Source: an uncultured Verrucomicrobiales bacterium (GTDB taxonomy: Bacteria > Verrucomicrobiota > Verrucomicrobiia > Verrucomicrobiales > Akkermansiaceae). From it: a stretch of DNA of 51,943 nucleotides. Below, one piece after another: positions 1-51,943 of the stretch. The stretch lies in the NCBI GenBank assembly GCA_938008215.1, contig CALLLS010000007.1, forward strand, positions 1 through 51,943, in the 5' to 3' direction. Under the pieces are notes generated by a model. That model was not told the DNA's origin and did no database searches. It was given only the letters and a program-made list of their open reading frames with translations. A program made the position numbers and the translations under genes. How positions within the stretch are numbered: position 1 is the stretch's first letter; the number at the start of each line of letters is the position of its first letter.

Positions 1-752
1 CCCACTTCCATCGTCAGCTTATTCGTTGTTGCCAGTAAAATAGAGCCTGTTGCAAAGCTAAGGAGTAGCCATTTCCATATCTGGCTTTTTGACACTATTA
101 ATGGTTTTGTCTTTTCGAATGTTTGCGATAAGATTTCTGGCTTAAGAGGATTCCTTAAAACTGAAAAAGCAAGTCCTATCATGTGAATCAAAAAGAGGAT
201 AAATATCACCCCAAAAACTAGAGCCTGCACTTTCAGCCCCCAGAAGTATTCAGATATAAAGGGGTATGTAAATAGTCCGAGTAAGGATCCCATATTTGAA
301 TAACCATAGAGAAAATAGGGTGATTCTTTAGGAGCGTGATAGCGATACCATGTTTGGGCAATACTAGAAGTCATAGATAGGAGTAAAAACGGGAGACCTA
401 CCGATATGAGGAAACTAGAAACTATTTTTAAGTTTACGTTCTCTATTCCGTCGACAAGGGAAAAGTCCATGAGTAGAGGGCTTCCCCAGAGCGAGACTTG
501 AGCCACCATATAAATGAGCACAATTATGGAGCCGGAGACGTATATCATTAGCTGCCTCTTAGCACTTTGTTTGACCAATATATGCGCCAAATAGTAACCA
601 GCGAGTAATAGAACCTGAAAAACCATCATTGCAGAAGTCCAGACATAAGCGGAACCACCAAATAATGGTAAGAACAGCTTAGAACTCAGAGGTTGAATCT
701 GAAAAAGGAGAAACGAACTTAAAAATATGGTTATGGTAAAAAAGATTTTCAT
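1..752 (-). CDS. Spermidine-synthase-like integral membrane protein (3' end outside window)
   Basis: The reverse strand is open from an ATG at 752-750 to the left edge, about 250 codons without a stop. The product starts MKIFFTITIFLSSFLLFQIQ and is almost entirely hydrophobic, with roughly six or seven membrane helices. Two stretches, LFLPLFGGSAYVWTSAMMVF near residue 27 and ESPYFLYGYSNMGSLLG in the middle, match from memory the membrane half of fused membrane/spermidine-synthase-like proteins. In that family a soluble Rossmann domain normally follows; here it would lie outside the window. No Shine-Dalgarno sequence precedes the ATG. The substrate cannot be stated, and many family members are probably not real spermidine synthases. 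The gene is cut by the window edge, not visibly broken. Confidence 0.7.
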   Translation of the reverse strand, partial: MKIFFTITIFLSSFLLFQIQPLSSKLFLPLFGGSAYVWTSAMMVFQVLLLAGYYLAHILVKQSAKRQLMIYVSGSIIVLIYMVAQVSLWGSPLLMDFSLVDGIENVNLKIVSSFLISVGLPFLLLSMTSSIAQTWYRYHAPKESPYFLYGYSNMGSLLGLFTYPFISEYFWGLKVQALVFGVIFILFLIHMIGLAFSVLRNPLKPEILSQTFEKTKPLIVSKSQIWKWLLLSFATGSILLATTNKLTMEV

Positions 753-835
753 AGTTCTGCATGAGGGAATTTAAAGGTGCTTGAAAATAGAATCATAAAC
801 TGAGGCTTTATTGAGCTTCAAGACGCGTTTTCAGG

Positions 836-911
836 TGGTGGAGCATAGCGGATTCGAACCGCTGACCCCTTGTCTGCCAGACAAGTGCTCTACCAACTGA
901 GCTAATGCCCC
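836..911 (-). tRNA. tRNA-Ala (anticodon GGC), CCA encoded
   Basis: The reverse strand folds as a 76-nt tRNA. The acceptor stem is GGGGCAT paired with ATGCTCC and includes a G3-U70 wobble, the identity signal of alanine tRNAs. The D arm is GCTCAGTTGGTAGAGC. The anticodon stem is CTTGT/ACAAG around the loop CTGGCAG, giving anticodon GGC for GCC/GCU codons. The T loop contains GTTCGAATC. The 3' end reads A-CCA, so CCA is encoded. There is no integrase beside it and no obvious duplicated tRNA 3' end in the window, so there is no sign that it is in use as an attachment site here. Confidence 0.97.
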
Positions 912-996
912 ATCTTTTTGATAATGGTGAGAGACGTTAAAACGCTCTTTATTCTTTCTTGCAAGCTCTTTTTAGAAGCTCCTTACAGTGCGTCGC

Positions 997-1425
997 TTAA
1001 TATCCCTGTGAGTATGCGCGGGAAAAGTTCGACCTGATCCCCGATTGGTCTATGAGGTAGAATGACGCACCTCTGGCTCCGTTTATATTACAGTCTGGAC
1101 GGTATGTCTTACTAGGAGCGAGATCCACTTGCATGGTAGTTTGGGTATTAACATCTCTTCCTGGAAGTCCTAAAAGAGCGTTAAAGGCACCCATTTGTGA
1201 GGCTTGGCTATTTACTTCTAAGGTATGCACACCTGGCTCAAGCCTGATCATTTCCGCACCATCTGGTGGGTATTTCCCATCCACTTTCACAACTTGAGTT
1301 GTCCCGTTCTTCACAGCTAATATAGCATGAGGGTCACTCGCATCTGCTTGCTTGAAGAAATAGTTAGGCGATCCACACGAGACTAGGAAAACAATAAGGA
1401 GGGCAAGGGTTGAAAATTTTTTCAT
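997..1425 (-). CDS. Small predicted lipoprotein, unknown function
   Basis: This is a 142-aa protein with a lipoprotein signal: a Lys-rich start (MKKF), a hydrophobic core and the lipobox LVSC with Cys at residue 17. The mature part, up to about residue 90, contains DPHAILAVKNGTTQVVKVDG and then a segment ending RLEPGVHTLEVNSQ. The phrase pattern (a value, G, then PGxHxLxV) resembles the PEGA-like or surface beta-sandwich lipoproteins that carry small Ig-like folds, but this is only a resemblance. It lies downstream of a divergent Hsp70 gene with 88 bp between them. No partner gene is evident. It is probably attached to the outer membrane. Confidence 0.7.
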   Translation of the reverse strand: MKKFSTLALLIVFLVSCGSPNYFFKQADASDPHAILAVKNGTTQVVKVDGKYPPDGAEMIRLEPGVHTLEVNSQASQMGAFNALLGLPGRDVNTQTTMQVDLAPSKTYRPDCNINGARGASFYLIDQSGIRSNFSRAYSQGY

Positions 1426-1513
1426 CTTAATTTAAGTCTTATAGGAGAAAAATTTATTCAAGGGAAACACTTTTTTCTTTCCCTCCCCTCACATCACTCT
1501 TCACTTTCACCCT

Positions 1514-3166
1514 ATGATTGGAATTGACTTAGGAACGACTAACTCTGCGGTAAGTGTAATAGAAGCGGGCTTCCCAATAGTCTTAGCTGATAAGGAAAAT
1601 AGACGCCTCTTACCAAGCCTCGTTTCTAAGACCAATGATAACTTATATGTGGGGCATGAAGCCATCCCGCATACACCCTCACAGAGCGTAAAGAGTTTAA
1701 TCGGGCGAGAAGAAGTTCCTCCGTCCTACAATGGTGGCCCTACAAAAATAATGAGCGGGCGTATCCAAGTAATGGCAGGAGACACCTGGATGAGTCCTGT
1801 TCAAGTCTCTGCTGAAATTTTAAAGACTCTTAAAGCCACAGCAGAGTTTCGCTTAGGCAAGGAACAGAGGGAGGCAGTAATCACCGTACCTGCTTATTTT
1901 AATGATCGTCAACGGGCGGAGACAAAGGAAGCGGCAGAACTAGCAGGTCTGAAGGTTCGCAGACTGATCGCAGAACCCACTGCTGCGGCACTGGCATATG
2001 GACTAGAGCGAGCTTCTGAGAATACAAAAATCGCGGTTTATGATCTAGGTGGCGGAACATTTGACCTCTCTATTATAGAAATGCGCAAGGGAAACTTTGA
2101 GGTGCTCGCTACGGCGGGCGATACAGACTTGGGCGGAGATGACTTTGATACCGTTCTGGCAGAGCTGTTAGATTGTTCAATCTCAGAGGCAACGGAGCAA
2201 AAAAGAGCCTTCGATACCGCATCAAGTGTATCCGGAGTAACGGCAGAAGCTTATGAAAAAGCGTGTTGGAAGCTTCTAGAACGCTCACGTAAATGTTGCG
2301 AGCGCGCCCTCATAGATTCTGGCATTAAAAAAGACGGCTTAGACCGTATCATTCTCGTTGGAGGTAGCACGAAGATGCCTATGGTTCGGAAGCATGTCGC
2401 GGAGGTCTTTCAACAAGAGCCTGATCTCTGCCTCCATCCTGATGAGGCCGTCGCTCTTGGTGCAGGAATCCAAGCTGGTCTTTTAGATGGCACGGTGCAA
2501 ACCCTTTCTCTCATTGATGTCACTCCCTTAAGCCTCGGCATAGAAACACTGGGGGGGCTCATGAATGTCATTATCCCCAGAAACTCCACTATTCCTTGTA
2601 AAAAGGGTGAACTCTTCACGAATGCCGTCGATGGACAGACGTCCATGAAAGTAAAGGTGCTGCAGGGAGAGCGCGAATTCACAAAAGATAACTGGGAGCT
2701 TGGAGAGTTTGAAGTAGCTTTCACACCAGCTCCTAAGGGACAGGCACGCGTTGGCATTCAGTTCTCACTTGATGCGAATGGCATTCTCTCCGTTCTAGCC
2801 CGAGATACCTCCACTCAAGAAGATACGCATATCACGATCGAGCGTAGTACAGTGGACATCACGGAAGTGGCTGTAGAGAAAATGATCGATGAAAGTGTTG
2901 ATCACGCCCTAGACGACATGGACGGACGGGTGTTTACAGAAGCGAAGATGAAAGCTGATGAACTCTTACCTTCTCTAGATGAAGCCCTTACCCTCGTCGG
3001 CGAACAATTGGATGAGGAAACGAAGGCAGCGATTCTGGCCTCTAAATCAGATGTCATCGCCGCTCTAGAATCTCAGAACGGAGCAGAGCTTAAGAAGGCG
3101 GTTGAAAAACTAGATGACGCCACCGAAGAGCTCGCAAGTTTAGTAATGCAGAGCATACTAGGATAA
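1514..3166 (+). CDS. Hsp70/DnaK-family chaperone with shortened ATPase subdomain IIB
   Basis: The protein is 550 aa, shorter than the roughly 640 aa of DnaK. It starts directly at the phosphate-1 motif ([13 protein letters not shown], residue 2), has the phosphate-2 motif [12 protein letters not shown] near 175-186, GGDDFD at 207-212, and the adenosine motif [12 protein letters not shown] near 280-291. The interdomain and substrate-binding region begins around [13 protein letters not shown]. Between GGDDFD and ILVGG there are about 67 residues, whereas E. coli DnaK has about 104, so a block of subdomain IIB, where nucleotide-exchange factors bind, is missing. The C-terminal lid is short and lacks the EEVD-like or acidic tail. 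No DnaJ or GrpE gene is nearby. It is probably a specialised paralogue and not the housekeeping DnaK. The ATG lacks a Shine-Dalgarno sequence. Confidence 0.92.
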
Positions 3167-3271
3167 ATCTTCTTTCTTCTTAAGAACGGAACACCGAATT
3201 CATTCGGGAGCGTGCCTAAACTTTAGTTTTTGAAAACAGGAAAGGATGCCTATTCTTCTAGAGAGATCAGA

Positions 3272-6200
3272 TCACTTCTTCTGTTCTGATTGCTCCTTTT
3301 CTGGCCGCTCATTTTTCTCAGCAGGCTTCCATAAACCTCCTAATTCCAACTGACTCCATGCCCACTTAGTCCATCGGATAAGGGTGAAAGAAAGCCAGAC
3401 TGCCCACAGAAGCATCATCCCACGGTAAAACCAAATCGAGACCGAGAATACTTTAGGGATGGGTAACAGCTGTCCCTCACCTCTCGCTTGAAACCATCTG
3501 AGATTTCCCTCATTTGAGTTCTCTCCGATGATTCGCATCTCTGGAGAGCCGAGGAGTCCAGTATAGAGAGCTATAAGTAATATGATAATACACGGAATTG
3601 CACCTGCGATAATCACGAGCTGATTTAAATTATAAATGCGACGTGGAATTTTCTGTATAAAAGGGGCACTTTTAAAAGAAATCCAGAAGAAATAGAGCGT
3701 CACTAAGAACGCGCAGATGAGCGGGATTTGGGTGAGCCCAATGAACAACAATATCCACTCATACCACTTAAGCGGAGAACTCTTAATACGCCCTAAAAAC
3801 CATCCCGCCAGGATGATTACGATGAGCAGTGGCCACATTCTTACCGCAGGTCCACGCAATGGACCGTCCGTCCATAATACCCAACGTTTAAGGTATGGCA
3901 TGGTTACAACGGTGCTAGCATTTGCGCAATCTACAGGAAGCTTCACCTCATCCCCAAGCGTAACAAAAGAGAACGAGCTAGGCATTTTCCACACAAGCTC
4001 TAGCGTCTGCTCTCCTGGACGGAGAGGAATGATAATAGATTCCCCTTCCTTACGCACAGGTGTTTCTTTTCCGTTTAAACGGAGAGAAGAAACCTCTGCC
4101 TCTTTCGCCATCGACAGAATAAAGTCCATCCCTAAGCTATTTTGTAAGGAAAGCTTTAATGAAGAAGTTCTTTGTCTCGCCCCTAAGTTCATTTTATGAA
4201 TCGCTTGCTTGATGGTGAGAGTTTCTCCTGCGATCGCTTTTGGTCGCGCCACTTTCAAGGAAACCTTTTCTCCCGGCCAAGGCTTCCAAATAGGGACAAT
4301 TCCCGTCGGTCTGTTCGCATAAATTGGCTCGAGACCACCCTCAGGGGCATCTTGGATAGAGACATTCCATATAGCAGAAGTAATGACCTGCCACTCTTCT
4401 ACCCATTGCTCATTTTTTTCTGCTAATAGTAATATTTCTGGAATCTGTTCTAACTGGCTTTCCCAAGAAAAACTTTGCTGCTGCGCTCCTAACCTTATCT
4501 CTATCCTCCCATTATCCTCATTCACACCTGGAGTAAGGATTCGCTCGCCTGGTAAGAGAGGTAAGGACAAGGATACCGCTTTCCCAAGTGGAGAAAGCCT
4601 ATTTACAGTAGTAGTGGATTGCCAAATAAGACCGAGCTCCAATACACGGTCTACCTTAAAGATCGGATTGTAATCTTTTTTATCGTAAGCGATCTCCGCA
4701 TTTTGACTTTTGTTCTGCTCTACGAAGAAGACTTGATTTTCTGGAATGCCATTTTCTTTCACTCCCGTAACAGTCCAGTTTAGGGCATCTATGTTGACGT
4801 ATTGTGGCTTTAGGGCAAACGACCACTGCCAATCGCCAGCAGGCACTAGCCCCTCCACATTCACCTGATGTGTTCCCTCATCTAGCACCACCCATAAATA
4901 GCCATTATGTCTTCCAATCGGGACAGCATCTCCGTTTGCTAAGGTCACAGAAACAGGTGACCATACAGGCAGTCTTCCAGGAAGAGGCACCGCCGTTCGT
5001 TTAGCGGTATGGATCCGCACCTCCATCGAGAGCTTCATGCCATCTAAGGAAAGGTTCACCTCAGGAATAGTAACAAACTGGGTTCCTTTCAACGATTCAT
5101 CTGATACTCTTTCTTTGAGTGTATTTAAAAGCGTCGCGTCAGGAATCTGTGCCTCCGTAGTCTTCACTAAGAATAAACTAAAAACGAGGAATGCCGCTAC
5201 CGAGCTACTCGCTTTTTTAAGACCTTTCATGTTTAGATCTTTCATCTTTGGCGCGCCACCTTTCAGCTGTCTAATCAGTCCATAGAGAAGAGCACCTAAA
5301 AGTAATACGCGAGCTATAGTAATGAGGCGCTCTAACCATAATGGAATAAGTAAAAAGGAGACATTTTCATTCGCACTCACGGGGCCAGACCAACTAAAAG
5401 AGACGGAGCGCCATGACCACTCTGGCACAGCAGGACCTGTCTGAATCTTCGCCTTGCTATCATACTTCAAGTTTTGCTTCTCGTAGATCATTTTAGATTT
5501 TCGCTGACTTTTCACCTGCTTAACACCAGCATTACTTCTATTAGAACTCATATCATCCAATTCCATTTGAGCCTCAATAGTTGATAAATTTGAGCTGAAA
5601 GAAGGTGAATAATTACGCTTCCCCACTACGGAATGAGCTTCTAACTGAGGATAGATTGCTTGCTGGATCTGATTTTTAGCGAAGGGCACAAGCTTAAAAA
5701 GCACCAAAACGATCGATAAGTAGGCGAAAATCTTTGCTATATTCTTAACCTGCGTGTTTTTCACAGCATTCGTGATAATGAGAGAAATCAGGAGAAGGAG
5801 CCACACAAGCCTCGGCGCACCTTGCTCATGATACGCAAGAACAAACGATAAGAGTGCAACCATACTCAATTTCCACCCCCATAGTTTAAAGATAGCTACA
5901 GTAATTACTAAGATCAGAAATACATCTAGCAGTGACCACTTTGTCACACAATCGCCACTTGAGGAATCCGCACCCAATACCGCAAAGGCTCTCCACCCAG
6001 GGGGTAAATACAGAGTCCCAGAAAGAGAATCTGCATTAGTCTCCCAGCCCGTAGCAGAAATCTTAGCCTTATTATCCATTCGCCCCACCGATTGAAGATT
6101 TAAGTTTCTTACTCTAACCTCCACTCCTGTTGCTCCCGTGACAGGATTTTTAGTGATCAGCTGACTCTCATTACCAATCTTTGCGGCGCCCAACCTTTGT

Positions 6201-6430
6201 CCGTCTGCCGCATCCAGCCTCCATGTTTGTAAAGAGTTTCCAGAAATCTGATCCATGTAGGTTAACTCCTTTCCATTTTCATCCAGCCAAAAGCTGCGGG
6301 TAATATTTACACCTGGAGGTTTCTTCTGCCCCATACCTCGCATTTTTTCTTCAATCGAAAAGGGCTTAGAGTTATCCCATAAATGTAACGGTAGTTGCCT
6401 CCACTTCTGCGGAAAGGTAGTCTGAGCCAC
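3272..6430 (-). CDS. Giant inner-membrane protein, C-terminal part (split from the ORF upstream by a one-base shift)
   Basis: This 1052-aa product starts at a GTG one base after the TGA of the preceding ORF. It has a soluble N-terminal segment, membrane helices near residues 165-260 (including WSLLDVFLILVITVAIFKLW and LAYHEQGAPRLVWLLLL), more helices near 365-425, a long beta-rich region, and a final membrane cluster around 870-1040. The motifs LPPGWRAFAVLGADSSSGD and HEQGAPRLVW recall from memory a conserved family of single-chain proteins of about 1,400 aa in Gammaproteobacteria and other Gram-negatives whose function is not known. In those, the 322-aa protein encoded just upstream here forms the N-terminus. 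Reading the reverse strand past the GTG gives in-frame sequence that continues that family's pattern, which indicates a frameshift and not a true start. Confidence 0.8.
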   Translation of the reverse strand: MAQTTFPQKWRQLPLHLWDNSKPFSIEEKMRGMGQKKPPGVNITRSFWLDENGKELTYMDQISGNSLQTWRLDAADGQRLGAAKIGNESQLITKNPVTGATGVEVRVRNLNLQSVGRMDNKAKISATGWETNADSLSGTLYLPPGWRAFAVLGADSSSGDCVTKWSLLDVFLILVITVAIFKLWGWKLSMVALLSFVLAYHEQGAPRLVWLLLLISLIITNAVKNTQVKNIAKIFAYLSIVLVLFKLVPFAKNQIQQAIYPQLEAHSVVGKRNYSPSFSSNLSTIEAQMELDDMSSNRSNAGVKQVKSQRKSKMIYEKQNLKYDSKAKIQTGPAVPEWSWRSVSFSWSGPVSANENVSFLLIPLWLERLITIARVLLLGALLYGLIRQLKGGAPKMKDLNMKGLKKASSSVAAFLVFSLFLVKTTEAQIPDATLLNTLKERVSDESLKGTQFVTIPEVNLSLDGMKLSMEVRIHTAKRTAVPLPGRLPVWSPVSVTLANGDAVPIGRHNGYLWVVLDEGTHQVNVEGLVPAGDWQWSFALKPQYVNIDALNWTVTGVKENGIPENQVFFVEQNKSQNAEIAYDKKDYNPIFKVDRVLELGLIWQSTTTVNRLSPLGKAVSLSLPLLPGERILTPGVNEDNGRIEIRLGAQQQSFSWESQLEQIPEILLLAEKNEQWVEEWQVITSAIWNVSIQDAPEGGLEPIYANRPTGIVPIWKPWPGEKVSLKVARPKAIAGETLTIKQAIHKMNLGARQRTSSLKLSLQNSLGMDFILSMAKEAEVSSLRLNGKETPVRKEGESIIIPLRPGEQTLELVWKMPSSFSFVTLGDEVKLPVDCANASTVVTMPYLKRWVLWTDGPLRGPAVRMWPLLIVIILAGWFLGRIKSSPLKWYEWILLFIGLTQIPLICAFLVTLYFFWISFKSAPFIQKIPRRIYNLNQLVIIAGAIPCIIILLIALYTGLLGSPEMRIIGENSNEGNLRWFQARGEGQLLPIPKVFSVSIWFYRGMMLLWAVWLSFTLIRWTKWAWSQLELGGLWKPAEKNERPEKEQSEQKK

Positions 6431-6431
6431 A

Positions 6432-7400
6432 TCAACTGCTTGGATATTGGAAAAACTCTATAAGGCGGAAGTTTGGATTATTTTGAAGGGAAAGAAGCTC
6501 TTCTTTCACGATAGGCGTTAGTCCACTGGCATATTGCACCATTTCTGTTGGAGTGGTTCTGAAGGCAACAATAGAGACTACCCATTTACCAGCCCTCACC
6601 TGTGCCTTAACGGTACCTTTTTCATCTATCGCACATGGAATAGATGAAGAGACCGATGAAATCTTCCAGTCCTCTGGAAGAATAGCACCCAGCTCTTCTT
6701 CTCTACTTTTCCCCGTAACAGTAATTTCTAAATCTGTGTAGAGCCACGTGGGTGCTCCGTCCTCTAAATTTCGGTAGACTTTTACTTCTAAAAAGTTCTT
6801 ATCTGTTTCCTCTTTAACCGTTCTTTTTAACCAAAGTCGCCCGTTTGTATCCCAGCTTGGGTTCGTCAGCTCTTTTCCGTTCCTAGATAATTTTAATACG
6901 CCGACTGTGACAGGAAGATTAATTGTTTGGGGCATCTCGCTCCATTTAAAGTTTCCTTCCACATCCCACGCCCCCTCATTGAGAATGATTTCTGGCTTTC
7001 CTCCATTGATAATCACAGGAACTTCTTCCCCGTTCACTTTCACGTTTAATGGCCAAGCAGCATTATCACCAGGAAGCTGAAGTCTACCCTTCTTAAAAAG
7101 TGTTACTGGCAATCTGAAATTACCATCTTTCTCATTTACATTAAGGGTGAGCTCAGAAGACCAGTTACTGATACTTACCTTATCATTATTGTAGAGTGAG
7201 GGCACGCCGTCCTGATCCCATGTGACCCAATCGACCCATCCTTTTAGCTCTTCGGGAAGCTGCTTTGAGGCCTTAGGTATCTTCTCATCTATGATACTAC
7301 CGCCCACTCCTAAAGATGCTTCTTGCGAGAAACCAGAAGTGATTCCAACCAGTAGAAGAAAATAAAAGAACCAATTTTTGAAAGGAATGCGCGTTACCAT
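6432..7400 (-). CDS. Giant inner-membrane protein, N-terminal part (exported beta-rich domain)
   Basis: This 322-aa product has an N-terminal hydrophobic segment (FKNWFFYFLLLVGITSGFSQ) that looks like a cleavable signal peptide. The rest is beta-rich and periplasmic: PEELKGWVDWVTWDQDG near residue 50, then KKGRLQLPGDNAAWPLNVKV near 105 and NEGAWDVEGNFKWSEMPQ near 140. These phrases match my recollection of the N-terminus of a conserved protein family of about 1,400 aa. The ORF ends with YPSS and TGA, immediately before the GTG of the 1052-aa ORF. Removing one T from a run of five (6451-6455 on the plus strand) would join the two into one continuous protein of about 1,375 aa. It lies 50 bp downstream of leuA on the same strand, but no functional link is evident. 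Confidence 0.8.
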   Translation of the reverse strand: MVTRIPFKNWFFYFLLLVGITSGFSQEASLGVGGSIIDEKIPKASKQLPEELKGWVDWVTWDQDGVPSLYNNDKVSISNWSSELTLNVNEKDGNFRLPVTLFKKGRLQLPGDNAAWPLNVKVNGEEVPVIINGGKPEIILNEGAWDVEGNFKWSEMPQTINLPVTVGVLKLSRNGKELTNPSWDTNGRLWLKRTVKEETDKNFLEVKVYRNLEDGAPTWLYTDLEITVTGKSREEELGAILPEDWKISSVSSSIPCAIDEKGTVKAQVRAGKWVVSIVAFRTTPTEMVQYASGLTPIVKEELLSLQNNPNFRLIEFFQYPSS

Positions 7401-7450
7401 GCCTTATATTAGGCTTAGCACTAAAAAATGTGACAGAAAAAATGAATTTT

Positions 7451-9115
7451 TTAACTGTGCATCCTATTCCAAGCAGAAACGAGAGCAAGTAGCCCTGCTT
7501 TTCCGATGGATGGGTTAATGCCTACACCCCAACAAACTTTGCCGTCATTGCCCTTAAGCTGGACGTATGCCACCGAATCAGAATCTGATCCACCTCTTAT
7601 GGCATGGGATCGATAATCCTGCACGTGAAAATCTTTAGCTACAATTTGTTCAATAATATGAACTAGTGCATTAATAGGACCATTCCCCTCCCCCTCTACG
7701 ATATGATCTTCCCCTCTATACTTTATGGTGGCTCTACATTCCACTGACTCTTCCGTTTCTCGAGTGAAATCTGCCTTAACTAACTTTAGTAGCGCATCCT
7801 TATTCACAAACGCCTCATGAAAGGCCTCGTAAACTTCTTTCGGCTCTATCTCCGTTCCTTTTTCATCTGCAAAGTGAGAAAGGGTATTCCCCACCACTTG
7901 TTTCATCCCGTCAGGAATATCTAATCCAAACTCCGTTTCTAGAATATACGCCACTCCGCCTTTCCCAGATTGAGAATTAATGCGGATGATATCGCTTGAG
8001 TAGTTTCTCCCAATATCCTTAGGATCAATCGTCAAATATGGCACTTCCCATGAAGAACTCTCTCCTATACGATCCATACCCTTTTTAATCGCGTCTTGGT
8101 GTGAACCCGAAAAAGCGGTGAAAACTAGGTCACCCGCATACGGATGACGTTGATGCACTGGCAGCTCTGTAATTCTCTCATAGACATCACGGACATCCTT
8201 AATACTGGAAAAATCTAACCCTGTTTGTATGCCATGGCTATTCATGTTCAACGCCACCGTCGCAATATCTAGATTACCCGTGCGCTCTCCATTTCCGAAG
8301 AGTGTTCCTTCCACCCGGTCTGCTCCCGCCATAAGCCCAAGCTCGGTAGCCGCGATCCCTGTCCCCCGGTCATTATGAGTATGAAGAGACAGGATGATAC
8401 TGTCTCTCTTCTTAAGGTGTCGGGACATCCACTCTATCTGATCCGCGTGCACATTCGGAGTGCTCCACTCCACCGTCGCGGGGAGATTAAAGATAATGGG
8501 GGCTTCTGGTGTCGGTTCCCAGATCTCAGCAACAGCATCACAAACCTCCAACGCAAAGTCTAACTCTGTATCGGAAAAAGACTCTGGCGAATATTGAAAG
8601 CGCACACGCGTTTCAGGCACGGTCGAAACGAGCCTCTTAACGATCTTCACGCCCTCTAACGCGATATTTTTGATGTAATCCTGAGTAGCGTTTCGGAACG
8701 TGATTTTCCGCTGTAAGGTAGAGGTGGAATTATAGAGATGCACGATCGCTTTTGGCACCCCCTTAAGCGACTCAAAGGTGCGCTCAATAAGATGATCCCG
8801 CGCTTGCACAAGTACTTGAAGAGTCACGTCATCTGGGATTCGCCCCTCTTCCACAAGGCGACGCATAAAGTTGAATTCGGTATCAGAGGCAGAAGGAAAC
8901 CCCACCTCTATCTCCTTAAATCCAACATCTACGAGAAGCTGAAAGAACTCTAGCTTTTGCTCCACCGTCATCGGATTAATCAAAGCCTGATTCCCATCAC
9001 GCAGATCCACCGAACACCAGATAGGTGCCTTTACGATCTCATTATCAGGCCATTGACGATCTGGCAAATCGACCTTCGGGAAAGGTTTATACTTGGAAAT
9101 TGATTCAGGACGCAT
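7451..9115 (-). CDS. leuA: 2-isopropylmalate synthase
   Basis: This 554-aa cytoplasmic enzyme condenses acetyl-CoA with 2-oxoisovalerate in the first committed step of leucine synthesis. The HMGL-like TIM barrel fills the first 370 residues: DLRDGNQALINPM near 37-49, GFKEIEVGFPSASDTEF, and the metal-binding HTHNDRGTG near 246-254. The C-terminal LeuA allosteric (dimer) domain follows, with GEGNGPINALVHIIE and YRSHAIRGGSDSDSVAYVQ. Length and order fit the long LeuA type of actinobacteria and fungi (about 550-640 aa), not the 520-aa E. coli type. I saw no Leu-rich attenuator peptide in the leader. The ATG at 9115 has no good Shine-Dalgarno sequence. No other leu genes are in the window. Confidence 0.96.
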   Translation of the reverse strand: MRPESISKYKPFPKVDLPDRQWPDNEIVKAPIWCSVDLRDGNQALINPMTVEQKLEFFQLLVDVGFKEIEVGFPSASDTEFNFMRRLVEEGRIPDDVTLQVLVQARDHLIERTFESLKGVPKAIVHLYNSTSTLQRKITFRNATQDYIKNIALEGVKIVKRLVSTVPETRVRFQYSPESFSDTELDFALEVCDAVAEIWEPTPEAPIIFNLPATVEWSTPNVHADQIEWMSRHLKKRDSIILSLHTHNDRGTGIAATELGLMAGADRVEGTLFGNGERTGNLDIATVALNMNSHGIQTGLDFSSIKDVRDVYERITELPVHQRHPYAGDLVFTAFSGSHQDAIKKGMDRIGESSSWEVPYLTIDPKDIGRNYSSDIIRINSQSGKGGVAYILETEFGLDIPDGMKQVVGNTLSHFADEKGTEIEPKEVYEAFHEAFVNKDALLKLVKADFTRETEESVECRATIKYRGEDHIVEGEGNGPINALVHIIEQIVAKDFHVQDYRSHAIRGGSDSDSVAYVQLKGNDGKVCWGVGINPSIGKAGLLALVSAWNRMHS

Positions 9116-9238
9116 CGTTTTTCTTTTACGAGTGTTAACATAATAACGAAGCTTAAAAATGATGGATGGAAAAGGATATAAAAATTGATTTTTCTATGTC
9201 TATTAGTCGTCAAAACCTGTAACAGAAACCTATTCATC

Positions 9239-9778
9239 ATGAAATCCATACACACGTCTATCCTTCTATTTTTAACATTAGTGGTATCGTCTTATGCACA
9301 AAGCCCCACAGCAACCGCTAAAACCTTTCATAAACTTACTCAATTAAACAAGTATGATGAAATTGGCGCGCTTTTTGCACCATCTGCCCTCAAAGAACTC
9401 CGTGAGATTATGCGTGTAGGTACTATTTCCGATACGACAGCATCTATGGTATTACCCATGTTCTTTGGCGAAGGTGCCGATAAGGCAAGTGTTGCTGATC
9501 TTGGCGATCAAGAATTCTTCGGTATCATTATGAGAATTGCTATGATTCGGTCTGGACTGGCAAGCGGCATAGATTTTAAGAACATAAAATATCTCGGTGA
9601 GAAACGACAGGGATCACTGGCTTATGTTATTACTCGTTATCCTATGAATGTGAGCGAGAGAAGAACTGAAACAGTAGAACCTCTCATTATGAGAAACGAA
9701 GGTGGTCAATGGAAGTTACTCCTAAACGATTCCATGAGAACGATGGCTAAAGAGCTAAGATCCACACTAGATCCGTAA
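9239..9778 (+). CDS. Exported protein of unknown function
   Basis: The likely start is the ATG at 9239, giving MKSIHTSILLFLTLVVSSYAQ, a standard signal peptide with a plausible cleavage after SYAQ. An ATG 54 bp earlier would bury this signal. The mature protein of about 160 aa is mixed alpha/beta. It contains a segment on cumulative protein size (FHKLTQLNKYDEIGALFAP) and ends with a C-terminal region (LIMRNEGGQWKLLLNDSMRT) of the kind that recurs in NTF2-like or DUF4878-type exported domains, so a cone-shaped NTF2 fold is a reasonable guess. It is divergent from leuA across 123 bp. No operon partner follows before dps. Confidence 0.65.
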   Translation: MKSIHTSILLFLTLVVSSYAQSPTATAKTFHKLTQLNKYDEIGALFAPSALKELREIMRVGTISDTTASMVLPMFFGEGADKASVADLGDQEFFGIIMRIAMIRSGLASGIDFKNIKYLGEKRQGSLAYVITRYPMNVSERRTETVEPLIMRNEGGQWKLLLNDSMRTMAKELRSTLDP

Positions 9779-9812
9779 AGGTTTTTCAACTATTTTGACA
9801 AGTATGAGTTAT

Positions 9813-9845
9813 TGAGACTTAATCTCATTTTTAGAATCATTCTAA
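9813..9845 (+). promoter_or_regulatory. Two Fur-family-like operator palindromes upstream of dps
   Basis: TGAGACTTAATCTCA (9813-9827) has 7-1-7 symmetry with one mismatch. It is followed 3 bp later by TTAGAATCATTCTAA (9831-9845), a perfect 7-1-7 palindrome. The architecture matches the TGATAATNATTATCA core of Fur/PerR boxes. A TTGACA at 9795-9800 sits upstream, and the first box overlaps the expected -10 region, so bound repressor would block transcription of dps, which starts at 9889. The same TGAGACTNAATCTCA sequence recurs at 10622-10636. The identity of the regulator is inferred. Confidence 0.6.
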
Positions 9846-9888
9846 TAAAAGTTGCGTTTCGGAAAAATAGATCTAATAAGATAGTATT

Positions 9889-10362
9889 ATGTCAACAGCA
9901 CTCAAAGACAACACTAAGGCCACCGCAACCGTATCTAAGCACCTTAATCAGCTCACTGCCGATTCTTACGGCTTACTTGGGCAACTACATCTCGCACATT
10001 GGAACGTAGAGGGAACAGACTTTAAAACTCTTCATGAGATGTTTCAAGCCATGTATGAGGAACTCTTCGTAGCGATTGATGACATCGCCGAGCAAGTTCG
10101 CCAACTGGGTCATTATGCTGAGGGTGGTCTCCAACGTCTCTCCGAAATGTCAAATGTACCAGAGGCTCCATCCGCTAAAGCAGCATCTGCTAAAGATTTT
10201 GTCTCTGCAGTATTGGTGGCTAGTGAGGTCGTTATGAATACAGCCATAGAGGCTCGGGACGCTTGCGGTGATGGTATTGATCCAGAAACTGAGGATCTTC
10301 TGATTGGCCGTATCCGCGTGCATAAAAAAGCAAACTGGTTTCTTAAAAGTTACCTCGCTTAA
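9889..10362 (+). CDS. dps: Dps-family ferritin-like DNA-protection protein
   Basis: The 157-aa protein is a Dps four-helix bundle; Dps dodecamers bind DNA and oxidise Fe(II) with hydrogen peroxide. The family ferroxidase residues can be read off: H37 (in HLAHWNV), H49 (in TLHEMF), D64 and E68 (in AIDDIAE). Their spacing of 12, 15 and 4 equals that of E. coli H51, H63, D78 and E82. The C-terminus RVHKKANWFLKSYLA also fits. The short N-terminal tail has only a few Lys residues, so DNA binding may be weak. Two Fur-like palindromes overlap the promoter region, consistent with iron or peroxide control. A hairpin plus T run at 10411-10441 ends the transcript. The ATG has no clear Shine-Dalgarno sequence. 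Confidence 0.93.
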   Translation: MSTALKDNTKATATVSKHLNQLTADSYGLLGQLHLAHWNVEGTDFKTLHEMFQAMYEELFVAIDDIAEQVRQLGHYAEGGLQRLSEMSNVPEAPSAKAASAKDFVSAVLVASEVVMNTAIEARDACGDGIDPETEDLLIGRIRVHKKANWFLKSYLA

Positions 10363-10378
10363 TTGCCATCCCTCGCCT

Positions 10379-10558
10379 TCACTCTTGTGTTGGTGATTTA
10401 AACTTCAGGAAAGGCGCTGGTTTACACAGTGCCTTTTTTTTATTCGCTACTCTACCACATTTGCTACAATAAAATGTAGCGTCCTTTGTGAGCTTATAGA
10501 GTCGCACATTATCTTTTTCTAGATCTTTTTTAGACCACTCACAAATCGTTTTCCCCAT
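10379..10558 (-). CDS. Small four-cysteine (zinc-ribbon-like) protein
   Basis: A reverse-strand ORF of 59 codons runs from an ATG at 10558 to a TGA at 10379. It reads MGKTICEWSKKDLEKDN at the start and then FYCSKCGRVANKKKALCKP. Cys residues at positions 6, 32, 35 and 46 include a CxxC pair and a spaced CK, as in a zinc ribbon. From memory, short proteins with this CEWSKKD...YCxKCGRxA...LCKP layout occur in several Gram-negative genomes as conserved unknowns, so I regard it as a real gene. It is convergent to dps, and the dps terminator lies inside its 3' coding part. The Fur-like box at 10622-10636 lies 64 bp upstream of its start. Confidence 0.7.
   Translation of the reverse strand: MGKTICEWSKKDLEKDNVRLYKLTKDATFYCSKCGRVANKKKALCKPAPFLKFKSPTQE
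10411..10441 (+). terminator. Rho-independent terminator of dps
   Basis: AAGGCGCTG (10411-10419) pairs with CAGTGCCTT (10427-10435), a 9-bp stem with one G-U pair and a 7-nt loop, and is followed by seven or more T. The hairpin starts 49 bp after the dps stop. It lies inside the coding sequence of the opposed small gene, where the same bases encode the KKKALCKPAPF segment. Confidence 0.8.
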
Positions 10559-10621
10559 AATACATTATAGCCTTGTCTCTCTATATCCTTAGAAGCAGGC
10601 TTACTCTTTAATAATACATAC

Positions 10622-10636
10622 TGAGACTCAATCTCA
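10622..10636 (+). promoter_or_regulatory. Fur-family-like operator between divergent small genes
   Basis: TGAGACTCAATCTCA differs from the box at 9813 only at the central base. It lies 54 bp before the ATG of the 139-aa gene at 10691 and 63 bp upstream of the divergent small gene at 10558, so it could control either or both. Its shared form with the dps box suggests one regulator; that regulator is not in the window. Confidence 0.55.
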
Positions 10637-10690
10637 ATAATATTCTTGATCTAAGCTCATTTTTAGTGTTATTTCATTTAAGATACTTAG

Positions 10691-11110
10691 ATGAAGATAA
10701 CCTCCCCTACATCCTTACTTCATGACTCTCTTATCCTTGACTGGATTGATCGAGAGCTTGTCGACAGCTATCAGCTTTCACATGACCTCTCTCAGAAACG
10801 GGATATATTGCTCGATCTCCGCCAGCATTTTATAGCTAACGATTCATCCTACAACAAACTCGTTGGCGGTTTTTACCCGCTGCTCCCTAAGGTAGAGCTT
10901 CATTCTTACCTCTTAGGCTACCGCATACGACAATGGTTCTCTCTCAATTTTTCAATTCAGGTATCGGACCCACTAAACCGAGTCATAACACAGATAAAGC
11001 CTATTTATTCTACGCTCCGCACTTTAAAGAACGAGCGAAAAGCGTTTTTCGAGCATAGTGACTTTAGAGTACCTTACCACGACATCAGAATAGAAATTGT
11101 GCCCATTTAA
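10691..11110 (+). CDS. Protein of unknown function downstream of a Fur-like operator
   Basis: This is a 139-aa soluble protein that I do not recognise. There is no signal peptide or membrane helix. The N-terminal half is helical and charged, with SLILDWIDRELVDSYQLSHD. The centre carries the string FYPLLPKVELHSYLLGYRIR, and the C-terminus ends in VPYHDIRIEIVPI. Cysteine is absent. The gene is single, with 229 bp of non-coding DNA after it. The TGAGACTCAATCTCA box 54 bp upstream suggests iron or peroxide control together with dps. Codon use and length are compatible with a real gene, but lack of recognisable relatives keeps confidence moderate. Confidence 0.5.
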   Translation: MKITSPTSLLHDSLILDWIDRELVDSYQLSHDLSQKRDILLDLRQHFIANDSSYNKLVGGFYPLLPKVELHSYLLGYRIRQWFSLNFSIQVSDPLNRVITQIKPIYSTLRTLKNERKAFFEHSDFRVPYHDIRIEIVPI

Positions 11111-11339
11111 AATAATAAGTGAGTGATTGTAGAATCGTATAATGGATCCGCATCTCCTGACCTGTCAGCTTCTTAGAATGCTATAGCAGTTTCTAGCGTC
11201 GCTTAACATTCATTATCATCTGCAGCACATGGATTAACTGAGAAAAGAAGAAGGGAAGCCGGCATTGACAACAATTTGAGATAAAATGATATGGCCATGC
11301 TGAAACGCATTAAACGACTAAAATTTTCAATCCCCTTAT

Positions 11340-13334
11340 CTAAATAGTATAACTTTCTGAGATCATCTTACTTGCTCTTTCTAGCCCTTGGAAAAGTACT
11401 TTTAGGACTATCGGCTTTGTTAAATAGTCATCCATGCCAACTCGATAGGCTCGCGCTCTTTCATCAGTTAGAGCGTTAGCTGTAAGCCCCATGATCACGG
11501 GCTGACGGGGCAACTTTAATACACGTATCGCTTCCGTAGCTTGATAACCGTCCATTTTAGGCATTTGGATGTCCATGAGTATAATATCTGGCTGCTCCTT
11601 CTTCACATACGCTACCGCCATTTCTCCGTCCTCAACGTATTCGGCTTCTATCCCAATCCGCTTTAACATTAGCTGCACCAAGCGTTGATTAATGGCATTA
11701 TCTTCCACCACTAGGACGCGATATGGGAAAGAATCAAAAAACAAGCTCTCCTCGGTGTCTTTAGTGGATGTTTGTTGCTCTTGCTCAGGTTCAATACCCA
11801 GATCACTCAGTAAGCGAAGTAGATCAGCGCGTCTCAGCGGTTTAGTGGCCGTTAGAGTATGCGGAAGCTCAACCCCTGATAAAGGAATAGACGAAATCAA
11901 AAGCGCAGGCACAGTGCGCCCCGCCTCTTGCGCAATAGCCGCCACTTTTTTAATCAATTCCGCTCCCTGCATATCAGGCATTTCTTGATCACTGATCAAA
12001 AGGTCAGGGAGTCCCTCTATCTCTATTTCTTTTAGAAGAGTAATTGGACTCCTAAACGGCATCGTCTCCGCTCTCAAATGAGAGAGTTGTCTCTCCAGAA
12101 TCTTGAGATTCGTTTCATTATCATCCACAAACATCACGCGCTTTCCTTCTATCCATCCCACGTTCTGTTTCTTCGCTGCTTCTGGTTTCTTAAGCTCCAC
12201 CTCAGGTAGCGTAAAGGTAAAACTGAACACTGAGCCTACTCCAAGCTCACTTTCTGCCCAAATCTCTCCGCCAAAATATGTCACTATCTTCTCTGAAATA
12301 GCCAGCCCCAAACCCGTTCCTCCTTGCGTTCTAAGCTCTGCTGAATTTGCCTGGTAAAACACCTGAAATAAGCGCTCTAGCTCCTCCTCATGAATACCTA
12401 AGCCCGTATCTTTCACGCGCACTAGCCAGTCTCCTTTTCGATTCTTAAGGTTATTACGTTTCACCTCCACGACGATCTCACCCTCTTCCGTAAACTTGGA
12501 CGCATTTCCTATTAAATTCGTCACCACCTGCTTGAATCGCGTCTCGTCTCCTAAAAAATAATGCTCCCCCGCCACACGCAGATCAAAAAGAAGGCTCACT
12601 TTCTTCTGAGAAACCACATAGCGCAACATATCAATGCTGTCCTCAATTGCGCTATTTAGTGAAAAGGGCTTCTCCTCGAACTGCATCTCTCCCGCCTCGA
12701 TTTTGCTATAGTCTAAAATACCATCGATTAAGGAAAGTAAGGTTTCCCCACAGGTTTGAATGGTCTCCACATACTCTCGCTGATCATGTGTTAAGTCTGT
12801 TCCCACCATTAATTCCGCCATCCCGATCACTCCATTCAGCGGAGTCCGAATCTCGTGACTCATCGCCGCCAAAAAGCTAGACTTCGCCTCACTCGCCGCA
12901 TCCGCTTTCACCCGGAGCTCTACCGCCAGCGCACGCCCTTGCTCGGTTTCATTAACCAATCCATGCCATGTATTAGCAAGATCACGAAACTGACCGACAA
13001 GTCCCTTCATCCCTCGCTCACCCTCTTTCGCGGCATTGATTTGATCGGGATAGGACTCCATCAAACCCTCCATTTGCTCATGCATTAGAGCCAAAGCCTC
13101 TTCCATATCCACATTCACAGCCTTCATCTGCCCCAGAGCCTCATTTGCCTCCTCCGTGCTTATATAAAGAGCGCGATTCAGACGATCATGTTGAGTCTCA
13201 AATTGATCGTAGCGATCACTCACCTCTCCTAGAAAACTAGACCACTCTTCCTCGCTAGGAACGCGAACCGCACCTTCAGAACAAAAGCCGGCGCGCTTCA
13301 GCTGTATACGCAAAAGTGGGTTCATCTTATCCAT
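11340..13334 (-). CDS. Soluble hybrid sensor histidine kinase with two receiver domains
   Basis: The protein is about 664 aa from the ATG at 13334, 4 nt after the stop of the FIST gene; an ATG at 13358 would overlap that gene. There are no membrane helices. A helical N-terminal region (MNPLLRIQLKRAGF, then heptad-rich to about 145) precedes the HisKA domain with AAMSHEIRTPLNG (His near 160). The HATPase motifs are NLIGNASKF, KDTGLGI and GGTGLGLAIS. Two receivers follow: the first with FVDDNETN and ISDQEMP, the second with VVEDNAINQ and LMDIQMPKMDG. Both have an Asp phosphate acceptor and a conserved Lys. No output domain or HPt is present. The upstream FIST protein is the natural input module. 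Confidence 0.92.
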   Translation of the reverse strand: MDKMNPLLRIQLKRAGFCSEGAVRVPSEEEWSSFLGEVSDRYDQFETQHDRLNRALYISTEEANEALGQMKAVNVDMEEALALMHEQMEGLMESYPDQINAAKEGERGMKGLVGQFRDLANTWHGLVNETEQGRALAVELRVKADAASEAKSSFLAAMSHEIRTPLNGVIGMAELMVGTDLTHDQREYVETIQTCGETLLSLIDGILDYSKIEAGEMQFEEKPFSLNSAIEDSIDMLRYVVSQKKVSLLFDLRVAGEHYFLGDETRFKQVVTNLIGNASKFTEEGEIVVEVKRNNLKNRKGDWLVRVKDTGLGIHEEELERLFQVFYQANSAELRTQGGTGLGLAISEKIVTYFGGEIWAESELGVGSVFSFTFTLPEVELKKPEAAKKQNVGWIEGKRVMFVDDNETNLKILERQLSHLRAETMPFRSPITLLKEIEIEGLPDLLISDQEMPDMQGAELIKKVAAIAQEAGRTVPALLISSIPLSGVELPHTLTATKPLRRADLLRLLSDLGIEPEQEQQTSTKDTEESLFFDSFPYRVLVVEDNAINQRLVQLMLKRIGIEAEYVEDGEMAVAYVKKEQPDIILMDIQMPKMDGYQATEAIRVLKLPRQPVIMGLTANALTDERARAYRVGMDDYLTKPIVLKVLFQGLERASKMISESYTI

Positions 13335-13338
13335 CTTT

Positions 13339-14484
13339 TTAAGCGATAGACTCTTCAAAAAAGACGACTGTCATTGTCTGATTGTGAAGATCAAACCCTA
13401 GCCCGTTGCCACTTGGTCCAATCTCTCCGTAAGAATGAAAGCCACATAAAACAGCACCAGCGGGAAGCTCTTCCTTTACCGCTTCCACCTCTAGATCGGT
13501 ATAGTGTCCCATTGCTAACTTTCGACCCACACAGCTAATACACAGCGCACCCTGCGCGTCCTTCACTTTCTCTCCCGCTTTATTAGCCGCTTCTCTTGCG
13601 CCTTCCACTAAATAGCGATAATCCGCATTCATTAATCGAGCAGTACTCCCCTCTGGAACATCCCCTGCAAAGGTCAGAGTCCTCGCCTCTTCATCTACCG
13701 CTAAGAGCGTCCGAATAACCGAATCCTTCCAGCCTTCTAGATGAACCTCTAAGGGATATAATAATCCCGAGAACGGCAGCTGTTTTGCCTCCTCACCCAA
13801 ATAGGCAGAATACACTCCCAGAGCTGGCTGCCCATCGAGTTCATGCACCACATTGTGAACAGATTTCGTGACTTTACGGAACGCACCAAAAGGCTTCCAT
13901 CCCGCCACCGAAGCCGAATGTGAATGAAAATTCTTACCGTAGAACCCTACAGCCACGATCGAGTTCTCTAACACCTTACCGTCCGCCACAACTAAGGTCT
14001 TCACAAAATCCGCTCCATCCCCAGCTAACCCACCAGAGAAATCACAGCAACCATTTAAAGACTCAGACAATCCCTCCACCAATAAGCTTCCATTCACGGT
14101 TAGCCCATCTGCAAAAACCATCACATAGCTTAAATCTTCATCCAAAGCCTTTAGCTCCTCTGCAATCCGCATTCCACCTGCGCGCGAATCCTTCTCCTCG
14201 CTCGCATCAAACGACCTTGTATGCAGAGCTGTTTTCTCCAAGTGTAAAAAAGTCAGCACTGCAGACTCACCTAAAGCTTGCTCCCCCGCTATCTCTCCCG
14301 CACTTGAACACCCCACAATGGAAGTTCCTTTCGGACAAGCTTCCCCAACGCGACTCATAAAGCCCTCGTCCTCAAGCCACTCACGTGGGGCAAAAACGAG
14401 TAAAAGGTCAGCACTACCACCTTCCGCTTGAAATGGCTCGATCTTATCCGAAAGACTCGCTATGATCGATTGCTCAATGTTCAT
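13339..14484 (-). CDS. FIST-domain sensory protein
   Basis: The protein is about 381 aa from the ATG at 14484 (MNIEQSIIAS). An earlier ATG at 14523 would add 13 unlikely residues. FIST_N covers the first half, with PKGTSIVGCSSAGEIAGEQ near residues 43-61 and the central DFSGGLAGDG motif. FIST_C covers the second half, with AVLCGFHSYGEIGPSGNG near the end, the typical C-terminal signature. FIST proteins are thought to bind small ligands, possibly amino acids, in the cytoplasm and pass the signal to kinases or cyclases. Here the gene is directly upstream of a hybrid kinase without its own sensor domain, 4 nt away, so the two probably act as one two-part sensor. The ligand is unknown. Confidence 0.9.
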   Translation of the reverse strand: MNIEQSIIASLSDKIEPFQAEGGSADLLLVFAPREWLEDEGFMSRVGEACPKGTSIVGCSSAGEIAGEQALGESAVLTFLHLEKTALHTRSFDASEEKDSRAGGMRIAEELKALDEDLSYVMVFADGLTVNGSLLVEGLSESLNGCCDFSGGLAGDGADFVKTLVVADGKVLENSIVAVGFYGKNFHSHSASVAGWKPFGAFRKVTKSVHNVVHELDGQPALGVYSAYLGEEAKQLPFSGLLYPLEVHLEGWKDSVIRTLLAVDEEARTLTFAGDVPEGSTARLMNADYRYLVEGAREAANKAGEKVKDAQGALCISCVGRKLAMGHYTDLEVEAVKEELPAGAVLCGFHSYGEIGPSGNGLGFDLHNQTMTVVFFEESIA

Positions 14485-14773
14485 AATTTCTTTTTCCCAT
14501 AAACAGAAAGAAATGCAAACCACAAAAAATCATCTCTACAGCCCATGCCTCCGCAGGCGTCACTTTAATATCAAAAGAAACCGAAAAGGTTCATTACTTT
14601 CTTGTTTCCAGTTCATGAAATCGATTCCGAGTTTTACCCCAAGCCTTAGAGAGGGAAAATTATTTACACTTCGCTCAGTGTTACTACAATCAACTATAAG
14701 TGTAAGAACACACTATCAAAGTCAGAGCTACCTCTCTGCATATAAGTGAGTAACTTTTGCGTTCTATTAAAAT

Positions 14774-15019
14774 ATGAAAACCGTTGCAAATCTAGGAACT
14801 ATTCAAGCAGCACAAAACCTAAAATTGTATTTGGGATCCTTCGGCATCGAGGCCTTCATCCCTGACGAGGTTAGTGCAGGAGTAGCTCCTCACCTTTTTA
14901 TGAGCCGAACAGGGATTCGTGTGCAAGTGGTGGAGAAGGACGAAGAGCTGGCAAGAAAGATAATCGAGGAAGATAAAGACCAATCTGAATCCGCTTATCC
15001 ATCAGAAGAATGTAACTGA
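14774..15019 (+). CDS. DUF2007-type small protein (putative signal-transducing)
   Basis: This 81-aa protein starts MKTVANLGTIQAAQNLKLYL and continues with SFGIEAFIPDE and, near residue 57, GIRVQVVEKDEELARKIIEE. This order (sequence over TVA...AQ.LKxxLxxxGIxAF and then VQVxExDxExAxxII) is the DUF2007 domain, a small alpha/beta fold related to PII-like and ACT-type modules. Its role in any organism is poorly defined. The acidic C-terminal tail (EDKDQSESAYPSEE) is probably disordered. It lies 55 bp before the repair operon on the same strand, so co-transcription is possible, but its function there is unsupported. Confidence 0.8.
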   Translation: MKTVANLGTIQAAQNLKLYLGSFGIEAFIPDEVSAGVAPHLFMSRTGIRVQVVEKDEELARKIIEEDKDQSESAYPSEECN

Positions 15020-15074
15020 ATTACGAGAGCGAATGAGCGTTTGACGAATATTTTAGCACATTCTATATTGTAAA

Positions 15075-17783
15075 GTGCTAGCTAAATCTCGCCACCTCAA
15101 GGGAACATTAAAATTTGATCCTAAGACTCTTCATTTTGAGGAGATCGGTTTGTATTTGGATGGGCATCGTCCGAAGCCTTTGGCATTTGTATCGCACGCG
15201 CATGCAGACCACTTTGCGCCGCATGAGAAGATCATCTGTAGTAAGGCGACGGCTTACCTCTTGAAGAAAAGATTTCGAGTAGATCCTTCTCAGATGGTAG
15301 GCTTAGACTGGGATTCTCCTTATGAAATAGACGATCACACAATCCGACTTTTCCCAGCGGGTCACATTGCAGGGTCAGCTATGATTTTGATCACGAAAGA
15401 TGGCGAAAGTCTCCTCTATACGGGTGACTTCAAGATGAGGGAATCTTTGACCTCGGAGTCCCCTATTTTTCCAAAGGCAGATATATTGGTGATGGAAACA
15501 ACCTTTGGTCTACCACATTTTAAGTTCCCTCCGGCGGAGGTCATTCATCGGGAATTAGTAGAATTTGCGGAGGCTTCACTGGCGGATGACTGCGCGCCCA
15601 TCGTATTAGGTTACTCTCTCGGAAAAGCGCAAGAGGCTCATGCGATCTTAGCGGAAGCAGGAATCCCTGTGGTACTCCACCGCACCGTCTATGAAATGGC
15701 GAAAGCCTTCAATACCCTCGATATTTACCCATTGCCAGAACCTAAGCGGATGGAAAAGAAAATCCCAGAGGGACACGTCCTTATTGCGCCGCCGAACATG
15801 ATTCGCTCCAGAGCACTCAGAACAATCGGAAAAAAGCGCTCAGTGATGCTCACGGGCTGGGCACTGAATCCAAGCGCGATTTACCGCTACCAGACCGACG
15901 AAGTCATCTGCTTATCGGATCATGCAGACTATTCTGGATTACTAGAGGCGGTGGAAAAAGTAGATCCTGCTCTCGTGTATACCCTTCATGGCTCCACCAG
16001 AGAATTCGCAGCGGATCTGAGAGCGAAAGGACGCGAAGCATGGTCGATCTATGGCGACGACCAACTAGAATTGCTCTCTAAAAATTCACTCTCCCAAGAC
16101 GACACTATTGCGCAAGAGGTTGAAAGACCCGTTTGCCAGGTGTCAGAGCTTTCAGATTTGTTAGAGCAACTTCAACAGAATGGATCACGTTTGAAGAAGA
16201 TCGAGTTACTCTCTGCATTCCTCAAACCATTGAGTGAGTCAGACCTTGTTATCGTATTGAATTGGCTGAGAGAAACACGAATCAATCGCCTCGGTTCATC
16301 GATCATCAAGCAAGGGATTTTACAAGCCGCAGGGCAGCCCCTCGCGAGGTATAAAACGATCTCCGCGCAACAGAACGATTCCGCTCGCACGGGACGTATC
16401 ATGCTCGAGCTCGCAACGCTTGATCCCCAACCATATTCTTATGCTGAAATCTATGATGAATTTTCTATGATGAATCAGACATCTGTACAGCTAAAAAAAG
16501 TGAGATTGCTTACCGCTCTGCTGAAACGGAATCATCCACGAGAAGGAGAGACGATCATCCGTCTAGCGAGTGGCGGGATTCGTGCAGGTGTAAAGGATGG
16601 ATTACTAGAAGACGCTATTTCTAAAGCCTACGGAGTGAAAGCAACGGAGCTGAGACGTGCGCACATGCTGACTGGAAACCTTGCCGAGACCGCTATTTTA
16701 GCTATGAATTATGAGCTGGATTCCGCGAGATTAGAGGTCGGCACCGCGATCAAGCCAATGCTCGCTTCACCCGCGACGGATGTGGAAAAGATTCTCGATT
16801 GGCATGAGAAACTAGAGACGGATGCTCCGCTTTGGGTGGAAGAGAAGTATGATGGGATCCGAGCTCAGCTTCACGTGTGTAACAACGAGGCGCATCTCTA
16901 CTCTCGCGACTTAAAACCGCTCGATGAGCAATTCCCTGAACTCATCACGGCAGCCAAATCTCTGTCACCGTGTATTCTAGACGGCGAGATTATCGCCTTC
17001 ATGCCTGGGGCGGACGCTAAGAAACTCACCTTTAATGATATTCAAAAGCGGTTAGGACGGAAGAATGCCTCGCTCGCTCAAGGAGATCTTTTTGGTGGTC
17101 CCTCCGTGCCCGTTTCATTTGTCGCTTTTGACTGTTTCTGGACTGATGCTTCAAAAGGCAACCTGTTCGAGCAGCCTCTGACTGAGCGTAGGAATGCCCT
17201 CGAAAATCTGGGCTTAAAACATCCCTTCCAATGTATCGGGCTTCAGAGAATTGACCCCGCTAACCCTGACCAACTAGAAGCAGCATTTAAGTCAGCCCTG
17301 AAAGACGATAATGAGGGGCTGATTCTGAAGGATAACCGCACCCCATACCAACCTGGGAGAAGAGGCAAGGCATGGATGAAGCTGAAGGGCGTGATGCCGA
17401 CGCTGGACTGCATCGTGATCGCGGCTCAACAAGGTCACGGAAAGCGCGCGGGGGTGCTCTCGGATTACACTTTTGCGATCCGAGATGAGGAGACGGGTGA
17501 TCTAGTAACTCTCGGAAAAGCTTACAGCGGACTCACAGATGAGGAGATAGAGGAACTCACGGTGCACTTTGAGCGCACTACAATCGGAAGACCACAGCGA
17601 AAAGTCCGCGAGGTGACTCCTGATATCGTGCTTGAAATCGCCTTTGATAAGATCTCCCTTTCCAAGCGACACAACTCAGGTTTGGCACTGAGATTTCCCC
17701 GAATCAAAGCTATTCGCCGAGACAAGACCATCGATGATATTGATACTCTAGCGACAGCTCACAGCCTTGTCCGCAATAAATAA
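15075..17783 (+). CDS. Fused ligase-associated exonuclease (MBL/beta-CASP) and ATP-dependent DNA ligase
   Basis: The 902-aa protein starts at a GTG at 15075. Residues 1-340 are a metallo-beta-lactamase/beta-CASP nuclease: H41-x-H43-x-D45-H46 (SHAHADHF), then PAGHIAGSAMI, YTGDFKM, and a C-terminal LSDHADYSGL with VYTLHG. A linker follows. The ligase has an N-terminal helical domain (about 360-555), the adenylation domain with nucleophile Lys591 in EEKYDGIRAQ, then DGEIIAF, FVAFDCFW and NEGLILKDN, and an OB fold with GKAWMKLKGVMPTLDC. In Pseudomonas putida and others, exonuclease and ligase are separate genes in a cluster with an Lhr-core helicase and a phosphoesterase. Here they form one chain. 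Both active-site sets look intact, so both activities are expected. Confidence 0.94.
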   Translation: MLAKSRHLKGTLKFDPKTLHFEEIGLYLDGHRPKPLAFVSHAHADHFAPHEKIICSKATAYLLKKRFRVDPSQMVGLDWDSPYEIDDHTIRLFPAGHIAGSAMILITKDGESLLYTGDFKMRESLTSESPIFPKADILVMETTFGLPHFKFPPAEVIHRELVEFAEASLADDCAPIVLGYSLGKAQEAHAILAEAGIPVVLHRTVYEMAKAFNTLDIYPLPEPKRMEKKIPEGHVLIAPPNMIRSRALRTIGKKRSVMLTGWALNPSAIYRYQTDEVICLSDHADYSGLLEAVEKVDPALVYTLHGSTREFAADLRAKGREAWSIYGDDQLELLSKNSLSQDDTIAQEVERPVCQVSELSDLLEQLQQNGSRLKKIELLSAFLKPLSESDLVIVLNWLRETRINRLGSSIIKQGILQAAGQPLARYKTISAQQNDSARTGRIMLELATLDPQPYSYAEIYDEFSMMNQTSVQLKKVRLLTALLKRNHPREGETIIRLASGGIRAGVKDGLLEDAISKAYGVKATELRRAHMLTGNLAETAILAMNYELDSARLEVGTAIKPMLASPATDVEKILDWHEKLETDAPLWVEEKYDGIRAQLHVCNNEAHLYSRDLKPLDEQFPELITAAKSLSPCILDGEIIAFMPGADAKKLTFNDIQKRLGRKNASLAQGDLFGGPSVPVSFVAFDCFWTDASKGNLFEQPLTERRNALENLGLKHPFQCIGLQRIDPANPDQLEAAFKSALKDDNEGLILKDNRTPYQPGRRGKAWMKLKGVMPTLDCIVIAAQQGHGKRAGVLSDYTFAIRDEETGDLVTLGKAYSGLTDEEIEELTVHFERTTIGRPQRKVREVTPDIVLEIAFDKISLSKRHNSGLALRFPRIKAIRRDKTIDDIDTLATAHSLVRNK

Positions 17784-17784
17784 G

Positions 17785-20232
17785 ATGCACCAAGCGCTCA
17801 CAGATTGGATGAAGCAAAAGAAGTGGAAGCCCTTCCAATTCCAAAAGGATACGTGGGAAAGTTTCAGGCAGGGAAACTCTGGCGTCCTCCATGCTCCTAC
17901 GGGATTCGGGAAAACTCTAGCGGTCTATCTCGGACCACTCTCTGAGTCTCTAGAGGAACACGGCACGGAACTAAACGATAAGGAATCGAAAGCCCTTGGT
18001 TGCCAAATTATTTGGCTGACTCCCCTTCGCGCCCTCGCAAATGATACTCTGAACGCGCTACAAGAGCCCGTGAAGGATCTAGGTCTGAATCTCCGTGTGG
18101 ATGCACGAACGGGTGACACGAGTTCTTATAGGAAAGCCAAGCTGAGGGAACAATTCCCTTACTGCTTGGTAACGACTCCTGAATCACTATCATTACTGCT
18201 TACCTATCCAGATACCAAAGAGAAACTTGCCAATGTAAAGTGTGTGATAATCGACGAATGGCATGAGTTAATAGGCAATAAACGAGGAGTTCAGACAGAG
18301 CTGGTATTGACCCGACTGAGGCATTGGAATCCAAAAATACGGACGTGGGCACTCTCTGCAACTCTCGGAAATATTGATGAAGCGATTTTACCACTCAAAC
18401 CAGCGGGAAGTGAAACTGGATTTGATACCATTACCGCTGACTTGAAGAAGAAAATGGTGATCAATACCTTAATCCCAAAACGCATGGAATCCTTCCCGTG
18501 GTCAGGACATATTGGGACACGATTAGCGGCGGACGTTTGTAAGATATTAGAGAAAAAAGGTACCACGCTCCTCTTCACAAACACACGAGCGCAGACCGAA
18601 ATCTGGTATCAAGAAATATTGAAGCGGAAGCCAGACTGGGCAGAACAGGTCGCTATTCACCATGGCTCATTGAGCAAGCAAGATCGCGCGCAAGTAGAGG
18701 AGAACTTGAAGGTGGGTAATGTGCGTTGTGTCGTCTGCACCTCGTCCTTGGATTTGGGGATCGATTTCTCTCCCGTGGATCAGGTCATCCAAGTGGGATC
18801 CCCAAAAGGGATTACGAGACTGATTCAACGCGCGGGAAGATCAGGGCATAGACCTGGCCAGACATCTCGGATTACTTGTGTCCCTACGAATGCTCTAGAG
18901 CTAGTAGAGTTCGCAGCGGCGCGTGATTCTTGGGAAAAGTCTGAGATCGAATCACGGCAACTCTTAGAAAAACCACTCGATGTGCTTGTCCAGCACTTAG
19001 TGACGCTTGTGATTGGTGAACCGATGAGCGCGGCGAAGTTAAAAAAAGAGATCCTCACCAGCTATACTTATAGAAATATCACCGCCACAGAATGGAAGTG
19101 GGCGATCGACTTCATCACGAATGGAGGTGCGCTCGCCGCCTATCCACAATATGAGAAAGCCAAATTGGTGATGGGGAAGCTCACCGTCGCGGATAAGCGG
19201 ATCATTCAGTTGCATCGTATGAATATCGGAACGATCACCTCTGACTCAGCCATCCTGATCAAGTATGTGAATGGACATTATCTGGGAACGATTGAAGAAA
19301 ATTTCATCACTAAATTAAAGCCTGGCAAGCAATTCATCTTTGCGGGGAAGCGACTAGAACTCGTCAGATTTCACAAGCTCACCGCCACCGTTAGAAACGC
19401 TAAAACGAAACTAAAAGGCGACGTCCCTTCATGGAATGGAGGAAGAATGCCACTCTCCTCTGAGCTCGCCCACGCCGTGGCAAGCAAGATCCACACCTCA
19501 GATGAGAGTCCCGAGATGAAAGCCGTTCTTCCCATCTTGAGCATTCAGTCTAAGTGGTCCGTTCTTCCGAGCACAGAATCACTCCTCATAGAGCACACAC
19601 GCTCCAGAGAAGGAGAGCACCTTTTTTTCTATCCCTTCGCGGGACGATTAGTGCATGAAGGATTGGCGGCATTGGTCGCCTACCGAATGACGCGAGAAAT
19701 GGCTGACTCCGTGCACGTCACGCAGAATGATTACGGCTTTTCACTGACCGCGCGCTCGGGCTTACATCTCGATGAAAACTCGATCAGGGAGAGCTTATCC
19801 ACTGAGAATCTCATTGAAGATCTGCAGAAATGTATGAATACCGCAGAGCTCGCTAGAAGGCAGTTCCGCGAGGTGGCTCGCGTAGCGGGATTGATCGTGC
19901 CGCAGCTTCCAGGGAGGCATCGCAAAAGTAGGGATCTACAAGTTTCCGCAAAATTACTCTATGAAGTCTTCCAACGCTACGATGCCGATAACCTACTAAT
20001 CAAACAAGCGAGCGATGAAATACTCACCAGACAGTTAGAGGTGAATCGCCTCAGGAAAACACTGGCTGAGATAGCCAATAAGCCACTAGAATTAAAAGAA
20101 ACAGAGCGACTCACCCCGATGGCGTTTCCTCTCTGGGCGGATCGTCTTTCTGCTTACTTGCCTGCAGGAGATGCGGTCACTAGATTAGAAAAAATGCTCG
20201 CTCGCTTACAAAAAGAATCCGCCTCTGAGTAA
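17785..20232 (+). CDS. Ligase-associated Lhr-core DEXH-box DNA helicase
   Basis: The protein is about 815 aa from the ATG at 17785, which begins 1 nt after the ligase stop. A TTG at 17767 would overlap the ligase gene. Motif I is APTGFGKT (residues 37-44), motif II is DEWHEL, motif III is ALSATLGN. The second RecA domain has LLFTNTRAQTE and a motif VI of RLIQRAGRSGHRPG. A winged helix and the Lhr-specific beta-barrel region follow. It lacks the long C-terminal extension of full-length Lhr. Lhr-core proteins are 3'-to-5' ssDNA translocases and helicases that unwind RNA-DNA and DNA duplexes in repair. Its position between the ligase fusion and the phosphoesterase is that of the four-enzyme ligase-associated repair cluster. 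Confidence 0.93.
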   Translation: MHQALTDWMKQKKWKPFQFQKDTWESFRQGNSGVLHAPTGFGKTLAVYLGPLSESLEEHGTELNDKESKALGCQIIWLTPLRALANDTLNALQEPVKDLGLNLRVDARTGDTSSYRKAKLREQFPYCLVTTPESLSLLLTYPDTKEKLANVKCVIIDEWHELIGNKRGVQTELVLTRLRHWNPKIRTWALSATLGNIDEAILPLKPAGSETGFDTITADLKKKMVINTLIPKRMESFPWSGHIGTRLAADVCKILEKKGTTLLFTNTRAQTEIWYQEILKRKPDWAEQVAIHHGSLSKQDRAQVEENLKVGNVRCVVCTSSLDLGIDFSPVDQVIQVGSPKGITRLIQRAGRSGHRPGQTSRITCVPTNALELVEFAAARDSWEKSEIESRQLLEKPLDVLVQHLVTLVIGEPMSAAKLKKEILTSYTYRNITATEWKWAIDFITNGGALAAYPQYEKAKLVMGKLTVADKRIIQLHRMNIGTITSDSAILIKYVNGHYLGTIEENFITKLKPGKQFIFAGKRLELVRFHKLTATVRNAKTKLKGDVPSWNGGRMPLSSELAHAVASKIHTSDESPEMKAVLPILSIQSKWSVLPSTESLLIEHTRSREGEHLFFYPFAGRLVHEGLAALVAYRMTREMADSVHVTQNDYGFSLTARSGLHLDENSIRESLSTENLIEDLQKCMNTAELARRQFREVARVAGLIVPQLPGRHRKSRDLQVSAKLLYEVFQRYDADNLLIKQASDEILTRQLEVNRLRKTLAEIANKPLELKETERLTPMAFPLWADRLSAYLPAGDAVTRLEKMLARLQKESASE

Positions 20233-20882
20233 TGACCATTCATTTAGGAAAAACTCCTGTCACGCTCTTGCCTGAGTTCGGCGCCCTTTTACCCAGAACG
20301 GGAACGCTAGTGCTGGCAGATATCCATCTCGGAAAATCCGCCACCTTTCGGGCGAGAGGACTGCCTGTGCCAGAAGGAGACACCACGGATGATCTGGGAA
20401 GAATCGACTCCATGATTAACACCTATGAGGTGAAACAGCTCGTGATCGCTGGTGACATGGTTCATGCCTCAGACGGGCTCACCAAATACACTCTTGAGAG
20501 CATACGATCTTGGTTAGAGAGTCTATCAATTCCCATGGTGCTAACCGAAGGAAATCATGATCGGAAATCCTTCCTTCCGGCGTTAAAGTTAGATCGAGTA
20601 AAATTTATCTCAGCAGACGGAATCCACATCACGCATGAACCGAAGGATCTCCCGAAAGAGACACCAGGCATCGCTGGGCACCTTCATCCGTCATACACGC
20701 TCAAAGATCGCTCCAAAGTGGGGATAAAGCTAAAGGGCTACCACCTATGCTACCCTCACCACTTGGTATTACCCGCATTTTCCCAATTCACAGGAACGCA
20801 TCCTATTTCTCCTTCTATAGGGGATAAGTTCTTCTCAGTGACTGAGAACCAGCTTCACGAGATTCCACTAAAGCTTGTTTAG
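20232..20882 (+). CDS. pdeM: Ligase-associated metallophosphoesterase (PdeM-type nuclease)
   Basis: The 216-aa protein overlaps the helicase stop by one base (TAATG), so translation is probably coupled. The calcineurin-like metal motifs are in order: LADIHLGK, IAGDMVH, EGNHDRK, GIHITHEP and GIAGHLHP. This is the layout of the bacterial ligase-associated phosphoesterases, which in P. putida act as manganese-dependent DNA nucleases. It completes the repair operon exonuclease-ligase / Lhr-core / phosphoesterase. The start is a simple ATG. There is no signal peptide, so it acts in the cytoplasm. Confidence 0.93.
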   Translation: MTIHLGKTPVTLLPEFGALLPRTGTLVLADIHLGKSATFRARGLPVPEGDTTDDLGRIDSMINTYEVKQLVIAGDMVHASDGLTKYTLESIRSWLESLSIPMVLTEGNHDRKSFLPALKLDRVKFISADGIHITHEPKDLPKETPGIAGHLHPSYTLKDRSKVGIKLKGYHLCYPHHLVLPAFSQFTGTHPISPSIGDKFFSVTENQLHEIPLKLV

Positions 20883-21045
20883 ACAAATCTCATTACTCTT
20901 GGCAAAGCGTGTTACTGTAGTAAGGAAACGGCAACTGAAGCCGCCAAAGCCAGAATGGTTATAATACTAAACTTTACAGAACTAATATTAAGCTTTTCTT
21001 GAACATCACGGATTGTTAAAGTAAAGAGTATAAACTAATCACCTC

Positions 21046-21228
21046 ATGAAAAAATTCAGATTACTCGCACTCCTTTCACTCACTTGCTTAGGGTTTGTCT
21101 CTTGCCACACCGTTTCTGGAATCGGTAAAGATATCTCTTCCATGGGAAGTGCTATGTCTAACTCCGTGGAGAACCGTTACATCGGGACTCCAGCAACAGC
21201 GCAGGATGTCTATAATCCTGCCTACTAA
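21046..21228 (+). CDS. Entericidin-like small lipoprotein
   Basis: This is a 60-aa protein. It opens with a signal peptide and lipobox (FRLLALLSLTCLGFVSC, Cys near 20), followed by HTVSGIGKDISSMGSAMS. The CxTVxGxGKDIxxxGxAxS pattern is that of the entericidin EcnA/EcnB family. Entericidins are small, lipid-anchored, membrane-active peptides with an antidote/toxin pair (EcnA/EcnB) in enterics, but family members are common and mostly untested. It sits 11 bp before the next gene, so the two could be one transcript. A TTGAAC...TAAAGT pair upstream (about 21000-21030) could be a promoter. The ATG at 21046 has no Shine-Dalgarno sequence. Confidence 0.8.
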   Translation: MKKFRLLALLSLTCLGFVSCHTVSGIGKDISSMGSAMSNSVENRYIGTPATAQDVYNPAY

Positions 21229-21239
21229 GGGTCACCTTT

Positions 21240-21911
21240 ATGAAACCTTATTCTCCTCTAGAGGAATGGACAGAAAGCACTGATCTTAGCTTTGGTCTCT
21301 ATGAGAGAGATGGCGTAAAATACTATCAGGTTAACGGACAGCCTATTGCATCTAGCAAGGAATCCTTTTGTGAGACTGAGCTCGCAAGCATGATGGCGCG
21401 ACCATTCCGTCCCGCCAAGCAGCCCAAGATTCTCGTCGTGGGACTAGGCATAGGAAACATCGTCAACGCTTTTGCGGAAGCGCTCCCACAAAAAAAAGCG
21501 AGCTTTGAAATTCTAGATATTAACTCAAAGTCCTTCTCGTGGTTTAAGGAGCATCTCGCCTTAGACCCTGACACTCCTGAGAAGTGCGAATTTTTCTCCG
21601 AACGAGTCGTCGATTACGTCAAACCGAAGTCTGGTATCTATAATGGCATCTTCATTGACCCAGAGCTTTGGAGAAGTTACGGACAAGATGAGGAACTCAC
21701 GAGCAAGCCTTACATAAATTACTTCGTGAATGCCCTTAAAATGGGAGGGCTTCTTGGCGTTGTCACGGAGCGCCCAGATAAGATCGTAGTGGGACGAATG
21801 GAGCGCTCTGGACTGGAAGTGAATGTGGAGAGATTTCCCTCTGTTGTTGGAGGGAAGAGACAACGCACCATCTGGCTCGCTAAAAAAGGACATTACCAAA
21901 AAAGCCATTAA
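21240..21911 (+). CDS. Spermidine-synthase-like Rossmann methyltransferase-fold protein
   Basis: The protein is 223 aa. The SAM/dcSAM-binding loop is LVVGLGIGN near residue 65 and the acidic end of beta-2 is FEILDIN near 90. The region FIDPELWRSYGQDEE replaces the usual polyamine-site Asp stretch of spermidine synthases, so the protein is probably not an aminopropyltransferase. Length is that of a bare Rossmann domain without the N-terminal beta-barrel. The start of the gene follows the entericidin-like gene by 11 bp. A membrane protein of the matching superfamily lies at the left edge of the window, but these two are 20 kb apart and there is no evidence that they work together. Its acceptor is unknown. 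Confidence 0.72.
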   Translation: MKPYSPLEEWTESTDLSFGLYERDGVKYYQVNGQPIASSKESFCETELASMMARPFRPAKQPKILVVGLGIGNIVNAFAEALPQKKASFEILDINSKSFSWFKEHLALDPDTPEKCEFFSERVVDYVKPKSGIYNGIFIDPELWRSYGQDEELTSKPYINYFVNALKMGGLLGVVTERPDKIVVGRMERSGLEVNVERFPSVVGGKRQRTIWLAKKGHYQKSH

Positions 21912-21971
21912 CGGCATCATATGCGCTATGAGCGTAATCCTCCTGCATGTAATCTCACTTCCAAAATATCA

Positions 21972-23441
21972 ATGAAAGTAATATGCATTCTCGCTAGCCT
22001 TCTCTGCTTCTCATCTGTTAACGGGCAGACTGTTGAGCGAGGTGATGTCATCAAGACCGCCAAACTGGATGCGGTTATCCTGCCTGAGGAATCCTTCCCT
22101 CTAAAGCTAGCACCCCAAGAATGGACAGACTTCATTATAGAGGAATGCCTCGCGCATGGAACAAGGGTAGAAGAGGGGCAAGTTCTCATTAAGGCGAAAA
22201 AGGATAAATATGATCAAAAAATAACCGATCTAACCCAGCAAATCTCACTAGATACCCTAAGTCTAGAGCTCCTCCAGAAAGAGCTAGAAGACATGGAAGC
22301 CCTTACTCCTCTCCAAATCCAAGAGGTAGAAGAACGCCAAAAGAGAAAAGAGGTAGACCACCTGCACTTCATGGAAAAGGAGTATCCCCGCTTATTAGAA
22401 AACTATACGAAGACACTAGAAGGTTCTGAGTGGGAGTATAAAAACGCTCAAGAAGAATTAGAGCAGCTTCAAGCGATGTATGAAGAGGATGACCTCACAG
22501 AAGAAACGGAGGAGATTATCCTACAGCGTGCAAAATACTCTGCGGAACTCTCTAAGTGGCGCTATGAAAGAGCAAAAGAAGACCACCAAAAAATAACAGA
22601 AATTTCTCTTCCTCGCCGTCTTGAGGATAGAAAGCTCAGTTTTACAGAAAGCACCTTTGAGAATGAAGAAAAGAAACGTTCCATTCCCCGCTTGCTCGAA
22701 CAAAAAAGAATAGAAGTAAAGCAAAAGGAAATCGCTCTCGAGTGTAACAAGGAAAGCTTAGAAAAGTTAGAGCGGGATTCTTCTTTCTTTGAGCTAAAAT
22801 CCCCTGCCGATGGCACATTCTATTACGGAATGATTGAAAACGGTCTCTGGCAAGGAGCTACCACTACTGAGAAATTTATGCGCACTGGAGGGAAACTCGT
22901 GTTAGAAAAAAACTTCGCGTGCCTTATTCCTGATGATGCTAAGATGCAGGCCTTTGCACAGGTAGAGCCCGATGTGGTTGGCATCCTCAAAAAAGGACAA
23001 AAAGGTATTCTCACCATGAACTATGACCGTGGGCAACGTTATCCTATCGAATGTTCCATGATTGGGGAGGCCCCTCTCGCAAATGGCAAATTCCTCGCTT
23101 TATTTAAATTAGAGGGCGCAATAGATTTGCCAATCACCTATACTGGAGAATGTAACCTCCTCATCGCTGAAGAGAAAGACGTCCTCAGGGTTCCCGAAAA
23201 GGCTCTCACGACCTTACCTAATGGAAATGTTATAGCTAGAGTCTTAGCGCCAAAAGAGAATAATGAATTACCAGCTACTGCAGAGGAAGGAGATGATCAA
23301 AAGGAATTAGAAGAACCATCCTCCGAACAAAAACAAAAAGCTAAAAAGAGATTAGTTCAAACAGGTCTTTTCGGTGATGATTATGTTGAAATACTTGAAG
23401 ACCTTAAAGAAGGTGAACTTTTAGAAAGATTTAAAAAATAA
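21972..23441 (+). CDS. HlyD-like periplasmic adaptor protein with long coiled coil
   Basis: The start at 21972 (MKVICILASLLCFSSVNGQ) gives a signal peptide; an ATG at 21921 would add 17 residues that bury it. The 489-aa product has a lipoyl/barrel-sandwich hybrid half near residue 60-75 (TRVEEGQVLIKAKKDK), then roughly 200 residues of highly charged helical coiled coil (KELEDMEALTPLQIQEVEER onwards), then a second lipoyl half (FELKSPADGTFYYGMIENG) and beta-barrel (RVPEKALTTLPNGNVIARVL). This is the order of HlyD-type membrane fusion proteins. It lacks a transmembrane anchor and no transporter is adjacent. A Glu/Lys-rich insert follows near 430-455. The partner may be elsewhere or it may have been adapted to another envelope role. 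Confidence 0.8.
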   Translation: MKVICILASLLCFSSVNGQTVERGDVIKTAKLDAVILPEESFPLKLAPQEWTDFIIEECLAHGTRVEEGQVLIKAKKDKYDQKITDLTQQISLDTLSLELLQKELEDMEALTPLQIQEVEERQKRKEVDHLHFMEKEYPRLLENYTKTLEGSEWEYKNAQEELEQLQAMYEEDDLTEETEEIILQRAKYSAELSKWRYERAKEDHQKITEISLPRRLEDRKLSFTESTFENEEKKRSIPRLLEQKRIEVKQKEIALECNKESLEKLERDSSFFELKSPADGTFYYGMIENGLWQGATTTEKFMRTGGKLVLEKNFACLIPDDAKMQAFAQVEPDVVGILKKGQKGILTMNYDRGQRYPIECSMIGEAPLANGKFLALFKLEGAIDLPITYTGECNLLIAEEKDVLRVPEKALTTLPNGNVIARVLAPKENNELPATAEEGDDQKELEEPSSEQKQKAKKRLVQTGLFGDDYVEILEDLKEGELLERFKK

Positions 23442-23488
23442 AGCCCCTGTACTATCGTGCGATTTGAGACTATTAGAATGATGAAATC

Positions 23489-24613
23489 ATGAGGTGGCTT
23501 TTACTCATATTCTGCCTAACGCACACGTCTCTCCGCGCGGATATAGATGCTTCCATTGAAAAAGGCGTTCATTTCCTTATCGAAAATCAAAACGAAGATG
23601 GCTCATGGGGTAGTGCTAAAAAAACGAAGGGTATCACTATTTATGCTCCTATTCCAGGAGCTCACCATGCGTTTAGAATGGCATCCACTTGTCTTGCTCT
23701 CTCAGGTTTAGTTGCCCATGAAAAAGAATGCCCCGAGGCTAGCGAATCAATCGAAAACGCAGAAGCATGGCTCTTTAAAAATCATGAAGCGGTGAGGCGC
23801 GCGACAGGTGAATCACTCTATAACGTCTGGGCTCATTCTTATGGTCTCCGCGCATTCACAGACCTTTATTTGCGTGATAGAAAAAACCAAGAGCGCTACT
23901 TAAAAGCCGCTCAATGCCACTATGATAGCCTCTTAAAATATGAACTCTTAGGCGGAGGTTGGAGTTATTATAACGTCGGGCAGGAATTGGGGGGACTCTC
24001 CACTAAAAGCCCAAGTGGTTCTAACAACAGCTTTCTCACTGCTACCGCACTTTCTGCGATTTTCTATACAAGAGCGCACCTCCCGATAAGTATAAACGAA
24101 AAACAACTCTCTCTCTCTTATAAGTCCCTCCTTAGGCAACGCCTCCCAGACGGATCTTTCCTGTATGGCGAATATATGCGCTCGCGCCCAAGAGTGCCTG
24201 CTAATCGCCCTGCGGGCTCTCTCGCTAGAACCCCAGCAGCCCAAAACGCCCTTCTTTCACATGCCCCAAACTCCGTAAAACCTGAGGAGCTAGACGAATG
24301 GATCTCACGTTTCATTGAGCGCCATGGGTTTCTCGCAAATGCTAAGAAGCGCCCCCTCCCTCACGAAAGCCCCTTTCAAATCTCTGGTTATTACTATTAT
24401 TACGGACACTTCTATGTCTCTGAGGTCATGCGCTTTTTACCCATGGAGAAAATTAAGATCTACATGCCACCGCTAGTAGAAATCCTCATAAAAGCTCAGG
24501 AAAAGAATGGCTCTTGGTGGGACTTCCCTCTCTATGATTACCATCAAGCATACGGCACAGGATATGCCCTGCAAGCCTTAGCGAATTATAAGAAGGAAGA
24601 CTCAGAATATTAG
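23489..24613 (+). CDS. Exported protein with squalene-cyclase/prenyltransferase-type alpha-alpha repeats
   Basis: The 374-aa protein has a signal peptide (MRWLLLIFCLTHTSLRAD). The repeats read IEKGVHFLIENQNEDGSWG near residue 25-43, then LLGGGWSYYNVG, LLRQRLPDGSFLYGEYM and LIKAQEKNGSWWDFPLYDYH. The QxxDGSWG-type motif belongs to the terpenoid cyclase/protein prenyltransferase alpha-toroid. The catalytic DxDD of squalene-hopene cyclases is not seen, and export makes cyclase activity unlikely. Exported toroids of this kind occur in planctomycetes and Verrucomicrobiota with unknown roles, possibly as ligand or peptide binders. It follows the HlyD-like gene by 47 bp and probably shares its transcript. 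Confidence 0.78.
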   Translation: MRWLLLIFCLTHTSLRADIDASIEKGVHFLIENQNEDGSWGSAKKTKGITIYAPIPGAHHAFRMASTCLALSGLVAHEKECPEASESIENAEAWLFKNHEAVRRATGESLYNVWAHSYGLRAFTDLYLRDRKNQERYLKAAQCHYDSLLKYELLGGGWSYYNVGQELGGLSTKSPSGSNNSFLTATALSAIFYTRAHLPISINEKQLSLSYKSLLRQRLPDGSFLYGEYMRSRPRVPANRPAGSLARTPAAQNALLSHAPNSVKPEELDEWISRFIERHGFLANAKKRPLPHESPFQISGYYYYYGHFYVSEVMRFLPMEKIKIYMPPLVEILIKAQEKNGSWWDFPLYDYHQAYGTGYALQALANYKKEDSEY

Positions 24614-24687
24614 CTCTCAACCTCCTCAAACAAGATACATCCATAAAAGACTCGATCAGAGGAAAGAGATTACGAGCTACTTTCGAT

Positions 24688-24840
24688 CACATAACACGAC
24701 ATTTTTTATAAGCGGAGGATTCATCGAATCCTCCCTACCGCTTCGCCATATAATACAAGCAAACTGGGTAGGGTGGTTTTGATAAAACCGCCGTTTCTAA
24801 GGGAGGCTTTGCCCATAATAAGTATTTGTCGTGTAGTGTG
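24688..24840 (+). mobile_element. 153-bp MITE with 9-bp target-site duplication
   Basis: The 330-bp gap between genes holds a complete miniature element. ACTTTCGAT occurs at 24679-24687 and again at 24841-24849, an exact 9-bp target duplication. Between them the ends are inverted: the left starts CACATAACACGACA, and the right read on the minus strand starts CACACTACACGACA. Twelve of the first 14 bases agree. Inside are two hairpins: GGAGGATT/AATCCTCC (24714-24734) and GGTGGTTTT/AAAACCGCC (24772-24792). CTCCCTACC (24731-24739) and GGGTAGGGTGG (24766-24776) also pair. There is no ORF, so it must have been moved by a transposase elsewhere in the genome. The remaining DNA on either side shows no gene. 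Confidence 0.85.
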
Positions 24841-24942
24841 ACTTTCGATGACAAAATCTTGGCTTCCCTTTTAAGTATCCCAATGTGAGGTAGCCCTGCT
24901 CAAACCCTCTGGTCACAATTTTTTATTGGACTACGTGCAGAT

Positions 24943-25647
24943 TCATCGCCTCGCTAAACAAAGCACGATCACTCTTTCCACACCTGCGGATTTAAGGACT
25001 TTAGCGCATTCATTGACAGTCGTTCCCGTGGTGTAAACATCGTCCACAAGAAAAACATTATCGGGCAACTCCTCACTTTCGATGACTTTTATCGCGTGCT
25101 TTAAATTTCCTTCACGTTGCTTTTTTCTTAACCCTGTCTGTTGCTGAGTGGGGTATACCCGTTCTAACGTAGCCTGAAATGGAATGCCTTGTAGCTTAGA
25201 AAGCTTGGTGGCTAAGAGCTTTGCTTGATCAAAACCCCTGCCGCGCTCACGGATATGATGAATAGGAACAGAGGTAAGCACCCAATCCTCTTTAGCCATC
25301 TCTAATAAACGAGGCTCGTGAAATACCTCAGAAAGACATTTCACGAGAAAGTCAGTTAGATACAGCCCCTTCATATACTTAAACGTATGGATAAAGTGTC
25401 TGAGATACGGATTCATTTCATAAGCAGTGACCACATATTCAAAGTGGAACGTTTGATCTCTGCAATGGATACATCTACGATCCATCATCGTTTTCCCTCG
25501 TAATTTTTCTGAGCATGTCAGGCAATACTCTTCTGTAAGTGGCACAAAATGGCTCTCACATTCAGAGCAAACTACTTGCCCAAATTTGGTCTCCTGCTGG
25601 CACACTTCACAAAATGAGGGGAAAATGAACTTTAGGAGACTCTTCAT
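24943..25647 (-). CDS. comF: ComF-family phosphoribosyltransferase-like protein
   Basis: The 234-aa protein begins with zinc-binding Cys pairs CEVC, CSEC, CLTC and CIHC (residues 13-63). The phosphoribosyltransferase domain follows, with the RERGRGFDQA motif and the PRPP-binding loop VFLVDDVYTTGTTVNECAK near 200-218. ComF proteins are needed for DNA uptake during natural transformation in several bacteria and interact with helicase and single-strand-binding proteins. No other competence genes are in the window. It is divergent to the 88-aa gene at 25696. The product is cytoplasmic and has the family's usual length. Confidence 0.92.
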   Translation of the reverse strand: MKSLLKFIFPSFCEVCQQETKFGQVVCSECESHFVPLTEEYCLTCSEKLRGKTMMDRRCIHCRDQTFHFEYVVTAYEMNPYLRHFIHTFKYMKGLYLTDFLVKCLSEVFHEPRLLEMAKEDWVLTSVPIHHIRERGRGFDQAKLLATKLSKLQGIPFQATLERVYPTQQQTGLRKKQREGNLKHAIKVIESEELPDNVFLVDDVYTTGTTVNECAKVLKSAGVERVIVLCLARR

Positions 25648-25695
25648 AGATTCTTTCTGCTTTACGAAAAGTATACTTTTTCACAATGCTACGCT

Positions 25696-25962
25696 ATGCA
25701 AAAATACCAATGGAGGGAGGCAACCGAGGAAGGCACTCGATTTTACCGTGCCACATACCATGCGAGCAGATGGAACATCGCTACGCAACTGAAAGGAGAA
25801 GATTGGACTGATAAATTTAAGCCTAGTCAAGAGGTCTTACAGAACTTAAGAGAACTTCTGTGGGCTAAGTATCAAAGGAAGCGCTGCACCTGGAAGATAT
25901 TATCTAATCTAGATAAGCTTATAGAAAAGGAATATGGCGTAGAGCCGCCCCAGAAATCATGA
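25696..25962 (+). CDS. Small conserved-looking protein coupled to bioA
   Basis: This 88-aa protein is rich in Trp, Arg and Lys: YQWREATEEGTRFYRATYHA near the start, SRWNIATQLKGEDWTDKFK, then LRELLWAKYQRKRCTWKILS and a C-terminal DKLIEKEYGVEPPQ. No signal peptide or known domain is visible. It overlaps the next gene by 4 bp (ATGA), which suggests translational coupling. From memory, small proteins with this RFYRA...RW...LWxKYQRxR pattern occur in other Verrucomicrobiota beside unrelated genes, so it is probably a conserved unknown. A role in biotin synthesis is not supported. Confidence 0.7.
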   Translation: MQKYQWREATEEGTRFYRATYHASRWNIATQLKGEDWTDKFKPSQEVLQNLRELLWAKYQRKRCTWKILSNLDKLIEKEYGVEPPQKS

Positions 25963-27248
25963 CTACTCAGGATTGGGTTACGCTAGACCGCAAACACTGT
26001 TGGCACCCCTTCACGCCACAAGATGAATGGACCGACCTTTCTCAAACACCACTCATGCTGGAATCAGGCAAGGGCGTATGGCTGAAAGATACCGAAGGGA
26101 ATGAATACATAGATGGAAACTCCTCCATCTGGACAAACATTCACGGCCATAACCACCCTTACTTAAATCAGGCGATAAAGGATCAATTAGCAAAAGTCGC
26201 TCATACCTCATACCTCGGTTTTGCGCACCCTTTGGCCTCGGAGTTAGCTACGCGCTTGTGCGGCTTTTTTCCTAAAAACACTCTAGAGCGATGCTTCTTC
26301 TCCGATGACGGATCCACTGCCGTAGAAGTAGCGATGAAGATGTCTCTCCAGTCTCGATTGCAATCTGACCAACCAAACCGAAAGGGCTTCATCTGCTTTA
26401 ATAATGCCTACCATGGTGATACAATGGGAGCCGCATCCCTTGGCGGGGTGTCTGCATTTTTTGATAGATTCGCTAAACTAGGCTTACCTATTACGCGGGC
26501 TAGATGCCTCCAAGACCTTCACGCTTTATCAGAAAAAGAGCTCTCTCAAATAACCGCCGTCATTATTGAACCTATTATTCAAGGCGTCAACCAAATGACT
26601 CCTTGGGAAGAAGGAATGCTAAAGGAGCTAAGAAAATGGAGCGAAAATAATGGGGTTCACCTTATTCTCGATGAAGTAATGACTGGCTTTGGGCGCACAG
26701 GGGAAATGTTCGCCTGTCAGCATGAAGACGTAACTCCTGATTTCCTCTGTTTAGCGAAAGGCCTCACCGCTGGTTATATGCCTATGGCAGCTACTCTCAC
26801 TACAGAAGGAATCTATAGTACCTTCCTAGGCTCTAGAGAGAATACCTTCTACTATGGGCATAGCTATACCGCCAATTCTCTCGGGTGCGCCGTAGCAATG
26901 GCATCATTAGACCTTTTTGAAAAAGAGCAAACTTTAAAAAAAGTACAAGGTAAGACTAAAACGCTTTCCTTATTATTAGAAGAGCACCTCGCACCACTCC
27001 TTCAAGTATACCAAATAAGACAAGTAGGACTCATTGCAGGAATTGAGCTGAGAGAGAAAGATAGCTCTCCTTTCCATCAAGAATTGAGAGTAGGAAATGC
27101 GGTCTGCCTAGAAGCTAGAAAACACCAGCTCTTAACTCGTCCTATCTTAGATACAATCGTCTTCATGCCTCCGCTTGCCATCTCTATTGAGGAAATGGAA
27201 TTAGCAGTTCAGGCAATAGCAACTTCCGTTCAAGCCGTTACTCCATAA
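25959..27248 (+). CDS. bioA: Adenosylmethionine-8-amino-7-oxononanoate aminotransferase
   Basis: The 429-aa PLP-dependent transaminase makes 7,8-diaminopelargonate from 7-keto-8-aminopelargonate, with SAM as the amino donor. Characteristic sequences are HCWHPFTPQDEW at the N-terminus, DGNSSIWTNIHGHNHP near 48-63, FFSDDGSTAVEVAMKMS near 109-125, ILDEVMTGFGRTGEMFACQ near 235-252 and the PLP lysine in CLAKGLTAGYMPMAA. The ATG overlaps the upstream gene by 4 bp. Other biotin genes (bioB, bioD, bioF) are not in the window, so the pathway is split. A hairpin terminator follows immediately after the stop. Confidence 0.96.
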   Translation: MTTQDWVTLDRKHCWHPFTPQDEWTDLSQTPLMLESGKGVWLKDTEGNEYIDGNSSIWTNIHGHNHPYLNQAIKDQLAKVAHTSYLGFAHPLASELATRLCGFFPKNTLERCFFSDDGSTAVEVAMKMSLQSRLQSDQPNRKGFICFNNAYHGDTMGAASLGGVSAFFDRFAKLGLPITRARCLQDLHALSEKELSQITAVIIEPIIQGVNQMTPWEEGMLKELRKWSENNGVHLILDEVMTGFGRTGEMFACQHEDVTPDFLCLAKGLTAGYMPMAATLTTEGIYSTFLGSRENTFYYGHSYTANSLGCAVAMASLDLFEKEQTLKKVQGKTKTLSLLLEEHLAPLLQVYQIRQVGLIAGIELREKDSSPFHQELRVGNAVCLEARKHQLLTRPILDTIVFMPPLAISIEEMELAVQAIATSVQAVTP

Positions 27249-27280
27249 AAAAAGCTCAAACCAGAGGTCTGAGCTTTTTT
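27249..27280 (+). terminator. Bidirectional terminator between bioA and a convergent gene
   Basis: AAAAAGCTCA (27249-27258) pairs with TGAGCTTTTT (27270-27279) around an 11-nt loop, with A-rich and T-rich flanks on both sides. It therefore works as a terminator in either direction. It lies 1 bp after the bioA stop codon, with the convergent gene ending at 27306. Confidence 0.85.
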
Positions 27281-27305
27281 AGTTAAACTATATAAACTAA
27301 GGCAG

Positions 27306-28016
27306 TTAGATTTTCTCCCCGTATTTTTCCTCGTGGAATTGCTTACACTGATCAATCCAGTTATCACGTTCTACACGCCCTTTAAATGCAATCTTTTCAG
27401 AGAAGTCCTCACAAATTTGTGGCGACCATAAAGCGATTTGACGGTATTTAAAGACGCCATAGTCATTGAGGGTCTTATTAAGAACTCCAGCCACGCCTTT
27501 GATTCTTGTAAGATCATCTACTTCATCAGGCTTTTCATTATAGAGAAGGCCGTATGTCTCATCTTTTCTAATTTTCCCTGATTTGATTTCGTCCTCGAAG
27601 AAATTCATGTTCTTCTCACGAAGCGCACTATCATTGGTAGCGGGTGTAATTGAACCTTTATTAGCACTAGCAGAGCCTAAATCTCCTTCCAGAGAGCTAA
27701 CTTTCGCTTCAAGATCTAAACGAGACTTTTTACAAGCTTCAAGCTGAGCTTCTAAATCTATATTTGCATCTCCGCACGCATCGAGCTTTGCCTTAAGTGC
27801 TGTAGAGTCGTCGCCAGATTTTTGAGATGCGATTTGAGCTTCTAGAGTTTTAATTCTGCTCTTGGCTGCATCTAATCCTGAGCTGCAGTTTTTATGCGCT
27901 CCAGCTAAACGACCCCAAGCAAACCATCCTAATATTAAACCTAGTAGAAAGGATGCGAGAGCGAGGAACAAATTTAGGAGTCCTAAATTACCGAAGAAGT
28001 ATATTAATGCGTCCAT
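27306..28016 (-). CDS. Membrane-anchored coiled-coil protein with a helix-hairpin-helix domain
   Basis: The 236-aa protein has an N-terminal membrane helix (LNLFLALASFLLGLILGWFAW, residues 13-34). A long coiled coil follows (about 45-115) that repeats the phrases LEAQIAS, LEAQLEACKKS and LEAKVSSLE. The C-terminal 75 residues carry DLTRIKGVAGVLNKTLNDYG, then RQIALWSPQICEDFSEKIAF and KGRVERDNWIDQCKQF, the helix-3-turn-helix (COG3743-like) domain of predicted nuclease-like or DNA-binding proteins. The coiled-coil spacer puts this domain in the cytoplasm. It is 46 bp downstream of the OmpA/BON gene on the same strand, so the two are probably one transcript. Confidence 0.85.
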   Translation of the reverse strand: MDALIYFFGNLGLLNLFLALASFLLGLILGWFAWGRLAGAHKNCSSGLDAAKSRIKTLEAQIASQKSGDDSTALKAKLDACGDANIDLEAQLEACKKSRLDLEAKVSSLEGDLGSASANKGSITPATNDSALREKNMNFFEDEIKSGKIRKDETYGLLYNEKPDEVDDLTRIKGVAGVLNKTLNDYGVFKYRQIALWSPQICEDFSEKIAFKGRVERDNWIDQCKQFHEEKYGEKI

Positions 28017-28062
28017 TATTTTTATGTGTTAGTTTATAGTTTTGTTTCTAGTTTATAGATTC

Positions 28063-29460
28063 TTATTTGACGAGCACTTCCACTCTTCTGTCTTTTGCGC
28101 TACTTCCAGCAGACTTTGCTTTAGTAGATCCGAAGGATGCTTTAGAAAAAAGCTTCTCTGAGATTCCTCTTTCTTTCAGTGCCGCGATAACAGAATTAGC
28201 ACGAGCGGCACTAAGCCTAAGGTTCATTTTTAGATTGCCTACAGAGTCTGCGTGTCCTCCAATCACGTAGCTAACATCTTCTCCAGCAGCTTTTAGGCTA
28301 TTAGCAAGACCTTCCACTTTAACCATTTCTACTTCCGTGATTTCGCTTGATCCTGAATCAAAGTATATAGGATAGAGTCCCAGAGTAGCCTGAAGTGACT
28401 TAAGCTTTTCGGGAGCGATCTTAGAAGCTACCTTATAGCTAGGGAAGTGGTATTCAGAAGGGAAAAGCTGCATATTGCCACTAGGATTAAGATTCATCGC
28501 TTTTGCGCCGTTGAGCCAATCAGTTTTTAAGAATGGTGTCCCTACCCCTCTCAATTCAATATCGCGTCCTCTAAGAGAAAATCCACGATCTCCTGTAGGT
28601 TTAAAATATGCTTTAGTCCAGTCGCTGAATTTATTACTATTTACTTCAGCAGGACCTTCGGTGAATGGATCTTTAGTAATTCTCTTCGTATCTGGAACTT
28701 CAATTAAGCCTAAATTATAATCATCTCCCACTACGCCCTTTGCTTCATACTCTCCATTTGAGCGATTCACTGTAATTTCTGCAGGATTAGGCTCTACTAT
28801 ATCGAACTGAGAAACCGCATTCAGACCAGCAGCTTCCGCAGAATCTAGATAGCGGTTTTTAAGCTTCTCCGTCATCTTACCATATAGGTTAAGTTGTCCA
28901 TCATTAGCAGATACCCTCAGACCTCTGTCACCTTCCAGACCAAAGAATGATTGCGACCACTCGCTAAATTTAGGGTTAGCAAGAACCTCTGGGTCAATAT
29001 AATGTGGTGAAGTAAAAATATCTGCCACTTTTTTCACACTTAAGCCATGCCCACCTTGTCCCTCGCCTGCACTTTTAATAGCTGTAATGGCGTCATCAAC
29101 AGATGCAAGGTGTCCGTTAATCAAAAGAGTTTCTCCAACCTTGTCTATCTCTACATCGCCATACGCTTTTATATTATTATTAGCCGCTCTTACTCTAACC
29201 GCTCCTGGACCAGCAATTTCTGTGATTTCTTCAGCTAGCTTTTCTCTTACATCTAAAGAAGTAGCTATACCTCCTATATGGGCATCTAGCTTATCCAGTA
29301 TTACTTCAGGCTGATCCACATCATAGCCGTTCATAATCTCTGTGATTTCTTCAATTAGTTTGGGCTTATTATTCTTTTCATAATAACCTTTTTGAAAATA
29401 AGCGGCCACTACGATGAACACAATTAAGAGCAATATGGCTGGGGCAAAATATTTTTTCAT
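28063..29460 (-). CDS. OmpA-family protein with BON-like domains
   Basis: The 465-aa protein has an N-terminal membrane anchor (KYFAPAILLLIVFIVVAAYF, residues 3-22), a region with two or three BON-like beta-alpha repeats (for instance NNIKAYGDVEIDKVGETLLI and GQLNLYGKMTEKLKNRYLDSA), and a C-terminal OmpA peptidoglycan-binding domain: PIYFDSGSSEITEVEMVKVE near 367-386, IGGHADSVGNLKMNLRLSAA near 401-420 and ASFGSTKAKSAGSSAKDRRVEV at the end. BON domains bind membranes or phospholipids. The layout resembles the OmpA-BON proteins (ArfA-like) of actinobacteria and others. It is followed by the coiled-coil HhH gene at 27306. Confidence 0.88.
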   Translation of the reverse strand: MKKYFAPAILLLIVFIVVAAYFQKGYYEKNNKPKLIEEITEIMNGYDVDQPEVILDKLDAHIGGIATSLDVREKLAEEITEIAGPGAVRVRAANNNIKAYGDVEIDKVGETLLINGHLASVDDAITAIKSAGEGQGGHGLSVKKVADIFTSPHYIDPEVLANPKFSEWSQSFFGLEGDRGLRVSANDGQLNLYGKMTEKLKNRYLDSAEAAGLNAVSQFDIVEPNPAEITVNRSNGEYEAKGVVGDDYNLGLIEVPDTKRITKDPFTEGPAEVNSNKFSDWTKAYFKPTGDRGFSLRGRDIELRGVGTPFLKTDWLNGAKAMNLNPSGNMQLFPSEYHFPSYKVASKIAPEKLKSLQATLGLYPIYFDSGSSEITEVEMVKVEGLANSLKAAGEDVSYVIGGHADSVGNLKMNLRLSAARANSVIAALKERGISEKLFSKASFGSTKAKSAGSSAKDRRVEVLVK

Positions 29461-29733
29461 ATGAGATTGTATGTATAAGGATATAGAAAAAACAAATTAC
29501 TGCTTTGTCACAAGCTTTATTCTAGCGTTTTTAATAGCACGAGGAAGAGCGACATTTTATTGCACATCACTAATCCCTACGAAATCCCCTAAGAAATCAT
29601 CAAAGGCATTATTAAATTACACTTCTACTTCAGTGCACGTGACAGAAGAGAACAGTCCAGATCTGGTGTAATACTAAAAGTCATAAAATAAATCGTGACA
29701 GAACCCATTTTATAAAACTCTATTAAGCTACCA

Positions 29734-30447
29734 ATGAAATCTACTATAAAAACTACATTATTCGGTCTACTAGCGGTTGGTGCGCAAGCAGCAACAGTTG
29801 CAGACGGATGGGACTCAAGCGTTGACTTCGGTCTCACAATGACAAGAGGTAATGCGGAAACAACCCTCGTCACAACAAACCTCAATCTTGGGAAAACAGT
29901 TGGAGATGATGAATATAACGCAGGTGTCGGATACACATTCGCGAGCGACTCTGCAGACACTATTACTGATGAACTCACAGGATTCTTTAACTGGAATCAC
30001 CTCGTCAATGACGTATCATACTACGGTTTCAGATTAGAAGGTAGACGTGATGACATCGCACGAATCGACTATCGTTTCCAAGGAACATTTTTATATGGTT
30101 ACTACTTCATCAATAATGATCAGTCCGTATTCGCAATAGAAGCTGGTCCAGGTTTTACCACCGAATCATTGGACGGTGAAGAGGAAAGCTACCCTCACGT
30201 ATATCTTGGTCAACGTGCTTCTCACTGGATCACAGATAATACTAAGGTATTCCAAAGCTTTGCAGGATACGCTAGTTTAGAGGATTTTTCTCAGTATAAC
30301 TTTATCTTCACTCTCGGTATTGAAGCTCTCATGAATGAGTCATTAAGCCTTAAGGTTACTTTTGAAGATAAATACCAATCTGTTCCTGCAGCAGGAGCAG
30401 AAAAAAATGATATTAGACTCGTTTCTGGTGTTTCTTACCGTTTCTAA
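29734..30447 (+). CDS. DUF481/YdiY-type outer-membrane barrel protein
   Basis: The 237-aa protein has a signal peptide (KTTLFGLLAVGAQAATVADG) and then alternating beta strands typical of a barrel: WDSSVDFGLTMTRGNAETT, LNLGKTVGDDEYNAGVGYTF, and a final strand ending SGVSYRF with C-terminal Phe, the outer-membrane barrel signature. The opening phrase (FxLxxxxTxGNxET) is the start of the DUF481 family, described in some genomes as YdiY or putative salt-induced outer membrane protein. The function is unknown. A strong terminator follows 27 bp after the stop. The gene is divergent from the OmpA gene across 273 bp with no other gene; I see nothing more in that interval. Confidence 0.9.
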   Translation: MKSTIKTTLFGLLAVGAQAATVADGWDSSVDFGLTMTRGNAETTLVTTNLNLGKTVGDDEYNAGVGYTFASDSADTITDELTGFFNWNHLVNDVSYYGFRLEGRRDDIARIDYRFQGTFLYGYYFINNDQSVFAIEAGPGFTTESLDGEEESYPHVYLGQRASHWITDNTKVFQSFAGYASLEDFSQYNFIFTLGIEALMNESLSLKVTFEDKYQSVPAAGAEKNDIRLVSGVSYRF

Positions 30448-30473
30448 AACTTAGAACAATTTAACATTTTACT

Positions 30474-30507
30474 AGAGTGCCACCAGTATTTGGTGGCGCT
30501 CTTTTTT
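30474..30507 (+). terminator. Rho-independent terminator after the DUF481 gene
   Basis: AGAGTGCCACC (30474-30484) pairs with GGTGGCGCTCT (30492-30502), an 11-bp stem with one T-G pair and a 7-nt loop, followed by T runs. It starts 27 bp after the stop codon of the barrel gene. Confidence 0.88.
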
Positions 30508-30518
30508 ATTATCTAATA

Positions 30519-30719
30519 CCAATGAGGAAAATTATCTGGTAATATTTTCGAGTGGATTTTACGCGGTTTACAAGGCGTAACGAAGGCGCGGTGCGTGCAC
30601 CGCAACTGAGTAACTACGCCGTAAATGGCTAAAGGACACCGAAACTTTCTCTCTTGAATGCGAAGCCAAATATCAAAATAATTTCATTCCAAATATTACC
30701 AGATAATTTTTGGAGTTGG
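30519..30719 (+). mobile_element. 201-bp MITE with TA target duplication (Tc1/mariner-like ends)
   Basis: The element is bounded by TA at 30517-30518 and 30720-30721. Its ends are inverted, CCAATGAGG on the left and, read on the minus strand, CCAACTCCA on the right. A 20-bp inverted core, AAAATTATCTGGTAATATTT, sits at both ends. The interior has the hairpin GCGGTGC/GCACCGC near 30588-30603 and a wider pairing of TTTAC-AAGGCGTA with TACGCCGTAAA. There is no ORF. TA duplication and CC-type ends suggest mobilisation by an IS630/Tc1-family transposase, which is not in the window. The gap from 30508 to 30786 holds nothing else. Confidence 0.8.
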
Positions 30720-30786
30720 TATAAGCGTAGATTTCACTCTTCCACTCTCATTATCCACAATACTGAATCTTAGGTGAGAAGCCCAA

Positions 30787-32022
30787 TTATGAAATTCCCG
30801 CAGCAAATTCCTTATTATCCTCTTCCACGGCTAATTTCAGGCGCTTAAGAATATCAGGAAATGCGCTAATTACACGGTTCCAAGAAGGCATAAATGGAGT
30901 GTCCATTGGGTTATCCATAAAGGTCTGCCCCGCGTCTATGATGTTCTCAGCAAAGAGCTCTACTGATAAGCCTTCAGCGTGATTATCATATTCTAAGCCA
31001 TTTAAAGCAGCATCCGCTCCATAGCGCTTAACCATATCAAGTGCGATTCGGTAATAGGTGGCCTTAATAGTTCTAAAATGCTCAGGGGTAAATACTTGCC
31101 CCTCGATCGCTAACTTACGGTAGAGAGACTTAGCGATATCTATGCTCATCTTAGAGAGCCCCTTTTCCTTATCCTCGGTCGAAAGAATTTGGTGTTTATG
31201 GTCATAGACATCTGCAATATCCACTTGGCAAATGTGATTCTCATTATAATTGCGCTTCATCTCAGAAAGCACCCCTATTTCTAGCCCCCAATCGCTGGGT
31301 ATCCGAATATCATTTAAGACCTGTGCGGTCATGGCAAACTCCCCAGCTAGAGGATAACGGAAGCTATCAAGATAATCTAATAAATCATCATGCCCTTTAC
31401 AGACTTTCTTTAGGGAGCGAATAAGAGGGGTCACAAGTAACCTACAAACACGCCCGTTCATTTTATTATCTGCGACGCGGCTATAAAACCCCTTCGCAAA
31501 TTCATAGTTGAAGTTAGGATTCGCGACAGGATACAAAAGCCGTGCAAGCATGGAGCGATCATATGTCTTAATATCACAGTCATGAAGCGCTACTGCCTTT
31601 ACGCGATTACATGCCAAGGCATATCCAAAGCAGAACCAAACATTCCTGCCCTTACCTGGCTCTTTAGGCGCGAGATTCTGTGATTCCAAAAGAGCATCTA
31701 TCTCCCTTAAGCGCGGTCCATCATTCCATAAGACTCTATGATCTTGAGGAAGCCGCTTAAAGTATTCTAGTGCATGGCGGTATTCATTTGCATCAGCGCG
31801 GTCTAAGCCGACGATAATTTGCTCCAGATAGTTCACGTATTTTAGCTTTTGAACGATGTCTTCAAGAGCGGGGGTCTGTAACTCCGAATACAGAGAAGGC
31901 AGTACTAGCCCCATCGATCTGGAGGCTTTGAACGAGTGGAGTTCATTTTCTAAATCCTCCGTGCTTCTCTGACCTAAGTTATGAAGAGTTGCGATGGAAC
32001 CATTTTGATAAAAATCTGCCAT
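30787..32022 (-). CDS. GT81-type glucosyl-3-phosphoglycerate synthase-like glycosyltransferase
   Basis: This 411-aa cytoplasmic GT-A enzyme has the nucleotide-sugar metal motif in ALHDCDIKTYDRSMLARLLYP near 165-185. The following stretch YEFAKGFYSRVADNKMNGRV, then LLVTPLIRSL and RYPLAGEFAM, is characteristic of glucosyl-3-phosphoglycerate synthases (GpgS). These transfer glucose from a nucleotide sugar to 3-phosphoglycerate, giving precursors of the compatible solute glucosylglycerate or of methylglucose polymers. A GpgP-type phosphatase is not next to it. The gene is alone, divergent from the efflux operon over 220 bp, and flanked by a MITE on its downstream side. Exact acceptor specificity is not proven. 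Confidence 0.88.
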   Translation of the reverse strand: MADFYQNGSIATLHNLGQRSTEDLENELHSFKASRSMGLVLPSLYSELQTPALEDIVQKLKYVNYLEQIIVGLDRADANEYRHALEYFKRLPQDHRVLWNDGPRLREIDALLESQNLAPKEPGKGRNVWFCFGYALACNRVKAVALHDCDIKTYDRSMLARLLYPVANPNFNYEFAKGFYSRVADNKMNGRVCRLLVTPLIRSLKKVCKGHDDLLDYLDSFRYPLAGEFAMTAQVLNDIRIPSDWGLEIGVLSEMKRNYNENHICQVDIADVYDHKHQILSTEDKEKGLSKMSIDIAKSLYRKLAIEGQVFTPEHFRTIKATYYRIALDMVKRYGADAALNGLEYDNHAEGLSVELFAENIIDAGQTFMDNPMDTPFMPSWNRVISAFPDILKRLKLAVEEDNKEFAAGIS

Positions 32023-32242
32023 GTTGTGATTACACTCTAAATCATCTACCTGGTAAAGTGATAGTTGCGCGCGTCAAATATTGGGGCAGCTTATACTATT
32101 ACTTAGTTGCGTATCATTTTTAAAAATACCTGTTGTCCTTATATATGATAGCTATAATTTAAAGAATAAACGAGCGCGTTCAGAGGTCTATACTGACGCT
32201 TTCATCCTTTACTTTTCCTACTAAAATAATAATCAAACCCTA

Positions 32243-33649
32243 TTGAAGCTTCTTCCTCCCATATTCTTTACAGTTCTCATTTCCTCTTGTCAGGTTTTCA
32301 GCCCTAGCTCGCAGATGGAGAAGGTGAAAGAAGTTGCGCCTAATGGATGGTCTTCCTCTCCTGAAGCACAAGCAGGTGTTGATGCGGAGTGGATTAAACG
32401 CTTTCGTGACCCTACTCTTGACCGACTCGTCACTGAAGGTCTGACTAATAATGCTGGTCTGAAAACCTCCGCTACGCGTTTAAGGCAGGCTCAACAAAGA
32501 GCTAAACTGGTAGGGAGCGATGCTCGCCCCCAACTAGGAGTAGGTTTAAATGGAAATAGACAGAGGGCGAATTTTCTTGGGTTTCCAGGAGTTAATGGCA
32601 GCTCTATCTTTAACACTTTTGGCGTCTCACTAGATGCCAGCTGGGAACTTGATCTATGGGGACGTATCCGCGCAGCCCAAGGTGCAGAGGTCGCTGCTTT
32701 TGAAGCCCTCGCATGGGATTTAAGAGGCGCACGTGCATCTCTGAAAGCTCAAATCGCAAAAGCATACTTCGCTCTTTGTGAAGCACAAACCCAAAGCGAA
32801 CTAGCTCAACAATCGCGTAAAATCAGCGAGCAGACGAGAGATGCGATTGCGGAGCGTTTTGAAAGTGCTATCACCGATGAAGGCGGGTCAGGTGCTCAGT
32901 ATCGTCTTGCGGAAAGTGACATGGCGAATGCTCAAGCAGAGGTTGCGCGCTGGGAAGGGCAGGCAGACGCCGCGCGAAAACAAATAGAACTTCTCATAGG
33001 TAGGTATCCGAGCGGAAATTTAACGAGCGCGAAAGCATTACCAAAGGTTCCAAAAGCGCCACCCGTAGGATTGCCTTCAGAACTTCTCTTACGAAGACCA
33101 GATATTCTTTCTGCTGAGCGATCTTATGCAGAATCTATCCAGAATGAAAAAGAAGCTGCCCTTGCACTCTTTCCCTCCATCAGATTGACAAGCTCTGGTG
33201 GTACATCAACTACGCAATTAAGCAGTATTTTAGATAGTGGCTTTGGCGTCTGGTCTTTGGGCGGAGCACTTGCACAATCGGTATTTACGGGTGGATTACT
33301 GCAGGCCGAGCGCGTCATCAGAAAGCAAGAGATTAAAGCGAGACTCATAGAACTTCAAGACACCGTTTTACAGGCCTTTGGTGAAGTGGAAACGAGTTTA
33401 GGAGCAGAGCGATACCTCCTAGAACGCTTTAAATTCACAAATGATGCGCTTCGATTAGCAGAAGAAGCTGCAGAAGCGGCGCGCCTAGATTACCGCGACG
33501 GGATCACCTCTATTCAAGACGTCCTGAATGCAGAAGGCAGGCTCACCCAATCCGCCTCCGCACTGACCACCATTCACCGTCTCATTTTAGAAAACCGTAT
33601 TGATTTACACCTCGCTCTCGGTGGGGACTTCACCCCAACAAGTAAATAA
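32243..33649 (+). CDS. Outer-membrane efflux lipoprotein (TolC/OprM family) of an RND system
   Basis: The 468-aa protein starts at a TTG (32243) with a lipoprotein signal; the lipobox is LISSC with Cys near residue 16. The OEP repeats are visible: VDAEWIKRFRDPTLDRLV near 47-64, NAGLKTSATRLRQAQ, VSLDASWELDLWGRIRAA near 129-146, then in the second half LLLRRPDILSAERSYAES and FPSIRLTSSGG. This is the NodT/OprM type. The gene is followed 8 bp later by the membrane fusion protein gene and then the RND permease, so it forms the outer channel of a complete tripartite pump. There is no regulator gene adjacent. Confidence 0.94.
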   Translation: MKLLPPIFFTVLISSCQVFSPSSQMEKVKEVAPNGWSSSPEAQAGVDAEWIKRFRDPTLDRLVTEGLTNNAGLKTSATRLRQAQQRAKLVGSDARPQLGVGLNGNRQRANFLGFPGVNGSSIFNTFGVSLDASWELDLWGRIRAAQGAEVAAFEALAWDLRGARASLKAQIAKAYFALCEAQTQSELAQQSRKISEQTRDAIAERFESAITDEGGSGAQYRLAESDMANAQAEVARWEGQADAARKQIELLIGRYPSGNLTSAKALPKVPKAPPVGLPSELLLRRPDILSAERSYAESIQNEKEAALALFPSIRLTSSGGTSTTQLSSILDSGFGVWSLGGALAQSVFTGGLLQAERVIRKQEIKARLIELQDTVLQAFGEVETSLGAERYLLERFKFTNDALRLAEEAAEAARLDYRDGITSIQDVLNAEGRLTQSASALTTIHRLILENRIDLHLALGGDFTPTSK

Positions 33650-33656
33650 AATTCAA

Positions 33657-34832
33657 ATGAAGAAAGCTATCATTCAGGCTCTAGTCGCCATTATCATCTT
33701 AATCATCGGGATTCTCATCTTTCTATTCTTGATTAAAACTAAGCCAGAAGCAGAGAAGGTAGCGATTACGGTTGAGCCTCCAACGGTAAAAGTGATTATC
33801 GCTAAGAAATCTACTGAACCGCTCTCTATCCATTCACAAGGAGAAGTCATCCCTCCCAAGCGTACTACGCTCTCCGCTCAAGCGATGGGAAAAGTCCTCT
33901 CTGTCTCGCCTAAGTATGAAGTCGGCGAACAATTTAACGAAGGGGAAATCATCATGACGATAGAAGACATCGACTATCGAACTGCGCTCATAAACGCTAA
34001 AGCAACCAAAGCACAAGCGGAAGCTAATCTTAAAGAAGCAGAAGTGAATTTACAGCTAGAGCAAGCAAAGGTCTCTCAAGCTAAACGAGATTGGGATAAA
34101 CTAGGGAAAGGGCGCACCGCTTCTCCCCTTCTACTTAGGAAGCCTCAGATCCAATCTGCAGAAGCTAAAATAGACGCAGCTACGATCGCCATTGAACAGG
34201 CTCAAGCAAACATCGAGCAAGCTCAGCGAGACCTAGACCGCACCAAAATCCGTGCACCATACATCTGCCAAATAGAGCAAAAACAAATCGATCTCGGCGC
34301 TCTCGTCACCGTGGGGACTCCACTCGTGACGGTCTATGAAAAAGGAAGAGTAGAAGCTCGGCTTCCCATCTCTTTAGAGGACTTACCCTTCCTGAAGTAT
34401 TCTCAGGGTGAAGATAAAGCCCACGTAAAGGCCTTTGCTCAATATGGAAATGAGCGAAAAGAATGGTCTGGCCAATTAATTAGAAGTGAGAACCAGATAG
34501 ACTCTTCTTCTCGGAGTGCTTATGTCATCACTGGCTTTGAAGGAGAAGATCCCCCGCCGGTCGGGCTCTTTATTGATGTAGAGCTAGAGGGCATCCCTAT
34601 AGAAGGAGTGACCGCCATTCCTAGAGTCGCCTTAAACAGGCAAGGGCAAGTCATCATCGTGGAGGAAGATGATACCATTTCCTTCCGTGATGTTCAGGTG
34701 ACGCGCAGTTCAAAAAATATGGTTTTCCTCTCCGGCGGAGTGGAAGAAGGAGAGCGAATCTGCACGACCGTCATGAATACCCCAATCGAAGGCACAAAGG
34801 TGAAAGTAGCTTCTAAAGAGACAGAGCAGTAA
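33657..34832 (+). CDS. RND membrane fusion protein (periplasmic adaptor)
   Basis: The start at 33657 (MKKAIIQALVAIIILIIGILIF) gives an N-terminal membrane anchor; an ATG at 33600 would be inside the preceding gene. The 391-aa product has the lipoyl half PLSIHSQGEVIPPKRTTLSA near residue 56-75, a helical hairpin rich in Ala/Glu (KATKAQAEANLKEAEVNLQL), the second lipoyl half RTKIRAPYICQIEQKQIDLG, and a beta-barrel/membrane-proximal region ending in VEEGERICTTVMNTPIEG. It is an AcrA-like adaptor that couples the outer-membrane channel (32243-33649) to the permease that follows 24 bp later. Confidence 0.93.
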   Translation: MKKAIIQALVAIIILIIGILIFLFLIKTKPEAEKVAITVEPPTVKVIIAKKSTEPLSIHSQGEVIPPKRTTLSAQAMGKVLSVSPKYEVGEQFNEGEIIMTIEDIDYRTALINAKATKAQAEANLKEAEVNLQLEQAKVSQAKRDWDKLGKGRTASPLLLRKPQIQSAEAKIDAATIAIEQAQANIEQAQRDLDRTKIRAPYICQIEQKQIDLGALVTVGTPLVTVYEKGRVEARLPISLEDLPFLKYSQGEDKAHVKAFAQYGNERKEWSGQLIRSENQIDSSSRSAYVITGFEGEDPPPVGLFIDVELEGIPIEGVTAIPRVALNRQGQVIIVEEDDTISFRDVQVTRSSKNMVFLSGGVEEGERICTTVMNTPIEGTKVKVASKETEQ

Positions 34833-34856
34833 AATGAAGACGATAGAATAATCACT

Positions 34857-37800
34857 ATGGAAAATCTCATTAAATGGTTCAGTAAAAACCACGTTGCCGG
34901 AAACTTTGTAATGGGTGCTGTGCTTTTGGCGGGATTCACCACATGGTTTAGCCTGAGGAAAGAGATCATGCCAGAAGTGGCTATTGATTCCATAAGCATC
35001 AATGTTCCCTATCCAAACGCCACTCCTGAAGAAGTGGAGTCTGGGATCGTCATTCCCATAGAAGAGGCCATCGCAGAGATCGAGGGGATAGATGAAATTA
35101 ACTCTACCGCTAGCCAATCCATGGGCACCATCATCGCAGAAGTCGAATCTGGGTATGACCTGCGAGCTGTCATGAACGACATCAAGTCAAAGATCGACGC
35201 CATCGATAACATGGCGGAAGAAGCTGAAGAGCCCATCATTACGGAAATCGTTATTCGTAGCCAAGTCCTCTCCATTGCGATCTCTGCGGATGCAGATGAG
35301 AAAACACTGCGCTCCGTTGCCGAGAGAATACGTGATGACCTCTTAAGCTATGAGAAAAAGAAAAAGGACTTCTTTGATATTCTCAGAAACGAGCAAGCTA
35401 TCACGCAAATAGAACTAGCAGGCGTGCGTCCTTATGAAATTTCCATTGAAGTCCGTGAGGAAACATTACGTGAGCTAGACCTCACCCTGGGGCAAATCGC
35501 TCAAGCGATCCGCAACAGCTCCCTAGATCTACCCGGAGGGGCAATAGATACAGAAGCAGGAGAAATCATTATCAGAGCCAGCTCTAAGCGCTACACCGCC
35601 GCAGAATTTTCAAGCCTCCCGATTGTTAACCGTGCAGATGGATCCAGCCTCGTCCTCTCAGATATAGCCAATGTCATAGATGGCTTTGAGGACTCTGATC
35701 TCGATAACCGCTTTGATGGAAAGCCTGCAGTGCTCGTAGATGTATACCGCGTGGGGCAACAAGATACTCTTATCCTCGCTCGTTCCGTAAAAGAATATGT
35801 GGAAGCTGCGCGCGCCACCCTCCCAGAAGGCGTCACCATAGAAGTCTGGAATGATATGTCTTTGATGTTAGAAGGACGTCTCGCTCTGCTCCAGAGAAAT
35901 GGACTCATTGGGATTTTGCTCGTTTTAGTCGTCTTAGCGCTATTCCTCCGCCCATCGCTCGCCCTCCTTGTAGCGATTGGAATTCCTGTATCCTTTGCTG
36001 GCGGGATCTGGATGATGCCTACCCTCGACATCTCCATTAACATGATTTCACTCTTTGCCTTCATTCTCGTGCTCGGAGTAGTGGTGGATGACGCCATTGT
36101 CGTGGGTGAGAATGTTTATACCCGCATCCAAGAAGGCATGCACCCAAAGGAAGCGGCCTGGAAAGGCTCTCACGAGGTAGGGGTAATCGTTATTTTCGGG
36201 GTCCTCACCACCGCTATGGCATTTACTCCCATGTTAGGAGTAGATGGTGTTTCCGGGAAATACTGGAGAAACATTCCATTAGTTGTCATTCCTGTTCTCC
36301 TCTTCTCTTTAGTTCAATCTAAGCTCGTGCTTCCCTCTCACCTCGCCTTCCTGAAACCCTCTGACCGAGAGAAAAAAACGAACAATCCTCTCCTTAAGCT
36401 CCAAAGGTGGATTTCTAATGGTCTAGAAACGTTTGTCAAAAAAATCTACTCTCCGACACTAAAAGTATTCCTCAAAAACCGATACATTGTCGTCGCCAGC
36501 TTTCTCTTACTTTTCATGTCAGTAGTCGGACTTGTTGGAGGGAATCGTATCAAATTCGTCTTCTTCCCTAAGGTGGAAGGAGACACCCTCTCCGCTAATC
36601 TTGAACTCGCTCCAGGCACTCCCTTTGAGAAAACGCAACTCGCAATGGACAGCTTGGAAAGCGCCTTAGAGAAAATAGCAAAAGAATACCAAGATAATGA
36701 AGGTAATTCGATCGTGAATCACTGGGTGCGTTCGGATGGAACCACGACTCTGGGCTCAGATTTTGCCATTGGAGGGCCTCCGATAGAATCCAACATTGGG
36801 CAAATCGTAGTGGAGCTTTCTCCCGCAAAGGATCGAACTATTTTCACGGCTGAAATCACACAAAGATGGCGAGAATTAACAGGCAATATTCCGGGTGCTG
36901 TAGAGCTATCCTTTAGAAGCATCACGGCTGGAGGTGGAAATGCCATTGATATTAACCTCATTGGCTCAGACCTTAAAGAGCTGGAAGCCGCCTCAGACTT
37001 CGCACAGTCAGAACTCGCCCAAGTGGTGGGAGCGATAGACATCACTGATAGCAACCGCGAGGGGAAAAGAGAGATGCAATTCCGCGACCTCACTCCTACG
37101 GGTAAAGCACTGGGCTTCACCTTAGAGGAAGTAATCCGTCAAGTGCGCTGGGCCTTCTATGGAAGTGAGGTGCAACGCATCCAACGTGGTAAAGATGACC
37201 TGAAGGTAATGGTGCGACTACCTAAAGAGCAACGCCTCTCGCTAGAAAATATGGAGCAGCTCAGACTCCGCTCCCCTCTCACTGGTGCGGAAGTTCCACT
37301 ACTTCAAGTCGCTATCCCAAAAGATGGTCGTGGACTAGCCACCATCCAAAGAATAGGACGCCAACGCTCCATCAAAGTCTCTGCTGATGTAGATCCTGCC
37401 TTAGCAAACCAGAAGGATGTGCAAGATGCCTTTACTGGAAGTCCGTTTTATGGATTAGTTCAAAAATTCCCTATCCTTTCAAAAATTTTAGGTATCCCTC
37501 CCAGAGGGATACTTCTTGATGTAACTGACAAATTCCCATCCGTACGCTTCAGCCCCGCCGGAGAAGTGAAAGATCGCAATGACTCTATGTCTCAAATCGG
37601 CATGGGATACCTGGTCGCGCTCTTAGGAATGTATGTCATGATGGCGATCCCTCTGAAAAGCTATCTGAAGCCTCTCATCGTCATGTCCGTCATCCCGTTT
37701 GGAATCGTGGGAGCCCTCATCGGACATATGGTAATGGGGATAGACCTCAGCATTATGTCCTTGTGTGGGATCGCCGCTCTTTCTGGCGTGGTAGTGAATG

Positions 37801-38135
37801 ACTCTCTTGTTCTGGTAGAGTTTGTGACCAGATACGAAAAGAAATATGGGAAGCTAGAAGCAGCAAGGAAAGCCGGTGCGGCACGTTTTCGTGCCATCGT
37901 TCTCACCTCCTTAACGACCTTCGTAGGTATCATGCCGATGGTTCTAGAGACGGATATGCAAGCACGCTTTCTCATCCCTATGGCTGTATCTCTTGGGTTT
38001 GGTATTATCTTCGCTACCCTCATCACTCTTATCCTAGTACCCAGCGTTTACCTGATTCTAGAAGACCTTAAGGGGCTTATAAAATCGATCCTACTCTGGC
38101 TTAATCGGAGGTCAGGGGGAGCGAACTCATCTTGA
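34857..38135 (+). CDS. RND-family efflux permease
   Basis: The 1092-aa protein has the RND layout: one N-terminal helix, a large periplasmic loop, six helices, a second periplasmic loop and six helices. The first loop has PYPNATPEEVESGIVIPIEE near residue 51-70. TM4 reads FAFILVLGVVVDDAIVVGEN, with the Asp-Asp pair of the proton relay (near 407). In the second half GIAALSGVVVNDSLVLVEFV repeats the TM10 pattern with Asn in place of one Asp. Such permeases of the HAE1/multidrug superfamily export drugs, lipids or metals with proton motive force. The substrate cannot be told. It is the last gene of the TolC-adaptor-permease operon. Confidence 0.95.
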   Translation: MENLIKWFSKNHVAGNFVMGAVLLAGFTTWFSLRKEIMPEVAIDSISINVPYPNATPEEVESGIVIPIEEAIAEIEGIDEINSTASQSMGTIIAEVESGYDLRAVMNDIKSKIDAIDNMAEEAEEPIITEIVIRSQVLSIAISADADEKTLRSVAERIRDDLLSYEKKKKDFFDILRNEQAITQIELAGVRPYEISIEVREETLRELDLTLGQIAQAIRNSSLDLPGGAIDTEAGEIIIRASSKRYTAAEFSSLPIVNRADGSSLVLSDIANVIDGFEDSDLDNRFDGKPAVLVDVYRVGQQDTLILARSVKEYVEAARATLPEGVTIEVWNDMSLMLEGRLALLQRNGLIGILLVLVVLALFLRPSLALLVAIGIPVSFAGGIWMMPTLDISINMISLFAFILVLGVVVDDAIVVGENVYTRIQEGMHPKEAAWKGSHEVGVIVIFGVLTTAMAFTPMLGVDGVSGKYWRNIPLVVIPVLLFSLVQSKLVLPSHLAFLKPSDREKKTNNPLLKLQRWISNGLETFVKKIYSPTLKVFLKNRYIVVASFLLLFMSVVGLVGGNRIKFVFFPKVEGDTLSANLELAPGTPFEKTQLAMDSLESALEKIAKEYQDNEGNSIVNHWVRSDGTTTLGSDFAIGGPPIESNIGQIVVELSPAKDRTIFTAEITQRWRELTGNIPGAVELSFRSITAGGGNAIDINLIGSDLKELEAASDFAQSELAQVVGAIDITDSNREGKREMQFRDLTPTGKALGFTLEEVIRQVRWAFYGSEVQRIQRGKDDLKVMVRLPKEQRLSLENMEQLRLRSPLTGAEVPLLQVAIPKDGRGLATIQRIGRQRSIKVSADVDPALANQKDVQDAFTGSPFYGLVQKFPILSKILGIPPRGILLDVTDKFPSVRFSPAGEVKDRNDSMSQIGMGYLVALLGMYVMMAIPLKSYLKPLIVMSVIPFGIVGALIGHMVMGIDLSIMSLCGIAALSGVVVNDSLVLVEFVTRYEKKYGKLEAARKAGAARFRAIVLTSLTTFVGIMPMVLETDMQARFLIPMAVSLGFGIIFATLITLILVPSVYLILEDLKGLIKSILLWLNRRSGGANSS

Positions 38136-38243
38136 TTACAAAACGAAAACATCCTGCTTTTGTTCTTCTTCCTGCCGAAGTCACACTCATTCTTCAAGGA
38201 GGGCGGGCATCCTTGTCCTTTAAAATTCCAGCTCAAAGAATCA

Positions 38244-38262
38244 AGAAGGATAGAATCCTTCT
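38244..38262 (+). terminator. Weak hairpin between convergent genes
   Basis: AGAAGGAT (38244-38251) pairs with ATCCTTCT (38255-38262) around AGA, an 8-bp stem. A second weaker pair, CAAGGA/TCCTTG, lies about 45 bp upstream. No T run follows on either strand, so intrinsic termination is uncertain. It separates the end of the RND permease from the convergent cyclotransferase gene. Confidence 0.35.
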
Positions 38263-38282
38263 CTACCTATAAACTGTGGGTG

Positions 38283-39044
38283 TCACTCCTCCGGAATCTT
38301 CACGAATTTCACCTTAAACATCTTAGACCATGTTTTCCCAGTGAGATAGAATACCTCTTCTTTCGCGTCATAAGCGATGCCATTAAGCACGGCGTCTTTA
38401 AGCTTAGGGCGTTTCTTAAAGAGACCTTTACAGTCGATCGTCGCTACCACATTTCCAGTTGTTGAATCAATCTTTACGATCTCATCCGTCAGCCAGATAT
38501 TAGCGTAAATGTGCTCCCCCACCCATTCAAGCTCATTCAGGTGCTCCAGCTTCTCCCCATCTTTGGTGACGAGTAGCTCCTGCTCCTTTTGAAAGGTCTC
38601 CGAGTTGAGAAAATGAAGCTTATCTGTGCCGTCTGACATCACGATCTGGTCTCCCTGCGTAGTAATGCCCCACCCTTCTGTCCCGTAACGAAAGATTCTT
38701 TTAAAGCTTATACTCTCCCTATCATAGACTATCCCAACTCCTTTTCTCCATGTAAGTTGAAGCATTTCATCTTCCCCAAAAGCAGCTATTCCCTCACCAA
38801 AATAGTCTGCTGGAAGGGGCTTAGAAAGCTCTACTTCTTGTGTATGCAGATCGAACCTCCTCACCAGCGATGAACCATACCCACCAGTCGATTCATAGAG
38901 CTTCCCATCTTTGATAAAGAAACCTTGGGTGTATCCCTTTTTACTACGGTCAATATCCTCTAGGACTTGATAAGTAAGCTGTTCTACCTCCGCCACAAGC
39001 ACCGCAGGAAGGAGTAAAATAAAAAAAAATCGTAACGCAGGCAT
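38283..39044 (-). CDS. Glutaminyl-peptide cyclotransferase-like beta-propeller
   Basis: The 253-aa protein has a signal peptide (LRFFFILLLPAVLVAEVEQ). The mature part is a beta-propeller of the plant/bacterial glutamine cyclotransferase family: KKGYTQGFFIKDGKLYESTG near residue 35-54, YFGEGIAAFGEDEMLQLTWR near 81-100, YGTEGWGITTQGDQIVMSDG near 119-138 and HLNELEWVGEHIYANIWLTD near 167-186, then DAVLNGIAYDAKEEVFYLTGK near 216. These enzymes convert N-terminal Gln to pyroglutamate in exported proteins. Its location would be periplasmic. It is a single gene with a 12-bp palindrome just before the start codon. Confidence 0.92.
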   Translation of the reverse strand: MPALRFFFILLLPAVLVAEVEQLTYQVLEDIDRSKKGYTQGFFIKDGKLYESTGGYGSSLVRRFDLHTQEVELSKPLPADYFGEGIAAFGEDEMLQLTWRKGVGIVYDRESISFKRIFRYGTEGWGITTQGDQIVMSDGTDKLHFLNSETFQKEQELLVTKDGEKLEHLNELEWVGEHIYANIWLTDEIVKIDSTTGNVVATIDCKGLFKKRPKLKDAVLNGIAYDAKEEVFYLTGKTWSKMFKVKFVKIPEE

Positions 39045-39049
39045 ATTGA

Positions 39050-39061
39050 TTAAACGTTTAA
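39050..39061 (-). promoter_or_regulatory. Perfect CG-centred palindrome before the cyclotransferase gene
   Basis: TTAAACGTTTAA is a perfect 12-bp palindrome with a central CG, placed about 6 bp upstream of the ATG of the leftward gene. The form fits a LacI-family operator or, equally, a random AT-rich palindrome. A hairpin ATAAGGAG/CTCCTTAT (39112-39131) and TTGACGTCAA also lie in this 190-bp gap. Confidence 0.35.
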
Positions 39062-39233
39062 AGAGAAAATAAACTCACGCAAGTCTATACCTATTTCCCA
39101 TTGACGTCAAAATAAGGAGTTGCCTCCTTATCCTAGAAGGTGAGGTCATGGTAGGGAAAGGTAGTTTCCAGAAGTTCCCTATATAACTATTTTAGGATTC
39201 ACGGCATTTTCTCTGGTGAACACAGAGTCATAA

Positions 39234-39743
39234 ATGGTATGTATAATTATGGTAAATATGCCAACCCATATTGAGAATGAGCTCACTGAACGAAATCTAA
39301 GAATTGAGCCTGCAACTGTTGAGGATCTCTCTATACTTACAACGTTTATTTCTGACCTTATGGAAGAGCAACCAGACTTTGTTTCTGATGAAGCAGCTCA
39401 CGCGAAAGGCATCCAACTCATCCTAGAAAGCCCCTCAAAAGGGCGAATCTTCGTTTTAAGGGATGATGAAGATATACTCGGGATGGTTAATATTTTATTC
39501 ACTATCACCACTGCTCTTGGAGGATGCGCTGCATTGATGGAAGACGTTATCATCCATCCACAATACCGCAGACAAGGGCTAGGTTCTCTAATGCTAGATT
39601 ATGCAGTAGCGTTCGCAGAGGAAAAAGATTTTAAGCGTATAACCTTACTGGCGGATGCCCAAGACGAAAAGTCTCAGTCCTTTTTCCAGAACAAAGGGTT
39701 TGATTTTTCTGGCCTCATTCCCATGAAAAGGATTCTCAACTAG
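39234..39743 (+). CDS. GNAT-family N-acetyltransferase
   Basis: The 169-aa product from the first ATG has acetyl-CoA-binding motif A in ALMEDVIIHPQYRRQGLGSL, with the Q/R-x-x-G-x-G/A signature QGLGSL. Beta strands and the C-terminal segment (RITLLADAQDEKSQSFFQNK, then GFDFSGLIPMKRIL) are typical of GNATs. The exact start is uncertain: ATGs at 39234, 39249 and 39258 are all in frame and none has a Shine-Dalgarno sequence. The last gives MPTHIEN. The gene is convergent to the glycosyltransferase gene, whose stop is 6 bp away. The substrate cannot be told. Confidence 0.9.
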   Translation: MVCIIMVNMPTHIENELTERNLRIEPATVEDLSILTTFISDLMEEQPDFVSDEAAHAKGIQLILESPSKGRIFVLRDDEDILGMVNILFTITTALGGCAALMEDVIIHPQYRRQGLGSLMLDYAVAFAEEKDFKRITLLADAQDEKSQSFFQNKGFDFSGLIPMKRILN

Positions 39744-39749
39744 AGTGGC

Positions 39750-42700
39750 TTACTCCACCCAGCTGTTGGACTCTTTCCTAAAGCTGGTATATTTTCCTGC
39801 ACTGCGATCCCAGAGGTAAACATCCCAGAGATAGGAACGGTGTGCTAGTTGGAAATTCTTCCTAAAGAACAGCTCTATCCTTGCACCTGGATATTCCCAT
39901 CGGATATTTTTTTTACGTGAGCGGAATTTCTCACGGTTTACCACTACCCAAAGCCGATCATTCTCCGCTATAATTTCCTGAATTCTTCCGAGGCGGTTCA
40001 CCACTTCTGCATTTCCGTTTCGGTCACGCAGAAGCCCATTATTATTATACGAAAAGTCATAAAGGATAGGAACAGAAAGGTCATAATCTACCTGTCCCAC
40101 CTCGCTAAGAGCCGCATGCGGGTGAGGCTCGGTAATCATGAGCTGGTCTCCATCTTGCCAGTTTCCCTTCACATAACGGAGTGAAGAAATAGAGTCGCCC
40201 AAGAGCTTATCTCCATAACTCCCTGGGATTCTCCAAGGACACCAAGAAAGGAGAATGAAAGCCACCATCACAGAGGCTAAGACGTTATTACTTTTTCGAT
40301 ATGAAGAGAGCTCAGAAAGAAGCCGGCTGGCGCTACGCACACCATGAACAGCTAAGAGCATCCAAAGCGGAATGAGTGTGTATTGATAACGAAAACTCAC
40401 AGAGGTGATGAGGAAATTCGCGGAAAGCACTCCAAAGAGCATAAAGAGGTGAAGCGTTAGCATTTTCCGATCTCGTAGCTGCAAAGAAAAAGCGAGACTC
40501 AGGAGTGCAAAAAAGGAAAGCATGAGGTGCAAGCGGGAATTTGCTATAAGCATCGAGAACAAGTTATGAGGTTGCCAAAAATTGGGCGCGAGCGTCGCCT
40601 CTACATTTGGAGAAACCCCCACTCCGCGCGTCATACAAAGGATCTTAAACGCCACTACATCTAAGGCGATCACGCCCCCCAATAACATCACTACTCCCAT
40701 TAGAGGAATGCTTTTAATGAAGGTTAGTTTTTGTCCAAAGATAAGCCACGTAATCACCAGCGGGATTGTTAACACCAGCGATATTTCTTGTGATAAAACC
40801 GCTCCTCCAAAGCACAATACCGCCGCCACTTGCGCTCGCCTATCGAGACCAAACAAAAAGCCTCTCAAAAAGTAAAAGAGAGTCATCACTAAAAAGAGCT
40901 GCTGGAATTGGTAAAAGCGTGCCAAGTGTCCCGTGAAAATGAGAAAAGGATGAAGCGCAAAAAGCAGAACAGGTAGGAGGGCGAGCTTCTCCGAGCGGAA
41001 AACCTCTTTCCCGATTCGGTATAAATACCATGCCGTCAATACCGCCGCTGCAGCTGAAAGGGTTCTTAGGGATAATAAACTACCACCGAAGATCCAAGCC
41101 GTAAGGCCAGCTAAATAATGATACACTGGACTCCGGCTATAATAGATACCTGGTGCGATTTCGGGCACCCCTTTTTCGGCGATGGAGAGAGCCGCCTGTA
41201 TCGAGGCATACTCATCATCATCGATTGGTTGAAAGTCTAAGTGCCAAACACGCACCATAAAAGTGATTAAGAGTAACCCTATAAGTGCCAAATGGCGCCG
41301 CAATTTAAGTCTTCCTATTAAGTGCGACAGCATCGTTAATAATGCACAAGAAAAGAACAATATAACAACCCAATGTCTATGACGAAACCAAATCTGCTCG
41401 CCTAATTCATAAAAGCAGCTCTTCAGGAAGCACCCCAATAATAGGCATAATGCATAAGTCAGAATCCAAAACGGGACTTTTTTCACCTTAGCGCTATAAG
41501 CCCAAAAAGCGGCGCCTAAACCGAGTAATAGCGCGATCCCTTTATGTTTTCGGGCGGGTAGTGCAGAACTCACGAACTTCATCCGAGGCGTAGTGCTCTC
41601 AGACACCTTAGCTAATACTGGGAGACCACTTTCTGCGGAAGTAAGAAGCATTTCTCCTCCACTCTCTATCTGGTAAGCGAGCCGCTTGCCCTGCCCCTTC
41701 TTATACAAGCCTTCTTTTTTAGGTAAAATAATTTCGAGTTCGTTCTTTCCTCCCTTTTTCAAGAGAGCCTGAATCCCAAAGGCTCGCAAACGAGATTGAT
41801 TCACAGGTTGAGTGAGTGCTAAAGGAATCCTCTGATTCGGCTCTTGAATCTCTGACCCAAACTCCGAGACGCGTCCCTTAGTCGCGGTTGATTCACTTCC
41901 AGCCTGTTGAGAGGCCTCATCTGAATTTGGACGATCCGAAGTGCGGTTCAGAGTCAGCTCTGTGCGCTGAAAGTCATTCTGAGTTGGGTCACCATGACGT
42001 GGGTCTAGGAACGCAGAGCCACCAAAATACTCCGTCGCTTCATCGGGATCTAGTAATGCTGTAGAGCGCCCGAGAGGAGCACGCCCAGACCATTCTAAAA
42101 ACCAAAAAGGCTCTTGCTCACCTGGAAGTGCAGTAAGAATCTTCCCATTTACCTTCACCATAAAGGATTGATCCGCCGCCACCTTTAATACGGCATTTTT
42201 CACACCCCTTCCAATCGTAAAGTAACCCTTATGTCGCACTAGTCCACCCTGAGAGTCTCTATCACGGAGTTGGATATAAGGTGCCGAAAAGCCAGATTCG
42301 AACATTCCCTCCGGAACTAACGTGTAAACTCTAGAAAAGTCCTTACTGATTTCACGAGCGTTTTGCCACTCAGTTACAGCCGCTTCAGGCACAGCCCAAG
42401 AAAAAGCATCATGCCCCTTTGGTATCGTCTCCGCTTTCCACTGTGACCCAGAACTGAATGACATTATATTTTCATGAGATTGCTTCACCTCACCATAGAG
42501 CTTCACACTTTGCTTTACTGCTCTTCCTTCTGTGGTCAGACAAAGCGTATTTTTCCCTTCTCGCAAAAAACTTCGCAGATCAAAGAGAACTGCAATCTTA
42601 TCATATCCGTAATCTTCCCACTGATACTCACGCGCGAAGTTTAGCGCCATCGCAGGAGACGAGTGATGTAAACGTTGCCCCCACTCTGTAAGACCATTTT

Positions 42701-43022
42701 GGAACGGACGTGTAGGTCGCCAATGACTATTAGCTCCCACGGGATTTCCATTACACATCAGCTCAAACCCACCATCAGAAACCACCTGAAGCAATGCCTG
42801 CTCAGGTGACTCTGTAAGCATAAAGTCATACCTATAATACCCTACTTTTCCTTCTACCACCGTAGTCATCGCTTTCACTTCTTGCGGGAATTCCACCTTT
42901 CGCAGTGGAACGTTAGAAGGAAGTGCCCACTCTAATAAGAGCCAACTCAGAAGCCCTACGATAACACCAATCGCTATCGTTGCCCCCACTACCTCTCGCT
43001 TTGTCACGTCACTATTTTCCAT
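39750..43022 (-). CDS. PMT/ArnT-type glycosyltransferase with large exported N-terminal region
   Basis: The 1090-aa product has one membrane helix near residues 12-30, then about 460 residues that should be periplasmic and rich in beta strands (for example GKVGYYRYDFMLTESPEQAL and QLRDRDSQGGLVRHKGYF), with a low-complexity Ser/Thr/Glu linker near 360-400. From about 490 the protein is a multi-spanning membrane glycosyltransferase of the PMT/ArnT superfamily: helices alternate, and LDFQPIDDDEYASIQAALSI near residue 600 matches the catalytic acidic loop (Asp-Asp-Glu). These use polyprenyl-phosphate sugars at the outer side of the inner membrane. The long N-terminal domain is unusual. It overlaps the previous gene by 11 bp (ATGGAAAATAG). 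Confidence 0.87.
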   Translation of the reverse strand: MENSDVTKREVVGATIAIGVIVGLLSWLLLEWALPSNVPLRKVEFPQEVKAMTTVVEGKVGYYRYDFMLTESPEQALLQVVSDGGFELMCNGNPVGANSHWRPTRPFQNGLTEWGQRLHHSSPAMALNFAREYQWEDYGYDKIAVLFDLRSFLREGKNTLCLTTEGRAVKQSVKLYGEVKQSHENIMSFSSGSQWKAETIPKGHDAFSWAVPEAAVTEWQNAREISKDFSRVYTLVPEGMFESGFSAPYIQLRDRDSQGGLVRHKGYFTIGRGVKNAVLKVAADQSFMVKVNGKILTALPGEQEPFWFLEWSGRAPLGRSTALLDPDEATEYFGGSAFLDPRHGDPTQNDFQRTELTLNRTSDRPNSDEASQQAGSESTATKGRVSEFGSEIQEPNQRIPLALTQPVNQSRLRAFGIQALLKKGGKNELEIILPKKEGLYKKGQGKRLAYQIESGGEMLLTSAESGLPVLAKVSESTTPRMKFVSSALPARKHKGIALLLGLGAAFWAYSAKVKKVPFWILTYALCLLLGCFLKSCFYELGEQIWFRHRHWVVILFFSCALLTMLSHLIGRLKLRRHLALIGLLLITFMVRVWHLDFQPIDDDEYASIQAALSIAEKGVPEIAPGIYYSRSPVYHYLAGLTAWIFGGSLLSLRTLSAAAAVLTAWYLYRIGKEVFRSEKLALLPVLLFALHPFLIFTGHLARFYQFQQLFLVMTLFYFLRGFLFGLDRRAQVAAVLCFGGAVLSQEISLVLTIPLVITWLIFGQKLTFIKSIPLMGVVMLLGGVIALDVVAFKILCMTRGVGVSPNVEATLAPNFWQPHNLFSMLIANSRLHLMLSFFALLSLAFSLQLRDRKMLTLHLFMLFGVLSANFLITSVSFRYQYTLIPLWMLLAVHGVRSASRLLSELSSYRKSNNVLASVMVAFILLSWCPWRIPGSYGDKLLGDSISSLRYVKGNWQDGDQLMITEPHPHAALSEVGQVDYDLSVPILYDFSYNNNGLLRDRNGNAEVVNRLGRIQEIIAENDRLWVVVNREKFRSRKKNIRWEYPGARIELFFRKNFQLAHRSYLWDVYLWDRSAGKYTSFRKESNSWVE

Positions 43023-44343
43023 ACCCTCGTGAACGTTTGCGCGCTAGCGATGCCGCCGCGATGTTTCCCTCCGCAAACTCTCCTTGGGAAAGCATCAGAT
43101 GAGAAGCTGCTAAGATCGCACGTTTTTCCTTCCTTTGATAAGTTGCTAAAATCGCTTTGACGGCTTCATGATGCCTCGTGTTATCTGCAAGCGAAGCAGT
43201 TTTTAGAGCAAGAAGCTGCAAATGGAAATGTGCCATTAATCCAGCAGGGTCTCTTTGTAAGCTCTTCTCAAACAGTACCATCGCTTTCTGATTTTGTCCC
43301 ACATTGAGGGAGTCTATCGCTAAGTGCATCAGCATACGGTTCGCCTCTAAATACCCTATATCATTAGTGGTCTGCTCATTCAAAAGAGCTTCTAGCTGCA
43401 CTTCCACTTGATGCTTTAAGCCTCTCCGTCCCGTTTGGTAGACTCGATAGAGCTTGGTGGCCAGCTCCTCTATCTGCAGGGTGCTTTGAAGCGCCCCTTT
43501 TTGTAGAAGAAAGCCCGTATCAAATTGTAGCGAAGGTAATTGATTCTCCGCCATTTCCAGCTTTTGCAACGCTTGCTGAAAGTCTCCATTGACATTCAGT
43601 TGTCTAGCACTGCTCAAGCTTTTACTCGCGAGCTGAATAGGAAGGTTCGTTAGCAAGACCATAATGATCCCACTCATTCCACCCCAAAAGAATAAGGCTT
43701 TAGCAGACCACTGCTTTTCCTTTTCGTCTATCCTCATGTAAAACCCGCTCACTCCAACTAATAGAAACACTAAGCCAATACAGCCAACACTCCACCCCTT
43801 ACCAATAAACTGCGCAAAGACTGCGCCGTATCCCATTCTCTCACTCCAATCCTGCCAATCACTTACCCCATAAGAAAGCAACCCCTGATCTGGAGGACGA
43901 TACGCCGCTAGACGAAAAGGGAGATCCTGCACGTTTACACTTAATGCTCGGAAATCATAGCGATCCGAGTGCGCCTTATAAACATCCCCCCCTAGCCATG
44001 TTAAGGTATCAAACTGCTGCTGCAGCCATGTAGCCTTCGCGCTATATGCGGGATCTAGATTAAGCACTGCGAACGGAAAAACTAACAATAAGATGAACTG
44101 AATTAATATAACCATCGTGAGCGTATTCCATGCAATCGTCTTTCGCCAAAAAGAAATCACGAATACAAAAAACAGAATCATGCTTCCAATTAGCAATATT
44201 CCTTTAAACCAACGGGTAGCTGGAGCCTCTACTACTTCATCCAGCCCTATCGGGATCGCATGCCAAGAGCTCTTTAAAGAAAGCCCTAAAAAAGCAGCTC
44301 CTAGAAGAGCCACTAAAAGCAATGCGATACGATTAATCGTCAT
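43012..44343 (-). CDS. Membrane protein with TPR-like C-terminus in glycan operon
   Basis: The 443-aa product starts at the ATG at 44343 (MTINRIALLLVALLGAAFLG), which overlaps the end of the preceding HlyD gene by 11 bp; an ATG at 44361 is also in frame. There are about five membrane helices in residues 1-245 (IALLLVALLGAAFLGLSL, GILLIGSMILFFVFVISFW, MVILIQFILLLVFPF, and two later). The C-terminal 190 residues are helical, with tandem-repeat character (NGDFQQALQKLEMAENQ, GQNQKAMVLFEKSLQRDPAG), and probably TPR units on the periplasmic or cytoplasmic side. It ends RKRSRGYGK. I do not recognise a named family. It lies between the adaptor and the glycosyltransferase genes of the operon. Confidence 0.75.
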   Translation of the reverse strand: MTINRIALLLVALLGAAFLGLSLKSSWHAIPIGLDEVVEAPATRWFKGILLIGSMILFFVFVISFWRKTIAWNTLTMVILIQFILLLVFPFAVLNLDPAYSAKATWLQQQFDTLTWLGGDVYKAHSDRYDFRALSVNVQDLPFRLAAYRPPDQGLLSYGVSDWQDWSERMGYGAVFAQFIGKGWSVGCIGLVFLLVGVSGFYMRIDEKEKQWSAKALFFWGGMSGIIMVLLTNLPIQLASKSLSSARQLNVNGDFQQALQKLEMAENQLPSLQFDTGFLLQKGALQSTLQIEELATKLYRVYQTGRRGLKHQVEVQLEALLNEQTTNDIGYLEANRMLMHLAIDSLNVGQNQKAMVLFEKSLQRDPAGLMAHFHLQLLALKTASLADNTRHHEAVKAILATYQRKEKRAILAASHLMLSQGEFAEGNIAAASLARKRSRGYGK

Positions 44344-45706
44344 GAACCTGAATCTTATCATTTGGTTCCAATACCCAGTTCCCTGCTATTAAAACCTCTG
44401 CGCCTTTCTCTAATCCAGAAAGAATCTCTACCTTCTCAGGCGTCACCAGCCCCACCTTTACAGGCATGCTCTTCCAGCCTCCGTCATCCGTTGGGACATC
44501 TACCAAGGCTTGCCCCGCTGATATAGATCTCACTGCCCCTCTAGGGACACTCAGGCTTTTTCCCTGCACTTTTACAGAGCCAAAGCCAGTCATGCCTAAC
44601 GCTATTAAATCTTGGCGGTCATCGTCCTGAAAGAGTAATTTGGCACGAAAAGTGGCTGCCCACTCTGGGGAACCCGTTCCTCTAGGACGAAGTGGTCTGG
44701 AAATTTCTGGCCCGCCTTGGTTAAAAGAAACCACAGGAATAATCTCACTCACCTCTGCTAAGAACCGCTTTCCAGAAAACGCCTCTAGGTAAACCTCGGC
44801 ACCTTGCCCTTCCTTAAGAAAAGGAAAATCACTCTGATCAAAATGTGCCTCAAACCACTTACCTGCCGCGATCACAAATCCTGGCTTCCCACTATCTTGG
44901 TTATATTCTCCAGGTCTGATTAAAACACGTTCTATCACGCCACTTGCTGGTGCTGTTACTTCATAGTCACGCATCTCTTCTTGGCGGTGTTCATAGGATT
45001 TCTCCATATCATTCACCGTGTTTTCAGCGATCTTAAGACTCTCCTTTAATCCCTCTTCAGACATCCCTAGAAAAATCTCTGCTTTCTTAAATTGCTTTAA
45101 GTTTTCCTCATAGACATTCTTCATTTCTAAAAAGGCAGCCTCAGAAATTGCTCCCTTATCGAAGGCCGATTCATATTTCTTTAGCTTTTCTCCATTTGAT
45201 TTTAGCTGGTTTTTTAATGCCGTGAGATTGACTTGATCTAACTCTGGTCTCTCCTGTGCCAGCACATAGGCAGACCCCAGCTTTACACGTTCAAACTCTG
45301 ACCTAGCGCTAGACAGGGCAAGCGCCGCTGATTCTAATTTAATCTCCGCTTTTACCCTATCAAGCTTCGCTAAGACCTGTCCCTTTTCTACTCGCTGACC
45401 TTCTTGCACGTTGAGCTCAACTACTTTCGCCATCGGGATAACAGGCACTAAAAATGGCTCACTCGCACAGACGCCCTCACCCATCATAACACGCTCAAAG
45501 GTATGCTCCTCCACTCGCCCTGATTTCACAGGGATAGGTTTCCCTAATTTTCTCAGCATCGCTGGATGTCCCAGCTTAGACCCATACATGGAGTTTTCAC
45601 TGTCCAGATACCCGGGATATAGTACTTTCCAAGCAAACAGTAACCCTCCTAAGGCAACGATCACTATCGCTATTAACAACCACTTATAAGATTTTAGAAC
45701 TGACAT
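44333..45706 (-). CDS. HlyD/RND-type membrane fusion protein in glycan operon
   Basis: The start is ambiguous between 45724 (MEIPKNMSVLK) and 45706 (MSVLKSYKWLLIAIVIVALG). Residues 8-28 form a membrane anchor. It carries the first lipoyl half (VELNVQEGQRVEKGQVLAKL near 105), a helical hairpin, the second half (DYEVTAPASGVIERVLIRPG near 250) and a beta-barrel ending with VGLVTPEKVEILSGLEKGAE. The protein is about 457 aa. No transporter or TolC is adjacent in this operon, though an orphan TolC-type gene lies at 47443. It overlaps both neighbours (23 bp with the gene before, 11 bp with the one after), so translation is coupled. Its partner is not clear; a polysaccharide or lipid export role is possible. 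Confidence 0.8.
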   Translation of the reverse strand: MSVLKSYKWLLIAIVIVALGGLLFAWKVLYPGYLDSENSMYGSKLGHPAMLRKLGKPIPVKSGRVEEHTFERVMMGEGVCASEPFLVPVIPMAKVVELNVQEGQRVEKGQVLAKLDRVKAEIKLESAALALSSARSEFERVKLGSAYVLAQERPELDQVNLTALKNQLKSNGEKLKKYESAFDKGAISEAAFLEMKNVYEENLKQFKKAEIFLGMSEEGLKESLKIAENTVNDMEKSYEHRQEEMRDYEVTAPASGVIERVLIRPGEYNQDSGKPGFVIAAGKWFEAHFDQSDFPFLKEGQGAEVYLEAFSGKRFLAEVSEIIPVVSFNQGGPEISRPLRPRGTGSPEWAATFRAKLLFQDDDRQDLIALGMTGFGSVKVQGKSLSVPRGAVRSISAGQALVDVPTDDGGWKSMPVKVGLVTPEKVEILSGLEKGAEVLIAGNWVLEPNDKIQVHDD

Positions 45707-46637
45707 GTTTTTCGGTATCTCCACTCTTTCTCTTGAAAATGTGATTTAAAAGTAAGCTTAACCCTAAAACGGAAAGTTCCACAAGCACTTGTAGCATCCT
45801 CCACGACATAGCGATGAGAACCGCATCAGAAGTCGCCATTTTATGTGATAAAAGCCATACGAGAATCCCTTCACGAACCCCTATCCCTCCTGGAACTCCA
45901 ATCGCAAAAAAACCGCCTAACCATGCGACCCCGCCTATTCCAACCATCTGCCAAACCGTAATCGAATGCTCGGTAAAACCCTTACTTAAAAGCCAAAACG
46001 TCACCCCGTTCCATAAACAAAGTATAAGGTATTTCACATAAATCGCGGGGGCGATTCTACCTAACTCATTTCTTAGAGCCCAAACCTCTAGCGCTTTAGT
46101 CCGTATTTTAGGCACTTTAAACCCAATAAAAATACCAAGTGCCATTATCGTTAACCCTGCGAACACTAGCGGGACAACTGGAATACCACTCACTACTAAT
46201 GCGAGCTTTTCTAAAATCTCTTGAAAGAAAGGTGTAGTAAAAATCAAGAGCGAGACCGTAGCCCACGCCATGACAGTCGTCACTAACTCTAAGGTAAGCC
46301 CTTTTCCCGAAAGCACTTTGGAAATACCATATTCGGGCGCCGTAACAACGCGTGAACCGTAGCCAAAAACACCGCCTGGCAACCACTTTCCACACTCCGT
46401 TTCTATCCACATCCTCGCGCCCTTTGCGTAAGAGATATCAGCCCCTAAGCTTTTCAGCACTCCAGCCCACATTCCCGCATTCAAAACTTGATAAATGATT
46501 AATGCCCCAAGCGCTGCCAGCAACCATGAGATACGAATGTTCACCTCAGTACCTTTGAAAAACTCTACACTTTTAGTTAAGCCCACGATTGCAAGAATCA
46601 CAGCAGAACTAATCATTAAATATTTGAGTTTTTTCAT
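45684..46637 (-). CDS. LPG-synthase-type membrane flippase (UPF0104/LPG_synthase_TM)
   Basis: The 317-aa product starts at the ATG at 46637 (MKKLKYLMISSAVILAIVGL); an ATG at 46661 is less likely. It has about eight membrane helices. Two signatures of the family are present: KWLPGGVFGYGSRVV near residue 85-99 and GVAWLGGFFAIGVPGGIGVREG near 235-256. The family covers lysylphosphatidylglycerol synthase transmembrane domains and related polyprenyl-lipid flippases. There is no attached synthase domain, so lipid-linked sugar or other lipid translocation is the more likely job. This fits a glycan operon. It is preceded by two decayed glycosyltransferase genes. Confidence 0.85.
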   Translation of the reverse strand: MKKLKYLMISSAVILAIVGLTKSVEFFKGTEVNIRISWLLAALGALIIYQVLNAGMWAGVLKSLGADISYAKGARMWIETECGKWLPGGVFGYGSRVVTAPEYGISKVLSGKGLTLELVTTVMAWATVSLLIFTTPFFQEILEKLALVVSGIPVVPLVFAGLTIMALGIFIGFKVPKIRTKALEVWALRNELGRIAPAIYVKYLILCLWNGVTFWLLSKGFTEHSITVWQMVGIGGVAWLGGFFAIGVPGGIGVREGILVWLLSHKMATSDAVLIAMSWRMLQVLVELSVLGLSLLLNHIFKRKSGDTEKHVSSKIL

Positions 46638-46688
46638 AATAGTTGACCTTCGAGAATCCATTCAAACGGCTTCTTCATATGCATATCT

Positions 46689-46982
46689 TTATGTAGAAGG
46701 TTTGGGACTTCCATTCTTGCATATCACAGAACGATAGAGGGTAACAGCCTCATCTGTGATGCGCTCCCAGTCAAAGGACTCCTGCACTTCAGCAAGCGCC
46801 CAGTCACCAAGCTCTGATGCTAGTTTGATCGGAAAGCTTCTGCGCGCCATAGCTAATTCTGCACCATGCAACATGGCTATGACACGCACCCCTAAGAAAT
46901 ATGTTGGTAAAATAGCCCGCAACCCATGAAGAAAAGGCCAGTGCACATGTAAGACCGTTCTCTTCTCTCTTAAATTTTTCAT
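46689..46982 (-). pseudogene. GT4 glycosyltransferase remnant (internal deletion)
   Basis: The 97-codon ORF has a GT4 N-terminal segment (TVLHVHWPFLHGLRAILPTY) followed by VIAMLHGAEL, and then, without the roughly 280 residues expected between, a GT4 C-terminal segment (VQESFDWERITDEAVTLYRS). In family members, 350-400 aa is usual. The two ends are joined in frame, so this is a deletion product, not a frameshift. It begins at an ATG that overlaps the stop of the preceding remnant (ATGA). A functional enzyme is not expected, as the donor-binding C-terminal domain is nearly all gone. Confidence 0.7.
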
Positions 46983-47110
46983 ATTCTGTCCTCCTCATGG
47001 TTAACTTGTTTTCGGATTCCCTGAACGAGCGTTTCGATTGTTACTTCTTTATTCATGGCAGGAACAATGAAACTGATGGTGTTTTTCTTATTAAAGTTTT
47101 GGTTTTTCAT
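46979..47110 (-). pseudogene. GT2 glycosyltransferase remnant (N-terminal 43 codons)
   Basis: A 43-codon reverse ORF from an ATG at 47110 reads NTISFIVPAMNKEVTIETLV near its start, which is the opening beta-alpha unit of GT2 family glycosyltransferases (ISVVIPAxNEExTIxxLV). It ends at a TGA overlapping the next ATG, in place of the roughly 250-350 aa expected. The catalytic DxD and acceptor regions are missing. It stands at the 5' end of the glycan operon. A short peptide gene cannot be excluded. Confidence 0.6.
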
Positions 47111-47442
47111 ATTTTCTTAGGTTTCTGTCCTTATACTTGCTCAAGCCATACCAACTCCCTCTCTCATACCTCTGAACCCATATAAATAAAGGGATCAAAA
47201 AGGATTCCAACTCTTGGCATCAAATGCTAAAGCTAAAAAAGACTGTAAATTTTTCTGCTCTTTCCTTGGCAACCATGTAAAATTCACCATGCGCTTCCGC
47301 ACCATGCCACACTTATCAGACTTCGGGTAACCTCACAGAAAGTTACAACCCTTTGTTTTATAAAGGAAAAGCCCCTCATAGTAAGCTCCTTCCCCATGGT
47401 TGGCATCATAAGTGCAAAGAGAAAGGTAACTAAATCTGCACC
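47111..47442. other. Non-coding gap between decayed glycan genes and a TolC-type gene
   Basis: This 332-bp stretch has no ORF longer than a few tens of codons that resembles a protein. It is the likely place for divergent promoters of the leftward glycan operon and the rightward TolC gene. I saw no clear inverted repeat, terminator or operator. It may also carry the outer end of the deletions that truncated the two glycosyltransferases, but no junction sequence can be identified without a reference. Confidence 0.5.
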
Positions 47443-49071
47443 ATGATTATAACACTAATACTTAAAAGAGGAGCACACGCATTACGCTTGGGTTCTTCTG
47501 TATACCGTAGGCTCAATTCTGCCCTCCGTAATAAACTCACCCTAGGGCTACTTTCTTCCTCCATTATTCTCGTTACGAGTTGCACCACCGTAGGTCCAGA
47601 ATATGAAGCACCTGAAATCCGCGTTCCTAAAAGCTGGGAAGGATCGGGAGAAATCCAGACTGACGTTCTCACTTCTAGCCCTGTCTATATGGCACCTCCT
47701 GCGCAGCCCGTAACAGTCACCGCTGACTGGTGGACGCAATACCAAGACCCAACGCTCACCACCCTGATTAATAAGGCGCGTCAAATAAACCCTAACCTCC
47801 AGCGGGTGCAAGCTCGTGTCCATCAAGCATGGGTGCAGAGAAAGGTATTACGTGCAGCCTTCTTCCCTCATGTAGATTCCACCGCTAGATTAGATTATGG
47901 ACTAGGAGACTTTAACAGTGATGGCATAAACCTTGCCGCTGGAGAGAGCCAAAACCAATTCGCTCAGATCGATGCCGGCTGGGAAGTGGATCTCTGGGGT
48001 AGAATCAAGCGTCAAGTAGAAGGGGTAAATGCTGACTATGAAGCGAGTGTAGAAGGATACAGAGATGCTCTGATTTTCATCACGGGTGAAGTAGCACTCC
48101 ATTATACCGCCATCCGCACGATAGAAGCGCGTATCCAAGTGATCAATGAAGCCACTACCGAGTTTGCTAAAATCGAAAATATGGTTCGAATCAGAAAAGA
48201 GGAAGGGCTTTCTGCTAAGGTAGACCTCGCACAAACAACCGCGCGATTGAAAACCCAAGAAGCGCAGCTCCCCAACTTGAAAAAGCAAGTCCGCCAACTC
48301 AAAAACCGCTTAGCTACCCTAGTAGGTTATTTCCCAGGAGAAGTGGATGAAATAATGGAAGAGCGTTATGCGATGATTCCGTCCCCACCTCAAAGTCCCA
48401 CTTCATCACTACCCGCTGACCTCTTAAGAAAACGTCCAGATGTTAGAAGAGCAGAACGCCAAATCGCAGCAGAAACCGCGAGAGTAGGCGTAAGAGTAGC
48501 GAACCTCTACCCACAACTTTCCATCTCTGGCGCAATCACCTTTGATGCCAGCCTCTCTGGGGGAATTGTAGATAGCCTTAAGAGAACACTTGGGCTCGGA
48601 CCACAACTCCGATGGAGGATTTTCCACGCCTGCGCTGACCGCGCGCGAATCCAAGAACAAGAAAAGATGGTAGAAATGGCTATCAAGAACTATGAAGCCA
48701 CGGTTCTTAATGCCGTTTTAGATGTAGAGGACTCCTTCGCACGCATAACCCATGAGCAAGAATTCCTAGAGGCACTTAGCGCCTCATCTGAGGCTCACCA
48801 GATGAATGCAGAACTCTCTGGAGAATCTTATCAGCTCGGAATTATTGACCTACAACGTCTTCTGAATGCGTATCGCGATTACTACTTCACGAAAGGTGAA
48901 ACCATTGCAAGCCAAGGACGCCTCGTCGCCCACAGCGTAAAACTCTTCAAAGCATTAGGTGGTGGTGAAGATCTCTATAACTACTTCCACGATGATAATG
49001 ATAAAAATGCTAATATGAAGAATGAAGGACAACTTGGAGCACTCACTAGAGGATGGAGAAGCGGAACTTAA
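47443..49071 (+). CDS. Outer-membrane efflux lipoprotein (NodT/TolC family), orphan
   Basis: The 542-aa product begins with a long N-terminal stretch; a lipobox LVTSC places the lipid-anchored Cys near residue 48. The OEP domains follow: VTADWWTQYQDPTLTTLINK near 88-107, DAGWEVDLWGRIKRQVEG near 176-193, then SSLPADLLRKRPDVRRAERQ near 321-340 and the second repeat ending RLLNAYRDYYFTKGETIASQ. A stretch with FDASLSGGIVDSLKRTLGLG lies between. No adaptor or permease follows; it is single and convergent to the UbiB-like gene. It could serve the HlyD protein encoded in the leftward operon at 44333, but this is inference. The signal is long for a lipoprotein, so the true start may be further in. 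Confidence 0.9.
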   Translation: MIITLILKRGAHALRLGSSVYRRLNSALRNKLTLGLLSSSIILVTSCTTVGPEYEAPEIRVPKSWEGSGEIQTDVLTSSPVYMAPPAQPVTVTADWWTQYQDPTLTTLINKARQINPNLQRVQARVHQAWVQRKVLRAAFFPHVDSTARLDYGLGDFNSDGINLAAGESQNQFAQIDAGWEVDLWGRIKRQVEGVNADYEASVEGYRDALIFITGEVALHYTAIRTIEARIQVINEATTEFAKIENMVRIRKEEGLSAKVDLAQTTARLKTQEAQLPNLKKQVRQLKNRLATLVGYFPGEVDEIMEERYAMIPSPPQSPTSSLPADLLRKRPDVRRAERQIAAETARVGVRVANLYPQLSISGAITFDASLSGGIVDSLKRTLGLGPQLRWRIFHACADRARIQEQEKMVEMAIKNYEATVLNAVLDVEDSFARITHEQEFLEALSASSEAHQMNAELSGESYQLGIIDLQRLLNAYRDYYFTKGETIASQGRLVAHSVKLFKALGGGEDLYNYFHDDNDKNANMKNEGQLGALTRGWRSGT

Positions 49072-49105
49072 TTAAAAGTGGTTCAGTAAAATGCTGAGAA
49101 GATCT

Positions 49106-50416
49106 TTAAATAAAATCGGGCATATTGGTCTTAACTTTCGCCTTAAGACTCCCGCATAGGTTGTAGAGACCAAAGTAAGTTCGGTTAAGGTAAAGAGCAT
49201 GTGCAGTACCTCTAGAGGATGTCATTTTCTTCAACTCTTGGTCATTTCCCGTGCGCTCTCCAAACTGATAAATTTCATCCAAATAAGCCTCATCAGCGAA
49301 GTCAAATTCCTCTTTGAAGAAGGGACGCGAGAGTAACTCCACCGATTCTTTAAAGACGGGAATGAGTTTCTTGCGTTCATAGTCACCATCTGTTTCTAGA
49401 ATGAGCCCTAGCTTCTCTAAAAGTGATTCGAAGAGTTCCGGATCATTTAATGCCATAGGTGACATGAGAGAGAAATAAGCATCATAGAACCATTCTGGAA
49501 GCTTCTTCACACAGCCAAAGTCTAAAACAAAAAGTTGTCCATCTTTTACAAGAAAGTTCCCTGGGTGCGGATCCGCATGAAACTCTTTAAGGCTATGAAC
49601 TTGGAAGTGGCAAAAGTCCCACAAGGCTTGAGCGACTTGATCTCGCTCTGCCTTAGGGTGATCCCCTTTAAAATACTCATCTAAATGCACTCCATCGATC
49701 CACTCCATTGTAAGAATACGTTTTGTACTATACTCAGGGAAATACTCTGGAAAATTAACATTTTTAAGATGTGAAGACTTATCTATAAGCTCCTGCCCTC
49801 GGCTCAACTCTAATATGTAATCCGTCTCCTCCGTGAGCCTTTCCCTCACTTCGTTCAAATAGAGATCTATCGACGCTCCGTCCAGATTCATGAGACGAAT
49901 CGCGAAAGGACGCACAATCTTTAAATCGGATTCTAAGCTATCCGCCACGCCTGGATACTGCACTTTCACCGCAAAGTTTTGTCCGCCTTTGTGCGCTTTA
50001 TGCACTTGACCAATAGAGGCGCCTGCGACAGCAGTTTGCGTGAAATCATCGAAAATGTCCTTAGGGCTTTTCTGTAGCTCTTGCTTAAAGGTCTTCACCA
50101 CTAAGGGATAAGAAAGAGGAGGTGCAGAATACTGTGCTTTGGAGAATTGTTCCTGGTAAGCTGGGGGAAGAAGGTTTTTGTCTAAGCTTAACATCTGTGC
50201 AACCTTGAGAGGACCGCCTTTAAGTTTAGAAAAGGTATTAAAGGTACGTTCCGCTGTATCTTCATGGAAGGCCTCTTTTTCTCCCTTAGACCCAAAGGCT
50301 TCCTTGGCTTTATACTTTACGTAGTTAGCTCCTATCGCCGCGCCTGTGCCCACGATGTTTGCGGCACGAGCAATCTTATTCTTCGGGATCGAGGTCTGCT
50401 CTTTTAAATTAGCCAT
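49106..50416 (-). CDS. UbiB/ABC1/ADCK-family atypical kinase
   Basis: The 436-aa protein has the family motifs: LKGGPLKVAQMLSLDKN near residue 66-82 (a KxAQ variant of the KxGQ motif), the Ala-rich loop in VAGASIGQVHKAHKGGQ near 131, the Lys of FAVKVQYPGV, and the catalytic part HADPHPGNFLVKDG near 256-269, with LFVLDFGCV as the metal-binding DFG. ADCK proteins are involved in ubiquinone or lipid biology and bind ATP, but most bacterial members lack a proven substrate. It follows the TetR gene by 40 bp on the same strand, so the regulator probably controls it. There are no membrane helices. Confidence 0.92.
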   Translation of the reverse strand: MANLKEQTSIPKNKIARAANIVGTGAAIGANYVKYKAKEAFGSKGEKEAFHEDTAERTFNTFSKLKGGPLKVAQMLSLDKNLLPPAYQEQFSKAQYSAPPLSYPLVVKTFKQELQKSPKDIFDDFTQTAVAGASIGQVHKAHKGGQNFAVKVQYPGVADSLESDLKIVRPFAIRLMNLDGASIDLYLNEVRERLTEETDYILELSRGQELIDKSSHLKNVNFPEYFPEYSTKRILTMEWIDGVHLDEYFKGDHPKAERDQVAQALWDFCHFQVHSLKEFHADPHPGNFLVKDGQLFVLDFGCVKKLPEWFYDAYFSLMSPMALNDPELFESLLEKLGLILETDGDYERKKLIPVFKESVELLSRPFFKEEFDFADEAYLDEIYQFGERTGNDQELKKMTSSRGTAHALYLNRTYFGLYNLCGSLKAKVKTNMPDFI

Positions 50417-50456
50417 AAATGTTTAGGTTAGGTTACTTTGTTATGCAAATGCCCAC

Positions 50457-51146
50457 TCAGACCATTTTTCTACCGAATAAAAACTTACCAAGGTCGAAGG
50501 CGGCTTCAACTGCTGAGAAATGCGTCACCTCATGCCCAAACCTAACCGTCTTTTCAATGAGAGAGTCGGTGTCTTGGAAGTTCTCGCTTGTATCATTCAG
50601 CCAAAAGTCGATGAGAAAGAGGAAAACAGGCCAACCACCACGGTAGCTCTCTTCCGTAATCTTAGCAGGTATCGGTGATCCTCCTTCAGAGATCACATGC
50701 GCCATGAGATCCTTGGCAGAAGCATCAAAGGCTTCTTTCATACCACGTAAGCTGGGACAAAACAGTGCTTTCTCTCTTCTGGGGAACGCTGATAAGAAGC
50801 GGGAGCGATGTCCCAGTGCCTTCTCAAAAAATGTATAGAAGAAGGCTAATAGCTTACCTCGCGAGTCATATGCTTGGTAGTCTGCATCAGCATCTAAGAT
50901 TTGCTGAGTCTCCAGCACCAACTGTTGCCAAGAATATTCTACTAGGGCTTGAAAAGATGAAAAACAGCCGTAGAAATCTTTTTCATTAATCTTAATTTCC
51001 TTACTAAGCTTATAAACACTGGCAGGCTTCTTCCCATGTTCTAAAACGTATTCCCAATAGGCGTTTTCTAAGAACTCTCTAGTGATTTCTGGAGTTTTTA
51101 CCTTCTCCACTTTCTTAGTCGCTGCCTTTTTCTTAGTCGCACTCAT
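50457..51146 (-). CDS. TetR-family transcriptional regulator
   Basis: The 229-aa product starts at the ATG at 51146 (MSATKKKAATKKVEKV), after a Lys/Ala-rich tail; an ATG at 51170 adds 8 residues. The helix-turn-helix lies near ITREFLENAYWEYVLEHG, then VYKLSKEIKINEKDFYGCFS and SFQALVEYSWQQ. The C-terminal ligand domain is helical and carries RFLSAFPRREKALFCPSLRG. The gene is directly upstream of the UbiB-like kinase on the same strand and is divergent from the TrbL-like gene at 51395, across 224 bp; either promoter could be its target. Its HTH is relatively distant from the best-known members, and the ligand is unknown. Confidence 0.83.
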   Translation of the reverse strand: MSATKKKAATKKVEKVKTPEITREFLENAYWEYVLEHGKKPASVYKLSKEIKINEKDFYGCFSSFQALVEYSWQQLVLETQQILDADADYQAYDSRGKLLAFFYTFFEKALGHRSRFLSAFPRREKALFCPSLRGMKEAFDASAKDLMAHVISEGGSPIPAKITEESYRGGWPVFLFLIDFWLNDTSENFQDTDSLIEKTVRFGHEVTHFSAVEAAFDLGKFLFGRKMV

Positions 51147-51394
51147 TAAAAGAAGTTCGTCCATAATCACAGAGCGTCAAAAAGTTTGTTAAGGTTTTTA
51201 TTTATCCTCACTCTTTAAACGTAATCTATTATTATGGAGGTTGACTTATCAATAGGGCCTCATCACTAGATAAACTGTTAAAGAGATTTGAGAGCTCATG
51301 GGATTTCCTCCCCCCTTCTCCTAAAAATAAGACGGGTTCATAAAAAATCTCTGTTCTGCTGGGGCTGTATAGAGTAGACTAGTAGCAACCTTAT

Positions 51395-51943
51395 ATGATC
51401 AAATCTTTCCTTAGCCTCTTGATGCTCTCGCTTTTGCTAGCGAGCGGGCAGGGAACGAGTTTTGGGGAGATGTTTCCGGATGAATCGGCTGCAATTATAC
51501 AGAAGTATTCTGAGTTAGATTGGACTGGCTATCCTAACTCATCGTTACCAGCGGTGAATCCACAGGATGTTATTAATAGTTATAATGATCCTACGATAGC
51601 GCCCCCTACGATTACGCCTACAGGAGCGACGGTACCACATACCTTTGGGAATATCGCGGATGTGGAAAACATGTTAGATAATTTTTCCACCTACTTTAAG
51701 AATTCGGTGTCCCCATGGGTGTTTCAAGTGAAGTTAATGGCATTACGTATTTTCATGGTGTTGGTGGGCTTAGACTTCGCTTGGATGGTGCTGAAGATGG
51801 TGATGAAAGGGCATGCTTTATCTACGGTGATGAGAGAAATGGTGCAAAAATTCCTTCTCTATGGGATAGGGTGGTATTGTATTTTTTATGGGGATCAACT
51901 GATGACGGGGATCTTTGACCTTTTTAAGTTTACGAGCTTAAAT
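51395..51943 (+). CDS. TrbL/VirB6-like conjugation membrane protein (3' end outside window)
   Basis: An ATG at 51395 opens a frame that runs to the right edge (183 codons). It starts with a signal-like segment (IKSFLSLLMLSLLLASGQGT), a Pro/Thr-rich linker (PTIAPPTITPTGATVP near 67-82), and then a helical membrane region: SVSPWVFQVKLMALRIFMVL near 105-124, LVGLDFAWMVLKMVMKG near 125-141 and KFLLYGIGWYCIFYGDQ near 153-169. The pattern SPWVFxVKLMALxIF, then LxxxDFAWMVL with Trp, matches from memory the start of TrbL/VirB6 inner-membrane components of type IV secretion systems. It suggests a conjugative or integrative element beginning to the right of the window; the rest cannot be judged from here. 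Confidence 0.7.
   Translation, partial: MIKSFLSLLMLSLLLASGQGTSFGEMFPDESAAIIQKYSELDWTGYPNSSLPAVNPQDVINSYNDPTIAPPTITPTGATVPHTFGNIADVENMLDNFSTYFKNSVSPWVFQVKLMALRIFMVLVGLDFAWMVLKMVMKGHALSTVMREMVQKFLLYGIGWYCIFYGDQLMTGIFDLFKFTSLN

Follow-up and report, generated by a model that had tools for sequence, protein, structure and literature searches.

The three genes at positions 15075 to 20882 on the forward strand of the window (the whole stretch of 51,943 nucleotides analyzed here) encode an exonuclease fused to an ATP-dependent DNA ligase, an Lhr-Core helicase, and a PdeM-type metallophosphoesterase. With a probability of roughly 0.7, they can be interpreted as the Verrucomicrobiota form of the ligase-associated repair cluster, in which a single early fusion put nuclease and ligase on one chain, trimming and sealing would take place on the same end, and, in this genome, all three genes and their promoter would have been acquired horizontally. 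Given the earlier reports from Opitutus terrae and from Antarctic samples (see below), the fusion as such is already known; what is new here is its history of single origin and decay, an apparent swap of Lhr partners, and the probable transfer of the operon as a cassette, each of which is graded below.

The fused protein and its operon

The 902-aa fused protein is encoded by a continuous open reading frame (15075..17783, forward strand) that runs from GTG to TAA, and its placement by NCBIfam, Pfam, and motif alignment bears out the original prediction that both enzymes form one chain. The start codon GTG 15075 is supported by the presence of ATG at the aligned place in the relative G289. The N-terminal MBL/beta-CASP exonuclease domain (residues 12 to 323; 15108..16043) is recognized by TIGR04122 and by motif alignment; the C-terminal ligase (residues 359 to 898 by NCBIfam TIGR04120/PRK09247) consists of a DNA-binding domain (residues 357 to 515; 16143..16619; PF04675), a nucleotidyltransferase domain with the nucleophile Lys591 in the motif EEKYDGIR (residues 561 to 771; 16755..17387; PF01068), and an OB-fold domain (residues 792 to 884; 17448..17726; PF04679). 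The joint between the enzymes (residues about 330 to 344; 16062..16106) is predicted to be disordered, with AlphaFold2 pLDDT values below 50, and coincides with alignment gaps, its length varying among the relatives. The protein thus has the architecture of the verrucomicrobial fusions, a single chain with the nuclease ahead of the ligase, and all the catalytic motifs of both enzymes that were checked are intact. The HxHxDH motif at residues 41 to 46 (H41, H43, D45, and H46) and Lys591, whose positions had been correctly predicted, are invariant in 46 of the 46 aligned fused proteins; the same is true of the remaining exonuclease residues H97, D118, E141, H283, and H305, and of D593, E638, E747, K769, K771, R873, and R876 in the ligase. 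An AlphaFold2 model built on a 46-row alignment (mean pLDDT 89, pTM 0.57) has well-formed domains, with no confidence in the relative placement of the two halves. In fold searches, the matches were ATP ligases of archaea and humans, among them ligase IV in entries of its Artemis complex (PDB 3w1b and 3w1g).

The Lhr-Core helicase (815 aa; 17785..20232, forward strand) belongs to the canonical, proteobacterial-like lineage in the tree and most likely starts at ATG 17785, 1 nt past the stop codon of the fusion, with TTG 17767 as a weaker alternative. The PdeM/MPE-type metallophosphoesterase (216 aa; 20232..20882, forward strand), which carries the GNHD and GHLHP motifs, starts within the Lhr stop codon (TAATG), giving a 1-nt overlap, so that the expectation of three overlapping or touching genes held. 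Of the four models that define the cluster (TIGR04120 to TIGR04123), those for Lhr-Core (TIGR04121, 1018 bits against a cut-off of 850) and PdeM (TIGR04123, 169 bits against 150) are exceeded, whereas the exonuclease and the ligase are homologous to the cluster enzymes but fused rather than separate and score below the NCBIfam equivalog cut-offs (193 bits against 325 and 277 against 400, respectively). The fusion therefore represents a divergent branch.

A sigma-70-like promoter, TTGACG-17-TATATT, is predicted at 15041..15069 on the forward strand. Promoter-like sites were about as frequent in the consensus scan as in shuffled sequences, so this match is weak when taken alone; it is kept in G289, where its counterpart consists of TTGACG and TATAAT. 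Because the start codon lies only 5 nt past the end of the -10 element, the arrangement suggests a transcript that is leaderless or nearly so.

No Ku was found in the window genome (93% complete). Of ATP-dependent ligases, the fused protein alone was detected there, and a normal NAD ligase is encoded elsewhere. The pathway is therefore distinct from Ku-LigD end joining.

Phyletic distribution, Lhr partners, and decay of the ligase half

In a scan of a genome collection representing 84,980 species, all of the best 80 loci encode the fused form. These loci carry Verrucomicrobiota labels, except for one contig labeled Betaproteobacteria and one labeled only as "bacterium." They include Chthoniobacter flavus, Verrucomicrobium sp. 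BvORR106, Brevifollis, and Opitutaceae EW11, and the presence of isolates among them excludes chance or an assembly error. The fusion is typical of many Verrucomicrobiota. A fused locus of the verrucomicrobial type, L109, lies on a contig labeled Betaproteobacteria, which is probably mislabeled or misbinned.

In the tree of the exonuclease domain, the fused, truncated, and exonuclease-only verrucomicrobial forms make up one supported clade, distinct from the canonical, separately encoded exonucleases found in proteobacteria and in further families within the phylum, and the truncated and exonuclease-only forms are nested inside it. The simplest reading of this topology is that the fusion arose once in Verrucomicrobiota and that the ligase was lost several times later, while an exonuclease-only group near the base (L046, L047, L050, and L184) could be older than the fusion. 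Of the dating that had been proposed for the fusion, a single origin that fits the exonuclease tree could be obtained; the result of the collection scan applies to its best 80 loci. The fusion event probably consisted in the loss of a stop codon between two adjoining genes, once and early in Verrucomicrobiota. The unfused gene pairs of Sinorhizobium and Phyllobacterium share a reading frame, and 3 to 6 nt lie between the stop codon and the next start, which shows that the step from separate genes to a fusion is short, a matter of one stop codon. No relatives were found on viral contigs, and in the annotated records examined, the plasmid relatives are separate genes. On a plasmid of the haloarchaeon Halocatena marina (L274, 4611-7356), an ATP-dependent ligase precedes an exonuclease-like "mRNA 3'-end processing factor," a pairing in reversed order. 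One genome with the fusion (G292) also encodes a separate canonical exonuclease-ligase pair elsewhere (L256, 4578-7204).

The Pseudomonas putida cluster of Lhr-Core, ligase, exonuclease, and MPE comprises the same four activities as the window operon. The clusters of Comamonas and Ideonella have the same gene order, but their exonuclease and ligase are separate, with a 4-nt overlap, and are about 30% identical to the fused halves. An exonuclease-ligase fusion has been noted in Opitutus terrae (OTER_RS15935; Ejaz and Shuman 2018, cited in PMC10140301) and, as far as it is described there, belongs to the same phylum and has the same order of halves. In the related Opitutaceae examined here, the fusion is followed by Lhr and phosphoesterase genes, as in the window, but this Lhr comes from a distant lineage that shares about 30% identity with that of the window. 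The study of Antarctic Dry Valley metagenomes listed 13 proteins, DV-1-1-Nuc-Lig and 12 others, with the nuclease ahead of the ligase (PMC10140301, 2023). Similarly to the window protein, these combine an N-terminal MBL/RMMBL nuclease with a LigB-type ligase; unlike it, none of the 13 is in an Lhr/phosphoesterase arrangement (PMC10140301). In one of them, activity was demonstrated for the isolated ligase half; its nuclease half proved insoluble, and assays did not extend to the full-length protein (PMC10140301).

According to the Lhr tree, two distant lineages of this helicase occur with the fusion. Lineage A, the canonical one, is found in the family of the window and in G066 and groups with Comamonas, Paraburkholderia, and Ideonella; lineage B, about 30% identical to the Lhr of the window, is found in Opitutaceae, the family coded f2, and G167. 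With two Lhr lineages accompanying one fusion, it thus seems that the fusion persisted and that its helicase partner was replaced. In most genomes, the fusion adjoins neither Lhr nor the phosphoesterase; it adjoins Lhr in Opitutaceae (lineage B), as well as in a minority of genomes from the family of the window (lineage A), where the fusion-Lhr-MPE order is seen in G253, G264, and G289, and a divergent arrangement in G281 and G338. The idea that only the window has Lhr beside the fusion was rejected on account of the same order in G253 and G264 and the divergent one in G281 and G338, and is also contradicted by Opitutaceae, in which the order is present with the other Lhr lineage. The original prediction had further envisaged a machine of up to three chains; with most fused genes unlinked from Lhr and the phosphoesterase, a fixed machine of this kind is not implied by the gene order.

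Within the family of the window, full fusions are encoded in 52 genomes, and the ligase half can be followed through several stages of decay. Forms of 763 to 775 aa have no OB domain and a damaged ligase motif I: in L253 (3823-6111, G348), this motif reads EPEFVGIR, with the nucleophilic Lys replaced by Glu, and in L254 (3877-6201, G344), it reads EPKYRGIR, with Arg at the position of Asp593; the nuclease is intact in both. Forms of 566 to 631 aa (L041, L251, L252, L255, and L263) retain an open frame for the exonuclease and the ligase DNA-binding domain only, the latter being possibly reused as a DNA tether, and exonuclease-only forms comprise about 340 to 400 aa. The nuclease motifs are unbroken in truncated and exonuclease-only forms alike, and this persistence after the loss of the ligase indicates that the nuclease has a ligase-independent role. 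The series, from intact through OB-less with a mutated active site and DNA-binding domain only to nuclease only, constitutes a natural mutant set with which the function of each part, and its possible need for Lhr, can be addressed.

In this family, Lhr is encoded in 47 of the 52 genomes with a full fusion and in 5 of the 43 with truncated or exonuclease-only forms (Fisher test, p about 1e-15 when kinship is ignored). Shared ancestry confounds this association: on the tree, it comes down to 3 well-supported independent comparisons, of which nearly all point the expected way, so that it is non-significant (sign test, p 0.25). The dependence of the ligase half on Lhr is therefore best regarded as suggestive. 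A broader proposal can be offered only tentatively, as less probable than its negation: the fusion would be the bacterial counterpart, on a single chain, of Artemis-ligase IV and would require Lhr to seal, loss of Lhr would lead to stepwise decay of the ligase, with the nuclease kept for a second role that needs no ligase, and Lhr would be swappable between two distant lineages and the promoter-bearing three-gene cassette mobile.

Proposed trimming and sealing on one chain

The following sequence of events can be envisaged. Lhr-Core, which in characterized relatives moves in the 3'-5' direction, would translocate and unwind, exposing the damaged strand, and PdeM, which in P. putida is an Mn-dependent single-strand endonuclease, would incise single strands and so prepare the substrate. 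The SNM1-like nuclease half, for which DNA is the assumed substrate, would trim ends that are damaged or mismatched; the ligase half, tethered through its DNA-binding domain by the short flexible joint, would seal the resulting nick. Through this tether, both steps would stay on one end; in human Ku/DNA-PK end joining, Artemis is similarly docked on the ligase IV DNA-binding domain. Both systems attach an SNM1-type nuclease to an ATP ligase by way of the DNA-binding domain of the latter; however, Artemis and ligase IV are two proteins that act with Ku/DNA-PK, whereas the window protein is one chain in a genome with no Ku found, and the likeness is one of analogy, not membership.

Physical coupling of trimming to sealing is plausible, and a fair deduction from the sequences, since most relatives carry the two active sites intact on a single chain; survival of the exonuclease without a ligase in many lineages, which points to work of its own, limits it. 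That a large group has retained the fusion speaks for sequential action of nuclease and ligase on one end. It is unlikely that the fusion is a mere convenience of co-expression, with the two enzymes having different substrates and gaining nothing from a single chain, or being cleaved apart after synthesis. Such an explanation would agree with the short and variable joint, predicted to be disordered, with the nuclease being kept alone once the ligase is lost, and with the 4-nt overlap that already couples the canonical separate genes, but it leaves unexplained why numerous families have maintained the full fusion and kept both of its active sites invariant; moreover, among the loci examined, no reversion to two complete separate genes of the verrucomicrobial type was found, only ligase loss.

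A different substrate appears rather improbable as well. The nuclease half might target RNA or RNA-DNA junctions, in which case the protein would take out ribonucleotides before sealing instead of trimming damaged DNA ends. The exonuclease has His at beta-CASP motif C (H305), in fused and separate forms alike, and a weak RMMBL match, features that are often tied to RNA-acting enzymes. The Antarctic fused members were likewise flagged through their RMMBL domain (PMC10140301). Yet the solved structures nearest to the nuclease half by sequence are those of the DNA nucleases SNM1A and Apollo, and the operon partners belong to DNA-repair families, both of which favor trimming of DNA ends.

Putative transfer of the operon

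The window and a locus of another genus (L244 in G289) have in common a unit at 15040..20881 on the forward strand, with 75% DNA identity. The similarity starts sharply at 15040, includes the promoter, and stops at 20881; none was detected in the flanks, about 15 kb or more per side, within 51 kb of G289. Identity between the two sets of proteins is 86% for the fusion, 90% for Lhr, and 74% for PdeM, against 55% for LigA of the same two genomes. Given these values and the unshared flanks, the operon has probably moved as a cassette, its three genes and promoter acquired together by horizontal transfer. The GC content of the operon is 0.49, versus 0.447 in the flanks. No inverted or direct repeats of the mobile-element kind flank it, beyond short matches at chance level.

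The close match to G289 could instead reflect slow evolution or misbinned contigs, with no transfer of the operon, as both genomes are multi-contig drafts and the genus codes were assigned automatically. This is very unlikely: slow evolution is hard to reconcile with the gap between LigA and the fusion and Lhr, or with the genus-mate G241, whose Lhr is only 57% identical to that of the window (LigA, 65%), and misbinning would give similarity over whole contigs, whereas these contigs are not similar throughout and the borders are sharp despite the length of the flanks compared. Just upstream of the operon, on the reverse strand (11340-14523), the window encodes a FIST-domain sensor protein whose gene overlaps that of a hybrid histidine kinase with receiver domains.
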